A stretch of 64,000 nt of DNA from Croceibacterium aestuarii (GTDB lineage: Bacteria > Pseudomonadota > Alphaproteobacteria > Sphingomonadales > Sphingomonadaceae), in assembly GCF_030657335.1 (NCBI RefSeq), contig NZ_CP131039.1, forward strand, positions 2,930,501 to 2,994,500. The letters run 5' to 3'. Positions 1-64,000 of the stretch are shown here, one piece after another; position 1 is the first letter of the stretch; every line of letters starts with the position of its first letter. Position numbers and translations under genes: made by a program. Under the pieces are notes generated by a model that saw nothing but the letters and a program-made list of their open reading frames with translations, was not told the DNA's origin and did no database searches.

Positions 1-364
1 TCTCGCCCAGGAGCCCGGCGAGCAGCGCGGCATAGGCCGGGTCTTGTTCGATGTTCTTGAGCACGCACCAGCTGCCGCTGGTGGCAATGTGGCGGATCGT
101 TTCGCCGATGGTCATGCCGTTCGAACCGGGTTTGCCATCGACGCCGATTGGCAGGTCGCCCTTGTTGTATTCGACTGACGTCTCGGGCAGCGCCTCGCCC
201 AGCGCCGCGAGCGCGTCGAGTGCCAGCAAGGGGTGCTCGCGCAACTCGTGGCGCAGCACATGCGGAACTTCCGGGTAGTTCCGGGCAAACATTTCGCGCG
301 AGGCCGCAGGGAACGCCCGGCAGGCGAACGCCTCGCCGGAAAAGGTCGTGTCGATAGCAGTCAT
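1..364 (-). CDS. Cupin-like (JmjC-type) protein, N-terminal part, cut by window edge
   Basis: The reading frame starts at the ATG at 364 and stays open to the first base of the window, so only about 121 N-terminal residues are visible. It contains the stretches VEYNKGDLPIG, KPGSNGMTIGETIRHI and WCVLKNIEQDP. I associate these with sphingomonad proteins annotated as cupin-like, JmjC-type or loosely transcriptional regulators. The metal-binding part would lie beyond the window, so activity cannot be judged. Its start overlaps the stop of the upstream acyltransferase as ATGA, indicating one transcript and translational coupling. The family call is from memory and moderate at best. Confidence 0.55.
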   Translation of the reverse strand, partial: MTAIDTTFSGEAFACRAFPAASREMFARNYPEVPHVLRHELREHPLLALDALAALGEALPETSVEYNKGDLPIGVDGKPGSNGMTIGETIRHIATSGSWCVLKNIEQDPAYAALLAGLLGE

Positions 365-1524
365 TCGAGGTCTCCTGCCGTCCGCCCGGTCTCGCGCCGG
401 GCCAGAGCGCGGAAAAGGGTCCGGCGCTTCGGCCCACCGAGAGCGATGTTGACCCGTCCTATCGGGCGCCGCTCGGTCCACAAGTGGTCGATCATCGGGT
501 GATCCGCCGCGGCACAACTGTCGGTCCATTCGATCCCGGGCCGTTCGAGCACCGCCAGGTTCTCGCGCTGCAGCAGCACGCCGGGCGAATAGCGGGAATA
601 GCGTTCGTCGAACGCGGTCTTGTACGAGAAGGCGCCCGGCGGGGTGAGAAAACTGGCGAGCATCGCCACGGGTTCGCCGTCGATTCTCAGCCCGAGCCGT
701 TCAAGCTTTCCGCGCGCCGCGGCTCCGTCGATCGCGTGGCGAAACAGCGCTTCGGTGCCCGGGGAACTGGCCAGTGCCGAACCTTCGGCCCCTTTCCAGC
801 CCGAGCGTTCAAGCGCCAGAAATTCGTCGATCCAGGTCTCCAGGCCTTCGCTGTCGATGCTGCGGCACACTTCGAAGCGGCCTTCTTCTTCCAGCCGGCG
901 GCGCTGGCGGCGCAGTTCCTTGCGCTTTTTTGCGCCCAACGCCGCTTCGAAATAGTCTGCAGGCGCAAGCTCGGAAGCAAGCATGGCGCGCTCCTCGCGC
1001 TTGACCAGCCAAGCTTCGCGACCGTCTTTAGAACAGACCGCTTTGAGCGCATCCCATAGCGCGCCCTGCAGCGGCACGTGGGTCAGATGAAGAAACAGCG
1101 CGGGACCGGCGTTGCCGTCCAGCCAATCGAACAGCTCGCGCCAGAACGCGGTTTCGAAACCGCGCGCCACGAGCGGCGATCCGAGGAAGCAATTGCTGTG
1201 GATCCAGGTCGACCATTGCGGAAAGGGGTACTGGTAATAGGCGAGATCGCGGCGCAGCGGCATCACCGCGGCGAGTTGGCCTTCGCTTTCGAGGCACAGC
1301 AACCTGACCCGGCGGCGAGGATCGAACATCCGCAGCGACGGCAGCAGATACCAGCTTTCGAAGAAGGGATTGGGCTCGGCTGCCCGCTCCGCCAACGCAT
1401 CCCAGCGGCTCTGCTGCTCTGCTCCGCCGAATTCCTCCCATTCGCGATCCACCATGCGCCAGGTGTCGGCGCGCGCCTCCGGCGGGCGCGCAAGGGGTTC
1501 GGCGCTGGCGGGCCTGGTGGCCAT
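361..1524 (-). CDS. CelD/BcsL-family GNAT acyltransferase
   Basis: A 387-residue protein of the CelD/BcsL (Acetyltransf_6) group, which is a GNAT-fold family often linked to envelope polysaccharide or lipid modification. The N-terminal half has the typical NPFFESWYLLP opening and the C-terminal half a GNAT domain. A basic AKKRKELRRQRRR segment lies near residue 200 and a YSRYSPGVLLQ acyl-CoA-binding-type stretch near 320, as usual for this family. An internal ATG at codon 24 is an alternative start. The stop overlaps the start of the cupin-like gene, so the two are co-transcribed. Substrate is unknown. Confidence 0.8.
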   Translation of the reverse strand: MATRPASAEPLARPPEARADTWRMVDREWEEFGGAEQQSRWDALAERAAEPNPFFESWYLLPSLRMFDPRRRVRLLCLESEGQLAAVMPLRRDLAYYQYPFPQWSTWIHSNCFLGSPLVARGFETAFWRELFDWLDGNAGPALFLHLTHVPLQGALWDALKAVCSKDGREAWLVKREERAMLASELAPADYFEAALGAKKRKELRRQRRRLEEEGRFEVCRSIDSEGLETWIDEFLALERSGWKGAEGSALASSPGTEALFRHAIDGAAARGKLERLGLRIDGEPVAMLASFLTPPGAFSYKTAFDERYSRYSPGVLLQRENLAVLERPGIEWTDSCAAADHPMIDHLWTERRPIGRVNIALGGPKRRTLFRALARRETGRTAGDLE

Positions 1525-1623
1525 GCTTGGCGTTAACCTTCGTAGAGGCGGCCGGGCGTGCCGTCGCCCCGGCGATACGATTGCAAGACCAAGGAAGGAT
1601 TAACGAACTCCGCCCGGACCATG

Positions 1624-1654
1624 AAAAACCCCGCCCGGATTGCTCTGGGCGGGG
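1624..1654 (-). terminator. Rho-independent terminator downstream of hppA
   Basis: Read on the minus strand, an 8-bp GC stem (GGGCGGGG side at 1647-1654, CCCCGCCC side at 1629-1636) encloses a 10-nt loop and is followed by five T. It lies about 30 bases after the hppA stop codon and is correctly oriented for it. The plus-strand side has no comparable T-run. Confidence 0.85.
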
Positions 1655-1682
1655 CCTTTCGACCAATCTGTGCCGTTCCGGG

Positions 1683-3845
1683 TCAGCCTGCGGCGAGAGC
1701 CGCGAGCAGCAGAAGCGCAACGATGTTGGTGATCTTGATCATCGGATTGACCGCCGGACCGGCGGTATCCTTGTAGGGGTCGCCCACCGTGTCGCCGGTC
1801 ACCGCGGCCTTGTGGGCTTCCGAGCCCTTGCCGCCGTGGTGCCCGTCCTCGATGTACTTCTTCGCGTTGTCCCACGCGCCGCCGCCGGCGGTCATCGACA
1901 GCGCGACGAACAGGCCGCCGACGATCACGCCGAGCAGCAGCGCCCCGAGCGCGGCAAAGCCGTTCTCCTGCCCCGCGATGGCAGTGATCACGAAGTAGAC
2001 CACGATCGGCGCCAGCACCGGCAGCATCGAAGGGACGATCATTTCCTTGATCGCCGCCTTGGTGACGAGATCCACCGTGCGGGCATAGTTCGGACGGCTG
2101 GTGCCGGCCATAATGCCCGGATCGGAGGCGAACTGGTCGCGCACGTCCTTGACGACGTCGCCCGCGGCACGGCCGACAGCGGTCATGCCCATCGATCCGA
2201 ACAGGTAGGGCAGGAGCGCACCGAGCAGCAGACCGACGATGACGTAGGGGTTCTCGAGGCTGAAGTTGACCGTCAGCGTCGGGAAGAACTCGCGAAGGTC
2301 GGTGGTGTAGGCGGCGAACAGCACCAGCGCGGCAAGGCCGGCCGATCCGATCGCATACCCCTTGGTAACCGCCTTGGTGGTATTGCCCACGGCGTCGAGC
2401 AGGTCGGTCTTCTCGCGCACGCTGTCGTCGAGACCGGCCATTTCGGCGATGCCGCCGGCGTTGTCGGTGACCGGGCCATAGGCGTCCAGCGCCACGACCA
2501 TGCCGGCCAGCGCCAGCATCGCGGTCGCCGCGTAGGCAATGCCGATCAGACCCGCCAACTGGTAGGCGATGATGATGCCGGCAACGATCACCAGCGTGGG
2601 CAGCGCGGTCGATTCGAGCGAGATCGCCAGGCCCTGGATGACGTTGGTGCCGTGACCCGTCTCGGACGCCTTGGCGATCGAGCGGACCGGGCGGAACCCG
2701 GTGCCGGTGTAGTATTCGGTGATCCAGATGATCAGCCCGGTGATGACCAGGCCGAGGAAGGAACACCAGAACAGGTCCATGCCGGTGAACCCACCGACGA
2801 CCGCTGCCTCGGCCGCGACTGCGACACCGCCAGCGGCGGGGCCCGCAACGGACGCACCGACGGGCGTGCCGCCGATGACCGCGTTCATGTCGCCCAGTGC
2901 ATAGGCAATGACGAACCAGATCAGCGGAACCGAAAGGACGGCGGTGAGCAGGAAGCCCTTGTACATCGCGCCCATCACGTTGGTGCCGCCGCCGAGGCGA
3001 ACGGCATAAGTACCGATGATCGAGGTGACGATGCAGGCACCGCCGATCAGCAGCGGCAGGCTCATCATCGGCATCAACAGATCGCCGAGGCCCTTGAGGA
3101 GTAGCGCGGTGAGGACCATCGTCGCACCGACGGTGACGACGTAGGTCTCGAAAAGGTCGGCGGCCATGCCGGCGCAGTCGCCGACGTTGTCACCGACGTT
3201 GTCGGCGATCACGGCGGGGTTGCGGGGATCGTCTTCGGGAATTCCGGCTTCGACCTTGCCGACCAGGTCGGCGCCCACGTCGGCCGCCTTGGTGAAGATA
3301 CCGCCGCCGAGACGCGCGAAGATCGAGATCAGCGAGGCACCGAAGGCCAGCGCGGTGAGCGCCTCGACCACTGTGCGGTCGTTGGCCGCATAGCCGGCGG
3401 GGCCGGTCAGGTACCAGAAGAACACCGAGATCGCGAGCAGCGCGAGGCCGGCCACCAGCATGCCGGTGATGGCCCCGGCGCGGAACGCCAGTGTCAGGCC
3501 CTGCTGCAGACCCTGTGAAGCCGCCTGCGCCGTGCGAACGTTCGAGCGCACGGAGATGTTCATGCCGATAAAGCCTGCGACCCCCGACAGGATCGCGCCG
3601 AGCACGAAGCCCGATGCGCTGATCGGGCCGAGGAAAAGCGCAACCAGAACGGCCACGACAATGCCGACAACGCCGATGGTGGTGTACTGACGCTTGAGAT
3701 AGGCCTGCGCGCCTTCCTGGATGGCGGCGGCGATTTCCTGCATCTTTTCGGAACCGGCGCTGGCGCCGAGAACCTGGCGGCTGGTGACGAAGCCGTAAAC
3801 GACTGCCAGCAAGCCGAGGATAATAGCAATGACTGTGAGGTCCAT
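1683..3845 (-). CDS. hppA: K+-independent H+-translocating membrane pyrophosphatase
   Basis: A 720-residue polytopic inner-membrane pump that couples cytoplasmic pyrophosphate hydrolysis to proton export. The substrate loop [11 protein letters not shown] lies at residues 189-199, followed by the acidic NVGDNVGDC stretch. GNTTK-AVT carries Lys491 and Thr494, the pair known to mark the K+-independent subclass (K+-dependent enzymes have Ala and Gly). The frame is open 31 codons upstream, but the ATG at 3845 is chosen because the membrane helix starts at once and a GGGGGAAGG ribosome-binding site precedes it. In many alphaproteobacteria hppA follows thiL, as it does here with a 150-base gap. A terminator follows. 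Confidence 0.97.
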
Positions 3846-3998
3846 GTGGTGGCCTTCCCCCTTATTCTCCCAAGGCCGCCCTGCGCCGCTCGGACGCGGG
3901 CGATGCGGTTGGCTATAGGCCGCCCGTGCGCCGCGCAAGTCCCAATCTGGAGATTTCCGGTGGCGGCCCGCGGGCCCGACCGGTGCGCGCTCCGTGAG

Positions 3999-4877
3999 CT
4001 AACCCTCGGTGCCGTGAAGCCAGCCGAGTTCGCCATCGGGTTCCCGCCCGTCGAGCAGCAACCCCGAGGGTCCCGCTTCCATGATCCGGCCGATGCGCGA
4101 TGCGCCGACGGGTGGTTGAACCTTGGCCGGGAGGGTAAACAACAATTCGTAATCGTCGCCCCAGCGGACCGCGTCGCCAAACCGGTCGCGGGAAGGCGCG
4201 AGTGGGATCGCCGCGCTGTCGAGCGAGACCGTTACACCGCTGGCCTCGGCGATACGCGCAGCATCGAGCAGCAGACCGTCGGAGACATCCATCATGGCCG
4301 TGACCAGCGGCGCCAGAGCCTCTCCCTCGGCGAGCCGCGCCATCGGCCGGCGGTAGGCCGTGCTGTCGGCCCCGGTCCTGTCGCGCAGCGCCTCGAAGCC
4401 GAGCATGGCGGCGCCGATCTCGCCGGTCAGCCACACCCCGTCCCCCCGCTGCGCCCCGGCGCGCGATGGGACGGGGCGGTGCGTTGCTTGCCCCACTGCC
4501 GTCAGGCCCCAGGCACGCCGCCCCTCGCCGGCGACCGTGTCTCCGCCCAGCAGCGGGACGCCGTAGTGCGTGAGGACCTCGTGAAGGCCGTTCAGGAAGC
4601 GCTCGTCGCCATTGCCGAGCATGTGACCGAGCAGAACGCCGAGCGGGCGCGCGCCCTTGGCGGCAAGGTCCGAGAGGTTCACTGCGACGAGCTTCCACGC
4701 AATGTCGGCGGGGTCCGCATCGGCAAAGACGTGGACTCCTTCGACCAGCATATCGTGGGTCAGAACCAGCGCTTCCCCGCCCAGTTCGATCACCGCGCAA
4801 TCGTCGGCAAGCCCTCGCGCCGCGGGATCGGTGGCGAGGCGGCGCAAGGCTGCGACGAAACCGGCTTCCCCTTTCAT
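3999..4877 (-). CDS. thiL: Thiamine-monophosphate kinase
   Basis: ThiL phosphorylates thiamine monophosphate to the active cofactor thiamine diphosphate in the cytosol. Family motifs are present in order: DDCAV near residue 25, THDMLVEGVH near 40, NLSDLAAKGA near 68, MDVSDGLLLDA near 193 and GDDYELLF near 242. At 292 residues it is somewhat shorter than the E. coli enzyme. In related genomes nusB, thiL and hppA run in series. Here a nuclease gene on the opposite strand separates nusB from thiL, so thiL probably uses a promoter in the 57-base divergent gap at 4878-4934. Confidence 0.95.
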   Translation of the reverse strand: MKGEAGFVAALRRLATDPAARGLADDCAVIELGGEALVLTHDMLVEGVHVFADADPADIAWKLVAVNLSDLAAKGARPLGVLLGHMLGNGDERFLNGLHEVLTHYGVPLLGGDTVAGEGRRAWGLTAVGQATHRPVPSRAGAQRGDGVWLTGEIGAAMLGFEALRDRTGADSTAYRRPMARLAEGEALAPLVTAMMDVSDGLLLDAARIAEASGVTVSLDSAAIPLAPSRDRFGDAVRWGDDYELLFTLPAKVQPPVGASRIGRIMEAGPSGLLLDGREPDGELGWLHGTEG

Positions 4878-4934
4878 CGCGCGGTCATACCGCTTAGCGA
4901 AAACGCCAGATCAACCGCACCGGGATTCGCCTGC

Positions 4935-5765
4935 ATGAAACGTCTTGCCGCCCTTCTTGCCGTGTCCGGCCTTGCTCTGACCACAGCGCCCGCCGCCGCC
5001 TGGGGGCCGACCGGTCATCGCATCGCCGCCCAGATAGCGCAGGACAACGTCAGCGGCCAGACGCGGGCTCGGATCGAGCAGATTCTCGGCACCGAGGGCT
5101 TGCCGGAAAGCGCCACATGGCCCGACGAACAACGTTCGAGTCCTGACGAGTTCCTGCGCAAGACGGCCTACCCCTGGCATTTCGTTACGCTGCAACATCC
5201 CGAAGATGGCGCCGCGGATCTCGTCCATCCGCCCGAAGGCGATGCGATCACCGCGCTCGACAAGTTCACGCGCGAGCTGCGCGATCCGGCGACTCCGCCC
5301 GCCGAGCGCGCGCTGGCGCTGCGCTTCGTGGTCCACATCGTCGCCGACCTCCATCAGCCGCTGCACGTCGGCAAGGACGGCGACCGCGGCGGCAACGACA
5401 TCAAGGTGCTGTGGTTCGACAACCCCGTCCCGCAGAACCTGCACTGGGTGTGGGACGTCGGGATGATCGAGAAGCAGGGTCTCAGCTTCAGCGAATACGC
5501 CGACAGACTAGAGGGGCGGATGACGCCCGAGCAGGTGGTGTCGTGGTGGGACCCGAAGCCGGCCGACTGGCTGGCGGAAAGCATAGCCGTTCGCAACAGG
5601 CTCTACCCTGCACCGAGCGCCGAGTACGGCAACGGAACGGTCGAGGCGCCGTTCAAGCTCGAATACCACTACGTCTACGACTGGACCCCGACGCTGGAGC
5701 TGCGGATGCAGCAGGCCGGTATCCGTACCGCAGCCTATCTCGACTGGGTGTTCGGCGGCGCGTGA
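4935..5765 (+). CDS. Secreted S1/P1-type zinc nuclease
   Basis: A 276-residue protein with a signal peptide (MKRLAALLAV..., cleavage near the AWG after residue 22). The tri-zinc S1/P1 nuclease signature follows: the mature N-terminal Trp with TGHRIAA, then HFVTL, and HIVADLHQPLHVG followed by DRGGND and LHWVWD. Family members cut single-stranded DNA and RNA and act as 3'-nucleotidases, usually outside the cell for nutrient scavenging. The frame extends far upstream, but the ATG at 4935 is the one that produces the signal peptide. It is divergent from thiL, and its stop is 3 bases from the nusB stop. Confidence 0.93.
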   Translation: MKRLAALLAVSGLALTTAPAAAWGPTGHRIAAQIAQDNVSGQTRARIEQILGTEGLPESATWPDEQRSSPDEFLRKTAYPWHFVTLQHPEDGAADLVHPPEGDAITALDKFTRELRDPATPPAERALALRFVVHIVADLHQPLHVGKDGDRGGNDIKVLWFDNPVPQNLHWVWDVGMIEKQGLSFSEYADRLEGRMTPEQVVSWWDPKPADWLAESIAVRNRLYPAPSAEYGNGTVEAPFKLEYHYVYDWTPTLELRMQQAGIRTAAYLDWVFGGA

Positions 5766-5768
5766 CGG

Positions 5769-6215
5769 CTAGGTGCGAACGGCCTTTGCCACCTTGTCGA
5801 GGACGCCGTTGACGAACTTCGCCTCGCGCTCGTCGAAGAATGCATGGGCAACGTCGACGTATTCGCTGATCGCCGTTCCGACAGGAACGTCGGCACGGGC
5901 CAGCAACTCGTAGGACCCGGCGCGCAGGATCTGCAGCAGCGTGCGGTCGAGCCGGGCGAGGCTCCAGCCCTCGGCCAGCCGTTCTTCCAGCAGTGCATCA
6001 ATCTCGTCGCTGCGGGCCAGCGTGCCGCTGACCAGATCGTCGAAGAAATCGACGTCGGCCTCGGCATATTGGTCCCCGTCGATTGCGCGGCCGAGGCGGT
6101 GTTGGTGGAACTCGTTGAGCAGCCTGGCCGGAGCCGTGCCTTCCATGCGCTGCTGGTACAACGCCTGCACCGCAGCAAGGCGGGCGGCGGAACGGGACTG
6201 CGCGCGACCGCTCAT
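5769..6215 (-). CDS. nusB: Transcription antitermination factor NusB
   Basis: NusB joins NusE (S10) on boxA RNA in the rRNA antitermination complex. The protein has 148 residues, the usual size. It shows the helical NusB fold signatures ARLAAVQALYQ at the N terminus, RTLLQILRAGSYELL near residue 90, and the C-terminal AISEYVDVAHAFFDE with KFVNGVLDKVAK. The ATG overlaps the hisD stop codon as ATGA, so it is the last gene of a hisG-hisD-nusB operon. Confidence 0.96.
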   Translation of the reverse strand: MSGRAQSRSAARLAAVQALYQQRMEGTAPARLLNEFHQHRLGRAIDGDQYAEADVDFFDDLVSGTLARSDEIDALLEERLAEGWSLARLDRTLLQILRAGSYELLARADVPVGTAISEYVDVAHAFFDEREAKFVNGVLDKVAKAVRT

Positions 6216-7504
6216 GCGAGCCTCAACTTGACCGAATTGGCGTGCGCCGGTAGCCCTTCGGCCTCGGCCAGGGCGATTGCCGCCGGGCCGATCGCTGCGA
6301 GGCCGGCCTCGCCCATCTGGATGAAACTGGTGCGCTTCATGAAATCGAGCACCGAGAGCCCGCTGGCGAACCGCGCGCGGCGTCCGGTGGGCAGGACGTG
6401 GTTCGGACCTGCGACATAATCGCCAACCGCTTCTGGCGTAAGCCGGCCGAAGAACACGCTGCCGGCATGGCGCAGCTCGGCAAACATGGCTTCGGGGTCC
6501 TCGATCGCAAGCTCGACGTGCTCGGCGGCGAGACGGTTGGCCAGCGCAGGAGCTTCGGCCATGTCGCCGACCACGATCATGACGCCGTACTCGTCCCAGC
6601 TCGACCGGGCGATACGGTTCGTCGAAAGCATGGCGCACTGCACGTCGATCCGGTCCTCGACCTGTTCGGCGAACTCGGCGTCGTCGGTGATCAGGATCGA
6701 CTGGCTCGAGGGATCGTGCTCGGCCTGGCTAAGCAGGTCGGCGGCGATCCAGTCGGCATCGTTCCTGCCGTCGGCGATAACCAGGATCTCGCTCGGCCCC
6801 GCGACCATGTCGATCCCGACGCGGCCGTAGAGCTGGCGCTTGGCTTCGGCGACGTAGGCGTTTCCGGGACCGGTGATGACGTCGACGGGCGGTATGCGGT
6901 CGGTGCCGTAAGCCAGCGCCGCCACCGCTTGGGCGCCGCCGACACGCCAGATTTCCTCGATCCCGGCGAGATGCGCGGCAGCCAGGACCAGCGGATTGAT
7001 CTCGCCCCTCGGGGTCGGCGTCGCGACGACGAGCCGTTCGACCCCGGCGACCTTTGCCGGGATGGCGTTCATCAGTAGCGAGGAAGGATAGGCGGCGCGC
7101 CCCCCCGGCACATAGAGCCCCGCAGCGTCGACCGGCCGCCACTTGGCGCCGAGCCGCACGCCGACATCGTCGGTGTAGTCGCGGCCTGCGGGAAGCTGCA
7201 CTTCGTGATAAGCGCGGATCCGCGCGGCAGCGAGCTCGAGCGCATCGCGCAGCTTGCCGTCGAGCGCCTTGAACGCCGCTTCGCACTCCTCCGGGGCAAT
7301 GCGCCAGGTCGCGTCCTCGTCGGTCAGGAAATAGTTGTCGTAGCGCGCCGACAGTTCCTTGAGCGCCTCGTCGCCGCGGCTGCGGACCTTGTCGAGGATT
7401 TCCGCGACGGTTCGCTCGACGTTCTCGCCGCTCTCGCGCCGGTCCTCGACCAGCCGCTCGAACTTCTTCGCAAACTCGGCATCGGCGGTATTGAGACGGA
7501 GCAT
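6212..7504 (-). CDS. hisD: Histidinol dehydrogenase
   Basis: Catalyses the last two oxidation steps of histidine biosynthesis, L-histidinol to L-histidine, with NAD+ and zinc. The protein has 430 residues, normal for the family. It shows GLYVPGGRAAYPSS near 139, GPGNAYVAEAKRQLYG near 222, DMVAGPSEI near 242, the zinc-ligand region DLLSQAEHDP near 267, and GPNHVLPTG near 386. The start ATG shares one base with the hisG stop (TGATG), and its own stop overlaps nusB. Confidence 0.97.
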   Translation of the reverse strand: MLRLNTADAEFAKKFERLVEDRRESGENVERTVAEILDKVRSRGDEALKELSARYDNYFLTDEDATWRIAPEECEAAFKALDGKLRDALELAAARIRAYHEVQLPAGRDYTDDVGVRLGAKWRPVDAAGLYVPGGRAAYPSSLLMNAIPAKVAGVERLVVATPTPRGEINPLVLAAAHLAGIEEIWRVGGAQAVAALAYGTDRIPPVDVITGPGNAYVAEAKRQLYGRVGIDMVAGPSEILVIADGRNDADWIAADLLSQAEHDPSSQSILITDDAEFAEQVEDRIDVQCAMLSTNRIARSSWDEYGVMIVVGDMAEAPALANRLAAEHVELAIEDPEAMFAELRHAGSVFFGRLTPEAVGDYVAGPNHVLPTGRRARFASGLSVLDFMKRTSFIQMGEAGLAAIGPAAIALAEAEGLPAHANSVKLRLA

Positions 7505-8166
7505 CAAGCCGCCTCGGCCCCGGCCTGCGCCTGGGTGCGGAACGTTTCCACCAGCGCCGCGACCCGGGGATCGGTCTTGAGCGCAGCGCGGTTGACGATC
7601 AGGCGAGCCGAGATGTCCATGATCGTCTCCATCTCTACCAGCCCGTTGTCCTTCAGCGTGCGCCCGGTCGAGACGAGATCGACGATCTGCCCGGCCAGCC
7701 CGAGCCCCGGCGCCAGTTCCATCGCGCCGTTGAGCTTGATGCATTCCGCCTGCACGCCCTTGGTTTCGAACCAGCGCTTGGTCAGGTTGGGATACTTCGT
7801 TGCCACGCGGATGTGGCTGGCGTTGCCCGGCGCGTAGCGGGCGGCATCCTTGGGCGCGGCAAGCGCCAGTCGGCAGTGTCCGATATCGAGATCGACCGGC
7901 GCATAGAGCTCGGAAAACTCGAATTCCTCGATCACGTCGGAACCGACGATTCCCGCCTGCGCCGCACCGAAGGCCACGAAGGTGGCGACATCGAAGGCAC
8001 GCACCCGGATGAGTCTTGCGCCGCCGCCCTCGCAAGCGAAGGATAGAGCGCGGTTCCCCTTGTCGTGGAACGCACTTTCCGGCACGAGGCCGGCGCGCGC
8101 CATCACGGGCAGCGCCTCGTCGAGAATGCGCCCCTTGGGCACGGCGAAGGTCAGCGGTTCGGCCAT
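7504..8166 (-). CDS. hisG: ATP phosphoribosyltransferase, short form
   Basis: Catalyses the first committed step of histidine synthesis, condensing ATP with PRPP. The 220-residue length, ending shortly after [15 protein letters not shown], identifies the short HisG_S form. That form lacks the C-terminal regulatory domain and needs the HisZ partner, which is not in this window. Motifs are [12 protein letters not shown] near residue 9, [11 protein letters not shown] near 71, and the PRPP-type loop [12 protein letters not shown] near 151. It is the first gene of the hisG-hisD-nusB operon and divergent from the DUF2332 gene, with 42 bases between their starts. Confidence 0.96.
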
Positions 8167-8208
8167 CGAGGGCGCAGATAGAGAGCGGCACGGGAAAGGG
8201 CAACGCCA

Positions 8209-9273
8209 ATGGCCGACAAGCCGGTTATGGAAATTGCCGATGTGCGTGAGGCGATCGATTGGCAGGCGACGCACTGCGAAAAGGCGGGGGCACCCTGCGC
8301 CGGCCGCGTGATCCGTGCCGAGCTGGCAATCCTCGACACCGAAACCGCCACAGCGCGGCGCATGGCCAACTGGCAGGGACTGTCGCTCGCCGACGCCATG
8401 CCTCTGCGCGTTGCGGCCGGCCTGCATTGGCTGTTCCTGACCGGCGAGGACCGGCGGCTCGAACCCGTCTATGCCGGCTTGCTGACCGATCAGAAGGCGA
8501 TCGATGCCATCGTTGCCGACATTGCGGACAGGTTCGATGCCCGGCTGATGCCGTGGCTCGACGGCCCGCCGCAGACCAACGAAGCCGGCCGTTCGGCCAG
8601 CGTCATGGCCGGTCTGTTGTGGCTTTCGGGCAAGCTAGGGCCAAAGTTCGAACTCAACGAGATCGGCGCCAGTGCGGGCGTAAACACGATGATGGGCCGC
8701 TATCGCTACGATCTCGGCGGGACCACGGCCGGGCCGGGCCTCTCGCGGATGAAGATCGCGCCTGAATGGCGCGGGCCACCGCCGCCGCAGAACCCGGTCG
8801 AGATCGTCGATGTCCGAGGCTGCGACCTGACTCCGATCGACCTCACCGACCCCGACCAGGCGCTGCGCCTCAAAGCCTACGTCTGGGCCGATGCCACCGA
8901 GCGCATGACGCGGCTCGACACCGCGATCGCCATGGCCCGGCAGGCCGCGCCCGACCTCGTGCGGCAGGATGCAGCGGACTTCGTGCGCGAGATGCTCGCC
9001 CGGCCGCAGCAAGACGGCGTCACCCGTGTGCTGTTCCATACCGTGATGTGGCAGTACCTGCCCGATACATCGAAGCAGGCGATCAGCGAGATGATGGAGA
9101 CGGCGGGTGCCGAGGCCGATTCGAATCGGCCGCTCGCGTGGCTCTCGCTCGAAACCAACCGTGCAACCTTCGCGCACGAATTGCGCGTCAGGTACTGGCC
9201 GGGCGGCGAAGAGGCCGTTCATCTGACTTCGGCCCATCCGCACGGTGCGTGGGTCGAATGGCTCGGCGGCTGA
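8209..9273 (+). CDS. DUF2332 family protein
   Basis: A 354-residue cytosolic protein of the DUF2332 family, whose biochemical role is not established. Visible landmarks are the early [15 protein letters not shown], the central [11 protein letters not shown] glycine-rich stretch near residue 148 that resembles a nucleotide or SAM-binding loop, and the late [11 protein letters not shown]. There is no signal peptide or membrane segment. It is divergent from hisG and its stop is six bases from the converging small membrane gene. The resemblance to a methyltransferase loop is my inference. Confidence 0.8.
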
Positions 9274-9279
9274 GCCGAA

Positions 9280-9438
9280 CTATTTGATCCAGAACGGTTT
9301 GGGGACCGGCTTGGCCCTGCGCATTCCGCGTGCGATGCGGCGCTGGTAACGGGCGTACCGGACCGTCATTACGGCAACGGCAACGACCGCGAAAACCAGC
9401 ATGACGAGGAGCATCGCCGCAATTTCGTAACGCGTCAT
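9280..9438 (-). CDS. Small single-span membrane protein, hypothetical
   Basis: A 52-residue protein with one hydrophobic segment (AAMLLVMLVFAVVAVAV) followed by an Arg-rich tail. It is probably an inner-membrane peptide with its basic C terminus in the cytoplasm. The ATG at 9438 is preferred over one nine codons upstream because GAGAGACGG sits just before it. No family is recognised. It converges on the DUF2332 gene and stands apart from the hydrolase-pirin operon. Confidence 0.5.
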   Translation of the reverse strand: MTRYEIAAMLLVMLVFAVVAVAVMTVRYARYQRRIARGMRRAKPVPKPFWIK

Positions 9439-9525
9439 GAGCCGTCTCTCACATTTCGGCCTCAATCGTTAACGTCGATTTACCATACGATGCCGCATTG
9501 CAGCAAGGGCGTTCGGACCACCTGC

Positions 9526-10407
9526 TTATGGCCGAAGAAACGCTTCCATGGCCGCGTTGACCGCATCGGGTGCTTCCCACGGAACAAAATGCCCGGACCC
9601 AGGAATCTCGGCGACCGTCAGGTCCGACACCTGCTCGTTCAGTCCGGCTAGGTTAGACGGCGGCAATGCCTCGTCCTCCATCGCCCAGATTACCAACGTC
9701 GGAATAGTGATACGCGGCAGCGATGGCACGGCGAAATCCGCCGGCAGCGCGTAGGGCGCATCGAGCGGCGGCACGACGATCTGGCTGGCGCGGTACCAAT
9801 TGAGCATGGCGAAAGCGCGCGCCGGGTCGGCCCATTCGGCGATCAGCGCGGCGCGCTCCGCGTCGGGCCAGGGCGTGGGCCGCTTCCAGTCGAGCGCTTT
9901 CGTTAGCACGGGAGCGAGTCCGTACTCGCGCACCAAGGGATCGTTGCCCGGGTCGCGGAAGACGCGCATGTACTGGCTCGCCTTGCGCTGGACGGGATCG
10001 AGCCAGAGCAGCTTCTGGAAGACCTCGGCATGCGGCGCATTGGCAATCACTGCGCGCTCGACGCGGGTGCCCTGCCCCAGCGCGGCGACGATCCAGGCGA
10101 TCGCCCCGCCCCAATCGTGACCGACCACAGTGAACTTGCCGATCCCCAGCGCATCGGCCAACTGGAACACATCACCGACCAGCTTGTCGGCCGTGTATTC
10201 GCCGACCTCCTGCGGTTGGTCAGAACCGCCGAAGCCGCGCTGGTCGGGCGCAATGCAACGGAAGCGATCCGAAAAATGCGCGACCTGATGTCGCCATGTG
10301 CGGTGGTTTTCGGGGAAGCCGTGGAGGAACAGGAGCACCGGCGCACCGCGCGGGCCGGTGTCCTCGACCGCGAGCGCCACGCCCGAGGCAAGCTCGACGC
10401 GCTCCAT
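9526..10407 (-). CDS. Alpha/beta hydrolase, epoxide-hydrolase-like
   Basis: A 293-residue alpha/beta hydrolase. HGFPENHRTW near residue 32 provides the oxyanion loop, and VGHDWGG near 100 carries an Asp nucleophile typical of epoxide hydrolases and haloalkane dehalogenases rather than a Ser. A late acidic residue (WAMEDEALP) and GSGHFVPWE with the catalytic His complete the triad. The ATG overlaps the pirin stop codon (TGATG), so it is the last gene of a bolA-GST-pirin-hydrolase operon. The substrate is unknown, and dehalogenase-like activity is also possible. Confidence 0.85.
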   Translation of the reverse strand: MERVELASGVALAVEDTGPRGAPVLLFLHGFPENHRTWRHQVAHFSDRFRCIAPDQRGFGGSDQPQEVGEYTADKLVGDVFQLADALGIGKFTVVGHDWGGAIAWIVAALGQGTRVERAVIANAPHAEVFQKLLWLDPVQRKASQYMRVFRDPGNDPLVREYGLAPVLTKALDWKRPTPWPDAERAALIAEWADPARAFAMLNWYRASQIVVPPLDAPYALPADFAVPSLPRITIPTLVIWAMEDEALPPSNLAGLNEQVSDLTVAEIPGSGHFVPWEAPDAVNAAMEAFLRP

Positions 10408-11291
10408 CAGGGATAGCTGACAGTCAGAGGCTTTTCGGGCAGCGGAATGAACTCGGCCTCGTCTCCCGGGACCTTGCCGAAGCGGCCGTCGCGCCAATCG
10501 GCCTTGGCCTGCTCGATCCGCTCGCGGCTGGAAGCGACGAAGTTCCACCACACATGTCGCCGCTCGGGGAAAGCCTCGCCGCCGAGCAGCATGGCGCGCC
10601 CGCCCTTATCAGAACGCAGCGTCATCGCCTCGCCGGGTTTGAGCACATAGAGCGTGTAGAGTTCGAGCGGCTGGCCATCGAGGCTGCCCTCGCCGCCAAC
10701 CAGCATGACCGCGCGTTCGTCCGCTTCGGCTTCGATCGGAATCTTCCCACCCTCGGCGAGCACGATCTCGGCATAGATGGTCTCGGCGTAACAGGTAGTC
10801 TTGGCCGTCTCGCCCCACAGGCCGCCCATGATAATCCGCGCTTCGACTCCGCCATCGGAAACCAGCGGTAGATCGCCGACCGCCTCGAACGCCGGGTCGA
10901 TCTCTTCCCTGCCGTCGGGCAGCGCGAGCCAGGTCTGCATGCCGTAGAGCCTTGGGCCGGCTTTGCGCTCATCCAGTGGGCTGCGCTCGGAATGGACGAT
11001 GCCCTTGCCGGCGGTCATCAAGTTCACCGTGCCGGGATGGATCGTCGAGTAGGTGCCGAGGCTGTCGCGGTGGTCGATCGCGCCCTCGAACAGCCAGGTC
11101 ACTGTGGCGAGGCAGATGTGCGGGTGCGGCCGCACGTCCATGCCCGAGCCGAGATCGAGCTGCGCCGGGCCGAACTGATCGACGAACACGAACGGGCCGA
11201 CCATGCGGCACTCGGCGCTCGGCACCGCGCGCCGCACCGTGAAGCTGCCGAGATCGTGGCTGACCGGAGTGACGGCCTTGGTGATGCTCAT
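10407..11291 (-). CDS. Pirin family protein (bicupin)
   Basis: A 294-residue pirin with the conserved FVDQFGPAQ and DVRPHPHICLATVTWL segments. The HPH residues plus a following His and Glu ligate the metal in the N-terminal cupin. VNLMTAGKGIVHSER and the C-terminal pirin domain with GEAFPERRHVWWNFV follow. Some pirins act as quercetinases and others as redox sensors, so the role here is open. It is coupled to both neighbours by overlapping start and stop codons (ATGA with the GST, TGATG with the hydrolase). Confidence 0.92.
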   Translation of the reverse strand: MSITKAVTPVSHDLGSFTVRRAVPSAECRMVGPFVFVDQFGPAQLDLGSGMDVRPHPHICLATVTWLFEGAIDHRDSLGTYSTIHPGTVNLMTAGKGIVHSERSPLDERKAGPRLYGMQTWLALPDGREEIDPAFEAVGDLPLVSDGGVEARIIMGGLWGETAKTTCYAETIYAEIVLAEGGKIPIEAEADERAVMLVGGEGSLDGQPLELYTLYVLKPGEAMTLRSDKGGRAMLLGGEAFPERRHVWWNFVASSRERIEQAKADWRDGRFGKVPGDEAEFIPLPEKPLTVSYP

Positions 11292-11995
11292 TGCTCGTCG
11301 AGCTCCTCGTAGTGCCGGAAGATGCCGTCCTCGTTGAAATCCATCCGCCGCTCGCTGGCAAGGTAATCCGCCACGCCGTCGATCTCCGGTACCGCGGCCT
11401 GCAGCCCTTCGAGGTTGGCCCACGTGCCTTGCATCTTCCTCATGTACTTTGGAAACATGTAGTCGAGCCCTTCCATGACCTGGAACAGGCTGGTGTCGAC
11501 ATGGGTCCACTGCTGGCCGAGCGAGTATGGGCCGCCGTGCACCGCCAGGGCGTTGTCGAAATGGATCAGGAACTTGGGGATGCGGTTGGCGCGGAAGTCC
11601 TGCGCACGTTCGAACGCGGCGTCCATCTGGTCGGCGTAGTAGAGGCTGCTCGCGATCGGGTGGTGGACCGAATGCACTTCGGCGACGAAGTCGGTGATGT
11701 CGAGCTGGAGCTGGATCAGCTGCAGGTCGGTTTCGAGTTCGCCCGATCCGAGGCCGTACTTGTCGGTCAGGTAGGCGAGAACGTGCGCCACTTGGCCGAT
11801 GCACAGGTCTCCATCAACGATGTAGGGCGGCGCGAACGGGCGAATGCCTTCGAGCGCGTGCATATGTTCGACCAGCGCGTCGGCTCCCTGCTCGCGCGCC
11901 ATGTCTTCGTATTCGATTTCGGCGCCTTCCATGAACAGGCGCACGAACTCGCCGCGGCCGGGGATTTCGGGCCAGTACCACAGCTCGATGCTCAC
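11288..11995 (-). CDS. Glutathione S-transferase family protein
   Basis: A 235-residue two-domain GST. The N-terminal thioredoxin-like part begins IELWYWPEIPGRGEFVRL, and a PYIVDGDLCIGQVAHVLAYL stretch supplies the cis-Pro and glutathione gamma-Glu contact. A helical C-terminal domain follows. The start is GTG at 11995, overlapping the bolA stop as GTGA. Its place in an operon with bolA and pirin suggests a redox or thiol-linked role, but the substrate is not known. Confidence 0.85.
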   Translation of the reverse strand: MSIELWYWPEIPGRGEFVRLFMEGAEIEYEDMAREQGADALVEHMHALEGIRPFAPPYIVDGDLCIGQVAHVLAYLTDKYGLGSGELETDLQLIQLQLDITDFVAEVHSVHHPIASSLYYADQMDAAFERAQDFRANRIPKFLIHFDNALAVHGGPYSLGQQWTHVDTSLFQVMEGLDYMFPKYMRKMQGTWANLEGLQAAVPEIDGVADYLASERRMDFNEDGIFRHYEELDEQ

Positions 11996-12270
11996 GCGGC
12001 CTCTCCCGGGGCGAGCGCGCGGATCGCCAGGGCGTGCACCCGCCGGCCGGGAATGTCGCCGAGCGCGCGGTTGACCATGCGCTGGCGGTCGAGCCGGGAC
12101 TTGCCGGCGAACGCTTCGCTTTCGATCACCACCGAAAAGTGCGATTCGCCGCTGCCGTCGTCACCGGCGTGGCCGTGGTGCCTGGCGCTGTCGTTGGTCA
12201 CCGCAAGGTGCGAAGGCGCGAAGGCTTCGCGCAGCAGGTTTTCGATTTCTTGTGCAAGCGGTCCGGCCAA
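11992..12270 (-). CDS. bolA: BolA family protein
   Basis: A 92-residue BolA-type protein with a compact alpha/beta fold. It contains HHGHAGDDGSGESHF, then VVIESEAFAGKSRLDRQRMVNRALGDI and the closing VHALAIRALAP. BolA proteins pair with monothiol glutaredoxins in iron-sulfur handling and stress response, or act as DNA-binding regulators. It is divergent from the J-domain gene with 42 bases between starts. BolA beside a J-domain protein and CobS is a recurrent alphaproteobacterial arrangement. Confidence 0.93.
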   Translation of the reverse strand: MAGPLAQEIENLLREAFAPSHLAVTNDSARHHGHAGDDGSGESHFSVVIESEAFAGKSRLDRQRMVNRALGDIPGRRVHALAIRALAPGEAA

Positions 12271-12312
12271 CGGGGGTTCCTTTCTGGGGCGAGTCTCCCC
12301 ATCCTATAGCGG

Positions 12313-12909
12313 ATGCGCAGCCAAAGGTTCCACGGGCGGTTCGAAGATAGCGGTAGGTCATGCGAGGCGCCGGGATGCGACGAGGCCGGCGAATTCCGCG
12401 CGCCCGGTTCGCGCGGCGCCGGCTTCGACGGACCCGGCGACTGGCGCTGGTTCTGTCTCGACCATGTGCGCGAGTTCAACGCCGGCTACGACTGGTTCGA
12501 GGGCATGAGCGCCGACGAGATCTACGCCGCGCAGTCGCCTGCGGCCGGCTGGCGCACCGAGACTAAGGCTTTCCGCGCCGATGCCGGAGTCGACGGCGTG
12601 CCGCGCTGGGCCGACTTCGACGATCCGCTCGACGCCATCGGCGCACGGGCTCGCGACTTGAAGGCGCGGGCCGGCGGGCGGGCGAAGGGGCACGCCGAGT
12701 TCGCCCGCTTCACGCCGCGCGAACGCGAGGCGCTCGGCGTGATGGGCCTCGACCCACAGGCCGACCGCACCAGCCTGCGTCGGCGCTATTCCGAGCTGGT
12801 CCGGCGCTACCACCCGGACCGCAACGGCGGAGACCGGAGCCACGAGGCGAGCCTGCAGCGTGTCGTCGAGGCCTACCAGTTGCTGCGCGGGGCGGCGGCC
12901 TTCGCCTGA
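12313..12909 (+). CDS. J-domain (DnaJ-like) protein
   Basis: A 198-residue protein with a C-terminal J domain. Helix II and the HPD tripeptide appear as LVRRYHPDRNGGD near residue 166, enough to stimulate a DnaK-type Hsp70. The N-terminal part is family specific and includes CEAPGC and WFCLDHVREFN, a possible Cys/His metal site, with no Gly/Phe region or DnaJ zinc repeats. In alphaproteobacteria this type commonly sits between bolA and cobS. Here cobS lies about 7.5 kb further on. Confidence 0.9.
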   Translation: MRSQRFHGRFEDSGRSCEAPGCDEAGEFRAPGSRGAGFDGPGDWRWFCLDHVREFNAGYDWFEGMSADEIYAAQSPAAGWRTETKAFRADAGVDGVPRWADFDDPLDAIGARARDLKARAGGRAKGHAEFARFTPREREALGVMGLDPQADRTSLRRRYSELVRRYHPDRNGGDRSHEASLQRVVEAYQLLRGAAAFA

Positions 12910-12912
12910 CGC

Positions 12913-13851
12913 CTATGCAGAAGGCTCGAGGAAACCCCGGACCTCGAGCCAGAGCATGAAGGCGTCGAACCAGCCGGGGCTGGTCGTGCCTTGCCTGCCG
13001 AGCCCGAACCCGTGGCCGCCGTGCTCGTACATGTGGAACTCAACCGGCTTGCCGGCCGCCTGCCACGCATCGAGCAGGCCGAAGCCCTTGTGCCCGAAAA
13101 GCGGGTCATCCGAGGCGATCACCGCGAACATCGGCGGCGCATCGGCGGGGACGCTGACGGCTTCCATCGAGCCGTAGATCGGGCCGATGAAGGCCGGATT
13201 CACCTCGGGAGCGGCGAGCGTGGTGACCATCGTCGTCATGGCCCCGGCGGAAAAGCCGATCATGCCGACGCGCGAGGGATCGACATGCCACTCCGCCGCG
13301 CGCGAACGCACGAGGGCATAGGCCGCCTTGGCATCGGCGATCTGGTCGCCGAGCCCCGCGATCGCTTCGTCCGGGCTGAGCCGCGAATCCGCCGATCCGA
13401 CGTCGCTCATCCGTGCGGCGACGTCCTTTTCGAACTGGGCCAGCGAGGGAGCGGTGGGCTTGAGGCGATACTTGAGCACGAAGGCGGCAATGCCGCGGTC
13501 GGCGAGCGCGCGGGCGACCTTGAATCCCTCGTTGTCCATCGACAGCAGCATGAAGGCTCCGCCCGGGGCCACGATCACCGCGGTCCCGTTGGCCTTGGCC
13601 GGATCGGGCAGGACGGGAGTGAGCGTGGCGCTGACGACATTGCGGGCGAAACGGTTGCCGTCAGGTTCCCGGTACCAGGATTCGCCGGCCTGCGAGCCAT
13701 CGACCCCTCCGGTGCCGAGCGGGATTTCCCCGGCGATGGCAGGCGTTTCGATGGCGATCATCTTGCTGTCCTGCGCCGCTGCCGGAACGGCAAGCGACAG
13801 TACGAGACCTGCAAGGCTGCACAAGAGCTTGCGAAAACCGCTGCCATACAT
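12913..13851 (-). CDS. Exported alpha/beta hydrolase (esterase / BD-FAE-like)
   Basis: A 312-residue protein with an N-terminal signal peptide (KLLCSLAGLVLSLAVPAAAQ). An alpha/beta hydrolase domain follows: an oxyanion-type VIVAPGGAF near residue 92, the nucleophile elbow IGFSAGA near 200, acidic ASDDPLFG near 256 and MYEHGGHGFG near 284 carrying the His. It probably hydrolyses an ester, possibly a deacetylase, in the periplasm. The ATG at 13851 gives the signal peptide. Its stop is three bases from the J-domain stop (convergent). Confidence 0.85.
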   Translation of the reverse strand: MYGSGFRKLLCSLAGLVLSLAVPAAAQDSKMIAIETPAIAGEIPLGTGGVDGSQAGESWYREPDGNRFARNVVSATLTPVLPDPAKANGTAVIVAPGGAFMLLSMDNEGFKVARALADRGIAAFVLKYRLKPTAPSLAQFEKDVAARMSDVGSADSRLSPDEAIAGLGDQIADAKAAYALVRSRAAEWHVDPSRVGMIGFSAGAMTTMVTTLAAPEVNPAFIGPIYGSMEAVSVPADAPPMFAVIASDDPLFGHKGFGLLDAWQAAGKPVEFHMYEHGGHGFGLGRQGTTSPGWFDAFMLWLEVRGFLEPSA

Positions 13852-13933
13852 CCACCCACTCCCTTTGCGCGCGTTGCTACGGAGCCAGCGAGACAGGGTC
13901 AATCGGCTGCGCGGGGTGCGCGGCCGAACCAGC

Positions 13934-14566
13934 TCAGCCCTCTCCCTGCAGGGTCTGCATTTCCGCCGTGTCGATGCGCTTGCCCTCCTGGTAGGCGGGC
14001 CGGGCGCGGCAGCGTTCGGCGTAGGCCTTGAGCGCAGTCCGTTCGGGCATGGTGCCGAACTGCAGGCCCCAGTCGACCGCCGAGCCGACATAGACGTCGG
14101 ACATGGTGAAACGGCTTCCGCACACGTAATCGTGGTCGGCGAACCAGCCATCGAGGGCGTCGATCGTGCGATCGAAGCTGCCGAAGCCGACCGTCATTTC
14201 CTGCCTGTCGGTCGGGTTCCAGCCCATCGCCTTGCTGGTCACCGCCTGTTCGACCGGCCCGGCGGCGAACAGCAGCCAGCGAAAATAGTCGCCCTGTTCC
14301 TGCCCCGTCGGAAGCAGGCCCGCATCGCGATGGGTCAAGGCAAGGTAATGGCAGATAGCCGCCGCTTCCGTCACCACCTGATCTTTTCCGTCGAGGTGGT
14401 GGATGATGGTCGGAAGCTTCTGCATGGGGTTGGCGGCGACAAAGGCGGCAGGCTTGTCGTCCCAGCGCACGAGCACCGGATCGTAATCCGCCCCGACCTC
14501 GTGCAGCGCCCAGCGCGCGATCTGCGCCCGGCTCATCGGATTGTAGAAGAAGGTGAAGGCGGCCAT
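13934..14566 (-). CDS. Glutathione S-transferase family protein
   Basis: A 210-residue GST. FFYNPMSRAQIARWAL at the N terminus provides the Ser/Asn-type thiol-stabilising region, QKLPTIIHH carries the cis-Pro, and VTEAAAICHYLAL the gamma-Glu contact. A helical domain with FTMSDVYVGSAVDW near residue 160 is the usual N-capping box region. ATG at 14566 is chosen over 14599 because GGGGAGA precedes it at the right distance. It lies downstream of the seven-gene detoxification operon but is separated from it by 252 bases. Confidence 0.85.
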   Translation of the reverse strand: MAAFTFFYNPMSRAQIARWALHEVGADYDPVLVRWDDKPAAFVAANPMQKLPTIIHHLDGKDQVVTEAAAICHYLALTHRDAGLLPTGQEQGDYFRWLLFAAGPVEQAVTSKAMGWNPTDRQEMTVGFGSFDRTIDALDGWFADHDYVCGSRFTMSDVYVGSAVDWGLQFGTMPERTALKAYAERCRARPAYQEGKRIDTAEMQTLQGEG

Positions 14567-14655
14567 CGTCGAATCTCCCCAGAACACTTCGCAGAACATT
14601 ACGGGAACATACCGCTGCGGTCAACGTGATGACGTGGACCGCGCAACGGAGTTTT

Positions 14656-14690
14656 GAAAACTGTGGCTTTCGCCATACGCCACGGTTTTC
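14656..14690. repeat. Inverted repeat in the 252-base gap between two GST genes
   Basis: Arms GAAAACTGTGG (14656-14666) and CCACGGTTTTC (14680-14690) match over 11 positions with one G-U type exception around a 13-base loop. The gap 14567-14818 has no open frame I would call a gene. No T-run follows on either strand, so it is a poor terminator and may be an operator or processed RNA structure. Confidence 0.45.
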
Positions 14691-14818
14691 ATGGCGATTT
14701 CTCTCCAATTCCCGAGCCCCTGTGTGGCTTTTGCCCAATCACGCCCGCCGCTGCCTTCGCCTCGCTTCGCAAACCGGTGCCAACAAGCATCTCGGCTTCG
14801 TGTAGGACAGCGATTTTT

Positions 14819-15493
14819 TCAGTCGCGGTCGGGCGCACCGGGCGGAAAGAAGGCGCGGTAAGGCCGCGCCTCCTCGACGCAGCGCGCCACCGGCTCCAGC
14901 GCCAGCAATTCGGCGCGCAACGCCGCGAGCCGCGGCCGGTCGGCGGTGATCGGCTCGATCCAGTCGGCATAGAACAGGCTTGGCGCGGCGGCGCAGGTCA
15001 CGAGGCTGACGTGCGGCGGCAGCCGGTTGGCCTCGAGCCAGCCCTCCAGCCAATCGTAGGCCTGGCGCAACCGCGTCCTCGCCGCTTCCTGTTCGGCCGG
15101 GTCCGGCGTTTCGCGCAGGCCCTGTTCGGGGCGGTCGCGGCTGACGAACCAGGTGGAAACGAACCGCTGCATGTTGCCCATCACGTAGTTGTCGAACACC
15201 CGGTCCAACATCCGCGCGACGACGGCTTCGGCCGGATCGGCCGGTATCAGCGGCGCCGCGCCGGGGTGTCGGACGGCGAGGTGTTCGACGATGCTCGTCG
15301 CTTCGACGACGACCTTGCCGTCGTCCACCAGGACCGGGATGTGACCGCCGGGATGGACCTTGCCGCAGAACTGCTGGTGCAACGGCTTGTCGCTGTCCAT
15401 CCCGACGAAGGTGAACGGCGTGCCGTTGGCATAGAGCGGTATCAGCGCCTTCCAGGTGTAGGACGAAAAAGGGTGGCCATGGAGTTCGAGCAT
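14819..15493 (-). CDS. Glutathione S-transferase family protein
   Basis: A GST of about 224 residues and the last gene of the seven-gene run 18947-14819. The N-terminal half has LHGHPFSSYTWKALI with a candidate catalytic Ser, GGHIPVLVDDGKVVVEATSIVEHL with the cis-Pro and glutathione contacts, and then a helical domain. The ATG at 15493 overlaps the preceding stop (TGATG). A GTG one codon upstream is equally possible. The substrate is unknown. Confidence 0.82.
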   Translation of the reverse strand: MLELHGHPFSSYTWKALIPLYANGTPFTFVGMDSDKPLHQQFCGKVHPGGHIPVLVDDGKVVVEATSIVEHLAVRHPGAAPLIPADPAEAVVARMLDRVFDNYVMGNMQRFVSTWFVSRDRPEQGLRETPDPAEQEAARTRLRQAYDWLEGWLEANRLPPHVSLVTCAAAPSLFYADWIEPITADRPRLAALRAELLALEPVARCVEEARPYRAFFPPGAPDRD

Positions 15494-16167
15494 CACCAGG
15501 TGCCCTCAGCCATGCGTCGCTGGCGCTCCTGCTCGCGGGCGCTGCCGCTCTGCTCGGGCGCACCTTCCTGCACCGGCGGCAGCGCCCCGCCGGGTTTGTA
15601 GGTGGCGATGACCGTGCCTTTGTCGGTGACCGTGCTGCGCACCAGTTCGAGCATCCCGGCGGGCGTTCCCGGGCCGAACAAGCCCTTTCCCGGTCCGACG
15701 GTGATCGGCATGATCATCAAAGTGAGTTCGTCGAGCAGCCCCGCCGCGAGCAGCGCGGGATAGATCGTGCCCGAGCCCTGGATGATGATGTCGGGCCCCT
15801 CGCCGGCCTTGACCTTCGCGACGTCCTCGACGCCGGCCATGCGGTGGCTGTTGGCCCACTCGAGCGGCTGATCGCCGCGGGTCAGGACGTACTTGTTGGC
15901 CCTTGTGAAGGCTTCGCCCATCGGCGCTTCGGGGCCTTCGACATAGGGCCAGTGGGCCGCGAAGATGTCGTAGGTCCGCCGGCCGAGCAGCAGGTCGTAG
16001 TCGCGGTCGAAGATGTCGCCGATGGCGGCATCGACGCCTTCGTCCCACACGCGGAAGACCCAGCCGCCGTTGGCAAAGCCGCCGGTGGTGTCCTCGTTCG
16101 GTCCGCCCGGGGCCTGGATGACCCCGTCGAGCGTCATGAAGGCCGATCCGATGATCTTGCGGGGCAT
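15493..16167 (-). CDS. Dihydrofolate reductase-family / RibD C-terminal-like reductase
   Basis: A 224-residue protein of the RibD_C / YyaP-like branch of the DHFR superfamily. It shows IGSAFMTLDGVIQAPGG at the N terminus, LLLGRRTYDIFAAHWP near 60, IIIQGSGTIYPALL near 127 and DELTLMIMPITVGPGKGLF near 145. This branch is an NADPH-dependent reductase family with mostly unknown substrates and is not the essential folate enzyme. The C-terminal 25 residues are a charged Gln/Arg-rich tail. It is separated from the upstream VOC gene by three bases, so co-transcription is likely. Confidence 0.88.
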   Translation of the reverse strand: MPRKIIGSAFMTLDGVIQAPGGPNEDTTGGFANGGWVFRVWDEGVDAAIGDIFDRDYDLLLGRRTYDIFAAHWPYVEGPEAPMGEAFTRANKYVLTRGDQPLEWANSHRMAGVEDVAKVKAGEGPDIIIQGSGTIYPALLAAGLLDELTLMIMPITVGPGKGLFGPGTPAGMLELVRSTVTDKGTVIATYKPGGALPPVQEGAPEQSGSAREQERQRRMAEGTW

Positions 16168-16170
16168 GGG

Positions 16171-16653
16171 CTAGTCTCCCGCCAGAGCAGCTTCGATCGC
16201 GGCAATATCGATCTTCTGCATTTCAAGCATCGCGGCAAAGCCGCGCTTCTGCGCTTCCTTGTCGGGGTTGTCGTACATGTCGATCAGTATCCGCGGGGTG
16301 ATCTGCCAGCTGATGCCCCACTTGTCCTTGCACCAGCCGCAGGCGCTTTCCTTGCCGCCGTTGTCGACCACCGCGTTCCACAGCCGGTCGGTCTCTTCCT
16401 GCGTATCGGTATAGACCTGGATCGAAAATGCTTCGTCCGGCTGGAAGATCGGGCCGCCGTTGAGGCCGACGCAGGGTATCCCGCAAACGGTGAACTCGAC
16501 GATCAGCACGTCGCCTTCCTTGCCGGAAGGAAAATCGGCCGGCGCGCGGTGGACCTTGCCCATTTCGCTGTCGGGGAAGGTCGCGGTGTAGAAACGCGCG
16601 GCTTCCTCGGCTTCCTTGTCGAACCAGATGCAATTGGCTGCCCTGTGACTCAT
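16171..16653 (-). CDS. VOC family protein, PhnB/YjdN-like
   Basis: A 160-residue VOC-fold protein of the PhnB-like group. It contains IWFDKEAEEAARFYTATFPDS, GIPCVGLNGGP, FSIQVYTDTQEETDRLWNAV and GWCKDKWGISWQITP. Such proteins are metal-dependent or metal-free binding and conversion proteins for small molecules, and the exact reaction cannot be told. It is the fifth gene of the operon, ten bases after the double-VOC gene. The ATG at 16653 has a GGAGAGAGGCC-type site ahead of it. Confidence 0.87.
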   Translation of the reverse strand: MSHRAANCIWFDKEAEEAARFYTATFPDSEMGKVHRAPADFPSGKEGDVLIVEFTVCGIPCVGLNGGPIFQPDEAFSIQVYTDTQEETDRLWNAVVDNGGKESACGWCKDKWGISWQITPRILIDMYDNPDKEAQKRGFAAMLEMQKIDIAAIEAALAGD

Positions 16654-16663
16654 GGCCTCTCTC

Positions 16664-17446
16664 CTACTTGCCGACGATACCGATCCGCGCTCCGGCGGGA
16701 TCGGTCGCCACCATGATCGTGTCGCCGCCGGGCACCTCGTGCGGGCCGTGGACGATCGTGCCGCCGCTGGCCTCGACCGCGTCCCTGGCCGCGGCAATGT
16801 CCGCGACGCGCAGGTAGAACAGCCACATCGAGGGCATGCCTGCGGGTTTCATCGAGCCGATCGCGCCGATCCGCACCCCTTCGCACTCGACGAAGCGGTA
16901 GGTGTTGTCGCCCGGCATCGGCATCTCGCCGCAATTGCTCCAGCCGAGGAGGGCAGTGTAGAATTCCTCCTGACCGGGCGCGCCATCGGTGTTGAGTTCG
17001 TTCCAGGCCACGTGACCCGGCCGGGAAACGTCGAAGACATCGCTCTTTGCGTCGGGGTCGCCTTCCAGCGGGATCGGGTCCATCAGGTAGAAGGGCGCGC
17101 CTTGCGGATCGGAGACCATGGCGATGCGCCCGACCGGCAGGTCGGTCGCGGGCATGTGCACCGCGCCGCCACCGGCCTTCACCTCGGCGACCGCTGCATC
17201 GACGTCGGCGACGTGGAAGTAGGCGATCCAGCCCGGCTTGCCGCCGTGGTCGATCATGTCCTGGCTCATCTTGAGCAGGCCGCCGAGATTGCCGCCGTCG
17301 GGCCGGAATATCATCCGGTAATCCGATCCGCCGGGCGTAACGTTGCCCGCGGCCGGGATCGTCCACCCCCCGACCGCGGCATAGAAATTGGCGACGGCGG
17401 CCGGTTCGGGCGTCATCAGTTCGTACCAGATGGGCATGCCGGTCAT
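16664..17446 (-). CDS. Two-domain VOC (glyoxalase/bleomycin-resistance) protein
   Basis: A 260-residue protein made of two VOC modules, residues about 5-125 and 135-260. Each begins with a WYELMTPEP or VAWNELNTDG strand and ends with a DPQGAPFYLMDP or DPAGARIGIVG strand, as in the Cfp30B-like hydroxylase/antigen family. Two modules fold into one binding cavity. It is encoded four bases after DUF1428 in a tight operon of small-molecule handling genes. The substrate is unknown. Confidence 0.87.
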   Translation of the reverse strand: MTGMPIWYELMTPEPAAVANFYAAVGGWTIPAAGNVTPGGSDYRMIFRPDGGNLGGLLKMSQDMIDHGGKPGWIAYFHVADVDAAVAEVKAGGGAVHMPATDLPVGRIAMVSDPQGAPFYLMDPIPLEGDPDAKSDVFDVSRPGHVAWNELNTDGAPGQEEFYTALLGWSNCGEMPMPGDNTYRFVECEGVRIGAIGSMKPAGMPSMWLFYLRVADIAAARDAVEASGGTIVHGPHEVPGGDTIMVATDPAGARIGIVGK

Positions 17447-17449
17447 GGC

Positions 17450-17806
17450 TCAGTCCCTTCTGAGGGCGACGATCGGGGACCAGGTGCCGACGATCATCCG
17501 CTTGCCGTCGAACGGGAAGCTGGTCAGCGAGGTGAAACGCTCGTCCTCATGGACCACCTCGTGCGCCGCATCGGCGGTCGCCTGGTCGGGCCAGAGAATC
17601 CAGCTGAAGACGATCTTCTCGCCCTTCTCGGCGGCGACGGCCCGGCGAAAGTCGGTCGCCTTGCCATCGGGCACCTCGAGCTCCCAGCCTTCGAACACCT
17701 CGATCGCGCCGTGTTCGATCATCAAGGCGTCGTACCACTGCGCCAGTTCGAGATATTCCTGCTTCTTTCCTTCCGGAACCGGGATCACGTAGCCGTGGAT
17801 CACCAT
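17450..17806 (-). CDS. DUF1428 family protein (YbaA-like)
   Basis: A 118-residue protein of the DUF1428 family, a dimeric alpha-beta barrel fold related to stress-responsive small proteins. It begins VIHGYVIPVPEGKKQEYL and has FEGWELEVPDGKATDF and IVFSWILWPDQATADAA. ATG at 17806 is preferred because AGGGGAGAGAGACC precedes it directly. The function is not established. Its gene lies in the operon of VOC and GST genes, a grouping also common in other phyla. Confidence 0.88.
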   Translation of the reverse strand: MVIHGYVIPVPEGKKQEYLELAQWYDALMIEHGAIEVFEGWELEVPDGKATDFRRAVAAEKGEKIVFSWILWPDQATADAAHEVVHEDERFTSLTSFPFDGKRMIVGTWSPIVALRRD

Positions 17807-17822
17807 GGTCTCTCTCCCCTTG

Positions 17823-18494
17823 TCAGGCGGCAGCGGCGGGCGGCGCGCCCGTGAAATCGTCGATCTGGGCGGCCAGCGCCCGCTGGTAGGCGTCCCGCGC
17901 CATGCCGCGCGCATGGTAGGCGGCAAGGTTGGGAAACTCGGCGACGAAGTCGGTCTCGCGCAGGTTGTTGAGCACGGTCACCATCATGATGTCGGCAATG
18001 GAGAACTCGCCCGCGAGCCAGTCCTTGTCGCCCAGCGCGTCGGACACGCGCTTGAGCTTCTGCCTGAGCAGCGGCAGCACCGCCTCCTTGGCGCCCTCGG
18101 CCCAGTCCTTGCCGGCGTTGAAGACGGCGTAAGCGAAATAGCGCTGAAAGACCGGTTCGACGCTGTTGAGCCCGGCGAAGACCCAGGCGATCGCTTGCCA
18201 CCGGACCCGTTCGTCCTTCGGCAGCAGGGCATCGTGCTTCTGCGCCAGGTAGAGCAGGATCGCACCGGTCTCGAACAGCTCGAGATCGCCGTCGCGGAAG
18301 GCCGGGACCTGTTCGAACGGCTGCCACTGGACGTAGCCCTCGGGCCGCGGCGCGGCGGCGCCGAACTTCTCGACCGCATAGGGCGCGCCGAGTTCCTCGA
18401 ACGCCCAGCGCACGCGCAAGTCGCGCACGAGGCCCTTGGCGAAGTCGGGCACCCAGTCGAACGCGGTAACGACGGGGGTGGGTTGGCTGGCCAT
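17823..18494 (-). CDS. Glutathione S-transferase family protein
   Basis: A 223-residue GST with FDWVPDFAKGLVRDLRVRWAF at the N terminus, EQVPAFRDGDLELFETGAILLYL for the cis-Pro and gamma-Glu contacts, and a helical second domain with GEFSIADIMMVTVL. ATG at 18494 follows AGGGAGAA by six bases. A TTG two codons upstream is a less likely start. It is the second gene of the HxlR-divergent operon. Confidence 0.85.
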   Translation of the reverse strand: MASQPTPVVTAFDWVPDFAKGLVRDLRVRWAFEELGAPYAVEKFGAAAPRPEGYVQWQPFEQVPAFRDGDLELFETGAILLYLAQKHDALLPKDERVRWQAIAWVFAGLNSVEPVFQRYFAYAVFNAGKDWAEGAKEAVLPLLRQKLKRVSDALGDKDWLAGEFSIADIMMVTVLNNLRETDFVAEFPNLAAYHARGMARDAYQRALAAQIDDFTGAPPAAAA

Positions 18495-18512
18495 CTGCAA
18501 TTCTCCCTGCGA

Positions 18513-18947
18513 TCAGATTTCGACGTGTTCGACCGGCATTTCGCCGGCGGCGGCCTTGGGATCCATCCACATGACTTCCCAGATGTGGCCGTCGGGATCC
18601 TCGAAGCTGCGGCCGTACATGAAGCCCATGTCCTGCGTCGGCGTGGGATCGCCCGCGCCGCCGGCCGCAGTTGCCTCGGCGACGATGCCGTCCACCGCCT
18701 CGCGGCCGTCCATGCTCAGGCACAGCAGCACCTGCGCGCTCTCCTTCGCATTCGGGATCGTCTTGCTGGTGAACGTCTTCCAGAACGGATGCGAGAGCAG
18801 CATGACGACGATCGTGTCCGACCAGGCCATCGCAGCGGCGTTCTCGTTGGTGAACTGCGGGTTGTTGGTGAAGCCGAGCGCTTCGTAGAACGCCTGCGAC
18901 CTGGCCAGGTCAGCGACCGGCAGGTTCACGAAGATCATTTTCGACAT
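18513..18947 (-). CDS. VOC family protein (glyoxalase / bleomycin-resistance type)
   Basis: A 144-residue single VOC domain: MIFVNLPVADLARSQAFYEALGF at the start, AWSDTIVVMLLSH in the middle, and YGRSFEDPDGHIWEVMWMD at the end, where the His and Glu of the metal site would lie. It is the first gene of the seven-gene operon running to 14819, with AGGGGAGAAATTC before its ATG. The promoter should lie in the 77 bases up to the HxlR-type regulator, where two operator-like repeats sit. Confidence 0.9.
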   Translation of the reverse strand: MSKMIFVNLPVADLARSQAFYEALGFTNNPQFTNENAAAMAWSDTIVVMLLSHPFWKTFTSKTIPNAKESAQVLLCLSMDGREAVDGIVAEATAAGGAGDPTPTQDMGFMYGRSFEDPDGHIWEVMWMDPKAAAGEMPVEHVEI

Positions 18948-19007
18948 GAATTTCTCCCCTTCGACCGACTCGGTGGCGACTCGGCACTTGCGATTTGTGC
19001 CTCGATG

Positions 19008-19045
19008 AGTTACTAAAAGCAACTGTGAAGTTACAAAAAGAAACC
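19008..19045. promoter_or_regulatory. Tandem operator candidate between VOC operon and HxlR regulator
   Basis: Two 17-base units, 19008-19024 and 19029-19045, share AGTTAC-AAAAG-AAC spacing and begin exactly 21 bases apart, two helical turns. On the other strand each reads GTT-C-N5-GTAAC, an imperfect palindrome suited to a dimeric winged-helix repressor. They lie about 60-100 bases upstream of the VOC gene start and at the very start of the regulator gene. The HxlR-type regulator encoded next to them is the obvious candidate ligand; binding is inferred. Confidence 0.6.
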
Positions 19046-19720
19046 ACTTCGTCGCAAACCCGGCACGGCAAATGGTATGAGGACGCCTGCGGCACCGCCT
19101 TCGCGATGGAACTGGTGGGCGAGCGCTGGTCGCTGCTGGTCGTGCGCGAGTTGATGCTGGGCGGGCGGCGCTTTTCGGAATTGCGCAAGGCGCTCGGCGG
19201 GATTTCCGCCAAGGTGCTGACCGAGCGGCTCGAGAGCCTCGAGGCGGCCGGCGCGGTGCGCCGGGCCACTCTGCCCCCGCCGGCCAACGTCCAGGTCTAC
19301 GAACTCACCGAATGGGGCAAGCTGGCCGAACCGGCAATCCAGGAACTCGGCCGCTGGGCGGCGACAAGCCCGCAGCACGACCCGACCTTGCCGCTCTCAC
19401 CGGTCTCGCTGATGCTCAGCTTCCGCACGATGCTCGACAAGGCCCGCGCCGCGGAATTCGACGCCGTCGTCGGCTTTGACCTGGCTGGAGAGACCTATCT
19501 CGCCAGGCTGAAGGACGGCCAGTTGCCCATCACCCGCGAGGGGATCGGCGAGGCGCAGGTCGTTTTCCGCGCCCCGGCAGCGCCGCTGCTCGCCGCGGTC
19601 TTCTACGGCAAGGTCGCGCCGGAGGAACTGGCCGACGCGGGCGTGGTGCTCGAAGGCGACCGCGCGCTGGCGACGCGCTTCGTCGACCTGTTCCACCTGC
19701 CGGAGAAAGTCGGCGACTAG
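19025..19720 (+). CDS. HxlR-family winged-helix transcriptional regulator
   Basis: About 231 residues. The HxlR signature WYEDACGTAFAMELVGERW near residue 17 leads into a winged-helix domain with VVRELMLGGRRFSELRKAL, ISAKVLTERLESLEAAG and YELTEWG. A C-terminal SCP2-like ligand-binding region follows, ending [15 protein letters not shown] at 19025 is the nearest start to the domain; TTG at 18995 is the only other in-frame choice and would add ten residues. It is divergent from the seven-gene VOC/GST operon and sits on its operator candidate. Its stop shares the tetranucleotide CTAG with the converging GST. Confidence 0.88.
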   Translation: MKLQKETTSSQTRHGKWYEDACGTAFAMELVGERWSLLVVRELMLGGRRFSELRKALGGISAKVLTERLESLEAAGAVRRATLPPPANVQVYELTEWGKLAEPAIQELGRWAATSPQHDPTLPLSPVSLMLSFRTMLDKARAAEFDAVVGFDLAGETYLARLKDGQLPITREGIGEAQVVFRAPAAPLLAAVFYGKVAPEELADAGVVLEGDRALATRFVDLFHLPEKVGD

Positions 19721-20355
19721 CCGCCGAGGCTGGCGAAGACCTGCGTCTCCTCGTCCGCGGCGCGCTGCCAGCCTTCGCGGGCGGCGACCCGGTCGTACCA
19801 GGCTGCGAGGCCCGGATATCTGGCCTTGTCGAGCGACCATCCGGCGTAGCCGAGCGTCTTGAGCGTGCAGGCGATGGAGATGTCGGCGATCGAGAAGTCG
19901 CCCACCAGCCAGCCTTCGCCCACTTCGCCCTCGAGGTAGGCGAGCGGCTTGGCGACCGCCTCTTCGGCCGCCTGCGCCGCGGCCTCGTCGCCTTCGGTGC
20001 CGAAAATCTTCGGCCGCAGGAAGCGGTTGACCACGATCGGCGCGCCCGCCGGGATCAGTACCGTATCGCTGACTTCCTCGAACCAGATCGCCCGCCCGCG
20101 CGCCCGCGGCTCGGCGGGAAGCAATGCCGGATCGGGGTGCTTGGCTTCGAGATAGGTGACGATGGCGGTCGAATCGGCGAGACAGAAATCGCCGTCGGAC
20201 ATGGCCGGGATCTTGCTGAACGGGCTGACCTTGAGGAACTCCTCGCTCGGCTGGTTGGGATTGGCCGGGATCAGCTCGTACTCGAGCCCCTTTTCACGTG
20301 CCGCGACCACGACCTTGCGAACGAACGGTGACAGCGGAAATCCATAGAGCTTCAT
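19717..20355 (-). CDS. Glutathione S-transferase family protein
   Basis: A 212-residue [18 protein letters not shown] carries the candidate catalytic Ser9, [25 protein letters not shown] supplies cis-Pro and gamma-Glu contacts, and [18 protein letters not shown] the helical-domain capping box. ATG at 20355 is chosen because the fold starts there, although the frame opens further upstream. It converges on the HxlR gene with overlapping stop codons and is divergent from cobS. The substrate is unknown. Confidence 0.86.
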
Positions 20356-20431
20356 AGCGGCGTCTCTTCCTCTCGAATGGCCGAGTTGCTTGTTGCAGCC
20401 CTCGCCGCCTCCGTCTAGGCGTTCGAGCGCG

Positions 20432-21415
20432 ATGAACGAGATGACCAGCACCACAGGCGAAGGCGGCACCTTGATGGCCGCGCCCGATACCGAAGTCGAT
20501 GTCCGCAAAACCTTCGGCGTCGATATCGACTGGACCGTTCCGGCCTTCTCCAAGGCCGACGAGCGGGTGCCCGATATCGACGAAAGCTACGTGTTCGATC
20601 CCGACACCACGCTCGCGATCCTCGCCGGTTTTGCGCACAACCGCCGGGTGATGATCCAGGGCTATCACGGCACCGGGAAATCGACCCACATCGAGCAGGT
20701 CGCCGCGCGCCTCAACTGGCCGTGCATCCGCATCAACCTCGACGCGCACATCAGCCGTATCGACCTGATCGGCCGCGACGCCATCGTGCTGCGCGACGGG
20801 CTGCAGGTGACCGAGTTCCGCGAAGGGCTGCTGCCCTGGGCGCTGCAGCATCCGGTGGCGCTGGTGTTCGACGAATACGACGCCGGCCGCCCCGACGTGA
20901 TGTTCGTAATCCAGCGCGTGCTCGAACAGGCCGGCAAGCTGACCCTGCTCGACCAGAACCGGGTCATCCGCCCCAACCCGTGGTTCCGCCTGTTCGCGAC
21001 CTCGAACACGGTCGGACTCGGCGATACCAGCGGGCTCTATCACGGCACCCAGGCGATCAACCAGGGCCAGATGGACCGCTGGTCCATCGTCACCGCGCTC
21101 AACTACCTGCCGGCCGAGACCGAGCTGGAAATCGTCAAGGCCAAGTCGAGCCTCGACCCCAAGCTGCTGGCCGACATGATCCGCGTCGCCGACCTTTCGC
21201 GGCAGGGCTTCATCGGCGGCGACATCTCGACGGTGATGAGCCCGCGCACGGTCATCACCTGGGCGCAGAACACCGAGATCTTCAAGGACCCGGGCTTCGC
21301 CTTCCGCCTGACCTTCCTCAACAAGTGCGACGAGGCCGAGCGGATGCTGGTGGCCGAATACTACCAACGCGTGTTCGGGGTGGACCTGCCCGAGAGCGTG
21401 GTCGGCAAGGCCTAG
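20432..21415 (+). CDS. cobS: CobS-type AAA+ ATPase (cobaltochelatase subunit homologue)
   Basis: A 327-residue MoxR/CobS-like AAA+ ATPase. The N-terminal family stretch [12 protein letters not shown] is followed by Walker [10 protein letters not shown] near residue 70, Walker [10 protein letters not shown] near 138, sensor I FATSNT near 180, and [12 protein letters not shown] near 260. CobS forms a ring with CobT that drives cobalt insertion by CobN in aerobic B12 synthesis. Neither CobT nor CobN is encoded next to it here. Its usual BolA and J-domain neighbours lie 7.5 kb to the left, across the detoxification block. Confidence 0.9.
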
Positions 21416-22524
21416 GGCACGACCAGGTACTTCTCGCCCGTGCGCCGGGCGTTGTATGCGCCGACCGCTTCTTTCGAGAGCATCTCCTCGAGCCCGACCC
21501 GCGCCTTGTAGTGGCTGGCGAAGGTCGTTGTCAGGTCCTTCATCACCCGCGCGCGCATCCGGCCGACCACTTCGGAACCGGCCTTTTGCATGAACGGCGT
21601 GAGCAGCCAGCCGCCGAGGTCCCAGGTCAGCCCGAAGGCGCGGTTGAGGATCGTCGGTCCGGTATCGAGCGCGCCGTAGATGTAGACCTTCTTCGGCACC
21701 GAGGAGCCATAGCGGCTGAACGCCGCGCCGCGGCTGGCGGAGCGCTCCATGGCGGCGAGGATCTGCCCGGCAAGCGTGCCGCCGCCGATCGGATCGAACC
21801 CGAGCATCGCGCCCGTGGCATGGATCGCGTCGGTCAGGGCCGCGTCGAATCCGGGCGCGGTCATGTCGAGCACGTGCTCCGCGCCCAGATCGCGCAGCAA
21901 CTTTACCTGCGCCTCGCTGCGCACGATGTTGACCAGCGGCACGCCGTCCTCGGCGCAGATCCGCACCAGCATCTGCCCCAGATTGCTCGCCGCCGCGGCG
22001 TGGACGAGGCCGGTGAAGCCTTCCTTTCGCATCGTCTCGACGAAGCCGAGCGCGGTCATCGGGTTGACGAAGCTCGATGCGCCCTGTTCGGCGGTGACGC
22101 CCTCGGCCAGCGGCATGGCCATCGCCGCATCGGCGAGCGCGTACGTCGCGTAAGCCGTGCCCGGCACGCAGGCGACGCGCTTGCCGAGCAGCGCCTGCGC
22201 CGCCGGCGCCTCGCCCGCGGCGACGACCGTCCCGGCGCATTCGTTGCCCGCCGGCATGGCGATGCCGTGGCGGGCCTGCATTGCCCGGGTCGCCGCCTCG
22301 GGCATCTTCGCAACGACCTTGCCCGGCGAATAGTCCGCGCCCGCCGTGTCGGCGCTGGCGAAGAGCAGACCGAGATCGGAGGGATTGATCGGCGCCGCCT
22401 CGACCCGGACGAGGATTTGAGAACCGCTCGGTTCCTCCCAGCTCTGCGGCACGATTTCGACGGTCAGGGTGCCGTCGTCGTCCAACCGCGTGAGAAGTTG
22501 CTGGCCTTCATACGTCATCGGCAT
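21412..22524 (-). CDS. Zinc-independent medium-chain dehydrogenase/reductase (quinone-oxidoreductase-like)
   Basis: A 370-residue MDR protein. The N-terminal GroES-like domain has [14 protein letters not shown] and [15 protein letters not shown]. The Rossmann part has [25 protein letters not shown] and later [10 protein letters not shown]. The Cys/His zinc ligands of alcohol dehydrogenases are absent, so an NADPH-dependent enoyl or quinone reductase activity is likely. ATG codons at 22524 and 22518 are both possible. Its stop shares CTAG with the converging cobS. Confidence 0.87.
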
Positions 22525-22594
22525 AATCCCAATCGTTTCGAAGCCGGCTTACGACGATCGCATCCGGATTGGAAATCGGCGGGCTCGATCGGGG

Positions 22595-23518
22595 CTACAT
22601 CCGGCCCGCCGGCTGCGGCTGGCTCAGCATCGCCAGGCTCAGGTGCGCCGGAATCGCGCTCCTCTCCTCGCCGCTTTCGTTGACCGTCGAACGGCGCATG
22701 TCGCGCTTGTAGCGGCGATAGTCGTATTCGGTGCCGCGGTGGAGCGTGCAGCGGTTGTCCCAGATGACGATGTCGCCGGCCTGCCACTTGTGCGCGTAGA
22801 CGAACTTGCGCTGGGTGGCGAAGGCCAGCAGGTCCTCGATCAGCGCGGTGCTTTCCGCCTCGTCCATGCCGAGAATCCGCGCCGCGTGGGCGCCGACGAA
22901 CAGCGCCGGGCGGCCCGAGGCGCTGGTGCGGACCAGCGGGTGGACCGCGCGCATATAGGGGGCGAGCGGATTGTCGTCGGACACCGTGGCCCCGGCCTTG
23001 CGCCGCGAATGGAAATAATTGTGCTCGACTTCGAGCCCGGCGATCCGCGCCTTCAGCGCACCGGGCAGCGCATCGTAGACCAGCCGCCCGTCGATCAGCT
23101 CGGTCTCGCCCTTCTCGGGCGTGACGACGACCCCGCGCAGGATCGACCACTTGCTCGGCAGGTCGTTGAAGCTGCTGTCGGCGTGGAACAGCTCGTTGCC
23201 CTTGGAAATCTTCGCCCGCGGCGAATCCGGATCGGCAATCTCGCCGTCGGGGCCGAGATTGGAGACGTCGTAGAGCCCGAAGGCGACCCGCGCCATGTGG
23301 GCATTGGGCTTGCTGGCGGGCAGCTCGAGCGGGCCGAAGGCTCGGCTGAAGGCAAGGTGCTGCGCGTCGTCGATATGCCCCTGCCCGCGGATCACCAGCA
23401 CCGCGTGCTCGCGCATCAGGTCTTCGACCAGCGCCACCAGCGCGTCGTCCGGCCGGGCGCAGTCGACGCCGGTCAGCAGCGCGCCGCTCGGTTCGAGCAA
23501 TTTGACCTCGGGGTTCAT
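22595..23518 (-). CDS. TauD/TfdA-family Fe(II)/2-oxoglutarate dioxygenase
   Basis: A 307-residue dioxygenase of the TauD/TfdA family. The iron ligands are the HxD pair in ELFHADSSF near residue 110 and the late His in NRCTLHRGTEYDYRR, whose Arg would hold 2-oxoglutarate. Members hydroxylate and cleave sulfonates, aryloxyalkanoates or related acids. WSILRGVVV and HNYFHSRRKAG make a TfdA-like substrate more likely than taurine, but this is only inference. ATG at 23518 is chosen over an upstream one, which would add a poorly fitting 18-residue lead. Confidence 0.88.
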   Translation of the reverse strand: MNPEVKLLEPSGALLTGVDCARPDDALVALVEDLMREHAVLVIRGQGHIDDAQHLAFSRAFGPLELPASKPNAHMARVAFGLYDVSNLGPDGEIADPDSPRAKISKGNELFHADSSFNDLPSKWSILRGVVVTPEKGETELIDGRLVYDALPGALKARIAGLEVEHNYFHSRRKAGATVSDDNPLAPYMRAVHPLVRTSASGRPALFVGAHAARILGMDEAESTALIEDLLAFATQRKFVYAHKWQAGDIVIWDNRCTLHRGTEYDYRRYKRDMRRSTVNESGEERSAIPAHLSLAMLSQPQPAGRM

Positions 23519-23635
23519 GCCGCCTCGTCCCACTCTGGCAATAATTAGGAAGCTAACTATAACGCCCGACACCCGTTGGCTAGCCCCGACGTAGCCCCTC
23601 GCAATCGCTGTATTGTTCGTTTAACACAGCGGCCG

Positions 23636-25840
23636 ATGGGTATGTTCCGTATCTTTCGCCGCAAGGATCCCCCCGAACAGCAGCCGGGCAGCGGCCATAG
23701 CGGGTATTTCCCGTTGCAGGACGCACCGGGCCGGTCGTGGGACGACGACGATGACGACATCGTCTACCGCTCGGGCACCGCCCGCCGCGCTGCGCCGGCG
23801 TGGGACGAGTGGGATTCGCGCCTCGATCAGCTCGATCGCTCGGTGGCGCAAGTGGAGCGCAAGCGGCAGAAGTGGTGGCGGCGCGCCTATTGGCAGGGCC
23901 GGCGCAAGCGCTGGTGGGCGGTCCGGATCGTCGCCGCGATCATCGCGCTGTTCTTCGCCCTCGTCGCCTGGCTGGCGATTACCGCGCCGCTGTCCAAGTC
24001 GCTCCAGCCGATCGCCCCGCCGCAGGTCACGCTGCTGGCCAGCGACGGCACCCCGATCGCCCGCAACGGCGCGGTGGTCGAGGCCCCGGTCGAGGTCGCC
24101 GAGCTGCCGCCGCACGTGGTCGAGGCGTTCATTGCCACCGAGGACCGGCGCTTCTACAGCCACTGGGGCGTCGATCCGCGCGGCATTGCCCGCGCCGCCT
24201 TCACCGGCACCGGCGGCGGCAGCACGATCACCCAGCAGCTCGCCAAGTTCACTTTCCTCACCCCGGAACGCAGCCTGACCCGCAAGGCGCGCGAGGCGCT
24301 GATCGCGTTCTGGCTCGAAGCCTGGCTGAGCAAGGACGAGATCCTCGAACGCTACCTGTCGAACGCCTATTTCGGCGACAACATGTACGGGCTGCGCGCG
24401 GCCAGCCTGCACTACTTCTATCGCCAGCCGGAAAACCTCAAGCCGAACCAGGCGGCCATGCTCGCCGGGCTGCTGCAGGCCCCCTCGGCCTATGCCCCGA
24501 CCGACCATTACGACCGCGCCGAGCGGCGCATGAAGATCGTGGTCCGCTCGATGGTCGCCGCCGGCTATCTCACCGAGGCCGAGGCCCGGGCGATGAAGCC
24601 CCCGCGCCTCGACGTGCGCAACCTCGACGGCGACCTCCCGACCGGGACTTATTTCGCCGACTGGGCGCTGCCCGAGGCGCGTACGCTCAGCGACGTCGGC
24701 TATTCGCGCGAGACGCTGACGACGACGCTCGATTCGCGCCTTCAGGAGGCGGCCCGGCGGGCGATTGCCCGCGCCCCGCTGGGCAAGGCGCAGGTCGCGC
24801 TGGTGGCGATGCATCCCAACGGCGAGGTCGTGGCGATGATCGGCGGCAAGGACTATGCGCAATCCGCCTTCAACCGCGCCACCCAGGCGCAGCGACAGCC
24901 GGGGTCGACCTTCAAGCTGTTCGTCTATCTCGCCGCGCTCGACGCCGGGATGAGCCCCGACGACACCATCGACGGCTCCGAGATTACCGAGGGTTCGTAC
25001 CGGCCGAAGAATGCCGAGGGCCGGTATGCGCCCTCGATCACCCTGGCCGACGCCTTCGCCCATTCGAGCAATGTCGCCGCGGTGCGGCTGCAGCAGAAAG
25101 TCGGGACCAGCGCGGTAATCGCCATGGCGCGCCAGCTCGGCGTAAGCTCGAAGCTGGCCGAGGGCGACCCGAGCCTGGCGCTCGGCACTTCGGCGATGAA
25201 CCTGCTCGAGCTCACCGCCGCCTATGCGGGGGTGGCTGGCAACTCCTTCCCGGTCGAACCGACCGCCTTTCCGGTCGAAAGCCCGGGTTTCCTGGGCAGC
25301 CTGTTCGACGGCAAGGACAGCTTCTCCTCGCGCACCGAATCCGACATCAAGCAGCTGCTGCGCAAGGCGGTCAACGAAGGCACCGGACGCGCTGCGCGGC
25401 TGTCGATCCCCAACTTCGGCAAGACCGGCACCACGCAGGACCACCGCGATGCGCTGTTCGTCGGCTTCGCCGGCGACCTGGTGGTCGGCGTATGGGTCGG
25501 CAACGACGACGATACGGCGATGCCGGGCGTCTACGGCGGGACCATCCCGGCGCGCATCTGGAAGGATTTCATGACCCAGGCGCTCGGCAGGCAGGTCGCG
25601 CCGAAACCGACCTCGCGCCCCAACCCGCAAGGCCCGGTCAAGCCGCTCGACGTACCCGACGTCGGCGACATCCCGCTCGGCGACAGCGGCGCGACGCTCA
25701 ACATCGACAGCGGCGGGGCGACGATCAACGGCGAGGTTGAAGGGGTGCCCGTGGGCGTCCGCATCGACGCCAACGGGGTTCAGCTTCAGCCGCAAGCGGC
25801 ACCCACCGCTCCGCCGCAACCTCAGCCGGCTCCGTCATGA
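23636..25840 (+). CDS. Class A penicillin-binding protein 1A-type (bifunctional)
   Basis: A 734-residue bifunctional peptidoglycan synthase. A cytoplasmic tail with a run of six Asp near residue 36 and a basic WWRRAYWQGRRKRWW stretch precedes one membrane helix at about 96-116. The glycosyltransferase domain follows, with catalytic Glu169 in ATEDRRFYSHWG and GGSTITQQLAKF. The transpeptidase has Ser424 in GSTFK, SSN at 477-479, and KTGTT at 596-600. The C terminus is Pro/Gln rich. It stands alone, divergent from the TauD gene. Confidence 0.95.
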   Translation: MGMFRIFRRKDPPEQQPGSGHSGYFPLQDAPGRSWDDDDDDIVYRSGTARRAAPAWDEWDSRLDQLDRSVAQVERKRQKWWRRAYWQGRRKRWWAVRIVAAIIALFFALVAWLAITAPLSKSLQPIAPPQVTLLASDGTPIARNGAVVEAPVEVAELPPHVVEAFIATEDRRFYSHWGVDPRGIARAAFTGTGGGSTITQQLAKFTFLTPERSLTRKAREALIAFWLEAWLSKDEILERYLSNAYFGDNMYGLRAASLHYFYRQPENLKPNQAAMLAGLLQAPSAYAPTDHYDRAERRMKIVVRSMVAAGYLTEAEARAMKPPRLDVRNLDGDLPTGTYFADWALPEARTLSDVGYSRETLTTTLDSRLQEAARRAIARAPLGKAQVALVAMHPNGEVVAMIGGKDYAQSAFNRATQAQRQPGSTFKLFVYLAALDAGMSPDDTIDGSEITEGSYRPKNAEGRYAPSITLADAFAHSSNVAAVRLQQKVGTSAVIAMARQLGVSSKLAEGDPSLALGTSAMNLLELTAAYAGVAGNSFPVEPTAFPVESPGFLGSLFDGKDSFSSRTESDIKQLLRKAVNEGTGRAARLSIPNFGKTGTTQDHRDALFVGFAGDLVVGVWVGNDDDTAMPGVYGGTIPARIWKDFMTQALGRQVAPKPTSRPNPQGPVKPLDVPDVGDIPLGDSGATLNIDSGGATINGEVEGVPVGVRIDANGVQLQPQAAPTAPPQPQPAPS

Positions 25841-25850
25841 CGTCGAGCTG

Positions 25851-26219
25851 CTACTCGCCGGGTGGGCGCTCGCGCGGGGCAAATTCGAGGATGATGGCGA
25901 CCACCGCCCATATCAGCAGGGTCGGCATCAATTTGTCCGGCGCCGCGCTTCCAGTCGCGACGCGCACCGACGGCGGGAGCGCGACCGCGAAAGCTAACGC
26001 AAACAATGAATAGAGCACGCGGTGGCTGCTCGCGCTGATGTAAAGAATGGTGATGACCGCGCCCGCGCTCCCGATCAGCACGATTGCATAGTCGTAGACA
26101 CCCAGGTTCTCCGCGGCCGCCAGCACAAAGCCGAGCACAGCGCCGAAAACGATATTGAGCCCGTCCTTGTTGGCCTCGAACTCGCGGTGCGACATCCACG
26201 GTTTGTCGAGCAGTTTCAT
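25851..26219 (-). CDS. Small polytopic membrane protein, hypothetical
   Basis: A 122-residue protein with about four hydrophobic segments: IVFGAVLGFVLAAAENLG, YAIVLIGSAGAVITILYI, VLYSLFALAFAVAL, and LMPTLLIWAVVAIILEF. A short charged N-terminal stretch (MSHREFEANKDG) precedes them. I do not recognise the family. It lies just after truA on the same strand, 26 bases away, so it may share the truA transcript. Confidence 0.65.
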   Translation of the reverse strand: MKLLDKPWMSHREFEANKDGLNIVFGAVLGFVLAAAENLGVYDYAIVLIGSAGAVITILYISASSHRVLYSLFALAFAVALPPSVRVATGSAAPDKLMPTLLIWAVVAIILEFAPRERPPGE

Positions 26220-26245
26220 CGGCGTGCCCCCCGAGTACCGGCCGG

Positions 26246-26989
26246 TCAATCTTCGTAGACGGCGCGAACGAAGTAAAGCCCTTCCGGCGGGGCGTTGAGG
26301 CCGAGCGCGGCGCGGTCGCGCGCCGCCAGCGCCTCCGCCACCTGCGCCTCGCGCCACTGCCCCTGGCCGACGAGCGCCAGCGTGCCGACCATCGAGCGGA
26401 CCTGGTGATGCAGGAAACTGCGCGCCTCGGCCCGCACGATCACGTGATCGCCCTCGCGGCTGACGTCGAGCCGGTCGAGCGTCTTGACCGGGTCCCGGGC
26501 CTGGCAATGCGCCGAACGGAAGGTGGTGAAGTCGTGGCGCCCGACGAGGTGCTGCGCGGCGCGGTGCATCGCCTCGGCATCGAGCTCGCGCGCGATGTGC
26601 CAGGCCTGCCCGCGCTCGAGCGTCAGCGGCGCGCGGCGGTTGGCGATGCGGTATTCGTAGGCCCGGCCGATGCACGAAAACCGCGCGTGCCAGTCGTCCG
26701 CCACCACCTCGCAGGCAAGGACCGCGATCGGATCGGGCCGCAGCAGCGCGTTGAGCGCCTCCATCAGCCGGAACGGTTCGATCTCCTTGGCGATGTCGAC
26801 ATGGCTGCGCATGGCCAGCGCATGCACCCCGCTGTCGGTCCGCCCGGCGCTTTGCAGGGTCGCGATCTCGCCGGTGACGGCCGTCACCGCCGTCTCGACC
26901 GCCTGCTGCACGCTCGGCCCGTGGTCCTGGCGTTGCAGACCCATGAACGGACCGCCGTCGAATTCGAGGGTCAGGGCGAAGCGGGTCAT
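26246..26989 (-). CDS. truA: tRNA pseudouridine(38-40) synthase
   Basis: TruA isomerises uridines 38-40 in the anticodon arm of many tRNAs. The 247-residue protein has the catalytic Asp in [12 protein letters not shown] near residue 52, [15 protein letters not shown] near 103, [11 protein letters not shown] near 151, and [13 protein letters not shown] near 191. The ATG at 26989 opens directly with the core strand [15 protein letters not shown]. It follows fmt on the same strand, 46 bases away, as is common in proteobacteria. Confidence 0.96.
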
Positions 26990-27035
26990 GCAAGCCCTCT
27001 TGCCTGAAGGGGAGAGAGCGAGACGCGAAGCCCGT

Positions 27036-27938
27036 TCATCGCAGCACCGTCCCTTGCGCAACCTTGTGTCCGCGCAGAAAGGCCGCGGCGTCCATCGGCG
27101 GCTTGCCCGCCGGCTGAACCAGTTCGGGGCGCAGCGCGGCATTGCCGCAGGCGATGGTCAGCCGGTCGTCGAGCACCGCGCCGGTGGCTCCATTGGCACC
27201 GATGACATGCGCGCGCAGCACCTTCACCCGCTCGCTGCCCAGCTCGAACCACGATCCGGGAAAGGGGGCGAAGGCGCGCACTTCGCGCTCGAGCAGTTCG
27301 GCCGGCTTGCGCCAGTCGATGCGCGCTTCCGCCTTGTCGATCTTGGCGGCATAGGTCGCACCCGGCGGTTGCGGTTCGGCCTTGAGCTCGCCGAGTTGAT
27401 CCACGGTCTGGACCAGCAGGTGGGCGCCGATCTCGGCGAGTTCGTCGTGGAGCTCGCCGGCGGTCTTGTCCTCGATCGGAACCCGGGCGCTCGCCAGCAT
27501 CGGGCCGGTGTCGAGGCCTTCCTCCATCTGCATGATGGTCACCCCGGTGACGTGATCGCCGGCCAGGATGGCCCGCTGGATCGGCGCCGCCCCGCGCCAG
27601 CGCGGCAGCAGGCTGGCGTGGACGTTGAGACAGCCGTGCACCGGCCCTTCCAGGACCGCTTTGGGCAGAATCAGGCCATAGGCGACGACCACGCCCAGCT
27701 CCGCCTCGTGGGCAAGGAAATCGGCCTGGGTGTCGAGATCGCGCAGCGAATGCGGATGGCAGACGGGAACCCCCATTGCTTCCGCCGCGACGTGGACGGG
27801 GGACTTGCGCTCCTGCTTGCCGCGTCCCGCGGGACGCGGCGGCTGGGTGTAGGCGGCCACGATATCGTGCCCGGCTTCGTGCAACGCACGAAGGGTCGGC
27901 ACGGAAAAGTCCGGCGTTCCCATGAAGACGATGCGCAT
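27036..27938 (-). CDS. fmt: Methionyl-tRNA formyltransferase
   Basis: Fmt formylates initiator Met-tRNA from 10-formyl-THF. The 300-residue protein has [11 protein letters not shown] at the N terminus and the catalytic signature [18 protein letters not shown] near residue 107, which includes the Asn-His pair. [15 protein letters not shown] near 135 follows, and then a C-terminal OB-like domain. ATG at 27938 is used, as the upstream open sequence is a repeat. It is co-oriented with truA and divergent from recR. The deformylase gene def is 1.2 kb away on the other strand. Confidence 0.96.
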
Positions 27939-27951
27939 AGTGCCGAATTCC

Positions 27952-28020
27952 ATTCGCCCTGGCCTGTCGAAGGGCGCCAGAGCGGCGCAAGCGGGCTTCG
28001 ACAAGCTCAGCGCGAGCGGA
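27952..28020. repeat. Intergenic REP-like repeat, copy 1 (fmt-recR gap)
   Basis: The divergent fmt-recR gap holds CGCCCT ... AGGGCG (27955-27976), a hairpin enclosing CTGTCGA. About 20 bases on comes CTTCGACAAGCTCAG. This is the same CTGTCGAAG / CTTCGACARGCTCA pair seen at 50187-50264 and 51761-51840. Such sequences are widely dispersed in proteobacteria. No gene is present. Confidence 0.7.
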
Positions 28021-28033
28021 TAAGGGGCTCGTC

Positions 28034-28630
28034 ATGGCATCGCAAGAGATCGAGACTCTGGCATCCGCCCTCGCCCGCCTGCCCGGCCTCGGCCCGCGCA
28101 GCGCGCGGCGCGCGGTGCTGTGGCTGGTCAAGCGGCGCGAGACTTCGCTGGTGCAACTGGTCGAGGCGCTCGCCGCGGTGCAGGACACGCTGGTCGAATG
28201 CGAGATCTGCGGCAACGTCGATACCCGCAACCCCTGCGGCATCTGCGCCGACCACCGGCGCGATCCCCGCCAGCTCTGCGTGGTCGAGGAAGTCGCCGAC
28301 CTGTGGGCGCTCGACCGGGCCAAGCTGTTCACCGGCCGCTACCATGTGCTCGGCGGACGGCTCTCGGCGCTCGAAGGGGTGCGGCCCGAGGATCTGGGCA
28401 TCGGCACGCTGATCGAACGCATCGCCGCCGGGGGCATCGACGAGGTCGTGCTGGCGATGAACGCCACGCTCGAAGGCCAGACCACCGCGCATTACATAGC
28501 CGAGCGGCTCGGCGACTACCCGGTGCGCATCACCCAGCTCGCCCACGGCCTGCCGGTCGGCGGCGAGCTCGACTATCTCGACGAAGGCACGCTCGCGCAG
28601 GCGCTCAGGGCGCGGAGGCCGATGGGCTAG
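28034..28630 (+). CDS. recR: Recombination mediator protein RecR
   Basis: RecR works with RecF and RecO to load RecA on gapped DNA. It has 198 residues. A helix-hairpin-helix [17 protein letters not shown] lies at the N terminus, the four-Cys zinc motif CEIC...CGIC at about 56-70, and a Toprim domain with [11 protein letters not shown] and [16 protein letters not shown]. The C-terminal [22 protein letters not shown] is the standard ending. In many bacteria dnaX and a YbaB gene precede recR; neither is here. Confidence 0.97.
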
Positions 28631-28631
28631 G

Positions 28632-29012
28632 TCAGGCCTGTTCGAGGATGGTTTCGGTGTGCAGCGCGCATTTCCACTCGCTGCCGTCCCTGACCCAGGT
28701 CGTGCTGTCGGCGCAGGCCAGGTCCATCGGGCCGTCCTTCATCTCGCCGGTCTGACGGACCTTGTAGGCGACGATGGCGGTGTCTTCGGCCGGGAACACG
28801 ACCTCCACGTCCGAGAAATCGAAGGCGTCGAGCCGCCACTTCCCGTCCTGCATCATGCCTCGGTACTTGTCCGGATCGATGCGCATCGCGCCGCTCGGGC
28901 CGACAATCAGGCAGTCGTCGGCGATCATGGCCGAGGCGGTACCGACGTCCTTGTCGACCAGGGCGCGCCAGAAATCGCGCTCGAGCCGTTCGATGGTTGC
29001 GCTGTCAGGCAT
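28632..29012 (-). CDS. NTF2-like / SnoaL-type small protein
   Basis: A 126-residue protein with the NTF2-like pattern: an N-terminal helix ERLERDFWRALVDKD, MIADDCLIVGPSG, a middle helix, and strands VEVVFPAEDTAIVAYKV and STTWVRDGSEWKCALHTET. The family includes enzymes and simple binding proteins, so no reaction can be given. It converges on recR with one base between the stop codons. There is no signal peptide. Confidence 0.75.
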   Translation of the reverse strand: MPDSATIERLERDFWRALVDKDVGTASAMIADDCLIVGPSGAMRIDPDKYRGMMQDGKWRLDAFDFSDVEVVFPAEDTAIVAYKVRQTGEMKDGPMDLACADSTTWVRDGSEWKCALHTETILEQA

Positions 29013-29131
29013 CGCTTGTCTCCTTCTCGAAGGAAAATGCTACCCAAGAAGAATGCGCCGACGCGAAAAGCTGTTCCGCCAGTTGCCGCGTTCACTTGTC
29101 GTTCGCGCGCGAAGTGCCTATTTTCCCGCCC

Positions 29132-29698
29132 ATGGCCATCCGTGAAATTCTCGAAGTGCCGGATCCCCGGCTCAAAACCGTATCCACCCGCGTCGAAACC
29201 TTCGACGCGGCGCTCAAGACGCTCGTCGACGACATGTTCGAGACGATGTACGCCGCTGACGGCATCGGTCTCGCGGCGATCCAGGTCGGCGAGCCGCTGC
29301 GGCTGCTCGTCATCGACTTGCAGGAGCCGGACGAGGATGCCGAGCCGGTGCCTTGCGAGCATGACGGCCACGCCCATACCCACCAGCCGGTCAAGAACGA
29401 TCCGCGGGTGTTCGTGAACCCGGAAATCCTCGACCCGTCCGACGACCTCAAGACCTACCAGGAAGGCTGCCTCTCGGTCCCCGAGATCTATGCCGACGTC
29501 GACCGCCCGGCGCGCTGCCGGGTGCGCTGGCAGGACCTCGAGGGCAAGGTCCACGAAGAGGACATGGAAGGCATGATGGCGGTCTGCATCCAGCACGAGA
29601 TGGACCACCTCGAAGGCGTGCTGTTCATCGACCACCTGAGCCGGCTCAAGCGGCAGATGGCGCTCAAGAAGCTCGAGAAGCTGCGCAAGGCGGCCTGA
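29132..29698 (+). CDS. def: Peptide deformylase
   Basis: Removes the N-formyl group from nascent proteins using Fe(II). The 188-residue protein has all three motifs: GIGLAAIQVG near residue 46, EGCLSVP near 111 with the Cys ligand, and QHEMDHLEG near 152 with the HExxH metal site. Between motifs 1 and 2 is an acidic and His-rich insert (CEHDGHAHTHQP) seen in alphaproteobacterial enzymes. The ATG at 29132 is chosen because the domain starts there. Confidence 0.96.
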   Translation: MAIREILEVPDPRLKTVSTRVETFDAALKTLVDDMFETMYAADGIGLAAIQVGEPLRLLVIDLQEPDEDAEPVPCEHDGHAHTHQPVKNDPRVFVNPEILDPSDDLKTYQEGCLSVPEIYADVDRPARCRVRWQDLEGKVHEEDMEGMMAVCIQHEMDHLEGVLFIDHLSRLKRQMALKKLEKLRKAA

Positions 29699-30010
29699 GC
29701 CACCTCGCGCCTGAGTTACCTCGCCCCCGGGCCTGAAAAGCCCTTTCCTACAGGCATTCGTTTGCTGCATGGTCCCGGCGATGCCGCTTCGTACCCGCCC
29801 TCCACTTCCGCCTTGCGCCGATGCGCGCCGCGAGGTGAGTGTCGCGCGATATTTTTCCGGGCCCCCCGTGAGTAACCCTGCGATAGTCAGAGCTTTCGCC
29901 GGCAAGTCTTTGAAAATACGGCAGTTCTTGGTTTTAGCCCAGGTTTACTGGTGTAACTTCAGTCACCCTGCCCTGAGCATTGAGGCAGGCGCTGACGCGC
30001 GACGTCTGGC
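29699..30010. other. Gene-free stretch of 312 bases between def and the anti-sigma gene
   Basis: I see no credible gene here. A short GGGC-loop-GCCC hairpin near 29728-29744 followed by TTT may end the def transcript weakly. From about 29885 to 29990 the sequence is less GC-rich than its surroundings. On the minus strand, bases 30013 down to 29934 can be read as about 27 residues of protein-like sequence just past the anti-sigma stop, as discussed under findings. Confidence 0.5.
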
Positions 30011-30706
30011 CTAGCGCCACCCCTTCTCCTTCGCCGCCGCCTCGGCCGCCGCGTCGAACGCCGGGCCCGCCGCCATGTCCTGCGCCCTCGCCAGCAGGTC
30101 GGCGTTTTCCGCCCCGGCCATCTGGTAGTCGGTGCCGCTCTGCACATGGCCCGGGCCTCTGAATTCGAGCTTCCAGCCGGTGTCGTCGCGGCAGGCGATG
30201 CCGCTTTGCGCGGCGGCGCTGAAGGCGCGGCAATAGTCGCCGTCCCTGTCGCGGAAGCTAACCAGCACCCTGACCCGCGCATCGTCGCCCTGCGTCGCCA
30301 CCAGCTGCCCGTCGAGCGCGGAGGCGACATCCGGCCCGGCATAGCCTTCGGGCAGCGAGCCGCCGCGGGGCAGGAACACCGCGAGCGCGAGCGAAGCGGC
30401 CAGGGCCGGGCCGGCGATCCAAGCCCAACGCGGAATGCCGCGCCTCGCCTCGCGGCGCTGCCGGGCGGCCGCGATGTCCGCCACCCTCGCCTCGCCGCCG
30501 CCGAGCATCTGCGTGAGACGATCTGGCACCGGCGCGTCGAGGACCGGGGCGAAATGCGCGCCCAGCTTGGCCTTGAGCTCGTTGTGACGCCGCAGCTGTT
30601 CCGCAAGCGCCGCGTCCTGCGCGACTTCGGCGGCGACCTCGGCGCGGCGCGGCTCGGCCAGTTCGCCGTCGGCAAAGGCGGCCAGCTCCTCGGGCGTCAC
30701 GCTCAT
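30011..30706 (-). CDS. Anti-sigma factor, single-span membrane protein
   Basis: 231 residues. The N-terminal cytosolic part has the zinc-less anti-sigma pattern LAAFADGELAEPRRAEVAAE and helical repeats to about residue 90. One membrane helix (WAWIAGPALAASLALAVFL) lies at about 94-112, and a periplasmic domain of about 118 residues contains two Cys (DYCRAF, GIACRDD). Its ATG overlaps the sigma-factor stop as ATGA, so it is made with the factor it should restrain. The signal sensed is unknown. Confidence 0.86.
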   Translation of the reverse strand: MSVTPEELAAFADGELAEPRRAEVAAEVAQDAALAEQLRRHNELKAKLGAHFAPVLDAPVPDRLTQMLGGGEARVADIAAARQRREARRGIPRWAWIAGPALAASLALAVFLPRGGSLPEGYAGPDVASALDGQLVATQGDDARVRVLVSFRDRDGDYCRAFSAAAQSGIACRDDTGWKLEFRGPGHVQSGTDYQMAGAENADLLARAQDMAAGPAFDAAAEAAAKEKGWR

Positions 30707-31248
30707 GGTGCCTCTCCCAGTTTGGCGAGAAGCGCATCGCGCCCGCGCACCAGCCGCGAATTGAGCGTGCCGACCGGGCAATCGACGATCTCCGCCGCCT
30801 CCTTGTAGGCATAGCCCTCGACCATCACCAGCAGCACCGCCTCGCGCTGTTCGTCGGGCAAGGTGCGCAGCGCAGCGTCGATGTCGCCCAGCACCACCGC
30901 GGCCTCCTGCGCGCCGTCGCCGCCAACGCCGAGCCCGGCTTCCTCCGCCACGAACGTTTCGCCCCGGCGGGTACGGGCGCGGCTCTCGTCGATCCAGATG
31001 TTTCGCATCATCTTCATCATCCAGCTATCGAGGCGCGTGCCCGGTTGCCACTGCTCGCGCTTCGTCAGCGCGCGTTCAACGGTCGCCTGGCACAAATCGT
31101 CGCCGTCGGCCGGGTGACGCGCAAGGCCCATGGCGAAGCGCCGCAAGCGCGGCAGCAACGCCAGGACTCCTTGCTCGAAACCGTCGTCAGCTATGGTCGC
31201 CTCGTTGGTTGCATGGATTAAACGGATGGGCCCGCGCGTTTCATCCAC
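30703..31248 (-). CDS. ECF-type RNA polymerase sigma factor
   Basis: 181 residues. Region 2 shows LRRFAMGLARHPADGDDLCQATVERAL and WMMKMMRNIWIDESR, and region 4 shows LPDEQREAVLLVMVEGYAYKEAAEIVDCPVGTLNSRLVRGRDAL. The weakly conserved linker has an acidic Gly-rich stretch. It is followed by an overlapping membrane anti-sigma gene. The start is only 30 bases from the divergent protease start, so one of the two promoters must lie inside a coding region. No GGAAC-type autoregulatory box was found in the gap. Confidence 0.93.
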   Translation of the reverse strand: MDETRGPIRLIHATNEATIADDGFEQGVLALLPRLRRFAMGLARHPADGDDLCQATVERALTKREQWQPGTRLDSWMMKMMRNIWIDESRARTRRGETFVAEEAGLGVGGDGAQEAAVVLGDIDAALRTLPDEQREAVLLVMVEGYAYKEAAEIVDCPVGTLNSRLVRGRDALLAKLGEAP

Positions 31249-31278
31249 GCTTAAGGTAAAATCTCAAGAGAATAGCCG

Positions 31279-32499
31279 ATGCGCATGTTTCGTCCCGCCC
31301 TGCTCGCCCTCGCGCTGCTCGCCCCGGCGCTGCCAGCCGCGGCGCAGCTGGCTTTGCCGGGCGTGCGCTTGCCGCCGGTGCCGCCAGCGGGCGATGCGAT
31401 CGGGCGCACGCTCGACCAAACGACCGAAACCCTGCGCGAAACTGCCGACCAGCTGCTCGATTTGCGTCAGGCCCGGATCGACCGCTTGCTGCGGCGTGAG
31501 CGCGACTCGGTCGAGGCCGATGCGCGCGGCGCACCGGCGCGGCGCGGCGAACTGCTGCTGCTCGATCCCGATGCGGCCACGCTCGAGGCGGCAAAAGCGG
31601 TCGGGTTCGCGCTCATCACACGCGACCGGCTCGGCGCGCTCGGGCTCGAAGTCGCACGGCTGCAATTGCCCAGGGGCGTCAAGCTGGCCGCTGCCGAGGC
31701 GCTGCTGAGCAAGGCCGCGCCCGAGGCCGAGATCGCCCCCGACAATATCTACTTCGAATCCGGTGCCGCGCTCGCCGCATGGGCGGCGGCCAGCGCGAGC
31801 GCGGATGCGATCGCCACCACCGTCGGTATGATCGACGGCGCCCCGGGCAAGGGCGCCGCCGTCGCCGCGCAGCGTGGATTCGCCAGGGGTGCGCCCTACG
31901 CCAGCGACCACGGCAGCGCGGTCGCCTCGCTGCTTGCCCGCGCCGGAGTGCGCCGCGTCCTGGCCGCCGACGTCTATGGCAAGGATCCGGCGGGCGGAAA
32001 CGCGCTGGCCATCGCCCGCGCGCTAGACTGGCTGGCGGGAAGCGGCGCGAAGGTGGCGACGATCAGCCTGGTCGGCCCGAACAACGCGGTGCTCGCCAAA
32101 GCCATCGCCGGGGCAAGCCGTGCCGGGCTGGTGGTGGTCGCCGCGGTCGGCAACGACGGCCCTGCCGCGCCGCCCTCCTACCCCGCCTCCTATCCCGGGG
32201 TCGTCGCGGTCACCGCCGTCGACGGCCGCGCCCGGCCGCTGATCGAAGCCGGCCGCGCGCTGCACCTCGATTACGCCGCGCCCGGCGCCGATATCCGCGC
32301 CGCCACTCGCAGCGGCCGGAACAAAAGCGTGCGCGGCACCTCGTTCGCCACCCCGCTCGTCGCCGCCCGGCTCGCCGCGGCGCTCGACGCCGGCGGCGAC
32401 TGGCGCGCCCGGCTCGACCGCGAGGCTGAAGACCTCGGCCCGCGCGGGGCGGACAAGCAGTACGGCCGCGGCCTGCTGTGCCGTAGCTGCGGCAAGTGA
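31279..32499 (+). CDS. Secreted S8 family serine protease (subtilase)
   Basis: A 406-residue exported subtilase. It has a signal peptide (FRPALLALALLAPALPAAAQ), a prodomain-like helical region with a possible coiled coil (TLDQTTETLRETADQLLDLRQ), and then a catalytic domain. Asp186 lies in VGMIDGAPG, His211 in SDHGSAVASLL, the oxyanion Asn292 in AVGNDGP, and Ser355 in GTSFATPLVAA. It faces the sigma / anti-sigma pair, which suggests control by that sigma factor or a role in signalling to the anti-sigma periplasmic domain; this is inferred from position only. Confidence 0.9.
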   Translation: MRMFRPALLALALLAPALPAAAQLALPGVRLPPVPPAGDAIGRTLDQTTETLRETADQLLDLRQARIDRLLRRERDSVEADARGAPARRGELLLLDPDAATLEAAKAVGFALITRDRLGALGLEVARLQLPRGVKLAAAEALLSKAAPEAEIAPDNIYFESGAALAAWAAASASADAIATTVGMIDGAPGKGAAVAAQRGFARGAPYASDHGSAVASLLARAGVRRVLAADVYGKDPAGGNALAIARALDWLAGSGAKVATISLVGPNNAVLAKAIAGASRAGLVVVAAVGNDGPAAPPSYPASYPGVVAVTAVDGRARPLIEAGRALHLDYAAPGADIRAATRSGRNKSVRGTSFATPLVAARLAAALDAGGDWRARLDREAEDLGPRGADKQYGRGLLCRSCGK

Positions 32500-32600
32500 C
32501 GCGAAAAATCGCCGGCGCCGTGAATTAAACGGCGCGCGGCATCCGTTTTCCTTGCGAGCCGGCGGGATTTCCCACCGGCGATGCGACAAGGAGAACAGCC

Positions 32601-33455
32601 ATGAAGTCCCTTCTGATTGCCGGCGCCGCGATGGCGCTGATCTCGATCCCCGCGCAGGCCCAGCTCCTGGGCGGCAGCGGCGGGGGCACGCTTGGCGGCA
32701 CGCTCGGCGGAACCGGCGCGATCGGCCTGCCCTCGCTGCCGAGCGCGCCCGACCTGCCCAATCCGACCTCCGACCTGCCTTCTGCCCGCGGCACGCTCGA
32801 CGGTGCTGCCAGCGGCCACGGCTCGGCCAGGGCCGACCGCAAGAGCGGCAAGGTCCACGCCAATGGTGGCGGCAGCGCCAACGGCGCAGGGACGCTGACC
32901 GGCCCGCTGCTCGACGCTTCGGGTAACGGATCGGCTTCGGGCGAGGGCTCCGCTTCGGCCCAGCTGGTCGGTACCGATACCGTGCGTTCGGCCGCACAGT
33001 CGGCCCGCGCGGCCGGCACCCAGACCGCACAGCAGGCGCGCGGTACGGCCGCCGGTGCGGTCGGTACGGCCCGCTCGGCAGCCGGTAGCGCGGCCGCCCT
33101 CGCCGGCTCGGCTTCGGGCAGCGCCCAGGGTGCGGCCGGCGGTGCCGCCTCGGCCGCCTACAGTTCGCTCGCCGTGGCCGGCAGCGCCGCCGCCAGCGGC
33201 TCCGGCGCCTTCGCCGTCGACAAGGGCATGCCGGTGCTGGCGCCCGACGGCAGCAAGATCGGCAAGGTCCGCCAGGTCGTCGCGGATTCGCAGGGCCGCG
33301 TGCAGCAGCTGCTGGTCAAGGTCGATGGCAAGAAGGCCCTGATCCCCGCCGGCAATTTCTCCGGCAGTGGCAATGCCGTCGTCTCGGCGATGGGCGAAGG
33401 CTCGATCAAGAGCCTTGCCGACCAGCAGGACGAAACGGGCGCGAACGCCGGCTAA
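32601..33455 (+). CDS. Secreted Gly/Ala/Ser-rich protein with PRC-barrel-like C terminus
   Basis: 284 residues. A signal peptide (LLIAGAAMALISIPAQAQ) is followed by about 170 residues of low complexity rich in Gly, Ala and Ser, with repeats such as GGTLGG and SARAAGTQTAQQARG. A folded-looking end (residues about 208-270: KGMPVLAPDGSKIGKVRQVV, QLLVKVDGKKALIPAG) resembles a PRC-barrel or YlmC-like strand pattern. An AAGGAG site precedes the ATG and a strong terminator follows, so it is a single-gene transcript. The function is unknown; a surface or biofilm-matrix protein is a guess. Confidence 0.72.
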   Translation: MKSLLIAGAAMALISIPAQAQLLGGSGGGTLGGTLGGTGAIGLPSLPSAPDLPNPTSDLPSARGTLDGAASGHGSARADRKSGKVHANGGGSANGAGTLTGPLLDASGNGSASGEGSASAQLVGTDTVRSAAQSARAAGTQTAQQARGTAAGAVGTARSAAGSAAALAGSASGSAQGAAGGAASAAYSSLAVAGSAAASGSGAFAVDKGMPVLAPDGSKIGKVRQVVADSQGRVQQLLVKVDGKKALIPAGNFSGSGNAVVSAMGEGSIKSLADQQDETGANAG

Positions 33456-33482
33456 CCCCCCACGGCACGCTCGTTTCGCGGC

Positions 33483-33520
33483 GCCCGGCAGGACATCTCC
33501 TCCCTGCCGGGCGTCTTTTT
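33483..33520 (+). terminator. Strong Rho-independent terminator after the PRC-like gene
   Basis: A perfect 10-bp stem (GCCCGGCAGG at 33483-33492, CCTGCCGGGC at 33503-33512) with a 10-base loop is followed by GTC and five T. It stands 28 bases after the stop codon and ends transcription before the converging Usp gene. Confidence 0.92.
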
Positions 33521-33530
33521 CGCGCCGGGC

Positions 33531-34349
33531 TCAGTTGGCCATCAGCAGCGGCGCAGGCGGATTGGACAACATGTCGCGGGTCACCCCGCCAAGCAGGGTT
33601 TCCAGCATCCGGCTATGGCCATAGGCGCCCATGACCACGAGCCCGGCGTTGCGGGCCCGCGCCGCTTCGCGCAGCTGCCCGGGCACTTCCTTGCGTGTGG
33701 TCCAAGGAAGGCGGACTATCTCGCAGTCGATCCCGTGGCGCGCCAGATATTCGGCCCCCTGCACGGGGGGCAGGTCGACTTCCTCGCCTTGGGTCTCGCC
33801 GTCGCCGACGGTGGCCAGCGTCACGCTCTCGGCCAATGCCAGCAGCGGGACGGCAGCGCGCAGCGCGCGCGAGGACTCGACCGACCCGTTCCAGCAGACA
33901 AGCGCCGGCGCATCGCATCGCAGCCCCGGGCAGCCCTCCGGCACGGCAAGCACGGGAACGCGGGCGTGGATCACCAGCGCACCGGCCAGCCACGAGGGTG
34001 CCGCCGCGTTCTTCGGCGCGCCTGCCCCGACCACCACGACATCGCTCAGCGCCGCGAATTCCTGCAACACGCTGTCGCCCAGCCCGATCCGGTCGTCCCA
34101 TTCCCAGCGAACGTCTTCCGCCGCGAGCCTGACTTGCAACTTCGCGCGGAAAGCCTCGGCCCGCTCGCGCACGACCTGGGCCATTTCTGCCGACAAAATG
34201 CCGTCGACGTCCCAGGACATCGCGAAATCGAGCGACACCGCCTGGAGACAGGTCAAATGGCCGTCGAAGGCTCGCACCAGGTCGAGAGCGACCTGCAGGC
34301 GGACATCGAACGCGTCGTCATCGCGAGCATGGAGCAGTATCGATCGCAT
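33531..34349 (-). CDS. Universal stress protein with two Usp domains
   Basis: 272 residues forming a tandem Usp. The first half begins SILLHARDDDAFDVRLQVAL and includes DVVVVGAGAP near residue 105. The second half begins ALVCWNGSVESSRALRAAV and ends VVMGAYGHSRMLETLLGGVTR, whose G-2X-G-9X-G spacing is the ATP-binding type. Such proteins are induced in stress and growth arrest. It stands alone between converging and co-oriented genes. The ATG at 34349 starts directly with the first Usp strand. Confidence 0.9.
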   Translation of the reverse strand: MRSILLHARDDDAFDVRLQVALDLVRAFDGHLTCLQAVSLDFAMSWDVDGILSAEMAQVVRERAEAFRAKLQVRLAAEDVRWEWDDRIGLGDSVLQEFAALSDVVVVGAGAPKNAAAPSWLAGALVIHARVPVLAVPEGCPGLRCDAPALVCWNGSVESSRALRAAVPLLALAESVTLATVGDGETQGEEVDLPPVQGAEYLARHGIDCEIVRLPWTTRKEVPGQLREAARARNAGLVVMGAYGHSRMLETLLGGVTRDMLSNPPAPLLMAN

Positions 34350-34428
34350 TTGCGCCTCCCAGGAACAAGCGCGGCGGATATCCTCCACGCGAGGGGTGCG
34401 TGCATTGATGGCGGTCAAAGGTGCGAGT

Positions 34429-36372
34429 TCACCCGCCGGGGTGATAAAAGTCGTACACCGCCTGGGCCACGCCCGCGCTGACTCCGGGCGCGCGCTGGAG
34501 GTCGACGAGGCTCGCCGCCCGCACCTTGCCCGCCGTGCCGAAGTGCAGCAGCAGTGCGCGCTTTCTCGCCGGGCCGATGCCGGGGATCTCGTCGAGCGGG
34601 CTGGCGCTGATCGCCCGGCTGCGCTTGGCCCGGTGCGCGCCGATGGCGAAGCGGTGAACCTCGTCGCGCAGCCGCTGGAGATAGAACAGCACCGGCGAAT
34701 TGACCGGCAGCATTTTCTCGCGCCCGTCGGGGAAGTGGAATACCTCGCGTCCCTCGCGCCCGTGGTGCGGGCCCTTGGCAATGGCGATCAGCGGCACATC
34801 CTCGATGCCGAGTTCCTCGAGCGTGTCGCGCACGCTCGACATCTGTCCCTTGCCGCCATCGATCAGCACGAGGTCCGGCCAGATCCCCCTTTCGCGTTCG
34901 GGGTCTTCTTCGAGCGCGCGGCTGAAGCGCCGGGTCATCACTTCGCGCATCATGGCGAAATCGTCGTTGGTCTGTGCGCTGCGGATGTTGAACTTGCGGT
35001 ACTGGCCCTTGAGGAAACCTTCCGGCCCGGCGACGACCATCGCCCCGACCGCCTTGGTGCCCTGGATGTGGCTGTTGTCGTAGACCTCGATCCGCGCCGG
35101 GACTTCCGGCAGTTCGAGGAATTCGGTCAGCTCGCGCATCACCCGGGCCTGCGTTCCGCTCTCCGCAAGCCGGCGGTCGAGAGCCTCAGTGGCATTGCGC
35201 GCGGCCTGTTCCATCAGCCGGCGGCGCTCGCCGCGCTGCGGCACGCTGATCTCGACCTTGCGCTCGGCGATCACGGCGAAAGCTTCTTCGAGCAGCGCGC
35301 GATCGGGCAGGTCGCGATCGACCAGAATGGTGCGCGGCGGCGGCACTTCCTCGTAGAACTGGGCCAGCACGCGGGCGAGAACCTCCTCGTCGCTGACGTC
35401 CTGGATGTGGCTCGGGAAGAAGGCGCGGTGGCCCCAGTTCTGCCCGCCACGGATGAAGAACGCCTGGACGCCGATCTGCCCGCCCTTGGCCGCGAGCGCG
35501 AAGACGTCGGCATCGCCGACTCCGCCGGCGTTGATCGCCTGGCTGCCCTGAATGAATGTCGCCGCGCGCAGCCGGTCGCGCAGCATGGCGGCGCTTTCGA
35601 AGTCGAGCGCTTCGGCCGCGGCGGCCATCTGGGTCTCGATCTTGGCCTGCACCGCCCCCGACTTGCCGGTCAGGAAGTCGCGCGCTTCCTGGACCAGTTC
35701 GGCATAGCCGGCCTTGTCGATACGCCCCACGCACGGCGCCGAGCAGCGCTTGATCTGGTAGAGCAGGCATGGCCGGTCACGGCGGCTGAAAAAGCTGTCG
35801 GTGCAGGATCTTAAGAGGAAGAGCTTCTGCAGAGCATTGATTGTCGTGTTGACCGATCCGGCGCTGGCGAAAGGACCGTAGTAGTCGCCCTTGGCCTTGC
35901 GCGCGCCGCGGTGCTTCATGATCCGCGGAAAATCGTGCTCGGCGCGCAAAAGGATGAAAGGGAAGCTCTTATCATCGCGCAACAAGACATTGTAAGGCGG
36001 GCGGAATCGTTTGATCAGCTGCGCTTCGAGCAGCAGCGCCTCGGCTTCCGAGTTGGTAGTGACGATTTCCATCGCGCGCGTCTGCGCCACCATGCGCTGC
36101 AAGCGGCCGGAGAGGTTCGCCACCTGGCAGTAATTCGCCACCCGGTTTTTCAGCGCCCGCGCCTTGCCGACGTAGAGGACGTCGCCGCGGGAATCGAGCA
36201 TGCGGTAGACCCCCGGCACCGGCTTGAGCGTCTTGACCGTGTCTCGGATCGCCCTGGTCCCGGCCTCGATGTCGGGCTTGCTCGAACCCTGGACGACATA
36301 GGTCGCGCGCTCCTCGTTGAAGCGCTCGGCGCCGCGCGGATCGTGAGGAGAACCTGCCGGAGTGCGGGACAT
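34429..36372 (-). CDS. uvrC: Excinuclease ABC subunit C
   Basis: UvrC makes both incisions in nucleotide excision repair after UvrAB damage recognition. The 647-residue protein contains a GIY-YIG domain (PGVYRMLDSRGDVLYVGKA, residues about 53-72), a four-Cys-type region (CLLYQIKRCSAPCVG near 206), and a UVR helix pair (AAEALDFESAAMLRDRL near 255). An RNase H-like C-terminal nuclease (VYDNSHIQGTKAVGAMVV near 434, LVLIDGGKGQ near 500) and a helix-hairpin-helix (IPGIGPARKRALLLHFG near 605) follow. The length is usual, and 60 bases beyond its start a membrane protein gene ends. Confidence 0.97.
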   Translation of the reverse strand: MSRTPAGSPHDPRGAERFNEERATYVVQGSSKPDIEAGTRAIRDTVKTLKPVPGVYRMLDSRGDVLYVGKARALKNRVANYCQVANLSGRLQRMVAQTRAMEIVTTNSEAEALLLEAQLIKRFRPPYNVLLRDDKSFPFILLRAEHDFPRIMKHRGARKAKGDYYGPFASAGSVNTTINALQKLFLLRSCTDSFFSRRDRPCLLYQIKRCSAPCVGRIDKAGYAELVQEARDFLTGKSGAVQAKIETQMAAAAEALDFESAAMLRDRLRAATFIQGSQAINAGGVGDADVFALAAKGGQIGVQAFFIRGGQNWGHRAFFPSHIQDVSDEEVLARVLAQFYEEVPPPRTILVDRDLPDRALLEEAFAVIAERKVEISVPQRGERRRLMEQAARNATEALDRRLAESGTQARVMRELTEFLELPEVPARIEVYDNSHIQGTKAVGAMVVAGPEGFLKGQYRKFNIRSAQTNDDFAMMREVMTRRFSRALEEDPERERGIWPDLVLIDGGKGQMSSVRDTLEELGIEDVPLIAIAKGPHHGREGREVFHFPDGREKMLPVNSPVLFYLQRLRDEVHRFAIGAHRAKRSRAISASPLDEIPGIGPARKRALLLHFGTAGKVRAASLVDLQRAPGVSAGVAQAVYDFYHPGG

Positions 36373-36411
36373 GGGCCCGAGATAGGACCTCGTGCCCGCC
36401 GCGTCACCCCG

Positions 36412-37455
36412 TCAGCCGTCGCGTCCGGGCACGTTTACCGGGGTGTGGAGCGTTTCCTCCACGTAAAGCCGCTTGATCAGCACGAAGACGACGATCAGCA
36501 AGGGGGCGGCGAACAGCAAGCCGATCGGGCCGAACAGAATCCCGCCGGCAACGACCCCGAAAACCGAGACCGCGGGCGGCAGCGAGACGACCTTCTTGTG
36601 AATGAAGGGCGTGACCAGGCTGCCCTCGAGCTGTTGGATCCCGACCATCGCCACGAGTGCGAGCAACAGAGTCTGCTGTCCCTCGCCCGCCGCCATGGCG
36701 AGGATGGGTACGGCCGCGAGGATCGGGCCGAGGTACGGGATGATCTCGAGAAAACCGGCGATGAGGCCCAGCACGCTTGCCGAGGGAACGCCGACGAGCC
36801 ACAGTACCAGGCCAGTGGCCACCCCGATGAAGGTCATGGAGATGAACTGGCCGAGCATCCACAGGCGAAGCGAAGCGCCTGCTTCGCACAGCGCCTCTCC
36901 GGCCAGGTCGCGCTTGCTGCGCGGGAACAGCATGAGCAGTCCGCGCCGATAGAGGCCGGGATCGCTGGCGATGAAGACCGCGCCGAACAGGAACAGGACC
37001 GTATCGGTGACCGCGGTGGCCAGCGAACTGAGGGCCGACGAGAGCCGCGGAACGACCTCGTCTCCCGAGAAAGAACCGCTTTTCAGCGACGCGACAATCT
37101 TGTCGCCGCCGGGGAAGGACGCAATGCTGCCCTCGAGACTTTGCCAGGTCTGCGTCAGCGTGCCCGACAATCGCGTGAAGTCGTTCTGCAGCTGGGCCCC
37201 GAAGAACCATCCCAACCCGCCGATCACCGCCACGATCAGCAGCAGCGCCGCATAGAAAGACGGGCTGTCTCCCAAAGGGGAGTGCGCTGCGATCGCATCG
37301 GCAAGCGCACGGATCAGCGTGCCGGCGACCACCGCGGCAAAGACCAGCACGAGCAGGCTCAGCAGCTTGAAAATCACCAGCACGATGACGACGACTGCCG
37401 CCGCAGCGATCAGCGATTTGATTATCAATCGGAAGGGGTCTCGCGGCGCATCCAT
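36412..37455 (-). CDS. AI-2E family transporter (YdiK/PerM-like permease)
   Basis: 347 residues with the AI-2E transporter (UPF0118) layout: about seven to eight membrane helices, a large soluble loop between helices 2 and 3 (residues about 80-150), and the conserved VGVPSASVLGLIAGFLEIIPYLGPILA and VTPFIHKKVVSLPP. Family members include permeases and Na+/H+ antiporters, and the substrate cannot be inferred. ATG at 37455 is preferred; a GTG at 37512 would add 19 residues without a clear ribosome site. A related gene occurs at 61963. Confidence 0.83.
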   Translation of the reverse strand: MDAPRDPFRLIIKSLIAAAAVVVIVLVIFKLLSLLVLVFAAVVAGTLIRALADAIAAHSPLGDSPSFYAALLLIVAVIGGLGWFFGAQLQNDFTRLSGTLTQTWQSLEGSIASFPGGDKIVASLKSGSFSGDEVVPRLSSALSSLATAVTDTVLFLFGAVFIASDPGLYRRGLLMLFPRSKRDLAGEALCEAGASLRLWMLGQFISMTFIGVATGLVLWLVGVPSASVLGLIAGFLEIIPYLGPILAAVPILAMAAGEGQQTLLLALVAMVGIQQLEGSLVTPFIHKKVVSLPPAVSVFGVVAGGILFGPIGLLFAAPLLIVVFVLIKRLYVEETLHTPVNVPGRDG

Positions 37456-37519
37456 GCCGATTGAATGGATAGGTTTGCCGAAGGGTCCCGCCTCCGTCCG
37501 CCCAATCGGCACCCAAACG

Positions 37520-40500
37520 TCAGAACAACTTGCGGAACTCCACGCTGAACGTGCGGCCGAGCGGATCGAGCAGTAGCGGCTGGTAGCGCAGCGGGGTGTC
37601 GCCGTTTCCGTCGGTCACCCGCTGGTGAGCATCGGTCAGGTTGTCGACGCTGAAGGAGACCCGGGTGCCCTTGAGGAAGGGCACCTTCTCGACCAGCTTC
37701 TCCTTGCGGCCGAGGTCGGCGAAAAGCCGCAAATCGAGCGTGAACAGATCGCCGAAATAGAGATCGGTGCTGCCCGGTAGCCCGCTGCCGTCGACCCGCG
37801 TCTTGCCGCTGTACTTGCCGCGGAGGCGCAGGCCCATCCCGTTGTAGAACGCCCCGCCGTTCACCTCGAAGCTGTTCTTCGACACGCCGCCGCCGGTCAG
37901 GGCATCGCCGTCGAGGAGATCCAGCAGCGGCCCGCCCGGCGCGATCAGAACTGTGTTGTCGAGTTCGCGGGTGTAGTTCACCGACAGGTTCCAGCGGCCG
38001 AAGTTACCGCCGCGGCCTCTCCCGAAAGGTACGCCTGGGGCCGCGGCGGCGCCTTGGCGCTGGCCGCCGCCACTGCCTGCGCCCGGTTGGCTCGATTGCC
38101 CGCCCGGAGCTGCCTCTCCGCCCTGCGCTGGGCCGCCGGCGGCAAACTGCGCCGGATCCGCAGCGCAGACGCGTTGCTGCAGCTGGGCGACGCGCTCGGC
38201 ATCGGGTGTGACCCCGTCGGGGCCCATGAGCCGTTGACGGAATTGTTCGGGCAGGACCGAAAGGTCCGGCTCGGCCTTGGCTTTGCCGTCCTCGCAGAAG
38301 GCTGCCTGCAGGCGCTGGAAACCCTCCCGGTTGAATGCCTGCCCGGGGCCGCCTTGCCCATTCGCGCCGCACATGCGCTGGCGCATCTCGGCGAGCCGCG
38401 CGGGATCGGGATTGCCGTCGGCGCCCTTGAGCCGTTGCTGCATCTGCTCCGGGAGACCCGAGATGTCCGGCGCTCCGCCGCCCTCGGCGCAGAGCTGTTC
38501 GCGGAATTTCTGGAACGCCTCGCGGTTGAAGGTGCCCCCGCCGCCTGCGCCCTGCTGGCCTCCGAACAGGAAGGGCGGAGGACCGCCGCCGCCCGGACCG
38601 CCTCGACCGGCGGGCGCTGCGCCGCCTCCCGAACCGCCGGGTCCGGCACGGCCGCCCGAACCGCCGCCGCCACGCTCGCCGGGTTCCGGGCGCTGGCCGA
38701 TGCGGCCGGAAAGATTGAGCCCCGCGCGGATGCGCGACGAGCGCTGCTCAGCGAAAGTCACCGGTCGTTGGTCCAGGGCGACCAGATTGCCGGCTCCGTC
38801 GCGCGTCACACGGCCGGGGAATGCGGCCTCTATCGCCGGGGTCAGAACCGGGAAAGACGCGGTCACGTCGTTCGAGCGGTTGCGGAAATATTCGATGGAT
38901 ACGGTCGAGCGGTCGAACAGCGGCAGGTCGTAGAACGCGCCGAACCGGAGATCGCGCTGCGTCTCGCGCCGAAGGTCCGGATTGCCGCCGCTCGTCACTT
39001 GCGCCAGCACGGTGCGGTTGTTGGCAAAATCGTACACCGGCACATTGAAGGTCGTGATTGCCGGCGCTCCGAGCTGGCTGAGCCCCGGCGCGGCATCGCG
39101 CACGATCCGCGTCGCCTGGAGAGACAGTTTCTCGAACGGGCTCCAGGTGAGCCCCGCGGTCCAGTCGGTCAGAGTGCCGAAATCCGAAAGGTGGTCGGCC
39201 CCGGCGCTGAACGTCGCGGTCAGGTCGCCCAGAAAGGCGAGCACCTCGTAGTCGCGGCTGGCAATCGGCACCGAGACGTTGACGCCGCCGTTGAGATTGC
39301 CGCGCGTCAACTTCGTCTGGGGCAGTGCAGTGCGCGTGTCGTCGCTCTTGATGCGGTCCCAGTCGAACCCGGCGTCGAGCGTCACCGCGAGATCGCCTGC
39401 CGGCAACGTGAGGGGCTGGCCGATGGCCGTGAACTTGGCGCTGGCGTTGTCGGAGATGCTGTTTGCGGTGTCGAAACCGGGCGAAGCGAACGAGGAAATC
39501 GGGTCGTCGAGTCCGAAGGTCCCGGCGAGTGCCGCAGCCTGCAGAGCCGCGGTATCGGCGCGCCTGTCGATCTTGGTCGTCGTATCGTTGCGGCTGGCGT
39601 CGAGCGTGGCGGTCAGCTGCCAGTCGCCGGCATTGGCGTTCAGCGTCGCTCCCAGCGCCGCGTTGTCGGTGCGCGAGCGGCGCGCCAGCGGATCGTCCGC
39701 GCCGAAGATGCGCAGGCGGCTATCGCCAACCGGATCGACCAGCAGCACGGTGTTGAGACCCGACAGCGAAGTGCTGTCATTGCGACTGAGAGTTCCGTTC
39801 AGGCTGAGTGAAGCCCCGGCATCGCCAAGCCCGCGGGTCCAGTTGGCGGTCAGCTGGTAGGTCTGCGCGTCAGCCACCAATGTCCGGTAGGGCGCCTGAT
39901 CGGGATCGCCGGGTGCGGCCGGGACGATGGTCTGGACGATACCGCGCTCGGCTTCGGTCAGTGGGCTGGTATCGGTGACATCGAGGTCGAGATTGAGACG
40001 GCTCGCCCCATCGATCCTGAGCAGGGTCGCGTCGGCTTCCTTGGTCGAGGTCCCGCCGCGATCGGGCTGGCTGTACTGGAGTTCGAGCTCCTTGCTCGAA
40101 AAATTCTCCTTGAGGATGAAGTTGATGACCCGCTGGTCGGGCGGATAGCCGTATTTCTGTGCCACTTCCTCGGGAAGGATCTCGACCTTCTTGATAGCCT
40201 CGGGCGGGAACGAACGCATTTCGCGAAACGAGGACACGCGCAGGCCGTTGAGCAGGAAGACCGGGCGGCCAGCGCCGCGCCCACGGCCGCTGCCGGTTTC
40301 GCTCGACAGGGCGGCGACGAGGTCTGCCAGCGACCCGGCGCCGTAGGAAGCGATGTCCTCCTCGTTCAGCTCGACGATCGCCGGTTGCGGAGCGTCGACC
40401 TGGCCGCGCAGCGATCCCGCGATGACCAGGATCTCGTTCTCGGACAGGTCCTGCTGCTGCTCCGGGGTCATCTGCTCGACGCCGTCTTGGGCCTTGCCGA

Positions 40501-40606
40501 CAGTCGTCGAATCCGCGGCCGGTGCGGGCGTCGAATCCTGCGCAAAGGCAGGTGTGCTCAGGGCAACGGCAAGGGCGGCGAGGCTAGTGGCGGGATGCAG
40601 TCGCAA
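37520..40606 (-). CDS. TonB-dependent outer-membrane receptor with a large Cys-repeat insertion
   Basis: 1028 residues. A signal peptide (ATSLAALAVALSTPAFAQ) is followed by a plug with PVFLLNGLRVSSFREMRSFP near residue 115 and YGYPPDQRVINFILKENF near 152. A 22-stranded-type barrel ends in the typical terminal Phe (SVEFRKLF). Between about 640 and 868 the barrel is interrupted by a Gly/Pro/Gln-rich insertion with two tandem Cys-containing repeats, predicted to lie in an extracellular loop. The start is TTG at 40606 with AAGGAT nine bases ahead. The substrate is unknown. No TonB or transport partner adjoins it. Confidence 0.9.
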   Translation of the reverse strand: MRLHPATSLAALAVALSTPAFAQDSTPAPAADSTTVGKAQDGVEQMTPEQQQDLSENEILVIAGSLRGQVDAPQPAIVELNEEDIASYGAGSLADLVAALSSETGSGRGRGAGRPVFLLNGLRVSSFREMRSFPPEAIKKVEILPEEVAQKYGYPPDQRVINFILKENFSSKELELQYSQPDRGGTSTKEADATLLRIDGASRLNLDLDVTDTSPLTEAERGIVQTIVPAAPGDPDQAPYRTLVADAQTYQLTANWTRGLGDAGASLSLNGTLSRNDSTSLSGLNTVLLVDPVGDSRLRIFGADDPLARRSRTDNAALGATLNANAGDWQLTATLDASRNDTTTKIDRRADTAALQAAALAGTFGLDDPISSFASPGFDTANSISDNASAKFTAIGQPLTLPAGDLAVTLDAGFDWDRIKSDDTRTALPQTKLTRGNLNGGVNVSVPIASRDYEVLAFLGDLTATFSAGADHLSDFGTLTDWTAGLTWSPFEKLSLQATRIVRDAAPGLSQLGAPAITTFNVPVYDFANNRTVLAQVTSGGNPDLRRETQRDLRFGAFYDLPLFDRSTVSIEYFRNRSNDVTASFPVLTPAIEAAFPGRVTRDGAGNLVALDQRPVTFAEQRSSRIRAGLNLSGRIGQRPEPGERGGGGSGGRAGPGGSGGGAAPAGRGGPGGGGPPPFLFGGQQGAGGGGTFNREAFQKFREQLCAEGGGAPDISGLPEQMQQRLKGADGNPDPARLAEMRQRMCGANGQGGPGQAFNREGFQRLQAAFCEDGKAKAEPDLSVLPEQFRQRLMGPDGVTPDAERVAQLQQRVCAADPAQFAAGGPAQGGEAAPGGQSSQPGAGSGGGQRQGAAAAPGVPFGRGRGGNFGRWNLSVNYTRELDNTVLIAPGGPLLDLLDGDALTGGGVSKNSFEVNGGAFYNGMGLRLRGKYSGKTRVDGSGLPGSTDLYFGDLFTLDLRLFADLGRKEKLVEKVPFLKGTRVSFSVDNLTDAHQRVTDGNGDTPLRYQPLLLDPLGRTFSVEFRKLF
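38162..38530 (-). repeat. Two tandem ~57-residue Cys-containing repeats inside the TonB receptor
   Basis: Residues 693-748 and 758-815 align with each other. The shared pattern is FNRE-FQ, then a Cys about eight residues on, LPEQ--QRL-G-DG, PD--R-A, and QR-C-A at the end. Each unit therefore has two Cys (FREQLC and RQRMC; LQAAFC and QQRVC), suggesting a helical hairpin closed by a disulfide. Gly-rich linkers flank both units. Confidence 0.8.
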
Positions 40607-40624
40607 GCGCGGATATCCTTCGAA

Positions 40625-40634
40625 TACACGTGTA
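40625..40634. promoter_or_regulatory. Perfect 10-bp palindrome upstream of the TonB receptor
   Basis: TACACGTGTA lies 18 bases upstream of the receptor start codon, where the early transcribed region or promoter would be. Perfect palindromes of this size are typical of dimeric regulator sites. The 203-base gap to infA also holds the infA promoter, which I cannot place with confidence. Confidence 0.35.
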
Positions 40635-40809
40635 CAAGCCCCCGGCGCGCTATTTGGAGAAACCCACCATTCTCACAAGCGCAGTTCGGGTAATAAAGTG
40701 TCGCAAGTGTATCGCGCCCTAACGACCTGCCGCGGCGAGGCTTCCATTTTGGCGCAGGCACGGGTATGGGCGCGGCCACCAGAGACAAGGCAACGGAACT
40801 ACGAACTAT

Positions 40810-41055
40810 ATGGCGAAAGAAGAACTCCTCGAAATGCGCGGAAAGGTGGTCGAGCTGCTGCCCAACGCGATGTTCCGGGTTGAGCTCGAAAACGGCCATC
40901 AGATCATCGGACATACCGCCGGCAAGATGCGCAAGAACCGGATCCGCGTGCTCGTCGCCGACGAAGTCCTTGTCGAACTGACGCCCTACGACCTGACCAA
41001 GGGCCGCATCACCTACCGCTTCATGCCCGGCCGGGGCGGCCCGGGCCCGCAATAA
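40810..41055 (+). CDS. infA: Translation initiation factor IF-1
   Basis: The essential small factor that binds the ribosomal A site during initiation. It has 81 residues against the usual 72. The first 72 match the family ([54 protein letters not shown]), and the extra tail is Gly/Pro rich ([10 protein letters not shown]). It is the first gene of an infA-maf-ribonuclease-yacG run with gaps of 14 bases or overlaps. Confidence 0.97.
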
Positions 41056-41069
41056 GCGGCGGGCGGCGC

Positions 41070-41645
41070 TTGGACGCCCCCTCCCTGATCCTCGCGTCGG
41101 CCAGTCCGAGGCGTCTCGAACTGCTCGCGCGGCTCGGCGTCGAGCCCGTGCGAGCGAGCGGCGCGGATATCGACGAGACGCCGCTGAAGGGCGAACTGCC
41201 GCGAGACTATGCCGAGCGCATGGCCCGCGAGAAGGCGGCAGCAGCGAAAGAGGGAGAGGCTTTCGTGCTGGCCGGCGACACCGTCGTCGCAGTCGGCCGG
41301 CGCATCCTGCCTAAGGCCGAAGACGAAGCAACGGCGCGCCGTTGCCTTGAACTGCTCTCTGGAAGGCGCCACCGCGTCCTGTCCGCTATCGCCCTGCGCG
41401 CGCCCGACGGCGGCCTGCGCGAAAGGCTGAGCGAGACGCAAGTTCGCTTCAAGCGGCTCTCCGAGGAAGAGATCGCCGCGTACCTCGCCGGAGGCGAGTG
41501 GCATGGCAAGGCTGGCGGCTATGCCATTCAGGGCAGCGCCGAAGGACTGATCGCGTGGATTTCCGGGAGCCACTCCGGCGTGGTGGGCTTGCCGCTGTTC
41601 GAAACCCGGGCGCTGCTACGCGCAGCAGGCTTCGCCATTGGCTGA
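41070..41645 (+). CDS. maf: Maf-family nucleotide pyrophosphatase
   Basis: A 191-residue Maf protein, a house-cleaning pyrophosphatase that hydrolyses modified or non-canonical nucleoside triphosphates. It shows LILASASPRRLELLARLGV at the N terminus, the catalytic-Asp region VLAGDTVVAVGRRILPKA near residue 66, and KAGGYAIQGSAEGLI near 146. The start is TTG at 41070, 14 bases after infA, as no ATG fits the fold. The stop overlaps the next gene, so translation is coupled. Confidence 0.92.
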   Translation: MDAPSLILASASPRRLELLARLGVEPVRASGADIDETPLKGELPRDYAERMAREKAAAAKEGEAFVLAGDTVVAVGRRILPKAEDEATARRCLELLSGRRHRVLSAIALRAPDGGLRERLSETQVRFKRLSEEEIAAYLAGGEWHGKAGGYAIQGSAEGLIAWISGSHSGVVGLPLFETRALLRAAGFAIG

Positions 41646-42597
41646 GTGGCTGATCGAAGAAGGGATCGGCGAGCACCGCGCGCTGCTCGTCGAGGACGGA
41701 GACGCAATCGCTGCCAAGCTCGACTGGCCCGGCGGCCTGGCAGCCGGATTGGTCGCGGACGCGAAGCTTTTGCACTACGAACCGGCCCGGTGCCGCGGGA
41801 CGGCGCTTTTCCCCGGCGGCGAAGAAGCGCTAGTTGCGCGCTTGCCGGCCGGCAGCCGTGAGGGCGCCACCATGCGTCTTGAAGTGACCCGCCCGGCAAT
41901 GGCCGAGCGGGGCCGTTTCAAGCGCGCGCAGGCGCGGCCATGCGGTGCAGAGCCCCGTCCTGTCGCAAGTCTGGCGGTGGCGCTGGGAGGAAAGGTCGTA
42001 CGCGCGTTCCCCGCGGGTCTGTGGGAAGAGGTGTGGGCGCAGGCCTGGTCCGGCGAAGCAACCTTTCCGGGGGGCAACCTTACCATCTCCCCGACCCCGG
42101 CACTAACCGCGATCGATGTCGACGGCGCGCTAGCCCCCGCACAGCTCGCGCGCGCCGCCGTACCGGCGATCGCCTCGGTGCTGCGCCGGTTGGATCTTGG
42201 CGGCTCGATCGCCATCGATTTTCCCGCCTTGCCCGACAAGGCCGAGCGCCGCGCGGTCGACGCGCAACTGGCTGCTGCGCTCGACGGCTGGCCGCACGAG
42301 CGCACAGCGATGAACGGCTTCGGCCTGGTGCACATCGTCGCGCGGCTCGAGCGTCCATCCCTGCTCCATCGGCTCGCGCTGCACCGCGCCGCCGCTGCGG
42401 CAAGGATGCTGCTGCGGCGCGCCGGACAGGTCGCCGACCCGGGAACGCTGCTGCTCACTGCCCATCCCGCCGTGGTGGCGCAGACCAGCGCGGAATGGCT
42501 CGACGAACTCGCCCGCCGCAGCGGCCGGAACGTGAGCATTTCTCAAGACCCCGGACTTGCACTCGACGGCGGCTTCGCGCAGGCGCTGACGGCATGA
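41638..42597 (+). CDS. Short RNase E/G-type ribonuclease
   Basis: 319 residues, much shorter than RNase G (about 490). The catalytic core is recognisable: LTAIDVDGAL near 158 and GGSIAIDFPAL near 188 hold the two Asp positions, and MNGFGLVHIVARLERPSLLH near 223 follows. The S1 domain is reduced and no CPxC zinc-link is visible. It may be a reduced or partly inactive homologue. The start is TTG at 41638, inside the end of maf, and the stop overlaps yacG as ATGA. Confidence 0.82.
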   Translation: MAEWLIEEGIGEHRALLVEDGDAIAAKLDWPGGLAAGLVADAKLLHYEPARCRGTALFPGGEEALVARLPAGSREGATMRLEVTRPAMAERGRFKRAQARPCGAEPRPVASLAVALGGKVVRAFPAGLWEEVWAQAWSGEATFPGGNLTISPTPALTAIDVDGALAPAQLARAAVPAIASVLRRLDLGGSIAIDFPALPDKAERRAVDAQLAAALDGWPHERTAMNGFGLVHIVARLERPSLLHRLALHRAAAAARMLLRRAGQVADPGTLLLTAHPAVVAQTSAEWLDELARRSGRNVSISQDPGLALDGGFAQALTA

Positions 42598-42764
42598 CCA
42601 AGTCCAGACCCTGCCCGATCTGTCGCAAGCCGCGCAGCGAAGAGTTTGCTCCGTTCTGTTCGGCGCGGTGCCGCGACCGCGACCTCGCCAGCTGGTTCAA
42701 CGAAGGTTACGCAATACCGGGCCCGGCCGTAGAGCCAGAAGACGAGCTACGCGACGAGGACTGA
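42594..42764 (+). CDS. yacG: DNA gyrase inhibitor YacG (zinc-binding)
   Basis: 56 residues with the two-Cys pairs of the YacG zinc finger, CPIC near residue 7 and CSARC near 22, followed by DLASWFNEGYAIPG. In E. coli YacG binds GyrB and blocks DNA binding. The ATG overlaps the ribonuclease stop (ATGA). It is the last gene of the infA run. Confidence 0.93.
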   Translation: MTKSRPCPICRKPRSEEFAPFCSARCRDRDLASWFNEGYAIPGPAVEPEDELRDED

Positions 42765-42856
42765 TTACGCCCGGCCCCCGCTTCCTGGACGGCGGACGGA
42801 TTACCCCCTTGCAAAGCACGCCGGCGCCCGCCATAGGCGCGCTTCCAACCGCTCGC

Positions 42857-42874
42857 GGGCCGGTTTTCCGGCCC
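42857..42874 (+). terminator. GC hairpin between yacG and tRNA-Phe
   Basis: GGGCCGG (42857-42863), TTTT loop and CCGGCCC (42868-42874), followed only by TT. It could end the yacG transcript, but a TTGCAA-17-CATAGG promoter-like pair at 42809-42837 would start tRNA transcription before it. In that case the hairpin would be in the pre-tRNA leader. It is a weak terminator at best. Confidence 0.4.
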
Positions 42875-42887
42875 TTGCTGCAGCGAT

Positions 42888-42963
42888 GCCCGGGTAGCTC
42901 AGTTGGTAGAGCACACGACTGAAAATCGTGGTGTCGGTGGTTCGAACCCGCCCCCGGGCACCA
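42888..42963 (+). tRNA. tRNA-Phe (GAA)
   Basis: A full 76-base cloverleaf including the encoded CCA. The acceptor stem is GCCCGGG with CCCGGGC, the D arm GCTC / GAGC, and the anticodon stem CACGA / TCGTG around loop CTGAAAA with anticodon GAA. The T arm is GGTGG / CCGCC (one G-U) with TTCGAAC. No intron is present. Confidence 0.97.
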
Positions 42964-43033
42964 TATTCTCGATAGCTCGAGCGGCGGCCAAGCCACAGTG
43001 GCAAGCCGCTGCCCGCACTACATCTCCAGCAGC

Positions 43034-43591
43034 TCACGCTGCCTTCATGGCGGCGTCGGCGTCGACCTCACCGCCGGTCGTTTCGAGATCGAGCGCATAG
43101 CGCCGGGCCAGCACGAGGTCGCCGCCGCGCGCCCGGCACCGGGTCGGGCGTACCTCGCCGGTTTCGCGGAAGCCGAGCTTGCGCAGCACGCGGCCCGAGG
43201 CCGGATTGTCGAGATAATGCCCGGCCACGAGCTTGCGATGTCCGATTGCGCGCGAAACCTCGATCATTGCTCTGCCTGCTTCGCTTGCATACCCGCGACC
43301 CCAGTGCGCGCGGGCGATCCAATAGCCCAGCTCGGCCCCGCCCTCTTCCTCGTGGAGGCCGATGCAGCCGATCACGGGCGCACCGGAGGCATCCGGCAGG
43401 GTAATGAGGAAGCGCGGCTCTTTGGCGGGCACGTCGCGGGCACAGAATTGCTCTGCATCGGCCATGCGATAGGGCCACGGCGCGCGCGACAGCATCGCCA
43501 CGACACCGGCATCGCAGATTCCGTCGTACACCGCCCTGGAATCCTCCGGGAAGGCGGGCCGCAGGAACAGCCTCTCACTCCGGTAGAACAT
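43034..43591 (-). CDS. GNAT family N-acetyltransferase (RimJ/RimL-like)
   Basis: 185 residues. The RimJ-like start SERLFLRPAFPEDSRAVYDG, ELGYWIARAHWGRGYASEAGRAMI with the acetyl-CoA-binding Q/RxxGxG/A-type loop near residue 98, and VLRKLGFRETGE near 135 are typical. It could acetylate a protein N terminus or a small amine. No operon partner is present; it lies between tRNA-Phe and the rplU-rpmA terminator, reading leftwards. The substrate is unknown. Confidence 0.87.
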   Translation of the reverse strand: MFYRSERLFLRPAFPEDSRAVYDGICDAGVVAMLSRAPWPYRMADAEQFCARDVPAKEPRFLITLPDASGAPVIGCIGLHEEEGGAELGYWIARAHWGRGYASEAGRAMIEVSRAIGHRKLVAGHYLDNPASGRVLRKLGFRETGEVRPTRCRARGGDLVLARRYALDLETTGGEVDADAAMKAA

Positions 43592-43659
43592 CGCACTTAC
43601 TCCCTCGTGCCGACGCGCCCTTGCCTGAGGGACGTGACGGTCTTGTTGCGAGGGAGACT

Positions 43660-43691
43660 AAAAAAGGGAGACGGGTCTGGCCCCATCTCCC
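43660..43691 (-). terminator. Rho-independent terminator of the rplU-rpmA operon
   Basis: On the minus strand a 10-base stem with one internal mismatch (43682-43691 with 43666-43675) is followed by six T. It lies about 70 bases past the rpmA stop and fits the only transcript arriving from that side. Confidence 0.88.
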
Positions 43692-43760
43692 TCGACTGGC
43701 CGGAGTTCTTGCCTCCGGCGGGGCCATCCCGGTGGATGACCCCTTTATCGGTTCATCCGG

Positions 43761-44030
43761 TTATTCGGCGGCGGCTGCCATCATGTCGACCGATACGTAC
43801 TTGCGACCGAGCTCACCGTCGTGGAAGCGCACGCGACCGGCTTCGAGCGCAAACAGGGTGTGGTCCTTGCCGATGCCGACGTTGGCACCCGGATAGAACT
43901 TGGTCCCGCGCTGGCGCACGATAATGTTGCCCGGAATCACTTCCTGGCTGCCGAACTTCTTCACGCCGAGGCGACGGCCGGCCGAATCGCGACCGTTACG
44001 CGACGAACCGCCTGCTTTCTTGTGTGCCAT
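43761..44030 (-). CDS. rpmA: 50S ribosomal protein L27
   Basis: An 89-residue L27 with the N-terminal [15 protein letters not shown] reaching towards the peptidyl-transferase centre, then [29 protein letters not shown] and [14 protein letters not shown]. It is encoded 26 bases after rplU, the usual arrangement. The mature N terminus starts directly after Met, without the cleaved extension seen in Firmicutes. Confidence 0.98.
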
Positions 44031-44056
44031 CTCGTCTTACTCCGTACTCGGCTTGA

Positions 44057-44635
44057 TTACTTCTTGGCCGCCGGCTTCTTCGCCGGGGCCTTCTTCGCGG
44101 CGGGCTTCTCGTCCGCTGCTTCCTTCTTCGGCGCGGCAGCCTTCTTGGCCGCCGGCTTGGTTTCGTCGGCCTTGGCGGCGGTCGCGGCCTTCTTGACCGG
44201 CTCCGCCTTCTGCGCCTTGTCTTCCTTCGCGGTGTCGACGCCCTTGGCCGGGCTGTCCTTCTGCGCTTCGTGGTCCGCCTTCTTGGAGACCTTCACCGGG
44301 GCCTCGTCCTTCTTGGGGGCAGCCTTCTCCACCTTCGAATCGCCGACCTGGACGATGCGCAGCAGGGTCATCTGCTGGCGGTGCCCGGCCTTGCGGCGAT
44401 AGTTGTGCCGGCGGCGCTTCTTGAACACCGTGACCTTCTCGCTCTTCGCCTGGGCGATGATCTCGGCCGCGACCTTGACCTTGGCCGCGTCCTTCATATC
44501 GCCGCCGTCGCCGGCGAGCAGGACGTCGCCCAGCTCGACGGTGTCACCGGCTTCGCCAGCCAGCTTCTCGACCGCGATCTTGTCTCCGGCGGAAACGCGA
44601 TATTGCTTACCGCCCGTGCGCACTACTGCGAACAT
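44057..44635 (-). CDS. rplU: 50S ribosomal protein L21 with a long Lys/Ala-rich C-terminal extension
   Basis: 192 residues, against about 103 for typical L21. The conserved core ([21 protein letters not shown] at the start, [27 protein letters not shown] near 68) ends around residue 100. The remaining 90 residues are Lys/Ala/Glu/Pro rich with repeats such as [12 protein letters not shown]. Such tails occur in alphaproteobacteria and are probably disordered and RNA-binding. It is the first gene of the operon with rpmA, behind a strong promoter and a leader hairpin. Confidence 0.96.
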
Positions 44636-44703
44636 GGTTCACCTAATCCGTTCGTATCGACTGCCTTCACACCCCACATAGGAAAACGCGCGGCGCAAAC
44701 GAC

Positions 44704-44727
44704 AAAAAGGGCACCCAACCGGGTGCC
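44704..44727 (-). promoter_or_regulatory. Terminator-like hairpin in the rplU leader (candidate attenuator)
   Basis: On the minus strand, GGCACCC (44727-44721), loop GGTT and GGGTGCC (44716-44710) form a perfect 7-bp stem followed by C and five T (44708-44704). It lies between the predicted rplU promoter and the rplU start, within the first ~30 transcribed bases. It could be an attenuator or a block to read-through from further upstream. Confidence 0.6.
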
Positions 44728-44740
44728 GGAAAGAGCGCAG

Positions 44741-44769
44741 CCGTTAGGCGAAGAGGCTCGCGCTGTCAA
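44741..44769 (-). promoter_or_regulatory. Sigma-70-type promoter of rplU-rpmA
   Basis: A consensus -35 box TTGACA (44769-44764), a 17-base spacer, and a -10-like TAACGG (44746-44741) read on the minus strand. Transcription would start near 44734, giving a leader of about 100 bases before the rplU ATG at 44635. Confidence 0.7.
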
Positions 44770-44839
44770 CGCCCGCGGGACGGGAATTTCGCCCGATCGT
44801 GCTGGAAAGCAGGGCCGCGTGGCGCTAGGTGCCTCGGCG

Positions 44840-45331
44840 ATGGTCAAACGCGTCGCTCCTGCTCTCCTTGCCATAGCCCTGGCCGCCTGCGCCAGCCCGC
44901 AAGGCACCTATCCCAGCCTCGCGGTGCGCGATGCGGAGCGAGCCACCGGCACGTTGCAACGGCCCGAGCGCTATGTGCCCGCCCCGCCTTCCGCAGCGGC
45001 CATGAACGACGTCGAAAACCTGGTCGAGCAGGCGCATGCCGCTTTCGAGTCGTACCGCGACAAGCTCGACGGAGTGCGCCGTGCGGTGCTGGCTGCGCGC
45101 GGCGCAGAGGTCGGCAGCGACGCCTGGGCGCGCGCCAGTGTCGCCATTGCCGGTCTCGAGACCGAGCGCAGTCGCACGATGGTGCCGCTGGCCGACATCG
45201 ACCGGATGCTGGTCGCGGCGGCGACAGAAGGCGCCCGGACCGCGGAGTTCAAGGACGCGCAGGCGCTGATCGGCGAGATGGTGGATTTCGAGACCGCCGG
45301 GATCGACGAGATCCGCAGCGCCCTGCGCTGA
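44840..45331 (+). CDS. Putative lipoprotein, hypothetical
   Basis: 163 residues. The N terminus VAPALLAIALAACAS is a lipoprotein signal with the lipobox Ala-Ala-Cys at about residues 15-17. The mature part is mostly helical and charged (VENLVEQAHAAFESYRDKLDGVRRAVLAA), suggesting a small periplasmic coiled-coil protein. I do not recognise the family. It is divergent from rplU and converges on moaE with a 134-base gap holding no clear signal. Confidence 0.7.
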   Translation: MVKRVAPALLAIALAACASPQGTYPSLAVRDAERATGTLQRPERYVPAPPSAAAMNDVENLVEQAHAAFESYRDKLDGVRRAVLAARGAEVGSDAWARASVAIAGLETERSRTMVPLADIDRMLVAAATEGARTAEFKDAQALIGEMVDFETAGIDEIRSALR

Positions 45332-45465
45332 GAAAAAGGAGCGCGGGCCACGTGGACCCGCGCCAGGGGAGGAGCTTGTGAGCGAGCGGAGGGCCACGGC
45401 GGTGCTGTGCCCCGATTGCTTGCCGCGATAATGGTGATCGCCGCGCCGACCTGCATTGACCGGAG

Positions 45466-45930
45466 TCAATCTCGCCCCGTCGCCTCGCTCCAGCGCGCGA
45501 GGTCGGCGTGGTCCTCTGCGCGCGGTTCGATCCAGTGCCATGTCCCGCCGCGCTTCTCGCGCTTCCAGAACCAGGCGTCGGACTTGAGATGGTCCATCGC
45601 GAAGTCGACCGCCTCGATCGCAGCGCGGCGGTGCCGAGCCGCTGCGGCGACGAGCACGATCGGCGCGCCCGGACGCATGTAGCCGACCCGGTGATGGATC
45701 AGCAGCCCGTCGAGCGGCCAGCGGCCGGCCGTCTGGGCGGCGAGCGCGCGCATCCCCGGCAGCGTGAGCGGTTCGTAATGGCTCAGTTTGAGCACCTGCA
45801 CCAAGTCGTCGGGCCGCACCTTGCCGACGAAGCTGGCGATGCCGCCCGCCTCGGGATGGGCCTTGGCGAACAGGCCGAGCGCTTTGCCGGGCGAGAAGCC
45901 CTTGTCGAGCAGGCGGACGTCGGGGTCCAA
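45466..45930 (-). CDS. moaE: Molybdopterin synthase catalytic subunit MoaE
   Basis: With MoaD, it converts precursor Z (cPMP) to molybdopterin. 154 residues: GGIASFVGKVRPD near residue 32, LKLSHYEPLTLPGMRALA near 50, LLIHHRVGYMRPGAPIVLVAAAARHRRAAIEAVDFAMD near 77, and WKREKRGGTWHW near 120 with the active-site Lys. TTG at 45930 is chosen as start because GGGAGG lies five bases ahead and one base after moaD ends. It is the last gene of moaA-moaD-moaE. Confidence 0.94.
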   Translation of the reverse strand: MDPDVRLLDKGFSPGKALGLFAKAHPEAGGIASFVGKVRPDDLVQVLKLSHYEPLTLPGMRALAAQTAGRWPLDGLLIHHRVGYMRPGAPIVLVAAAARHRRAAIEAVDFAMDHLKSDAWFWKREKRGGTWHWIEPRAEDHADLARWSEATGRD

Positions 45931-45931
45931 G

Positions 45932-46174
45932 TCAGCCTCCCGAAACGGGCGGCAGCAGCGCGACCTCATCGCCGTCGCCGGCATCGAGGGTGTGCTTGTC
46001 GGCAAGGACCGTCCCGTTGAGCGCGAGCCGGACCTTGTCGCCCTCTATCGCCTCGGCGAGGTCCGCATCGAGGCCTTCGACAAGCGAGCCCCAGTCGAGC
46101 GGCGCGTCGACCTCCATCTCGGGCGCACCCGCGAGGTCGGCCAGCTTGCCGAGGAAGACCAGCTTCACGCCCAT
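45932..46174 (-). CDS. moaD: Molybdopterin synthase sulfur carrier MoaD
   Basis: An 80-residue ubiquitin-fold protein ending in the Gly-Gly (VSGG) that is thiocarboxylated to donate sulfur to precursor Z. It begins VKLVFLGKLADLAGAPEMEVD and has VRLALNGTVLADKHTLDAGD with EVALLPPVSGG. It lies two bases after moaA and one base before moaE. Confidence 0.95.
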   Translation of the reverse strand: MGVKLVFLGKLADLAGAPEMEVDAPLDWGSLVEGLDADLAEAIEGDKVRLALNGTVLADKHTLDAGDGDEVALLPPVSGG

Positions 46175-46176
46175 GC

Positions 46177-47178
46177 TCAGCCCCCGGTGAGCGACATGTG
46201 CCGCGGCTGGGCCGGGGCAGCACCTTCCTCGATGCGGAAATGGTGCCGTTCAGGCTTGATGCGCATGGCCTCGTCGAGCGCTTCGGCGAGGTTCGCATCG
46301 GGCGCATCGGAGCGCAGCGCGGCGCGCAGATCGACCTTCTCCGCCCCGCCGAGGCAGGCGTAGAGTTCGCCCGTGGCCGTCACGCGGATGCGGTTGCACC
46401 CGGCGCAGAAGTTGTTGGTCAGCGGGGTTATCAGGCCGACCCGCCCGCCCGTTTCGGCCACGTCCCAGTAGCGCGCCGGGCCGCCGCTGTTGTGGCCCGA
46501 AGGAGTCAGCGTCCAGCGCGCGTCGAGCACGTCCTTGATCGCGGTCAGCGGCAGGTAGTGATCGACGCGGTCGCCCTCGATCTCGCCAAGCGGCATGACC
46601 TCGATCAGGGTGATCTCGTGCCCCATCGCGTGGGCCCATTCGACGAGGAACGGTATCTCCTCCTCGTTCAGCCCCTTGAGCGCCACGGTGTTGAGCTTGA
46701 CCTTGAGCCCCGCCTCCTTCGCCGCGGCGATCCCGCGCAGCACCTGCACCAGCCGGTCGCGGCGGCTCAGCTGCTGGAACAACTCCCCGTCCATCGTGTC
46801 GAGCGAGACGTTGATGCGCCGCACGCCGGCCACGAACAGGTCGGCAGCGAATTTCTCCAGCTGGGTGCCGTTGGTGGTCAGCGTCAGCTCGTCGAGCCCG
46901 TCCCCGAGCTTGCGGCCGACCGCGCGGACCAGTTCGATCATGTCGCGGCGGACGAGCGGTTCGCCGCCGGTCAGGCGGATCTTGGTGATCCCGCGGTCGA
47001 TGAAGGCGAGCGCGAGCTTGTGCAGCTCTTCGAGGCTGAGGACGTCCTTGCGCGGCAGGAACTGCATCGCCTCGGGCATGCAGTAGGTGCAGCGCAGGTC
47101 GCAGCGATCGGTCACCGACAGGCGCAGGTAGCTGATCCGCCGGTTGAACGCATCGACGAGGGGTTTGTCGCAGCTCAT
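46177..47178 (-). CDS. moaA: GTP 3',8-cyclase MoaA (radical SAM)
   Basis: Catalyses the first step of molybdenum-cofactor synthesis, rearranging GTP with radical SAM chemistry. 333 residues. The SAM cluster motif CDLRCTYC lies at about 26-33, GGEPLVRRD near 71, LTTNGTQL near 99, and the second [4Fe-4S] site is CAGCNRIRVTATGELYACL near 259-277. The C terminus ends in the functional Gly-Gly. It is first in moaA-moaD-moaE. The 241 bases upstream (47179-47419) show no gene and no promoter I can place firmly. Confidence 0.97.
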   Translation of the reverse strand: MSCDKPLVDAFNRRISYLRLSVTDRCDLRCTYCMPEAMQFLPRKDVLSLEELHKLALAFIDRGITKIRLTGGEPLVRRDMIELVRAVGRKLGDGLDELTLTTNGTQLEKFAADLFVAGVRRINVSLDTMDGELFQQLSRRDRLVQVLRGIAAAKEAGLKVKLNTVALKGLNEEEIPFLVEWAHAMGHEITLIEVMPLGEIEGDRVDHYLPLTAIKDVLDARWTLTPSGHNSGGPARYWDVAETGGRVGLITPLTNNFCAGCNRIRVTATGELYACLGGAEKVDLRAALRSDAPDANLAEALDEAMRIKPERHHFRIEEGAAPAQPRHMSLTGG

Positions 47179-47419
47179 GGCGCCATTGTGGAGGCGGCGG
47201 CGGGGAAGTTCAAACGCATTTGGCCTTGGGCAGCGATTCGTTCAGCTTTCAGCGCGTTCCTGCTGACGAAGGTGACAGACATGGACCGGGTGTTACACGA
47301 TCCAGGACGAAAAAACTCGCCCTCGCGCAGATTGGCGTGCGGACAGGGGCGGAAAGGCGGATTGCAGGCGAGCACGCGCATCGGCCAACCCAAGCAGATC
47401 GCCGCGGTGTAGGAAAGGG

Positions 47420-47830
47420 CTAGGCAACAGCGAGGAGCTGGCCGGTGACGCCCGGAGCGCGCTCCAGGTAGGCCAGCGTGCGCGCGATATCCTGCCGGTC
47501 GGCGCCGACGATGCCGTTGACCCGGCGGGGCGCCATCTCGCGTGCGAGTTCCTGCACCGCCGCCAGGCGCCAGGCGCGGTGTTCGTGCGATGCGGGCGGA
47601 AAGACGATGACGAGAGCTTCCCCTGCACGGGGAGAGGGCAGCGGCGCGGACGCCGACGGAAGGGATTCCCGGCCCGGCGACTCCCCTCCACCATGCTCCG
47701 CATGGTCCCCCTCCCCGTTACGGGGAGGAAGGTGCGCCCGGGCTCTCGGCAGCCACGTCGCGTAGAACTCCGCCGCGGCGTCGAGCGGACCGGCGGGCAA
47801 ATCGGCCACGTCGATCTGCAATGTCACCAT
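47420..47830 (-). CDS. Rossmann-fold-like protein encoded with folB, carrying an in-frame repeat insertion
   Basis: 136 residues; the family is known to me only as a small Rossmann-fold-like partner of sphingomonad folB. The N-terminal part QIDVADLPAGPLDAAAEFYA and the C-terminal part PPASHEHRAWRLAAVQELAREMAPRRVNGIVGA look conserved and intact. Residues 34-72, rich in Pro, Gly and Ser (PPRNGEGDHAEHGGGE...), come from a palindromic repeat element inserted in frame. The ATG overlaps the folB stop (TGATG). The function is unknown, and whether the inserted protein works is untested. Confidence 0.7.
   Translation of the reverse strand: MVTLQIDVADLPAGPLDAAAEFYATWLPRARAHLPPRNGEGDHAEHGGGESPGRESLPSASAPLPSPRAGEALVIVFPPASHEHRAWRLAAVQELAREMAPRRVNGIVGADRQDIARTLAYLERAPGVTGQLLAVA
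47617..47731 (-). repeat. Palindromic repeat element, copy A, inside the folB-partner gene
   Basis: A 115-base element. Both ends are hairpins: CCTCCCCG-TAA-CGGGGAGG type at 47728-47711 and CCCC-TGCA-GGGG at the other side. An internal ACCATGC / GCATGGT hairpin lies beside the first. Read on the gene strand, the first ~48 bases are closely matched by 49810-49763 (copy B). It keeps the frame open and supplies about 39 residues. Confidence 0.8.
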
Positions 47831-48198
47831 CAGCGCCGCTCGCGCGTCAGGGTAATGCCGATCTCCTCGTCCGCCTCGCTCAGCGCCAGCTTGACGATCT
47901 TGACGCTGACTTCCTCGACCCGCTGGTCCTGGACGAACAGCGTGTCGGCGACATGCTCGGCGACCGCCTCGATGAGCTTGAAGTGGGTGTCGCCAAGGGC
48001 TTCGGAGGCGGCGAACTTGAGGTCCATGTAGTTCTTGCTGGCGTCGAGATGGGTCTCGGGCTCGTAGCGGTCCTGTGCCTTGAGTTTGACGCGCACGGTG
48101 AAGCGCAGCGGCTGCGGCCGGCCGGTCTCCTCCGAGTAGATGCCCGTGTGCACCATGTGCTCGAAGTTGGCGATTTCGAGATAGAGGCAGTCGGCCAC
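47830..48198 (-). CDS. folB: Dihydroneopterin aldolase family protein
   Basis: 122 residues, the usual FolB size. FolB acts in folate synthesis, making 6-hydroxymethyl-dihydropterin. It opens DCLYLEIANFEHMVHTGIYSEE, has PLRFTVRVKLKAQD, MDLKFAASEAL and FKLIEAVAEHVADTLFV, and ends VKIVKLALSEADEEIGITL. No ATG fits; GTG at 48198 is preceded by GGGAGA at a good distance and starts the fold correctly. The Glu and Lys positions of the aldolase site are plausible but not verified. Confidence 0.85.
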   Translation of the reverse strand: MADCLYLEIANFEHMVHTGIYSEETGRPQPLRFTVRVKLKAQDRYEPETHLDASKNYMDLKFAASEALGDTHFKLIEAVAEHVADTLFVQDQRVEEVSVKIVKLALSEADEEIGITLTRERR

Positions 48199-48330
48199 CG
48201 GAGTCTCCCGCAAGTACGCGGCGCGGATGGCAGGCGGTGCGGCGCTTGTCCACCACCCACACCAGGGCACTGGGCTACAGACGCTCTTGCGGTTATCTGC
48301 GGACCGATGCCGGAAACACCAGCACGATCG

Positions 48331-49170
48331 ATGGGGCACAAGGCCCGCACGCTCGCCGCGCTCATGCTGCTGCCCATGCTCGGCGGCTGCGTGGCCGCGG
48401 CCGCGCTGGCCGTGCCTTCGATGACCGCGCTGGGCGTGATCGAGAAGGGCAAGCGCGACAAACGCGAGCGATCGGAAGCGGCTCCGTCCGCCGCTGCGGA
48501 GGCCGCGGCATCAGTCCCCGACCGGTCCTGGGAACTGACGCCGCTCACGCAGTTGCCGGCCAATGCCGGCCCGACCTCGCCCGGGGCACCGGCCCGGCCC
48601 TGGCAGAACTTCCTCGACTACGCGCTCGCCGGCGCGGGCGAGGAAGACGGCAGGGAATCCGCGATCCTAGCGCCCGAGGCCGCGCAACGCCTGCTCCCTC
48701 GCCAGGAGCCATGCGAGCGCGGCGAGAAGGCCGTCATCATCGATCTCGACCACGGCGCAAAGGCGTTTTCGCCCGATGCGGAGCTCGAGCCCTCTCCGGG
48801 CCTCGCCACCGGGCTTGCGCGACTGCGCGAAGCCGGGGTCGTCGTGATGTGGATCTCGCAGCTCGACGCAAACCGGGTGGACGACGTTGCCAAGGCCCTG
48901 ATGCGCTCGGGCCTCGACCCCACGGGCAGGGATCCGATCCTGCTCGTGCTGGGCGACGGCGACCGCAAGCAGGCCTTGCGCGAGCAGGCGGCCCGCAGCG
49001 CCTGCGTGCTCGCCATCGCCGGCGACCGGCGCGAGGACTTCGACGAACTGTTCGGCTACCTGCGCGACCCGGCCACCGCGAGCAACTTCGACGTCTTGAT
49101 CGGTTCGGGCTGGTTCCTGGTGCCCGATGCCCTCTCCGCGGCGGCCAACGAGCCGCAACCCGCCGGCTAA
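48331..49170 (+). CDS. HAD-like phosphatase-family lipoprotein
   Basis: 279 residues with a lipoprotein signal (LAALMLLPMLGGC, Cys at 20) and then a Ser/Ala-rich linker. A HAD-type domain follows: AVIIDLDHGAKAF near residue 133 holds the DxD pair, VVMWISQLDANRVDDV near 170 resembles motif II, and LVLGDGDRKQALREQAAR with VLAIAGDRREDFDEL near 230 resembles motifs III-IV. It resembles outer-membrane class B/C acid phosphatases. An ATG at 48307 is an alternative start. It is divergent from folB and its stop overlaps the converging methyltransferase by three bases. Confidence 0.75.
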   Translation: MGHKARTLAALMLLPMLGGCVAAAALAVPSMTALGVIEKGKRDKRERSEAAPSAAAEAAASVPDRSWELTPLTQLPANAGPTSPGAPARPWQNFLDYALAGAGEEDGRESAILAPEAAQRLLPRQEPCERGEKAVIIDLDHGAKAFSPDAELEPSPGLATGLARLREAGVVVMWISQLDANRVDDVAKALMRSGLDPTGRDPILLVLGDGDRKQALREQAARSACVLAIAGDRREDFDELFGYLRDPATASNFDVLIGSGWFLVPDALSAAANEPQPAG

Positions 49171-50132
49171 GAGTTGCGCCAGCGGGCGAAGATCGCGGTG
49201 GGGAGCAGACGGCCGCCCTCCCCCTCCTCGCGGACGGCCAGGTCGCCGTGTTCGATCGTGCCCGGCAGCGCGGCGAAGTGTTCGGCCAGCAGCCCACCGA
49301 GCGCGAGGCTGCTCATGCGCACGGCATAGACGGTGAGAAACAGGAAGCGGCTCTCGGCATCGAGCAGCGTGCGGCAGTCGGCGACGAGGCCGGGCAGACC
49401 CTCCTCGAGCCGCCAGGTCTCGTTCTTCGGGCCGCGGCCGAACTTGGGCGGGTCGAGGATGATGCCGTCATAGCGGTTGCCGCGGCGCACCTCGCGCGCG
49501 GCGAACTTGGCGGCATCGTCGACCAGCCAGCGGATCGGGCGGTCCTCCATGCCCGACAGCGCGGCATTATCTCGCGCCTGGGCGACCGACTTCTTGCTCG
49601 CATCGACGTGGGTCACGGGACCGCACTCGCTGAGCGCAAGCGTGCCGACGCCGGTGTACCCGAACAGGTTGAGCGTTCCTCTTCCTCCCGGTGGCGGGGA
49701 GGTGGCCGATGCGGCAGCATCTGACGGAGGGGGTTCGCCACCATCGCTTCGCGTGCGGCCCGCCCCCTCCACCACACTGCGTGCGGTCCCCCTCCCCGTG
49801 CCGGGGAGGATACCGCGCATCCAGTCCCACACCGGGGCCATGTCGGGGAAGAAGCCGAGGTGGCGGAAGGGTGTGTTGTGGGCGGTGAACGTCACCTCGT
49901 TCCAGGCGAGCGGCCAGCCGTCTTCGGGCACCGGGCGGTCGAAATGCCAGCGGCCGCCGCCGTCTTCGTCGCTGCCGGGAATGAATTCGCCATCGGCCCG
50001 CCACTCGCCCAGCCGCGGGCTCCACATCGCCTGCGGCTCGGGGCGGACGAAGCGATAGGGGCCGTAGCGTTCGAGCTTGCGGCCGTGGCCGGAGTCGACG
50101 AGGCCGTAGTCGGCCCAGCCCTCCCCCTCCAT
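49167..50132 (-). CDS. Class I SAM-dependent (RlmI-like) methyltransferase, carrying an in-frame repeat insertion
   Basis: 321 residues. YGLVDSGHGRKLERYGPYRFVRPEPQ-type opening, SAM motif I LNLFGYTGVGTLALSE near residue 154, VDASKKSVAQARDN, and catalytic-loop type ILDPPKFGRG near 225 match RlmI/RlmK-like rRNA cytosine methyltransferases. Residues about 108-153, just before motif I, are a Gly/Pro/Ser-rich segment derived from a palindromic repeat. ATG at 50132 is chosen because the longer reading frame upstream is itself repeat sequence. rRNA is the likely substrate. Confidence 0.85.
   Translation of the reverse strand: MEGEGWADYGLVDSGHGRKLERYGPYRFVRPEPQAMWSPRLGEWRADGEFIPGSDEDGGGRWHFDRPVPEDGWPLAWNEVTFTAHNTPFRHLGFFPDMAPVWDWMRGILPGTGRGTARSVVEGAGRTRSDGGEPPPSDAAASATSPPPGGRGTLNLFGYTGVGTLALSECGPVTHVDASKKSVAQARDNAALSGMEDRPIRWLVDDAAKFAAREVRRGNRYDGIILDPPKFGRGPKNETWRLEEGLPGLVADCRTLLDAESRFLFLTVYAVRMSSLALGGLLAEHFAALPGTIEHGDLAVREEGEGGRLLPTAIFARWRNS
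49681..49810 (-). repeat. Palindromic repeat element, copy B, inside the methyltransferase gene
   Basis: A 130-base element whose ends are hairpins (CCTCCCCG-...-CGGGGAGG at 49809-49792 and CTTCCTCCCGG-...-GGGAGG at 49681-49702). It shares with copy A the order end hairpin, GGGGGACC, a small hairpin, and GGTGGAGGGG on the gene strand. The gene reads it in a different frame from copy A and still meets no stop, adding about 44 residues. Confidence 0.8.
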
Positions 50133-50186
50133 GACGAGCGGCTGTTCGACGAGATCAGCCAACCGCGCCTCCGCGCATCCCCACGC

Positions 50187-50264
50187 CCGTTCGTGCAGAG
50201 ACTGTCGAAGCACGCAGGCGGAACGTTTGTGCCAATCGTCCTTCGACAGGCTCAGGACGGACGG
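50187..50264. repeat. Intergenic REP-like repeat, copy 2 (left of thrC)
   Basis: Contains CTGTCGAAGCACG as one hairpin side (CGTGC ... GCACG at 50191-50213 region) and then GTCC-TTCGACAGGCTCA-GGAC (50238-50258). It is the same family as 27952-28020 and 51761-51840. It fills most of the 155-base gap between thrC and the methyltransferase start. Confidence 0.72.
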
Positions 50265-50287
50265 AAGTAGGAGGCGCCGGCATCACG

Positions 50288-51691
50288 TTAGCGTGAGGGC
50301 GCCGCGTGCTCCGCGACATAGGCGGCGATGGCGTCGTAGTCGCCGGGGAGCTCGGCACAGGCCTCGTCGCGCTCGAACAAATCGCCGATTCGCGCGGGCA
50401 ACTGCGGACGCAGGCCGGTGGCGCGCTCGACCGCGTCGGGGAACTTGGCCGGGTGCGCGGTGGCGAGCGTGACGACCGGGACGGCCGCCGGCAGGTCCGC
50501 CGCGCGGGCAGCATGAAGGCCAATGGCCGTATGCGGGTCGACGACTTCACCGTCGCAAGCCTCGAAGGCCCAGCGCATCGCCTGGCTCATCGCGTCGGCA
50601 TCGACCCGCGCACTGGTGAACAGAGCCGCGGCGCCTTCGCGCTGGGCGTTGGTCAGGCGCATCGCCTTGCTGCCCTCGAAGCCGCGCATCTGCTCGGCCA
50701 GCGCCTTCCCGTCGCGGCCGCCGACGTCGAACAGCAGCCGTTCGAAGTTTGAGGAAACCTGGATGTCCATGCTCGGCGCTGCGGTCGGGGTTACGGCGCC
50801 GGCGGAATAGTCGCCATTGGCGAGCGCGCGGTGGAGGATGTCGTTGACGTTGGTGGCCACGATCAGCCGCTCGATCGGCAGCCCCATGCGCGCCGCGACG
50901 TGCCCGGCGAAAACGTCGCCGAAGTTGCCGGTCGGGACGCTGAAGGCGACCTTGCGCTCGGGCGCGCCGAGCTGCAGCGCGCTGGCGAAGTAGTAGACAA
51001 CCTGCGCCATCAGCCGCGCCCAATTGATCGAGTTGACCGCGCTGATGCGGAAGCGGCCGGTCATGTCGGTGTCGCCGAACATCCGCTTCACCATCGCCTG
51101 GGCATCGTCGAAGCTGCCGTCGATGGCGATGTTGTAGACGTTGGGCGCCTTGACCGTGGTCATCTGCCGGCGCTGCACGTCGCTGACCCGCCCCTTGGGG
51201 TGGAGCATGAAGATGTCGATCCGCTCGCGCCCGGCGACCGCGTCGATCGCCGCGCTGCCGGTATCGCCGCTGGTCGCGCCGACGATGGTCAGCCGTTCGT
51301 CGCGGCGGGCGAGGAATTCCTCGAACAGCAGGCCGAGCAGTTGCAGCGCCACGTCCTTGAACGCCAGGGTCGGGCCGTGGAACAGCTCGAGCAGCCAGTT
51401 GCGCTCGTCGAGCTGGGTCAGCGGGGTGACCGCTGCGTGGGGGAAGCGGCCATAGGCCTGCGTGCACAGTTCGTGCAGGCGCTCAGGGGTGAGGGCATCG
51501 CCGACGAAGGGCTGCATGACCCGTGCGGCGAGCGCGGCATAGGGCAGCCCGCGCATGGCGGCGATCTCGTCGCTGGTGAAGCCTGGCCACTCGGCGGGCA
51601 CGTAGAGGCCGCCGTCGCTCGCCAGCCCGGCCAGCGTCGCGCCTTCGAAATCGAGCGCCGGGGCGCTTCCGCGTGTCGAGACGTACTGCAT
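50288..51691 (-). CDS. thrC: Threonine synthase
   Basis: A PLP enzyme converting O-phosphohomoserine to threonine. 467 residues, the class I (fungal/proteobacterial) length. It shows MQYVSTRGSAPALDFEGA at the start, FHGPTLAFKDVALQLLG near residue 109 with the PLP Lys, GATSGDTGSAAIDAVAG near 138, and VSVPTGNFGDVFAG-type FSVPTGNFGDVFAG near 251. It stands alone between two REP-like repeats. In many relatives it lies directly beside the oxidase/SURF1 operon; here an ArsR/SRPBCC pair intervenes. Confidence 0.96.
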   Translation of the reverse strand: MQYVSTRGSAPALDFEGATLAGLASDGGLYVPAEWPGFTSDEIAAMRGLPYAALAARVMQPFVGDALTPERLHELCTQAYGRFPHAAVTPLTQLDERNWLLELFHGPTLAFKDVALQLLGLLFEEFLARRDERLTIVGATSGDTGSAAIDAVAGRERIDIFMLHPKGRVSDVQRRQMTTVKAPNVYNIAIDGSFDDAQAMVKRMFGDTDMTGRFRISAVNSINWARLMAQVVYYFASALQLGAPERKVAFSVPTGNFGDVFAGHVAARMGLPIERLIVATNVNDILHRALANGDYSAGAVTPTAAPSMDIQVSSNFERLLFDVGGRDGKALAEQMRGFEGSKAMRLTNAQREGAAALFTSARVDADAMSQAMRWAFEACDGEVVDPHTAIGLHAARAADLPAAVPVVTLATAHPAKFPDAVERATGLRPQLPARIGDLFERDEACAELPGDYDAIAAYVAEHAAPSR

Positions 51692-51760
51692 CGCGAACGG
51701 CGGTTAGCCGCGCGGCGTGCGGCGGGCAAGCAAAGGGCGCTACCGACCGCTAAAGCGCCC

Positions 51761-51840
51761 ATTCGTCCTGAGCCTGCCCAAGGACGAATCTGCGCCCGAT
51801 CCGCCTGCCGGCAATTCGTTCGACAAGCTCACCGCGAACC
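51761..51840. repeat. Intergenic REP-like repeat, copy 3 (right of thrC, reaching into arsR)
   Basis: TTCGTCCT ... AGGACGAA (51762-51788 region) is the first hairpin and GTTCGACAAGCTCACCGCGAAC (51818-51839) the second. The arsR stop codon (51831-51829) lies inside this second hairpin, so the repeat supplies the gene's last codons. It is the same family as copies 1 and 2. Confidence 0.75.
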
Positions 51841-52176
51841 GACTGTGTCCGTCTCGCCCTCGAGTTCGCGCTTGAGCTTCGACAGGCCCGCCGCGGCGGC
51901 CGCGGCATGCGGGCCGATCCAGCGCTCGTGAATCGCCTGGATCGGCATGGCGTCGAGGTGATTGAAGCGCTCGCGCCCCTTGCGCAGCGCCACCACCAGC
52001 CCCGCCTCCTCGAGCACGCGCAGGTGCATCATCACCGTGGTGCGATCGAGCTCGGGAAAGACTTGAGCGAGCTGGCCGGTGGTCAGCGGGCGCAGCTTGA
52101 GCTCGTCGCAGATGGCGCGGCGCACGCGGTTGGCCAGCGCCTTGAACACGCGGTCGATTTCGTCATCGTTTGACAT
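51829..52176 (-). CDS. ArsR-type winged-helix transcriptional regulator
   Basis: 115 residues. DDEIDRVFKALANRVRRAICDELKLRPLTTGQLAQVFPELDRTTVMMHLRVLEEAGLV is a typical ArsR/HTH_20 helix-turn-helix, followed by the wing ALRKGRERFNHLD. No metal-binding Cys cluster is present, so it probably answers to a non-metal signal. Its start codon overlaps a perfect 20-bp palindrome. It is divergent from a SRPBCC gene, a very common pairing. The last residues and stop come from a REP-like repeat. Confidence 0.92.
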   Translation of the reverse strand: MSNDDEIDRVFKALANRVRRAICDELKLRPLTTGQLAQVFPELDRTTVMMHLRVLEEAGLVVALRKGRERFNHLDAMPIQAIHERWIGPHAAAAAAGLSKLKRELEGETDTVGSR

Positions 52177-52194
52177 GTTATATTTTTATAACAT
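52175..52194. promoter_or_regulatory. Perfect palindromic operator at the arsR start codon
   Basis: ATGTTATA (52175-52182), TTTT, TATAACAT (52187-52194) is a perfect inverted repeat of 8-bp arms. It covers the first base pairs of the arsR ATG and lies 32 bases before the SRPBCC start. It is far more AT-rich than its surroundings. It is the natural site for the ArsR-type protein to repress both genes. Confidence 0.75.
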
Positions 52195-52225
52195 AATGGC
52201 GAGCGACTCAAGAGGAGAATCTGCC

Positions 52226-52690
52226 GTGGACCTCAAGTTTCGCGTTTTCGCCACGATCTCGAAGCCCGTGCACGAAGTGTTCGAGGCCGTCGCCGATCCC
52301 GCCCAGCTCTCGCAGTACTTCACCACCGGCGGCGCGCGGGGGCGACTCGAGGAGGGGGCGACCGTGACCTGGGACTTCCACGACTTCCCCGGGGCTTTCC
52401 CGGTCTACGTCGGCGAGGTCGTGCCCGACGAACGAATCGTCCTCGAATGGAAGGCCAACGAGCCCGGCGCGGACGGGCCCGATTACAACACCACCGTGAC
52501 GATGAGCTTCAGGCCGGTCGACGGCGATCCCGCCCGGACGCTGGTCGAGATCGCCGAGGAAGGCTGGCACGAGACCGAAGCCGGACTCCAGGCGAGCTAC
52601 GGCAACTGCATGGGCTGGAGCCAGATGCTCGCCGCGCTCAAGGTGTGGATCGAGCACGGGATCAACCTGCGCGAAGGCATGTACAAGTAG
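52226..52690 (+). CDS. SRPBCC (AHSA1-like) domain protein
   Basis: 154 residues of the AHSA1/START-like SRPBCC fold: LKFRVFATISKPVHEVFEAVADPAQLSQYFTTGGARG at the start, a glycine-rich central strand, and EEGWHETEAGLQASYGNCMGWSQMLAALKVWIEHG at the end. Members bind hydrophobic ligands or act as cyclase-like enzymes. GTG at 52226 is chosen because AGGAGA is seven bases upstream; ATG at 52196 would add ten residues inside the operator. It is paired with the divergent ArsR regulator. Confidence 0.9.
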   Translation: MDLKFRVFATISKPVHEVFEAVADPAQLSQYFTTGGARGRLEEGATVTWDFHDFPGAFPVYVGEVVPDERIVLEWKANEPGADGPDYNTTVTMSFRPVDGDPARTLVEIAEEGWHETEAGLQASYGNCMGWSQMLAALKVWIEHGINLREGMYK

Positions 52691-52691
52691 G

Positions 52692-53282
52692 CTAGCGCGC
52701 GTCCCGCCCCTCGGCGCGCCATTTCTTGCGCAGCGCCAGTGCGTAGATGACCAGCGCTGTCAGCGCGAACAGGAACCACTGCACGGCATAGGCGAGGTGG
52801 TTGTTGGGGATCTCGCTCGGATCGGGCACCGCGAGCTGCTGCAGTCCGCCCTGCGGGGGCGATGCGACCAACTTGATGCCGCCCTTCGACGGACCGATCA
52901 CGCCAGCGACTTCGCCGCCGCTCCATTGCGGGGCGGCCGAATCGGTCGACCAGCCGAGCGCGACCTCGGCGCTGCCGCCACCGGCGAGCGTGCAATGGGC
53001 GATGTGCGCCCAGCCGCTGCGCTGGTCCTGCGAACGGCCGGATATGGCGTCGAACCCGCGGACCGAGGCGCAGTCGACACTGCTGCGGCGGTAGAGCGCG
53101 CCCGCGTAGTCGGCGGGATCGCTCGGCCAGGGCACTTGGGCGCTCATCGCCTGCGCGTCGTGGTAACGGGCCAGCAGGCCTTCCTTCCACTGCAACCGCT
53201 GGAGCTGCCAGACGCCGAGCGCGATCATCGTCGCGGCGGCGAGTACGACCACCACCGTCGGCACGATGGGCAGGCGGCGCAT
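52692..53282 (-). CDS. SURF1 family cytochrome oxidase assembly protein
   Basis: 196 residues. Two membrane helices (near residues 8-24 and 168-188) enclose a periplasmic domain with QLQRLQWKEGLLARY and YAGALYRRSSVDC. The C-terminal NNHLAYAVQWFLFALTALVIY is the family signature. SURF1 aids heme a insertion into oxidase subunit I. The ATG shares one base with the DUF983 stop (TGATG). It is the last gene of the oxidase operon, two bases past the SRPBCC stop. Confidence 0.9.
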   Translation of the reverse strand: MRRLPIVPTVVVVLAAATMIALGVWQLQRLQWKEGLLARYHDAQAMSAQVPWPSDPADYAGALYRRSSVDCASVRGFDAISGRSQDQRSGWAHIAHCTLAGGGSAEVALGWSTDSAAPQWSGGEVAGVIGPSKGGIKLVASPPQGGLQQLAVPDPSEIPNNHLAYAVQWFLFALTALVIYALALRKKWRAEGRDAR

Positions 53283-53653
53283 CAGTGCCTGCCGCCGCCG
53301 CGATGGTATTCGGAGTAGAGCAGCGCCGCCTTGGCCACGCGCAGGCCGCCGATGACCCCGACGACCGTCAGCGGGAGCCAGAGGACGACGTGCAGCCACC
53401 AGGGCGGATCGAACGCAAGCTGCAGCCAGACGGCAAGGCCGGTGACCAGCGCGCCGATGATCAGGATCAGGAACGAGGCCGGACCGTCGCCGACGTTGAA
53501 TTTCTGGAAATCGAGCTCGCAGGCGCGGCAGCGCGGGGCGAAGGCGGTCCAGCCGCCGAACAGCGTGCGCGCACCGCAGCGGGGACAGAGACCGAAAAGG
53601 GCAGCATGGCCGAGACCCTGCTGCCCCTTCGAAGGTTCGGGCGTGTCGGCCAT
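53282..53653 (-). CDS. DUF983 family membrane protein
   Basis: 123 residues. An N-terminal zinc-ribbon-like four-Cys segment (CPRCGARTLFGG and CRAC at about 23-42) precedes two membrane helices (LILIIGALVTGLAVWL and VVLWLPLTVVGVIGGL). DUF983 genes are regularly located in alphaproteobacterial oxidase operons, so an assembly role is likely but unproven. One base separates it from ctaE. Confidence 0.9.
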   Translation of the reverse strand: MADTPEPSKGQQGLGHAALFGLCPRCGARTLFGGWTAFAPRCRACELDFQKFNVGDGPASFLILIIGALVTGLAVWLQLAFDPPWWLHVVLWLPLTVVGVIGGLRVAKAALLYSEYHRGGGRH

Positions 53654-53654
53654 G

Positions 53655-54479
53655 TCAGCCGTGGATCGGCGCGCCCCACCCGCCCCAGACGTAGACCACC
53701 ACGAACAGGAACAGCCAGACGACGTCGACGAAGTGCCAGTACCACGCCGCCGCCTCGAAGCCGAAATGCTGCTCGGGCGTGAAGTGGCCCTTGTAGGTGC
53801 GCACCAGGCAGACGATCAGGAAGATCGTGCCGACCAGGACGTGGAAGCCGTGGAACCCGGTCGCCATGTAGAAAGCCGAACCGTAGGTGTTGCCCCCGAA
53901 GGCGAACGGCGCGTGGACGTATTCGTAAGCCTGGATACTGGTGAACAGCATGCCGAGCAGGATCGTCAGCCACAGGCCCTTCTTGAGCCCCTCGCGGTCG
54001 CCGTGGATCAGGCTGTGGTGCGCCCAGGTCACCGTGGTGCCCGAGCACAGCAGGATCAGCGTGTTGAGCAGCGGCAGGTCGAACGGGTTCATCACCGCCT
54101 CGATCGCCTTGGGCGGGAACTGTCCGCCGATCACGTCGGTCAGCGTGCTGGGGAACAACGAGAAATCGAACCACGACCAGAACCAGCCGACGAAGAACAT
54201 CACCTCCGAGGCGATGAACAGGATCATGCCGTAGCGCAGATGCAGCTGCACCACCGGGGTATGATCGCCCGCCTGCGCTTCGCGCACGATGTTCGAGAAC
54301 CAGCTGAAGAAGGTGGCGATCAGCCCGGCGATGCCGAGGCCGAGGACCAGCCAGTGATTGGGCATGTCGTGCATGTACAGCACCATGCCGCTGGTGAAGG
54401 TCAGCGCCGAAATCGAACCGACCAGCGGCCAGATGTCGGGTGGCAGGATATGATAGTCGTGGTTCTTGGCGCCGGCCAT
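53655..54479 (-). CDS. ctaE: Cytochrome c oxidase subunit III
   Basis: 274 residues with seven membrane helices. It shows HDYHILPPDIWPLVGSISAL at the start, FIASEVMFFVGWFWSWFDFSLFP near residue 98, HHSLIHGDR and YMATGFHGFHVLVGTIFL near 198, and WYWHFVDVVWLFLFVVVYVWG at the end. Subunit III stabilises the binuclear centre. ATG at 54479 is used because AGGAAG precedes it; the upstream extension lacks a good site. It follows ctaG by 65 bases. Confidence 0.96.
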   Translation of the reverse strand: MAGAKNHDYHILPPDIWPLVGSISALTFTSGMVLYMHDMPNHWLVLGLGIAGLIATFFSWFSNIVREAQAGDHTPVVQLHLRYGMILFIASEVMFFVGWFWSWFDFSLFPSTLTDVIGGQFPPKAIEAVMNPFDLPLLNTLILLCSGTTVTWAHHSLIHGDREGLKKGLWLTILLGMLFTSIQAYEYVHAPFAFGGNTYGSAFYMATGFHGFHVLVGTIFLIVCLVRTYKGHFTPEQHFGFEAAAWYWHFVDVVWLFLFVVVYVWGGWGAPIHG

Positions 54480-54543
54480 GATGATCGCTTCCTGGTAGAT
54501 GTTGCCGCAGCCCTTAAAGGCCCCGGTCCCTTGGCTCAAGAGG

Positions 54544-55116
54544 TTAAGACGGCTGCTCGACCGCCTTGTGGAACGTGTAACTCAGCGTGACCTGCTCGAC
54601 CCCGTCCATGTTGGGATCTTTCAGCGCGGCGGGATCGATATAGTAGATCACCGGCATGCGCACTTCCTGGCCCGGACGCAGCGTCTGTTCGGTGAAGCAG
54701 AAGCACTGGATCTTGTTGAAATAACGCCCCGCCTGCTCGGGCTCGACATTGAAGCTGGCATTGCCGGTAATCGGAACGTCGGACAGGTTCTTCGCGGTGA
54801 AGATGGCCATGTCGCGCTGGCCAATGGCGACCGTGTCGGTCACTTGCAGGGGCTTGAACTTCCACGCCAGATCGGGCGCGGTGTTGGCGTCGAAGCGAAT
54901 CGAGATCGTGCGCCCGCCGGCGCTGCGCGCCATCTCGGCAGCGGTCACCGCGTCGGCGTCGGTGGCACGCTGGGTAGTGCCGGCAAAGCCGGTCACCTGG
55001 CAGAATATCCGGTACAGCGGCACGGCGGCGAAGCCGAGCGCGAGCATGCCCGCCGCGACCACGGCCATGATCGCGGCGGTGCGGCGGTTGCGGTGCTCGA
55101 CAGGGACGCTCGCCAT
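54544..55116 (-). CDS. ctaG: Cytochrome c oxidase assembly protein CtaG (Cox11)
   Basis: 190 residues. One N-terminal membrane helix (AAIMAVVAAGMLALGFAAVPLY) anchors a periplasmic immunoglobulin-like domain. The copper motif CFCFTEQTL near residue 139, preceded by FNKIQ, is the Cox11 signature, and YRIFCQVTGFAG near 36 the conserved membrane-proximal Cys. It delivers copper to CuB in subunit I. It is encoded three bases after the small CoxF-like gene. Confidence 0.95.
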   Translation of the reverse strand: MASVPVEHRNRRTAAIMAVVAAGMLALGFAAVPLYRIFCQVTGFAGTTQRATDADAVTAAEMARSAGGRTISIRFDANTAPDLAWKFKPLQVTDTVAIGQRDMAIFTAKNLSDVPITGNASFNVEPEQAGRYFNKIQCFCFTEQTLRPGQEVRMPVIYYIDPAALKDPNMDGVEQVTLSYTFHKAVEQPS

Positions 55117-55119
55117 GAT

Positions 55120-55242
55120 TCAGCCCAGCTTGACGTAAGTGATGACGTAGAACAGCACCACGAAACCGACCAGCACCAGCGCCAGCGCCACGTTGCGGCC
55201 CTTGCGGGCGCGCTTGAAGGCCTCTTCCTCTTCGGGCGTCAT
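55120..55242 (-). CDS. Small CoxF-like single-span membrane protein of the oxidase operon
   Basis: 40 residues: a charged start ([16 protein letters not shown]) and one membrane helix ([20 protein letters not shown]). Such proteins occur between ctaB and ctaG in alphaproteobacterial oxidase operons. The ATG overlaps the ctaB stop as ATGA, strong evidence that it is translated. The role is unknown, probably oxidase assembly. Confidence 0.8.
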
Positions 55243-56186
55243 GCCAATGCTCCAAGGTTGCGTAACGCCGCGTCGATCACCAGCACGGCGAACAGCGCGA
55301 AAAGATAGATTACCGAATAGCCGAACAGGCGCTTTTCCGGTTTCATCGCATCGCCCTCGAACGATGCGCGGAAGGCCACCGGCGCGGCAAGCGCGAGGAA
55401 AACGCCCGACAGGACCAGCGCCGAGACGCCGTAGACGGCGCCGGTTCCGCCCAGGACCCAGGGCAGCAGGCTGACTGCAAACAGCACCACCGAATAGACG
55501 AAAATCTGGCGGCGCGTCGCCTGTTCGCCGGCGACCACCGGCAGCATCGGGATGCCGACCTTGGCGTAATCGGTCTTCACGAACATCGCCAGAGCCCAGA
55601 AGTGCGGCGGGGTCCACACGAAGATGATCGCGAACAGCAGCACCGGCATCAGCGTGATGTGTCCGGTCACCGCGATCCACCCGATCAGCGGCGGAAAGGC
55701 CCCGGCAGCGCCGCCGATGACGATGTTCTGCGGCGTGCGCGGCTTGAGCCAGATCGTGTAGATGACCGCGTAGTAGAAAATCGAAAGCGCGAGCACCGCG
55801 CCCGACAGCCAGTTGACCACCAGGCCCATCATCAGCACCGAAGCGACCGACAAGGCGATGCCGAAGTCGCGTGCGTTGCTGTGCGCCATTCTGCCCGCCG
55901 GCAGCGGGCGCCGCGCGGTGCGCTTCATGCCCGCGTCGATATCGGCTTCCCACCACTGGTTGAGCGCGCCCGAACCGCCCGCGCCGAGCGCAATGCACAG
56001 CACCGCGGTAAAGCCGATGACGGGATGGATTGTACCGGGCGCCGCGAGCAGGCCGCACAGCCCGGTGAAAACCACCAGGCTCATCACCCGCGGCTTGGTC
56101 AGCGCGAAGAAATCGCGCCACTCGACGGGGAGACTCGCGGTCGGGACGGTGGTCATAGCGGACTCGGTATAGGCGGTCACTGGCAT
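55239..56186 (-). CDS. ctaB: Heme o synthase (protoheme IX farnesyltransferase)
   Basis: 315 residues, a UbiA-family membrane prenyltransferase that adds farnesyl to heme b for oxidase. It shows [18 protein letters not shown] near residue 26, the Asp-rich prenyl site [23 protein letters not shown] near 77, [17 protein letters not shown] near 154, and [28 protein letters not shown] near 196. ATG at 56186 is taken, with MTTVPT ten codons on as an alternative. It follows ctaD by 85 bases. Confidence 0.96.
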
Positions 56187-56216
56187 GGCTGAAACCCGTT
56201 GCGGCGCAAAAGCGAA

Positions 56217-56243
56217 GGGGCGCGGCCGTCGCCGGCGCGCCCC
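56217..56243. terminator. GC hairpin between ctaD and ctaB
   Basis: GGGGCGCG (56217-56224) and CGCGCCCC (56236-56243) form a perfect 8-bp stem. The plus strand is followed by a T-run (CGCTTTTTT), but no plus-strand gene ends here. In the operon direction it is followed by TTCGCTTTTG, so it may only partly stop transcription between ctaD and the assembly genes. Confidence 0.5.
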
Positions 56244-56271
56244 CGCTTTTTTCTGGTCGAGGTGCGGCGGC

Positions 56272-57990
56272 CTAGTGGGCGGTGGCCGTCCCGTCGCCGA
56301 TGTGATCGTGATAGCTGTGATGCTCCTCGATCACCGGCAGCGTCTCGAACTGGTGGAACGGCGGCGGGCTCGACAGGCTCCATTCGAGCGTCGTCGCGCC
56401 TTCGCCCCAGTAGTTCGCCGGAGCCCTCTTGCCGGCCACGAAGGCGTAAATGAGGTTGGCGAAGAAGAACAGCATCGAGCCGGCCATGACCATGTAGCCG
56501 ACCGTGGCGAGCTGGTTCCAGTAGGTGAACGCCGGAGTGTAGTCGGGGATGCGCCGCGGCATGCCGTCGAGCCCGAGGAAATGCATCGGGAAGAAGATCA
56601 TGTTCACGCCGATGAAGAAGCCCCAGAAGTGCAGGTGCGCGAGCAGTTCGGAGTGCATCCTGCCGCTCATCTTCGGGAACCAGTAGTAGAAGCCCGCGAA
56701 GAGCGAGAACACCGCGCCCATGGACAGCACGTAGTGGAAGTGCGCCACGACGTAGTAGGTGTCGTGCAGGTTGTCGTCGATGCCGCCGTTGGCCAGCACG
56801 ACGCCGGTCACGCCGCCGATGGTGAACAGGAAGATCATGCCGATCGCCCAGACCATCGGGCTCTTGAACTCGATCGAGCCGCCCCACATCGTCGCGATCC
56901 AGCTGAAGATCTTGATGCCGGTCGGCACCGCGATGACCATGGTCGCCGCGGTGAAGTACATCTTCGTGTTCACGTCGAGGCCGGTGGTATACATGTGGTG
57001 GGCCCAGACGATGAACCCGACGACGCCGATCGCGACCATGGCGTAGGCCATGCCGAGGTAGCCGAAAATCGGCTTGCGGCTGAAGGTCGCGACGATCTGG
57101 CTGATCATGCCGAAGCCCGGCAGGATCATGATGTAGACCTCGGGGTGGCCGAAGAACCAGAAAAGGTGCTGGTAGAGCACCGGATCGCCGCCGCCCGAGG
57201 CGTCGAAGAACGTCGTCCCGAAGTTGCGGTCGGTGATCAGCATGGTGATCGCCGCGGCGAGCACCGGCAGCGCGAGCAGCAGCAGGAAGGCGGTGACCAG
57301 CACGGACCACACGAACAGCGGCATCTTGTGCAGGGTCATGCCCGGCGCGCGCATGTTGAAGATCGTGGTGATGAAGTTGATCGCGCCCATGATCGAGGCG
57401 GCACCGGCAAGGTGCAGCGAGAAGATCGCGAAGTCGACCGCCGGACCCTGCGAGCCCGAGGTCGAGAGCGGCGCGTAGACTGTCCAGCCGGTTCCCGCGC
57501 CGATGCCCGTACCGCCGGGCAGGAAGGTCGAGATCATCAGCGAGGCGAAGCCCGCCGCGGTCAGCCAGAACGAGATGTTGTTCATCCGCGGAAAGGCCAT
57601 GTCCGGCGCGCCGATCATGAGCGGCACGAACCAGTTGCCGAAGCCGCCGATCATCGCCGGCATGACCATGAAGAAGACCATGATGAGGCCGTGCGCGGTA
57701 ATCAGCACGTTCCACATGTGCAGCGCCTGGTCCATGCCGGTCTCGCCGTAGAGGTCGAGTACGACCTTGGGCAGAACCTGCAGGCCCGGCTCGGCCAGCT
57801 CGGCGCGCATGACGCCCGAGATGACGCCGCCGATGATGCCCGCGCAGATCGCGAAGATCAGGTACAGCGTGCCGATGTCCTTGTGGTTCGTCGACATGAA
57901 CCAGCGGGCGAAGAAGCCCGGCTTGTGATCGGCGTCGTGATGCGCGTGATCGTCGTGGTGGGCCTGAAAGGCATCGGCGGTGGTGGCCAT
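56272..57990 (-). CDS. ctaD: Cytochrome c oxidase subunit I
   Basis: The 572-residue heme-copper catalytic subunit with twelve membrane helices. [17 protein letters not shown] near residue 90 carries a heme a ligand. [18 protein letters not shown] near 275 has the CuB His, cross-linked Tyr and the Glu of a type A1 enzyme. [13 protein letters not shown] near 323 supplies two further CuB His, and [17 protein letters not shown] near 402 the heme a3 and a ligands. The His-rich N terminus is unusual in detail but common in sphingomonads. It follows ctaC by 34 bases. Confidence 0.98.
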
Positions 57991-58024
57991 CTTAGCTTAC
58001 CTTGCTTCTCGAAATATCATTGCG

Positions 58025-59107
58025 TCAGGCGGTTGCCGGCGTCGTCGCCGGGGTTTCGGGCGAAGGCGCTTCCCCGGCGGCCGGCGCGCCCGGCTCGGCC
58101 GAGGCGGGAGTCGCGGCGGGCGTCGGCGCCGAAGGAGCCGCGGCCGGCTCTTCGCCTTTCAGCGTGCCGCCCTGCGAGCGGACCCAGGCTTCGAACTGCG
58201 GCCGCGGCAGCGCTTCGACGGCGATCGGCATGTAGCCGTGGCGCGCGCCGCACAGTTCCGAACACTGGCCGTAGTAAATGCCGGGTTCCTCGATGAACAT
58301 CTTCTTCTCGTTGAGACGCCCGGGGACGGCATCGAGCTTGAACCACAGGCTCGGCACGGCGAACGAGTGGATCACGTCGGCGCCGGTGGTCTGGATGCGG
58401 ATCCATTCGCCGGCCGGCACGACCATCCGGTGGTCGACCGCGAGCTGCGGCGGCAGGCCCTTCTGCACCGCTTCCTCGTCGGGCAGCATGTTGGAGATCA
58501 CTTCGAAGTCGCCGTTGTCGGGATAGCTGTAGCCCCAGTACCATTGGTAGCCGGTGACCTTGACCGTCAGCGCGTCCTTGGGCGGCGAGGCGTACTGGTC
58601 GCGCAGCAGCATGATCGAGGGCACGGCAATGGCGACCAGGATCAGCACCGGAATGACCGTCCAGACAATCTCGATGAAGGTATTGTGGCTGGTCTTCGAG
58701 GGCACCGGGTTGGCCGACTTGCGGAACCGCACCATCACGAACAGCAGCAGGAACAGGACCAGGAGGCAGATCGCCGTGATGATCGGCATCAGCCCATAGG
58801 CGTGCATGTTGTGAGCGAAGTGGCCGGTCGGTGAATACTGCTTCTGGAAATCCCATCCGCCCGGGCTCGGCTGGCCCTTGATCCACTCCGGACCGAGCGG
58901 CGTGTAGCCGGAGTCCGCAGCCGCGGCATCGGCCGGGGCAATCGCCGCCGTATCGGCAGCAGCCGGAGCAGGCACCGCGACGGCCGCAGGCGGAGCGGCA
59001 GCGGCCGTCGCCGCAATGGCGCCTTGCGGCACGCTCACCAGGGCCAGGGCCCCGATCAGGATCGAAAGGAAACTCAATCGCTTGCGGGCGATGGTGCCAG
59101 GAATCAT
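58025..59107 (-). CDS. ctaC: Cytochrome c oxidase subunit II
   Basis: 360 residues. A signal peptide, an Ala/Pro-rich linker, two membrane helices (ITAICLLVLFLLLFVMVRF and FIEIVWTVIPVLILVAIAV) and the periplasmic CuA domain follow in order. The CuA ligands are in IHSFAVPSLW and YGQCSELCGARHGYMPI near residue 290. The C terminus adds about 40 residues of Ala/Pro/Glu-rich sequence. It is the first gene of the operon, and its promoter must lie in the 197-base gap to pyrE. Confidence 0.97.
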   Translation of the reverse strand: MIPGTIARKRLSFLSILIGALALVSVPQGAIAATAAAAPPAAVAVPAPAAADTAAIAPADAAAADSGYTPLGPEWIKGQPSPGGWDFQKQYSPTGHFAHNMHAYGLMPIITAICLLVLFLLLFVMVRFRKSANPVPSKTSHNTFIEIVWTVIPVLILVAIAVPSIMLLRDQYASPPKDALTVKVTGYQWYWGYSYPDNGDFEVISNMLPDEEAVQKGLPPQLAVDHRMVVPAGEWIRIQTTGADVIHSFAVPSLWFKLDAVPGRLNEKKMFIEEPGIYYGQCSELCGARHGYMPIAVEALPRPQFEAWVRSQGGTLKGEEPAAAPSAPTPAATPASAEPGAPAAGEAPSPETPATTPATA

Positions 59108-59304
59108 CTGTCTGCCGCTTTCCGTCCAGTAACGTTGCGCGCATCGGCGCGGTCGGCCCCGAAAGGGCCTGGGTTTGGCGGGCCTATACGCGCGCTTGCC
59201 CCATGCCTCAAGCGCTTCTAGGGAGATTTTTCGACAGGCTCCGGCCGCGCCCCTTGCGGCGCCGGGAGGGGCCCCATGCCTGCCTGGGAAATATCGAAGA
59301 CACC

Positions 59305-59886
59305 ATGACCGAAGACGAGGTCCTCGCCGAATTCCGCGCCTGCCAAGCCTTGCTCGAAGGGCATTTCAAGCTCTCCTCGGGACGGCACAGCGCCCATTAC
59401 CTGCAATGCGCGCGCGTGCTGATGAACGCCGAGCGCGCGGCAACGCTGGCCCGCGCACTGGTGCAGAAGATCCCGCGCGACATCCGCACGCAGATCGACA
59501 AGGTGGTCAGCCCGGCGATGGGCGGGCTCATCATCGGCCACGAGATCGGCCGCGCGCTGGACGTCGACGCGATGTTCGTCGAACGGCCCAGCGGCACCTT
59601 CGAATTTCGTCGCGGTTTCGACCTCAAGGAGGGCGAGAAAGTGCTGATGTGCGAGGACGTGGTCACCACCGGCCTTTCCGGCAAGGAGGCGATCGCGGCG
59701 ATCGAGGCGGCCGGGGGCGAAGTCGTCGCCGCCTGTGCGCTGGTCGACCGCTCGGCCGGCGAGGTCGACATGGGCGTGCCGTTCTTCCCGCTGGTCGAGA
59801 TCAACTTCCCGACTTACGCGCCCGGCGAACTGCCGGAAGAGCTGGCCGCGTTGCCGGTCGAAAAGCCGGGGAGCCGCAAGGCTTGA
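59305..59886 (+). CDS. pyrE: Orotate phosphoribosyltransferase
   Basis: Converts orotate and PRPP to OMP in pyrimidine synthesis. 193 residues: [20 protein letters not shown] near 16, [19 protein letters not shown] near 68, [14 protein letters not shown] near 93, and the PRPP loop [21 protein letters not shown] near 114. The 197-base gap upstream (59108-59304) holds a short TTCGACAGGCTC repeat fragment. The stop is overlapped by pdxJ. Confidence 0.95.
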
Positions 59887-60617
59887 GCCGCGAGGACAAA
59901 CTCCGCCTCGGCGTCAACATCGATCACGTCGCCACGATCAGGAACGCGCGCGGCGGGGACCACCCGGACCCGGTGCGTGCCGCCGAAATCGTCGCGGCCT
60001 GCGGCGGCGACGGCATCACGGCGCACTTGCGCGAGGACCGGCGGCACATCCGCGACGGGGACTTGCAACGCATCCAGGAGGCGACAGGCCTGCCGCTCAA
60101 CCTCGAGATGGCGGCCACCGAGGAAATGCTCGCCATCGCCCTCGCCCACAAGCCGCACGCCGCCTGCATCGTGCCGGAAAAGCGCGAGGAGGTGACGACC
60201 GAGGGCGGGCTCGATGCCGCCGGGCAGCACAACCGGCTGCAGCCGATCGTCAGCCGCCTGACCGACGCCGGCATCCGCGTCAGCCTGTTCATCGAAGCCA
60301 GTGAACGCCAGGTCGAGGCCGCCTTGCGGCTCGGCGCCCCGGTGGTCGAATTCCACACCGGCGAATACGCCCACGCCGAAGGGGAGGACCGCGCCGTGCA
60401 ATTGAAGCGAGTCGCCGACATGGCCGCGCTCGCCGCCAAGAACGGCATCGAGCCGCACGCCGGCCACGGCCTGACTTACGACAACGTCCAGCCGATCGCC
60501 GCGATACCCCAGCTGCGCGAGCTCAACATCGGCCATTACCTGATCGGCGAGGCGATCTTCACCGGGCTGGAGAACGCCGTTCTACGCATGCGCGCGCTGA
60601 TGGATATGGCGCGGTGA
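59883..60617 (+). CDS. pdxJ: Pyridoxine 5'-phosphate synthase
   Basis: Condenses 3-amino-2-oxopropyl phosphate with deoxyxylulose 5-phosphate to form PNP. The 244-residue TIM barrel has [22 protein letters not shown] at the start, [15 protein letters not shown] near 47 with catalytic Glu/His positions, [18 protein letters not shown] near 94, and [10 protein letters not shown] near 192. The start is TTG at 59883, overlapping the pyrE stop. It is coupled to pyrE and followed 37 bases later by acpS. Confidence 0.96.
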
Positions 60618-60654
60618 ATAGGCTGCTCCGTCATCCCAGTTTGGGTAACCCGCC

Positions 60655-61056
60655 ATGATCATCGGCCTCGGCTCCGACATCACCAACATGGAGCGCATCG
60701 CCGCTTCGCTCGAGCGCTGGGGCGACAAGTTTACCGCGCGTTGCTTCACCGATATCGAGCGCGCCAAGGCGGCGCGGCGGCCGTTCACTGCGGTCGGCAC
60801 CTACGCCAAGCGCTGGGCCGCCAAGGAGGCCTATGCCAAGGCCATCGGCACAGGATTCAAGCGCGGGGTGTTCCACAAGGACATCGGCGTGGTGAACATG
60901 CCGAGCGGTGCGCCGACGCTGGCTTTGACCGGCGGCGCCGCCGAGCGGCTTGCGGAATTGATACCGGACGGCCATGAGGCGCTCGTTCACCTCACCCTCA
61001 CCGACGATCACCCATGGGCGCAGGCCTACGTTATCATCGAGGCCCGTCCGTTATGA
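60655..61056 (+). CDS. acpS: Holo-[acyl-carrier-protein] synthase
   Basis: Transfers 4'-phosphopantetheine from CoA to ACP. 133 residues: [26 protein letters not shown] at the start with the Mg-binding Asp, and [19 protein letters not shown] near residue 50 with the conserved Lys-Glu. [16 protein letters not shown] strand-turn follows. The stop overlaps the lepB start as ATGA. Confidence 0.96.
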
Positions 61057-61970
61057 GTTCCCGCCCAGCCGATCCCGCGATGACCGATACCGAAGAGACG
61101 AGCGACGCCGCCGAGGCGAAGAAGCCGAAGGAGAAGGTCAACTGGCTGCACGAGATTCGCGGTCTGGCGCTGATGCTGCTGGCGGTGCTGGCGTTCCACA
61201 CCTTCATCGCCAAGCCGTTCTACATCCCCTCCGGCTCGATGATGCCCAACCTGCTGGTCGGGGACCGGCTGGTGGTCAGCAAGTATCCCTACGGCTGGTC
61301 GTGGGTCTCGGTCAGCTTCCACTTGCTGCCGCGCAGCGACTGGCGGATCAAGCCGGCGACCCCCGAATACGGCGACATCGTCATCGTCGTCCCGCCGGAC
61401 AAGACCGAGGACTACATCAAGCGCGTGATCGGCCGGCCTGGCGATACCATCGCCCTCGTCAATGGCCAGGTCATTCTCAACGGCCGCGCAGTCCCGCGCG
61501 AGCAGGAGCCGCCGGTGCAGCTCGCGGCGGACCAGCAGATCTGCGACGGCAGTCCCTGCCTCGGCGAGTTCATGCGCTATCGCCATCGCCTGCCGAGCGG
61601 CAAGGTGGTCTACGAACCGCCGACCTACCGCGAAACGCTGCCCAACGGGGCCAGCTACCTGGTCATCGACGAGGACGATTACGGCATGGCCGACAATTTC
61701 GGCCCGGTCGAAGTGCCCGAAGGCCATGTCTTCCTGATGGGCGACAACCGCGACCATTCGGCCGACAGCCGCTTCGAGGCCGGAATGCAGGAGGGCCTCG
61801 GCGGCCCGGTGCCGCTGGCCGACATTGGCGGGCGCGCCGAATTCATCACCTTCTCGCTCGACGGCAGCACGACGCTCAACCCGCTGACCTGGTGGAAGAG
61901 CTTGCGTCCCGACCGGGCCTGGACCAGTCTGCGGCCGCAACTGAGGAAAAAACCGGCAAGCGATGAGTGA
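61053..61970 (+). CDS. lepB: Signal peptidase I
   Basis: 305 residues. The N terminus is cytosolic, Glu/Lys rich, followed by a membrane helix ([17 protein letters not shown]). The catalytic Ser is in [16 protein letters not shown] near residue 63, the Lys in [12 protein letters not shown] near 127, and the box [13 protein letters not shown] near 229 follows. An additional insertion at about 150-195 (containing CDGSPC) is common in alphaproteobacterial enzymes. It overlaps acpS and the next gene. Confidence 0.96.
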
Positions 61971-63081
61971 CGACAGCGCGAGACCGCCCGCCAAACCGCT
62001 CGAGGGCGAGGCCCCGGTCGGTTCGAGCCCGACACACATTTCCAATCCCAAGCTGCGCTACGAGGCCGAGCGCGCGTTCGTCTGGTCGGTTGTCGTCGGC
62101 TTCGTGGTGCTGGCGGTCTACCTCGCGCAGTCGCTGCTGGTGATCGTCGGGGCGCTGGTCTTCGCCACCCTGCTCGACGGCGGGACGCGCCTGCTCGGCC
62201 GCTGGCTGCCGCTGCCGCGCCTGGTGCGGTTGCTCATCGTCATGCTCTGCGCCATCGCCTTCATGGTCTGGCTGATGTGGTCGGCGGGATCGCAGATCTC
62301 GCAGCAGGCGGCTGAGTTCCCCGCGCTCGTCGTCACCCAGATCGAGCGCTTCATCGCGTTCCTGACCGACAAGGGATTTTCGGTCGGGCAGGACGAAATC
62401 CAGCGTGTCGTCGGCTCGGTGTTCAGCGGCGTGGGCACGGTGACCCGGGCCATCGGCGGGCTGTTCGGCGCGGTCACCACGATGGTGCTGATCGTGATCA
62501 TCGGACTGTACCTGGCGATCGATCCCCGCCCCTACGAGCGCGGCATCGCGTGGATGTTGCCCGAGGATAGCCGCGAGCCGCTGGCCGAGACGTTCGATGC
62601 GGTCGCCTTCACTCTGCGCCGTCTGCTCGCGGGCCGACTCGCCGGCATGGTCTTCGAGGGCCTGCTGACCTTTGCCCTGCTCAAGCTGCTCGGCGTGCCG
62701 ATGGCGGCGCTGCTCGGCATCATCACCGGGCTGCTGGCCTTCATCCCCAACATCGGGGCGATCGTTTCCGGCGTCCTGATGACCCTGGTCGGGTTCTCGG
62801 TGAGCACGGAAATCGGATTGTGGACCATCGGCGTCTACTTCCTGGTGCAGAACTTCGACGGCTACATCGTTGTGCCGATGATCGCCAAGAAGACGGTCGA
62901 CCTGGCCCCGGCGCTGGTGCTCATGGCACAGCTGATTTTCGGGGTTCTGTTCGGCATTCTCGGCCTGGCGCTGGCGGACCCGATGCTGGTGATGATCAAG
63001 GTCGCGCTCGAACGCCGGGCGGAGCGGCTCGACCGCAGGGATCGGAGCCGGCGCGAAAGCGTCAAGGCGGCGTCCGCCTGA
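61963..63081 (+). CDS. AI-2E family transporter (YdiK/PerM-like permease), second copy
   Basis: 372 residues with about eight membrane helices and a Pro-rich hydrophilic N terminus of about 30 residues. LGVPMAALLGIITGLLAFIPNIGAIVSGVL near residue 245 and DGYIVVPMIAKKTVDLAPALVLMAQL near 300 are the family signatures. It starts 8 bases before the lepB stop and shares a base with the next gene (TGATG), so it lies within the pyrE-lepB transcript. Sequence divergence from the copy at 36412 shows it is not a recent duplicate. Confidence 0.84.
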   Translation: MSDDSARPPAKPLEGEAPVGSSPTHISNPKLRYEAERAFVWSVVVGFVVLAVYLAQSLLVIVGALVFATLLDGGTRLLGRWLPLPRLVRLLIVMLCAIAFMVWLMWSAGSQISQQAAEFPALVVTQIERFIAFLTDKGFSVGQDEIQRVVGSVFSGVGTVTRAIGGLFGAVTTMVLIVIIGLYLAIDPRPYERGIAWMLPEDSREPLAETFDAVAFTLRRLLAGRLAGMVFEGLLTFALLKLLGVPMAALLGIITGLLAFIPNIGAIVSGVLMTLVGFSVSTEIGLWTIGVYFLVQNFDGYIVVPMIAKKTVDLAPALVLMAQLIFGVLFGILGLALADPMLVMIKVALERRAERLDRRDRSRRESVKAASA

Positions 63082-64000
63082 TGGTCCGCAAATTCCTCAA
63101 CTTCATCGCGATCTGCGTCGTGCTGGTCATCGTCGGGGCCATCGCGCTCGCCGTCTGGTCGGACAAGGCGACACAGATCGCTTTCGTCCCCACTGCCGCT
63201 TTCGTCGACCAGAAGCCGTTCGAAGTGAACGCTTACCAGGACCCGGCGATGTGGTACTCGCGGCCCGGCTTCGGCGCGCCTAACGATCCGGCGCTGTGGC
63301 AGCCGCCGGAGGCAGCCGCAAAGGTGGCGGGAAGCGCGGCGCGCGCGGCCGAGGCCCCGCCGCGGCCCGCAGCGAGTCCGAGCGCTGCACCGCCGCCGTT
63401 CGCGGTCTTCTTCGTCCACCCGACCAGCTACATCAATCGCAACGCGTGGAACGCCCCGCTCGACGATCCGGACGGCGAGGCCCGCGCCCGGCTGTTCATC
63501 AAGGGCATGGCCAGCCCGTTCAACCGCGCGGCGGAGATCTGGGCGCCGAAATATCGCCAGGCGACCTTCGGCGCCTTCCTGACCGACGATCCCGCGGCGG
63601 ACAGGGCGCTCGATGCCGCCTATCAGGACGTCAGCCAGGCGTTCGACTTCTTCGTGTCGAGCATCCCGCCCGACATGCCGATCGTCCTGGCCGGGCACAG
63701 CCAAGGCGCCGCTCACCTGACCCGCCTGCTCGAGGAGCGCATCGCCGGTACGCCGCTGCAAGGCCGCGTGGCGATGGCCTATCTGATCGGCTGGCCTATC
63801 TCGGTCGAGCACGACCTGCCCGCGCTGGGTCTGCCAGCGTGCGCGACCGCTGAGCAGGCCGGCTGCATCATGGATTATTCGAGCTTCGCCGAGCCGGCCG
63901 AGCCGGGCCTGCTGCTCGAACGTTACCGCACTTCGCCCGGGTTCGACGGCAAGCCCCGCGGCGAGGACGGCCTGCTCTGCGTCAATCCGCTGACCGGGAC
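63081..64000 (+). CDS. DUF3089 alpha/beta-hydrolase-like protein, cut by window end
   Basis: 306 residues visible. One N-terminal membrane helix (FIAICVVLVIVGAIALAVW) is followed by a Pro/Ala-rich linker and a DUF3089 domain. FVHPTSYINRNAWNAPLDD near residue 112 and PIVLAGHSQGAAHLTRLLEER near 200 carry the lipase-type Ser elbow GHSQG. It is probably a membrane-anchored periplasmic hydrolase. The C-terminal Asp/His lie beyond the window. Its ATG overlaps the previous stop. Confidence 0.85.
   Translation, partial: MVRKFLNFIAICVVLVIVGAIALAVWSDKATQIAFVPTAAFVDQKPFEVNAYQDPAMWYSRPGFGAPNDPALWQPPEAAAKVAGSAARAAEAPPRPAASPSAAPPPFAVFFVHPTSYINRNAWNAPLDDPDGEARARLFIKGMASPFNRAAEIWAPKYRQATFGAFLTDDPAADRALDAAYQDVSQAFDFFVSSIPPDMPIVLAGHSQGAAHLTRLLEERIAGTPLQGRVAMAYLIGWPISVEHDLPALGLPACATAEQAGCIMDYSSFAEPAEPGLLLERYRTSPGFDGKPRGEDGLLCVNPLTG

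Follow-up and report, generated by a model that had tools for sequence, protein, structure and literature searches.

The methyltransferase gene and its in-frame repeat

The window analysed here, a 64,000-nucleotide stretch of the Croceibacterium aestuarii genome, contains on its minus strand an open reading frame (49167-50213; 348 residues, true start unsure) encoding a SAM-dependent methyltransferase (Pfam PF10672; closest solved structure, 2IGT). Lying in frame within this ORF, at 49683-49810 on the minus strand, is a copy (copy B) of a dispersed palindromic repeat of about 130 nt with four hairpins. On the gene strand copy B begins with TCCTCCCCGGCACGGGGAGGGGGACC, as had been described in an earlier note on this DNA, and it is read in the ILPGTGRG... 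frame as ILPGTGRGTARSVVEG...PPPGGR. It adds to the protein the peptide ILPGTGRGTARSVVEGAGRTRSDGGEPPPSDAAASATSPPPGGR, directly before the sequence NLFGYTG, which we take to be the motif usually named SAM motif I. The earlier note was right about the length of the insert, some 44 residues, and wrong in placing it at residues 108-153: it occupies about residues 135-178 of the 348-residue ORF, as counted from an uncertain start.

The folding of copy B was better than that of 199 out of 200 dinucleotide shuffles (z -3.29 as DNA, -3.32 as RNA). Its first terminal hairpin (49791-49809), of the type CCTCCCCG-nnn-CGGGGAGG, is perfect and is defined by folding and by the family-wide count of closing pairs given below. 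It is accompanied by a second hairpin of the ACC...GGT kind (49771-49787), whose stem differs among copies yet stays paired, with changes on both sides. A central stem with a variable middle comes next (49726-49770; arms GGAGGGGG at 49726-49733 and CCCCCTCC at 49763-49770), and the terminal hairpin of the opposite end (49684-49702), recognised by folding and by comparison of the ends, is imperfect in this copy. A BLAST search of the genome with copy B gave eight matches at E <= 0.001; four other places were 74-80% identical over most of the length, and three matches were partial. The covariance model score of copy B (111.7 bits) is high by construction, because copies A and B are among the seven copies from this genome used to build the model. 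A known Rfam RNA was ruled out by a scan of 47400-50400, which gave no family match over the element, the sole match lying outside it (E 4.8, under the gathering score).

The same element is present as copy A at 47616-47729 on the minus strand (114 nt, right end degraded). The two copies were confirmed to be one repeat. Both lie on the gene strand and are read in two different frames of the same element strand, with LPGTGRG in copy B and LPPRNGEG in copy A, the latter translated as LPPRNGEGDHAEHGGG. The earlier note had assigned copy A to the methyltransferase gene as well; its host is actually the neighbouring ORF 47420-48262 (minus strand), which has an SDR-like domain (PF21777) in two matched stretches and whose real start is probably later. 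An inverted repeat with CCTTCGACAGGCTCAGGACGGACGG also precedes the methyltransferase immediately upstream (50180-50271; arms 50180-50214 and 50237-50271, 77% complementary); by eye, it resembles the TruB palindromes of genomes G014 and G025 mentioned below.

The methyltransferase matched 2IGT both in profile (E 1.9e-88) and in fold (E 4.7e-33, 38% identity, TM 0.79/0.82), its model aligning with this structure across nearly the whole chain. E. coli RlmI/YccW (3C0K) was distant, with 14% identity, and therefore the previous label of the gene as RlmI-like is valid for the fold and not for a close relationship. An AlphaFold2 model of a 327-residue construct, based on 23 sequences, had a mean pLDDT of 77.9, with values below 50 at residues 119-150, which make up most of the insert, and at residues 39-46. 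The low-pLDDT segment 119-150 is located between a predicted helix (102-114) and a predicted strand (159-162), in agreement with the claim that the insertion point is a loop ahead of a conserved motif. With these low values, the copy B peptide is most likely a floppy or disordered linker that joins the N-terminal part of the protein to its SAM-binding part.

A 44-residue insert beside the SAM motif could be taken as damage in a decaying pseudogene, and this is the sole point in favour of such an explanation, which had been named in the earlier note and which we regard as highly improbable. The ORF has no internal stops and retains the conserved motif columns, its branch length with the linker removed is ordinary (0.086, vs 0.094 in the insert-free gene of congener G004), and the model follows 2IGT over nearly all of its length.

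A dispersed repeat family with conserved structure

The covariance model was applied to the window's own genome (G000) and to four congeners (G001-G004). Counting both strands, matches numbered 16 in G000, 148 in G001, 38 in G002, 2 in G003 and 27 in G004. At least 122 distinct copies were retrieved among the matches listed (G000, 7; G001, at least 92; G002, 10; G003, 1; G004, 12), a set that leaves out one listed copy each in G001 and G002, while a further copy may exist in G000. The end-hairpin pattern CCTCCCCGN{2,8}CGGGGAGG was detected in 20 of the 59 genomes of the panel, G001 alone having 118 sites. These 20 were found among the 35 genomes of the window's taxonomic family, vs none of the 24 from other families of the order; the reversed control of the pattern gave a single match in G006 and another in G014.

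The central stem of the element is flanked by two halves in inverted orientation, each made up of an end hairpin plus a second hairpin. At the end hairpin, the closing pair was Watson-Crick in 190 of the 197 ends readable by the pattern (47 of 244 ends were unreadable), with four pair types, the expectation being 102 if both sides were independent. Second hairpins of the ACC...GGT kind had a stem of at least 6 bp in 107 of the 109 found, with 22 stem halves, and RNAalifold on seven copies revealed both-sided changes at 5 of 32 pairs. An alignment that contained the copies on both strands was left out of the pair counts. Altogether, the structure of the repeat is preserved while its sequence diverges. 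In three copies of G001 (C8:224394, C9:138849 and C11:88588) the right end was swapped for a common GGCCGGAGCTTGTCC sequence, resembling a chimera of two repeats.

Over the 122 copies, the consensus of the ends was TCCTCCCC...GGGGAGGA flanked by A(A/G)A on the left and T(C/T)T on the right, i.e. A(A/G)A-TCC...GGA-T(C/T)T. A 3-bp direct repeat at the ends was found in none of the 122 copies, and target-site duplications of 4, 5, 6 and 8 bp, sought over 64 offset pairs, were shared by at most 3, 2, 1 and 0 copies, respectively. The target-site duplication expected of a MITE of a DDE transposon was therefore not seen in these 122 copies. No match to PF01797 (Y1 transposase) was detected in the window's genome or in the four congeners, which ruled out a resident Y1/RAYT transposase in them; 12 of the 59 panel genomes had one. 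Since PF01797, the only mobilising enzyme sought in G000-G004, gave no match there, the mobility of the repeat is deduced from its dispersal.

Three repeat families in one methyltransferase linker

The insert site was compared among orthologues, as the earlier note had proposed, by measuring the linker between W-M and NLFGYTG. The 110 loci comprised the 30 best-scoring loci of the panel genomes and the best 80 of 559 named relatives of a query, which belong to Erythrobacter, Aurantiacibacter, Novosphingobium, Sphingomonas and similar genera; the two sets possibly overlap. Among the 109 readable loci (L145 was unreadable), the linker had 13 residues in 82 and 9-21 in 106, and measured 35, 38 and 49 residues in the remaining three, in a set whose 80 relatives favour insert-free genes because the query was mostly insert-free. 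All three long linkers belong to the window's genus.

The three long linkers, in G000, G001 and G002, contain three unrelated repeat families, so that one loop is occupied in three of the five congeners. In G001 the insert is an in-frame palindrome of 83 nt that ends in CGTC on both sides; this type has 98 pattern matches in G001 and 3, 6, 7 and 0 in G000, G002, G003 and G004, respectively. In G002 it is an in-frame CCTCCCGC palindrome, of a type that has 48 sites in G002, 10 in G001 and 8 in G004 but gave none in G000 or G003, with one match of the reversed control in G002. Genome-wide counts of other repeat types cover these two methyltransferase inserts. G003 and G004 have retained a short linker, like that of outgroups. 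The G001 gene (L030) also has a second repeat-like insert, ALRQAQGNRTEG, in a C-terminal loop that is about 8 residues shorter in most of the aligned orthologues.

In a tree of threonine synthase and methyltransferase, G000 grouped with G004 (92/84) and G001 and G002 with G003 (98/96), and 0 of 200 bootstrap trees grouped the three insert carriers on one side of a branch. The tree of the methyltransferase by itself was largely unresolved, and the carriers were likewise united in 0 of 200 bootstraps. A single ancestral insertion in the genus was ruled out for this linker by the tree. Since G003 and G004 keep an outgroup-like linker, one gain followed by two exact losses is unlikely, which implies at least two, probably three, separate insertions. 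These were not clean insertions, as about 7-9 native linker codons are unrecognisable next to each insert. Because two congeners hold two unrelated repeats in the same loop, the picture is more of a loop permissive to insertions than of a repeat made for genes.

Inserts in other enzyme loops

The loops of other genes that carry the repeat were studied with z values derived from mononucleotide shuffles (the TruB insert of G001 was outside the refolded set). In ValS (20 loci, L270 unreadable), the window's repeat family occupies the loop in G000 and G001, and another palindrome does so in G003 and G005 (z -5.3 and -5.6). The ValS of G002 has a short non-palindromic extension, and G004 and G006-G011 have no insert. 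In methylmalonyl-CoA mutase (12 of 20 loci readable) the insert begins at the end of the MM_CoA_mutase domain, ahead of the B12-binding domain. The linker there contains the window's repeat family in G001 and G002 and a weaker palindrome in G006 (z -3.0), is long and non-palindromic in G004 (z +0.8), and is short in G000, G003, G005 and G007-G010. The TruB loop (30 loci retrieved) holds palindromes of several kinds in 9 of 27 readable genomes. G001 and G031 have the window's repeat family there; G006, G018 and G022 have palindromes ending in CGTC; G014 and G025 have a CTTCGACAGGCTC-like type; and G010 and G032 contain other palindromes. In G023 (z 0.4) and G017 (z 0.1) TruB is extended by non-palindromic sequence. 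In the SDR-like gene that hosts copy A, the repeat occupies one site in three genomes, with 114 nt in G000 and in G004 and 135 nt in G001, always in the same frame; the site is empty in G002 and G003. The copies of G000 and G004, with the same length, site and frame, were probably inherited.

The multi-family pattern of the methyltransferase is shared by the ValS and TruB loops and, less clearly, by the mutase linker. Because the genes were chosen for carrying an insert in one genome, the pattern of landing sites leans to tolerant loops and provides no genome-wide rate. A few loops of housekeeping enzymes (methyltransferase, ValS, TruB, perhaps mutase and SDR-like) might be landing pads that receive unrelated palindromes repeatedly, independently and in frame, beyond what tolerance alone would give, an idea that we consider rather unlikely. 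Insertion might also be directed, with the DNA, its state or a resident repeat attracting repeats, or with recombination swapping one repeat for another. Such a process would fit the occupation of the methyltransferase linker by three repeat families across three of the five congeners, the several palindrome kinds in the TruB loop of 9 of 27 genomes and the two families in ValS. However, the ValS insertion points differ between repeat families, insert-free linkers vary in length too, and a common target motif was not seen by eye, so that directed insertion seems unlikely.

Genomic habitat and copies within genes

The 120 copies outside the window were distributed among convergent gaps (44), co-directional gaps (63), divergent gaps (3), the inside of genes (8) and gene edges (2), classes that derive from our own codon-model gene calls and not from curated annotation. 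Two copies outside the "inside genes" class later proved to be in a short gene; the habitat count, the convergent-gap enrichment, the hairpin counts, the count of offset target-site duplications and the random-piece comparison below used a split with 10 copies in genes. Convergent gaps were enriched with regard to all adjacent gene pairs at the same loci (p 1.8e-5), and the median distance of copies to gene 3' ends (21 nt, n 151) was close to that to 5' ends (25 nt, n 69).

At least 12 of the 122 copies lie within genes and are open in the gene frame. Their hosts are ValS (G000 and G001), methylmalonyl-CoA mutase (G001 and G002), TruB (G001), a DNA polymerase III alpha-like gene (G002, L224), an IMS-family polymerase gene (G003, L231), the SDR-like gene (G000; G004, C40:78334; G001, C9:340293), an ORF without Pfam match (G000) and the window's methyltransferase (G000). 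By our reading, the G002 gene is DnaE2-like and the G003 gene ImuB-like; two polymerase genes resembling translesion synthesis genes thus hold in-frame copies in different congeners. The 12 copies use the forward PPR frame in seven cases, the forward LPG frame in two and the reverse PPR frame in three. The screen considered ORFs that extend at least 50 residues to either side of a copy. These made up 76 rows, or 72 distinct ORFs, of which 70 were scanned against Pfam, and 12 is a lower bound because most spanning ORFs had no Pfam match. With a lax threshold, the codon-model classifier, which retains about 95% of true 150-nt flanks at threshold (5th percentile 0.14), allowed up to 21 in-gene copies, and the count may rise, since this classifier misses short genes.

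If a bacterial coding density near 90% is assumed, the low in-gene share implies avoidance of genes or removal of copies from them. This share is uneven, with 4 of the 7 copies retrieved in G000 vs 4 of 92 in G001 (Fisher, p 6e-4), and given this difference in-gene copies may outlive others once a burst ends.

Copies in genes might have a function, for example by slowing translation at a domain boundary through an mRNA hairpin, or by acting as a peptide linker with a role. Their predicted stability is similar to that of copies outside genes (-0.741 vs -0.759 kcal/mol per nt), the mutase insert is placed at a domain boundary and the methyltransferase insert precedes the SAM-binding part. Nevertheless, the methyltransferase linker has no more than 21 residues in 106 of 109 readable loci, and repeat families, peptides and frames vary, for which we give a functional role little credence.

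Open reading frames of the repeat

The earlier note had proposed that the element is shaped for tolerated insertion into genes and that stop codons should be depleted across its copies in comparison with shuffled sequences. The 110 copies not found in genes had on average 4.24 of six frames open vs 3.87 in dinucleotide shuffles (100 per copy), the replicate means of which ranged from 3.64 to 4.09, all 100 below the observed value, and they had 2.04 stops per copy vs 2.59. This comparison treats related copies as independent, and the shuffles break the hairpins. The depletion is consistent, but it is small. For random 130-nt pieces drawn from the retrieved loci, copies included, the average was 3.52 open frames, and the 12 in-gene copies had 5.08 vs 4.19.

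These values could reflect an element that has evolved openness in several frames to enter genes harmlessly, and the use of three frames by in-gene copies, one of them reverse, would be in line with it. On the other hand, most copies lie outside genes (at least 12 of 122 within), and one reverse frame is open in just 0.46 of the 110 copies, mostly because of TGA in CTGACGGAG- or GTGACGGAG-like sites. The lengths of these copies modulo 3 (41/39/30) ruled out that the element is tuned to multiples of three. Besides, the copies are related, and the hairpins lost in the shuffles may themselves limit stops. We therefore find evolved multi-frame openness improbable, and the proposal of the earlier note survives at most in a weak form. 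We see no convincing sign of an element shaped for genes; a few copies that do little harm are retained there.

Origin of the methyltransferase insert

We consider it probable (roughly 0.73) that copy B is a non-autonomous, REP/RPE-like selfish palindrome, one of the survivors in a few permissive loops, in an enzyme that still works. In favour of it are the dispersed copies with their common ends and covarying hairpins, the absence of a visible target-site duplication, the mostly intergenic location, the in-frame copies in some housekeeping genes, the presence of unrelated repeat families in the same loops and the predicted disorder of the insert. According to this interpretation, an element of about 130 nt would spread selfishly via some machinery, and selection would remove most of its insertions into genes. 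Survivors would sit in length-tolerant loops or domain linkers, using one of the frames that a sequence of roughly 76% G+C often leaves open, and the peptide of copy B would, most likely, be a disordered linker in a methyltransferase that remains functional. Several observations count against this selfish palindrome: the missing PF01797 match in G000-G004, the native linker codons that are unrecognisable beside the methyltransferase inserts, the non-palindromic extensions in the mutase of G004 and in TruB of G023, the similar distances of copies to 3' and 5' gene ends, the uneven in-gene share of G000 and G001, which simple filtering does not predict, and the small excess of open frames outside genes.

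One enzyme loop with three unrelated repeat families in three congeners, and with a short ancestral loop in others, constitutes a natural before-and-after series. It bears on the question of whether proteins simply tolerate in-frame insertions as junk or draw on them as raw material for new segments.

Comparison with known palindromic repeats

In the accessible parts of the published work, palindromic repeats that lie in frame within genes are described above all from Rickettsia, and sporadic REP cases come from other organisms (PMC3733652, PMC10969869). RPEs are described there as dispersed palindromes, about 105-150 bp long, that an alphaproteobacterium carries in frame within conserved genes (PMC2229807, PMC10969869), with RPE-1 present in TruB of R. 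conorii (PMC3733652). The window's repeat is similar in being a palindrome of about 130 nt in frame in conserved genes, a likeness of working and not of shared descent. In a comparison by description only, it differs from RPEs in its high G+C content, in its inverted halves with end hairpins and in its occurrence in Sphingomonadales. It differs also in the proportion of copies in genes, at least 12 of 122 vs nearly half of RPEs according to the accessible part of PMC10969869, in which a similar process in other prokaryotes is held to be conceivable.

GTAG- and CGTC-tagged REPs are hairpin units, often in inverted pairs, that lie mostly in intergenic regions, in convergent or co-directional gaps, and they also occur in frame in TruB, tRNA synthetases and DnaE2, as described in PMC3733652. 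The window's repeat shares with them the mostly intergenic location in convergent or co-directional gaps and the presence of some copies in frame, including one in TruB, and the methyltransferase insert of G001 and the TruB inserts of G006, G018 and G022 are CGTC-ended. Unlike these REPs, its own ends average A(A/G)ATCCTCCCC, which does not correspond to either tag, and it has two hairpins per half.

REPINs are mobilised by RAYTs, which are Y1 tyrosine transposases. The window's repeat resembles them in pairing two inverted hairpin units around a variable middle. It differs in that no PF01797 match was detected in its genome or in the four congeners, G001 with its at least 92 copies among them. 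In literature titles and abstract openings, mostly from non-subscription literature, the family is not named, and the nearest statement, in the accessible part of PMC3733652, is that different REPs occupy about the same recB site in two Xanthomonas species. We file the window's repeat as a new family among the small dispersed palindromes that are able to sit in frame in genes.
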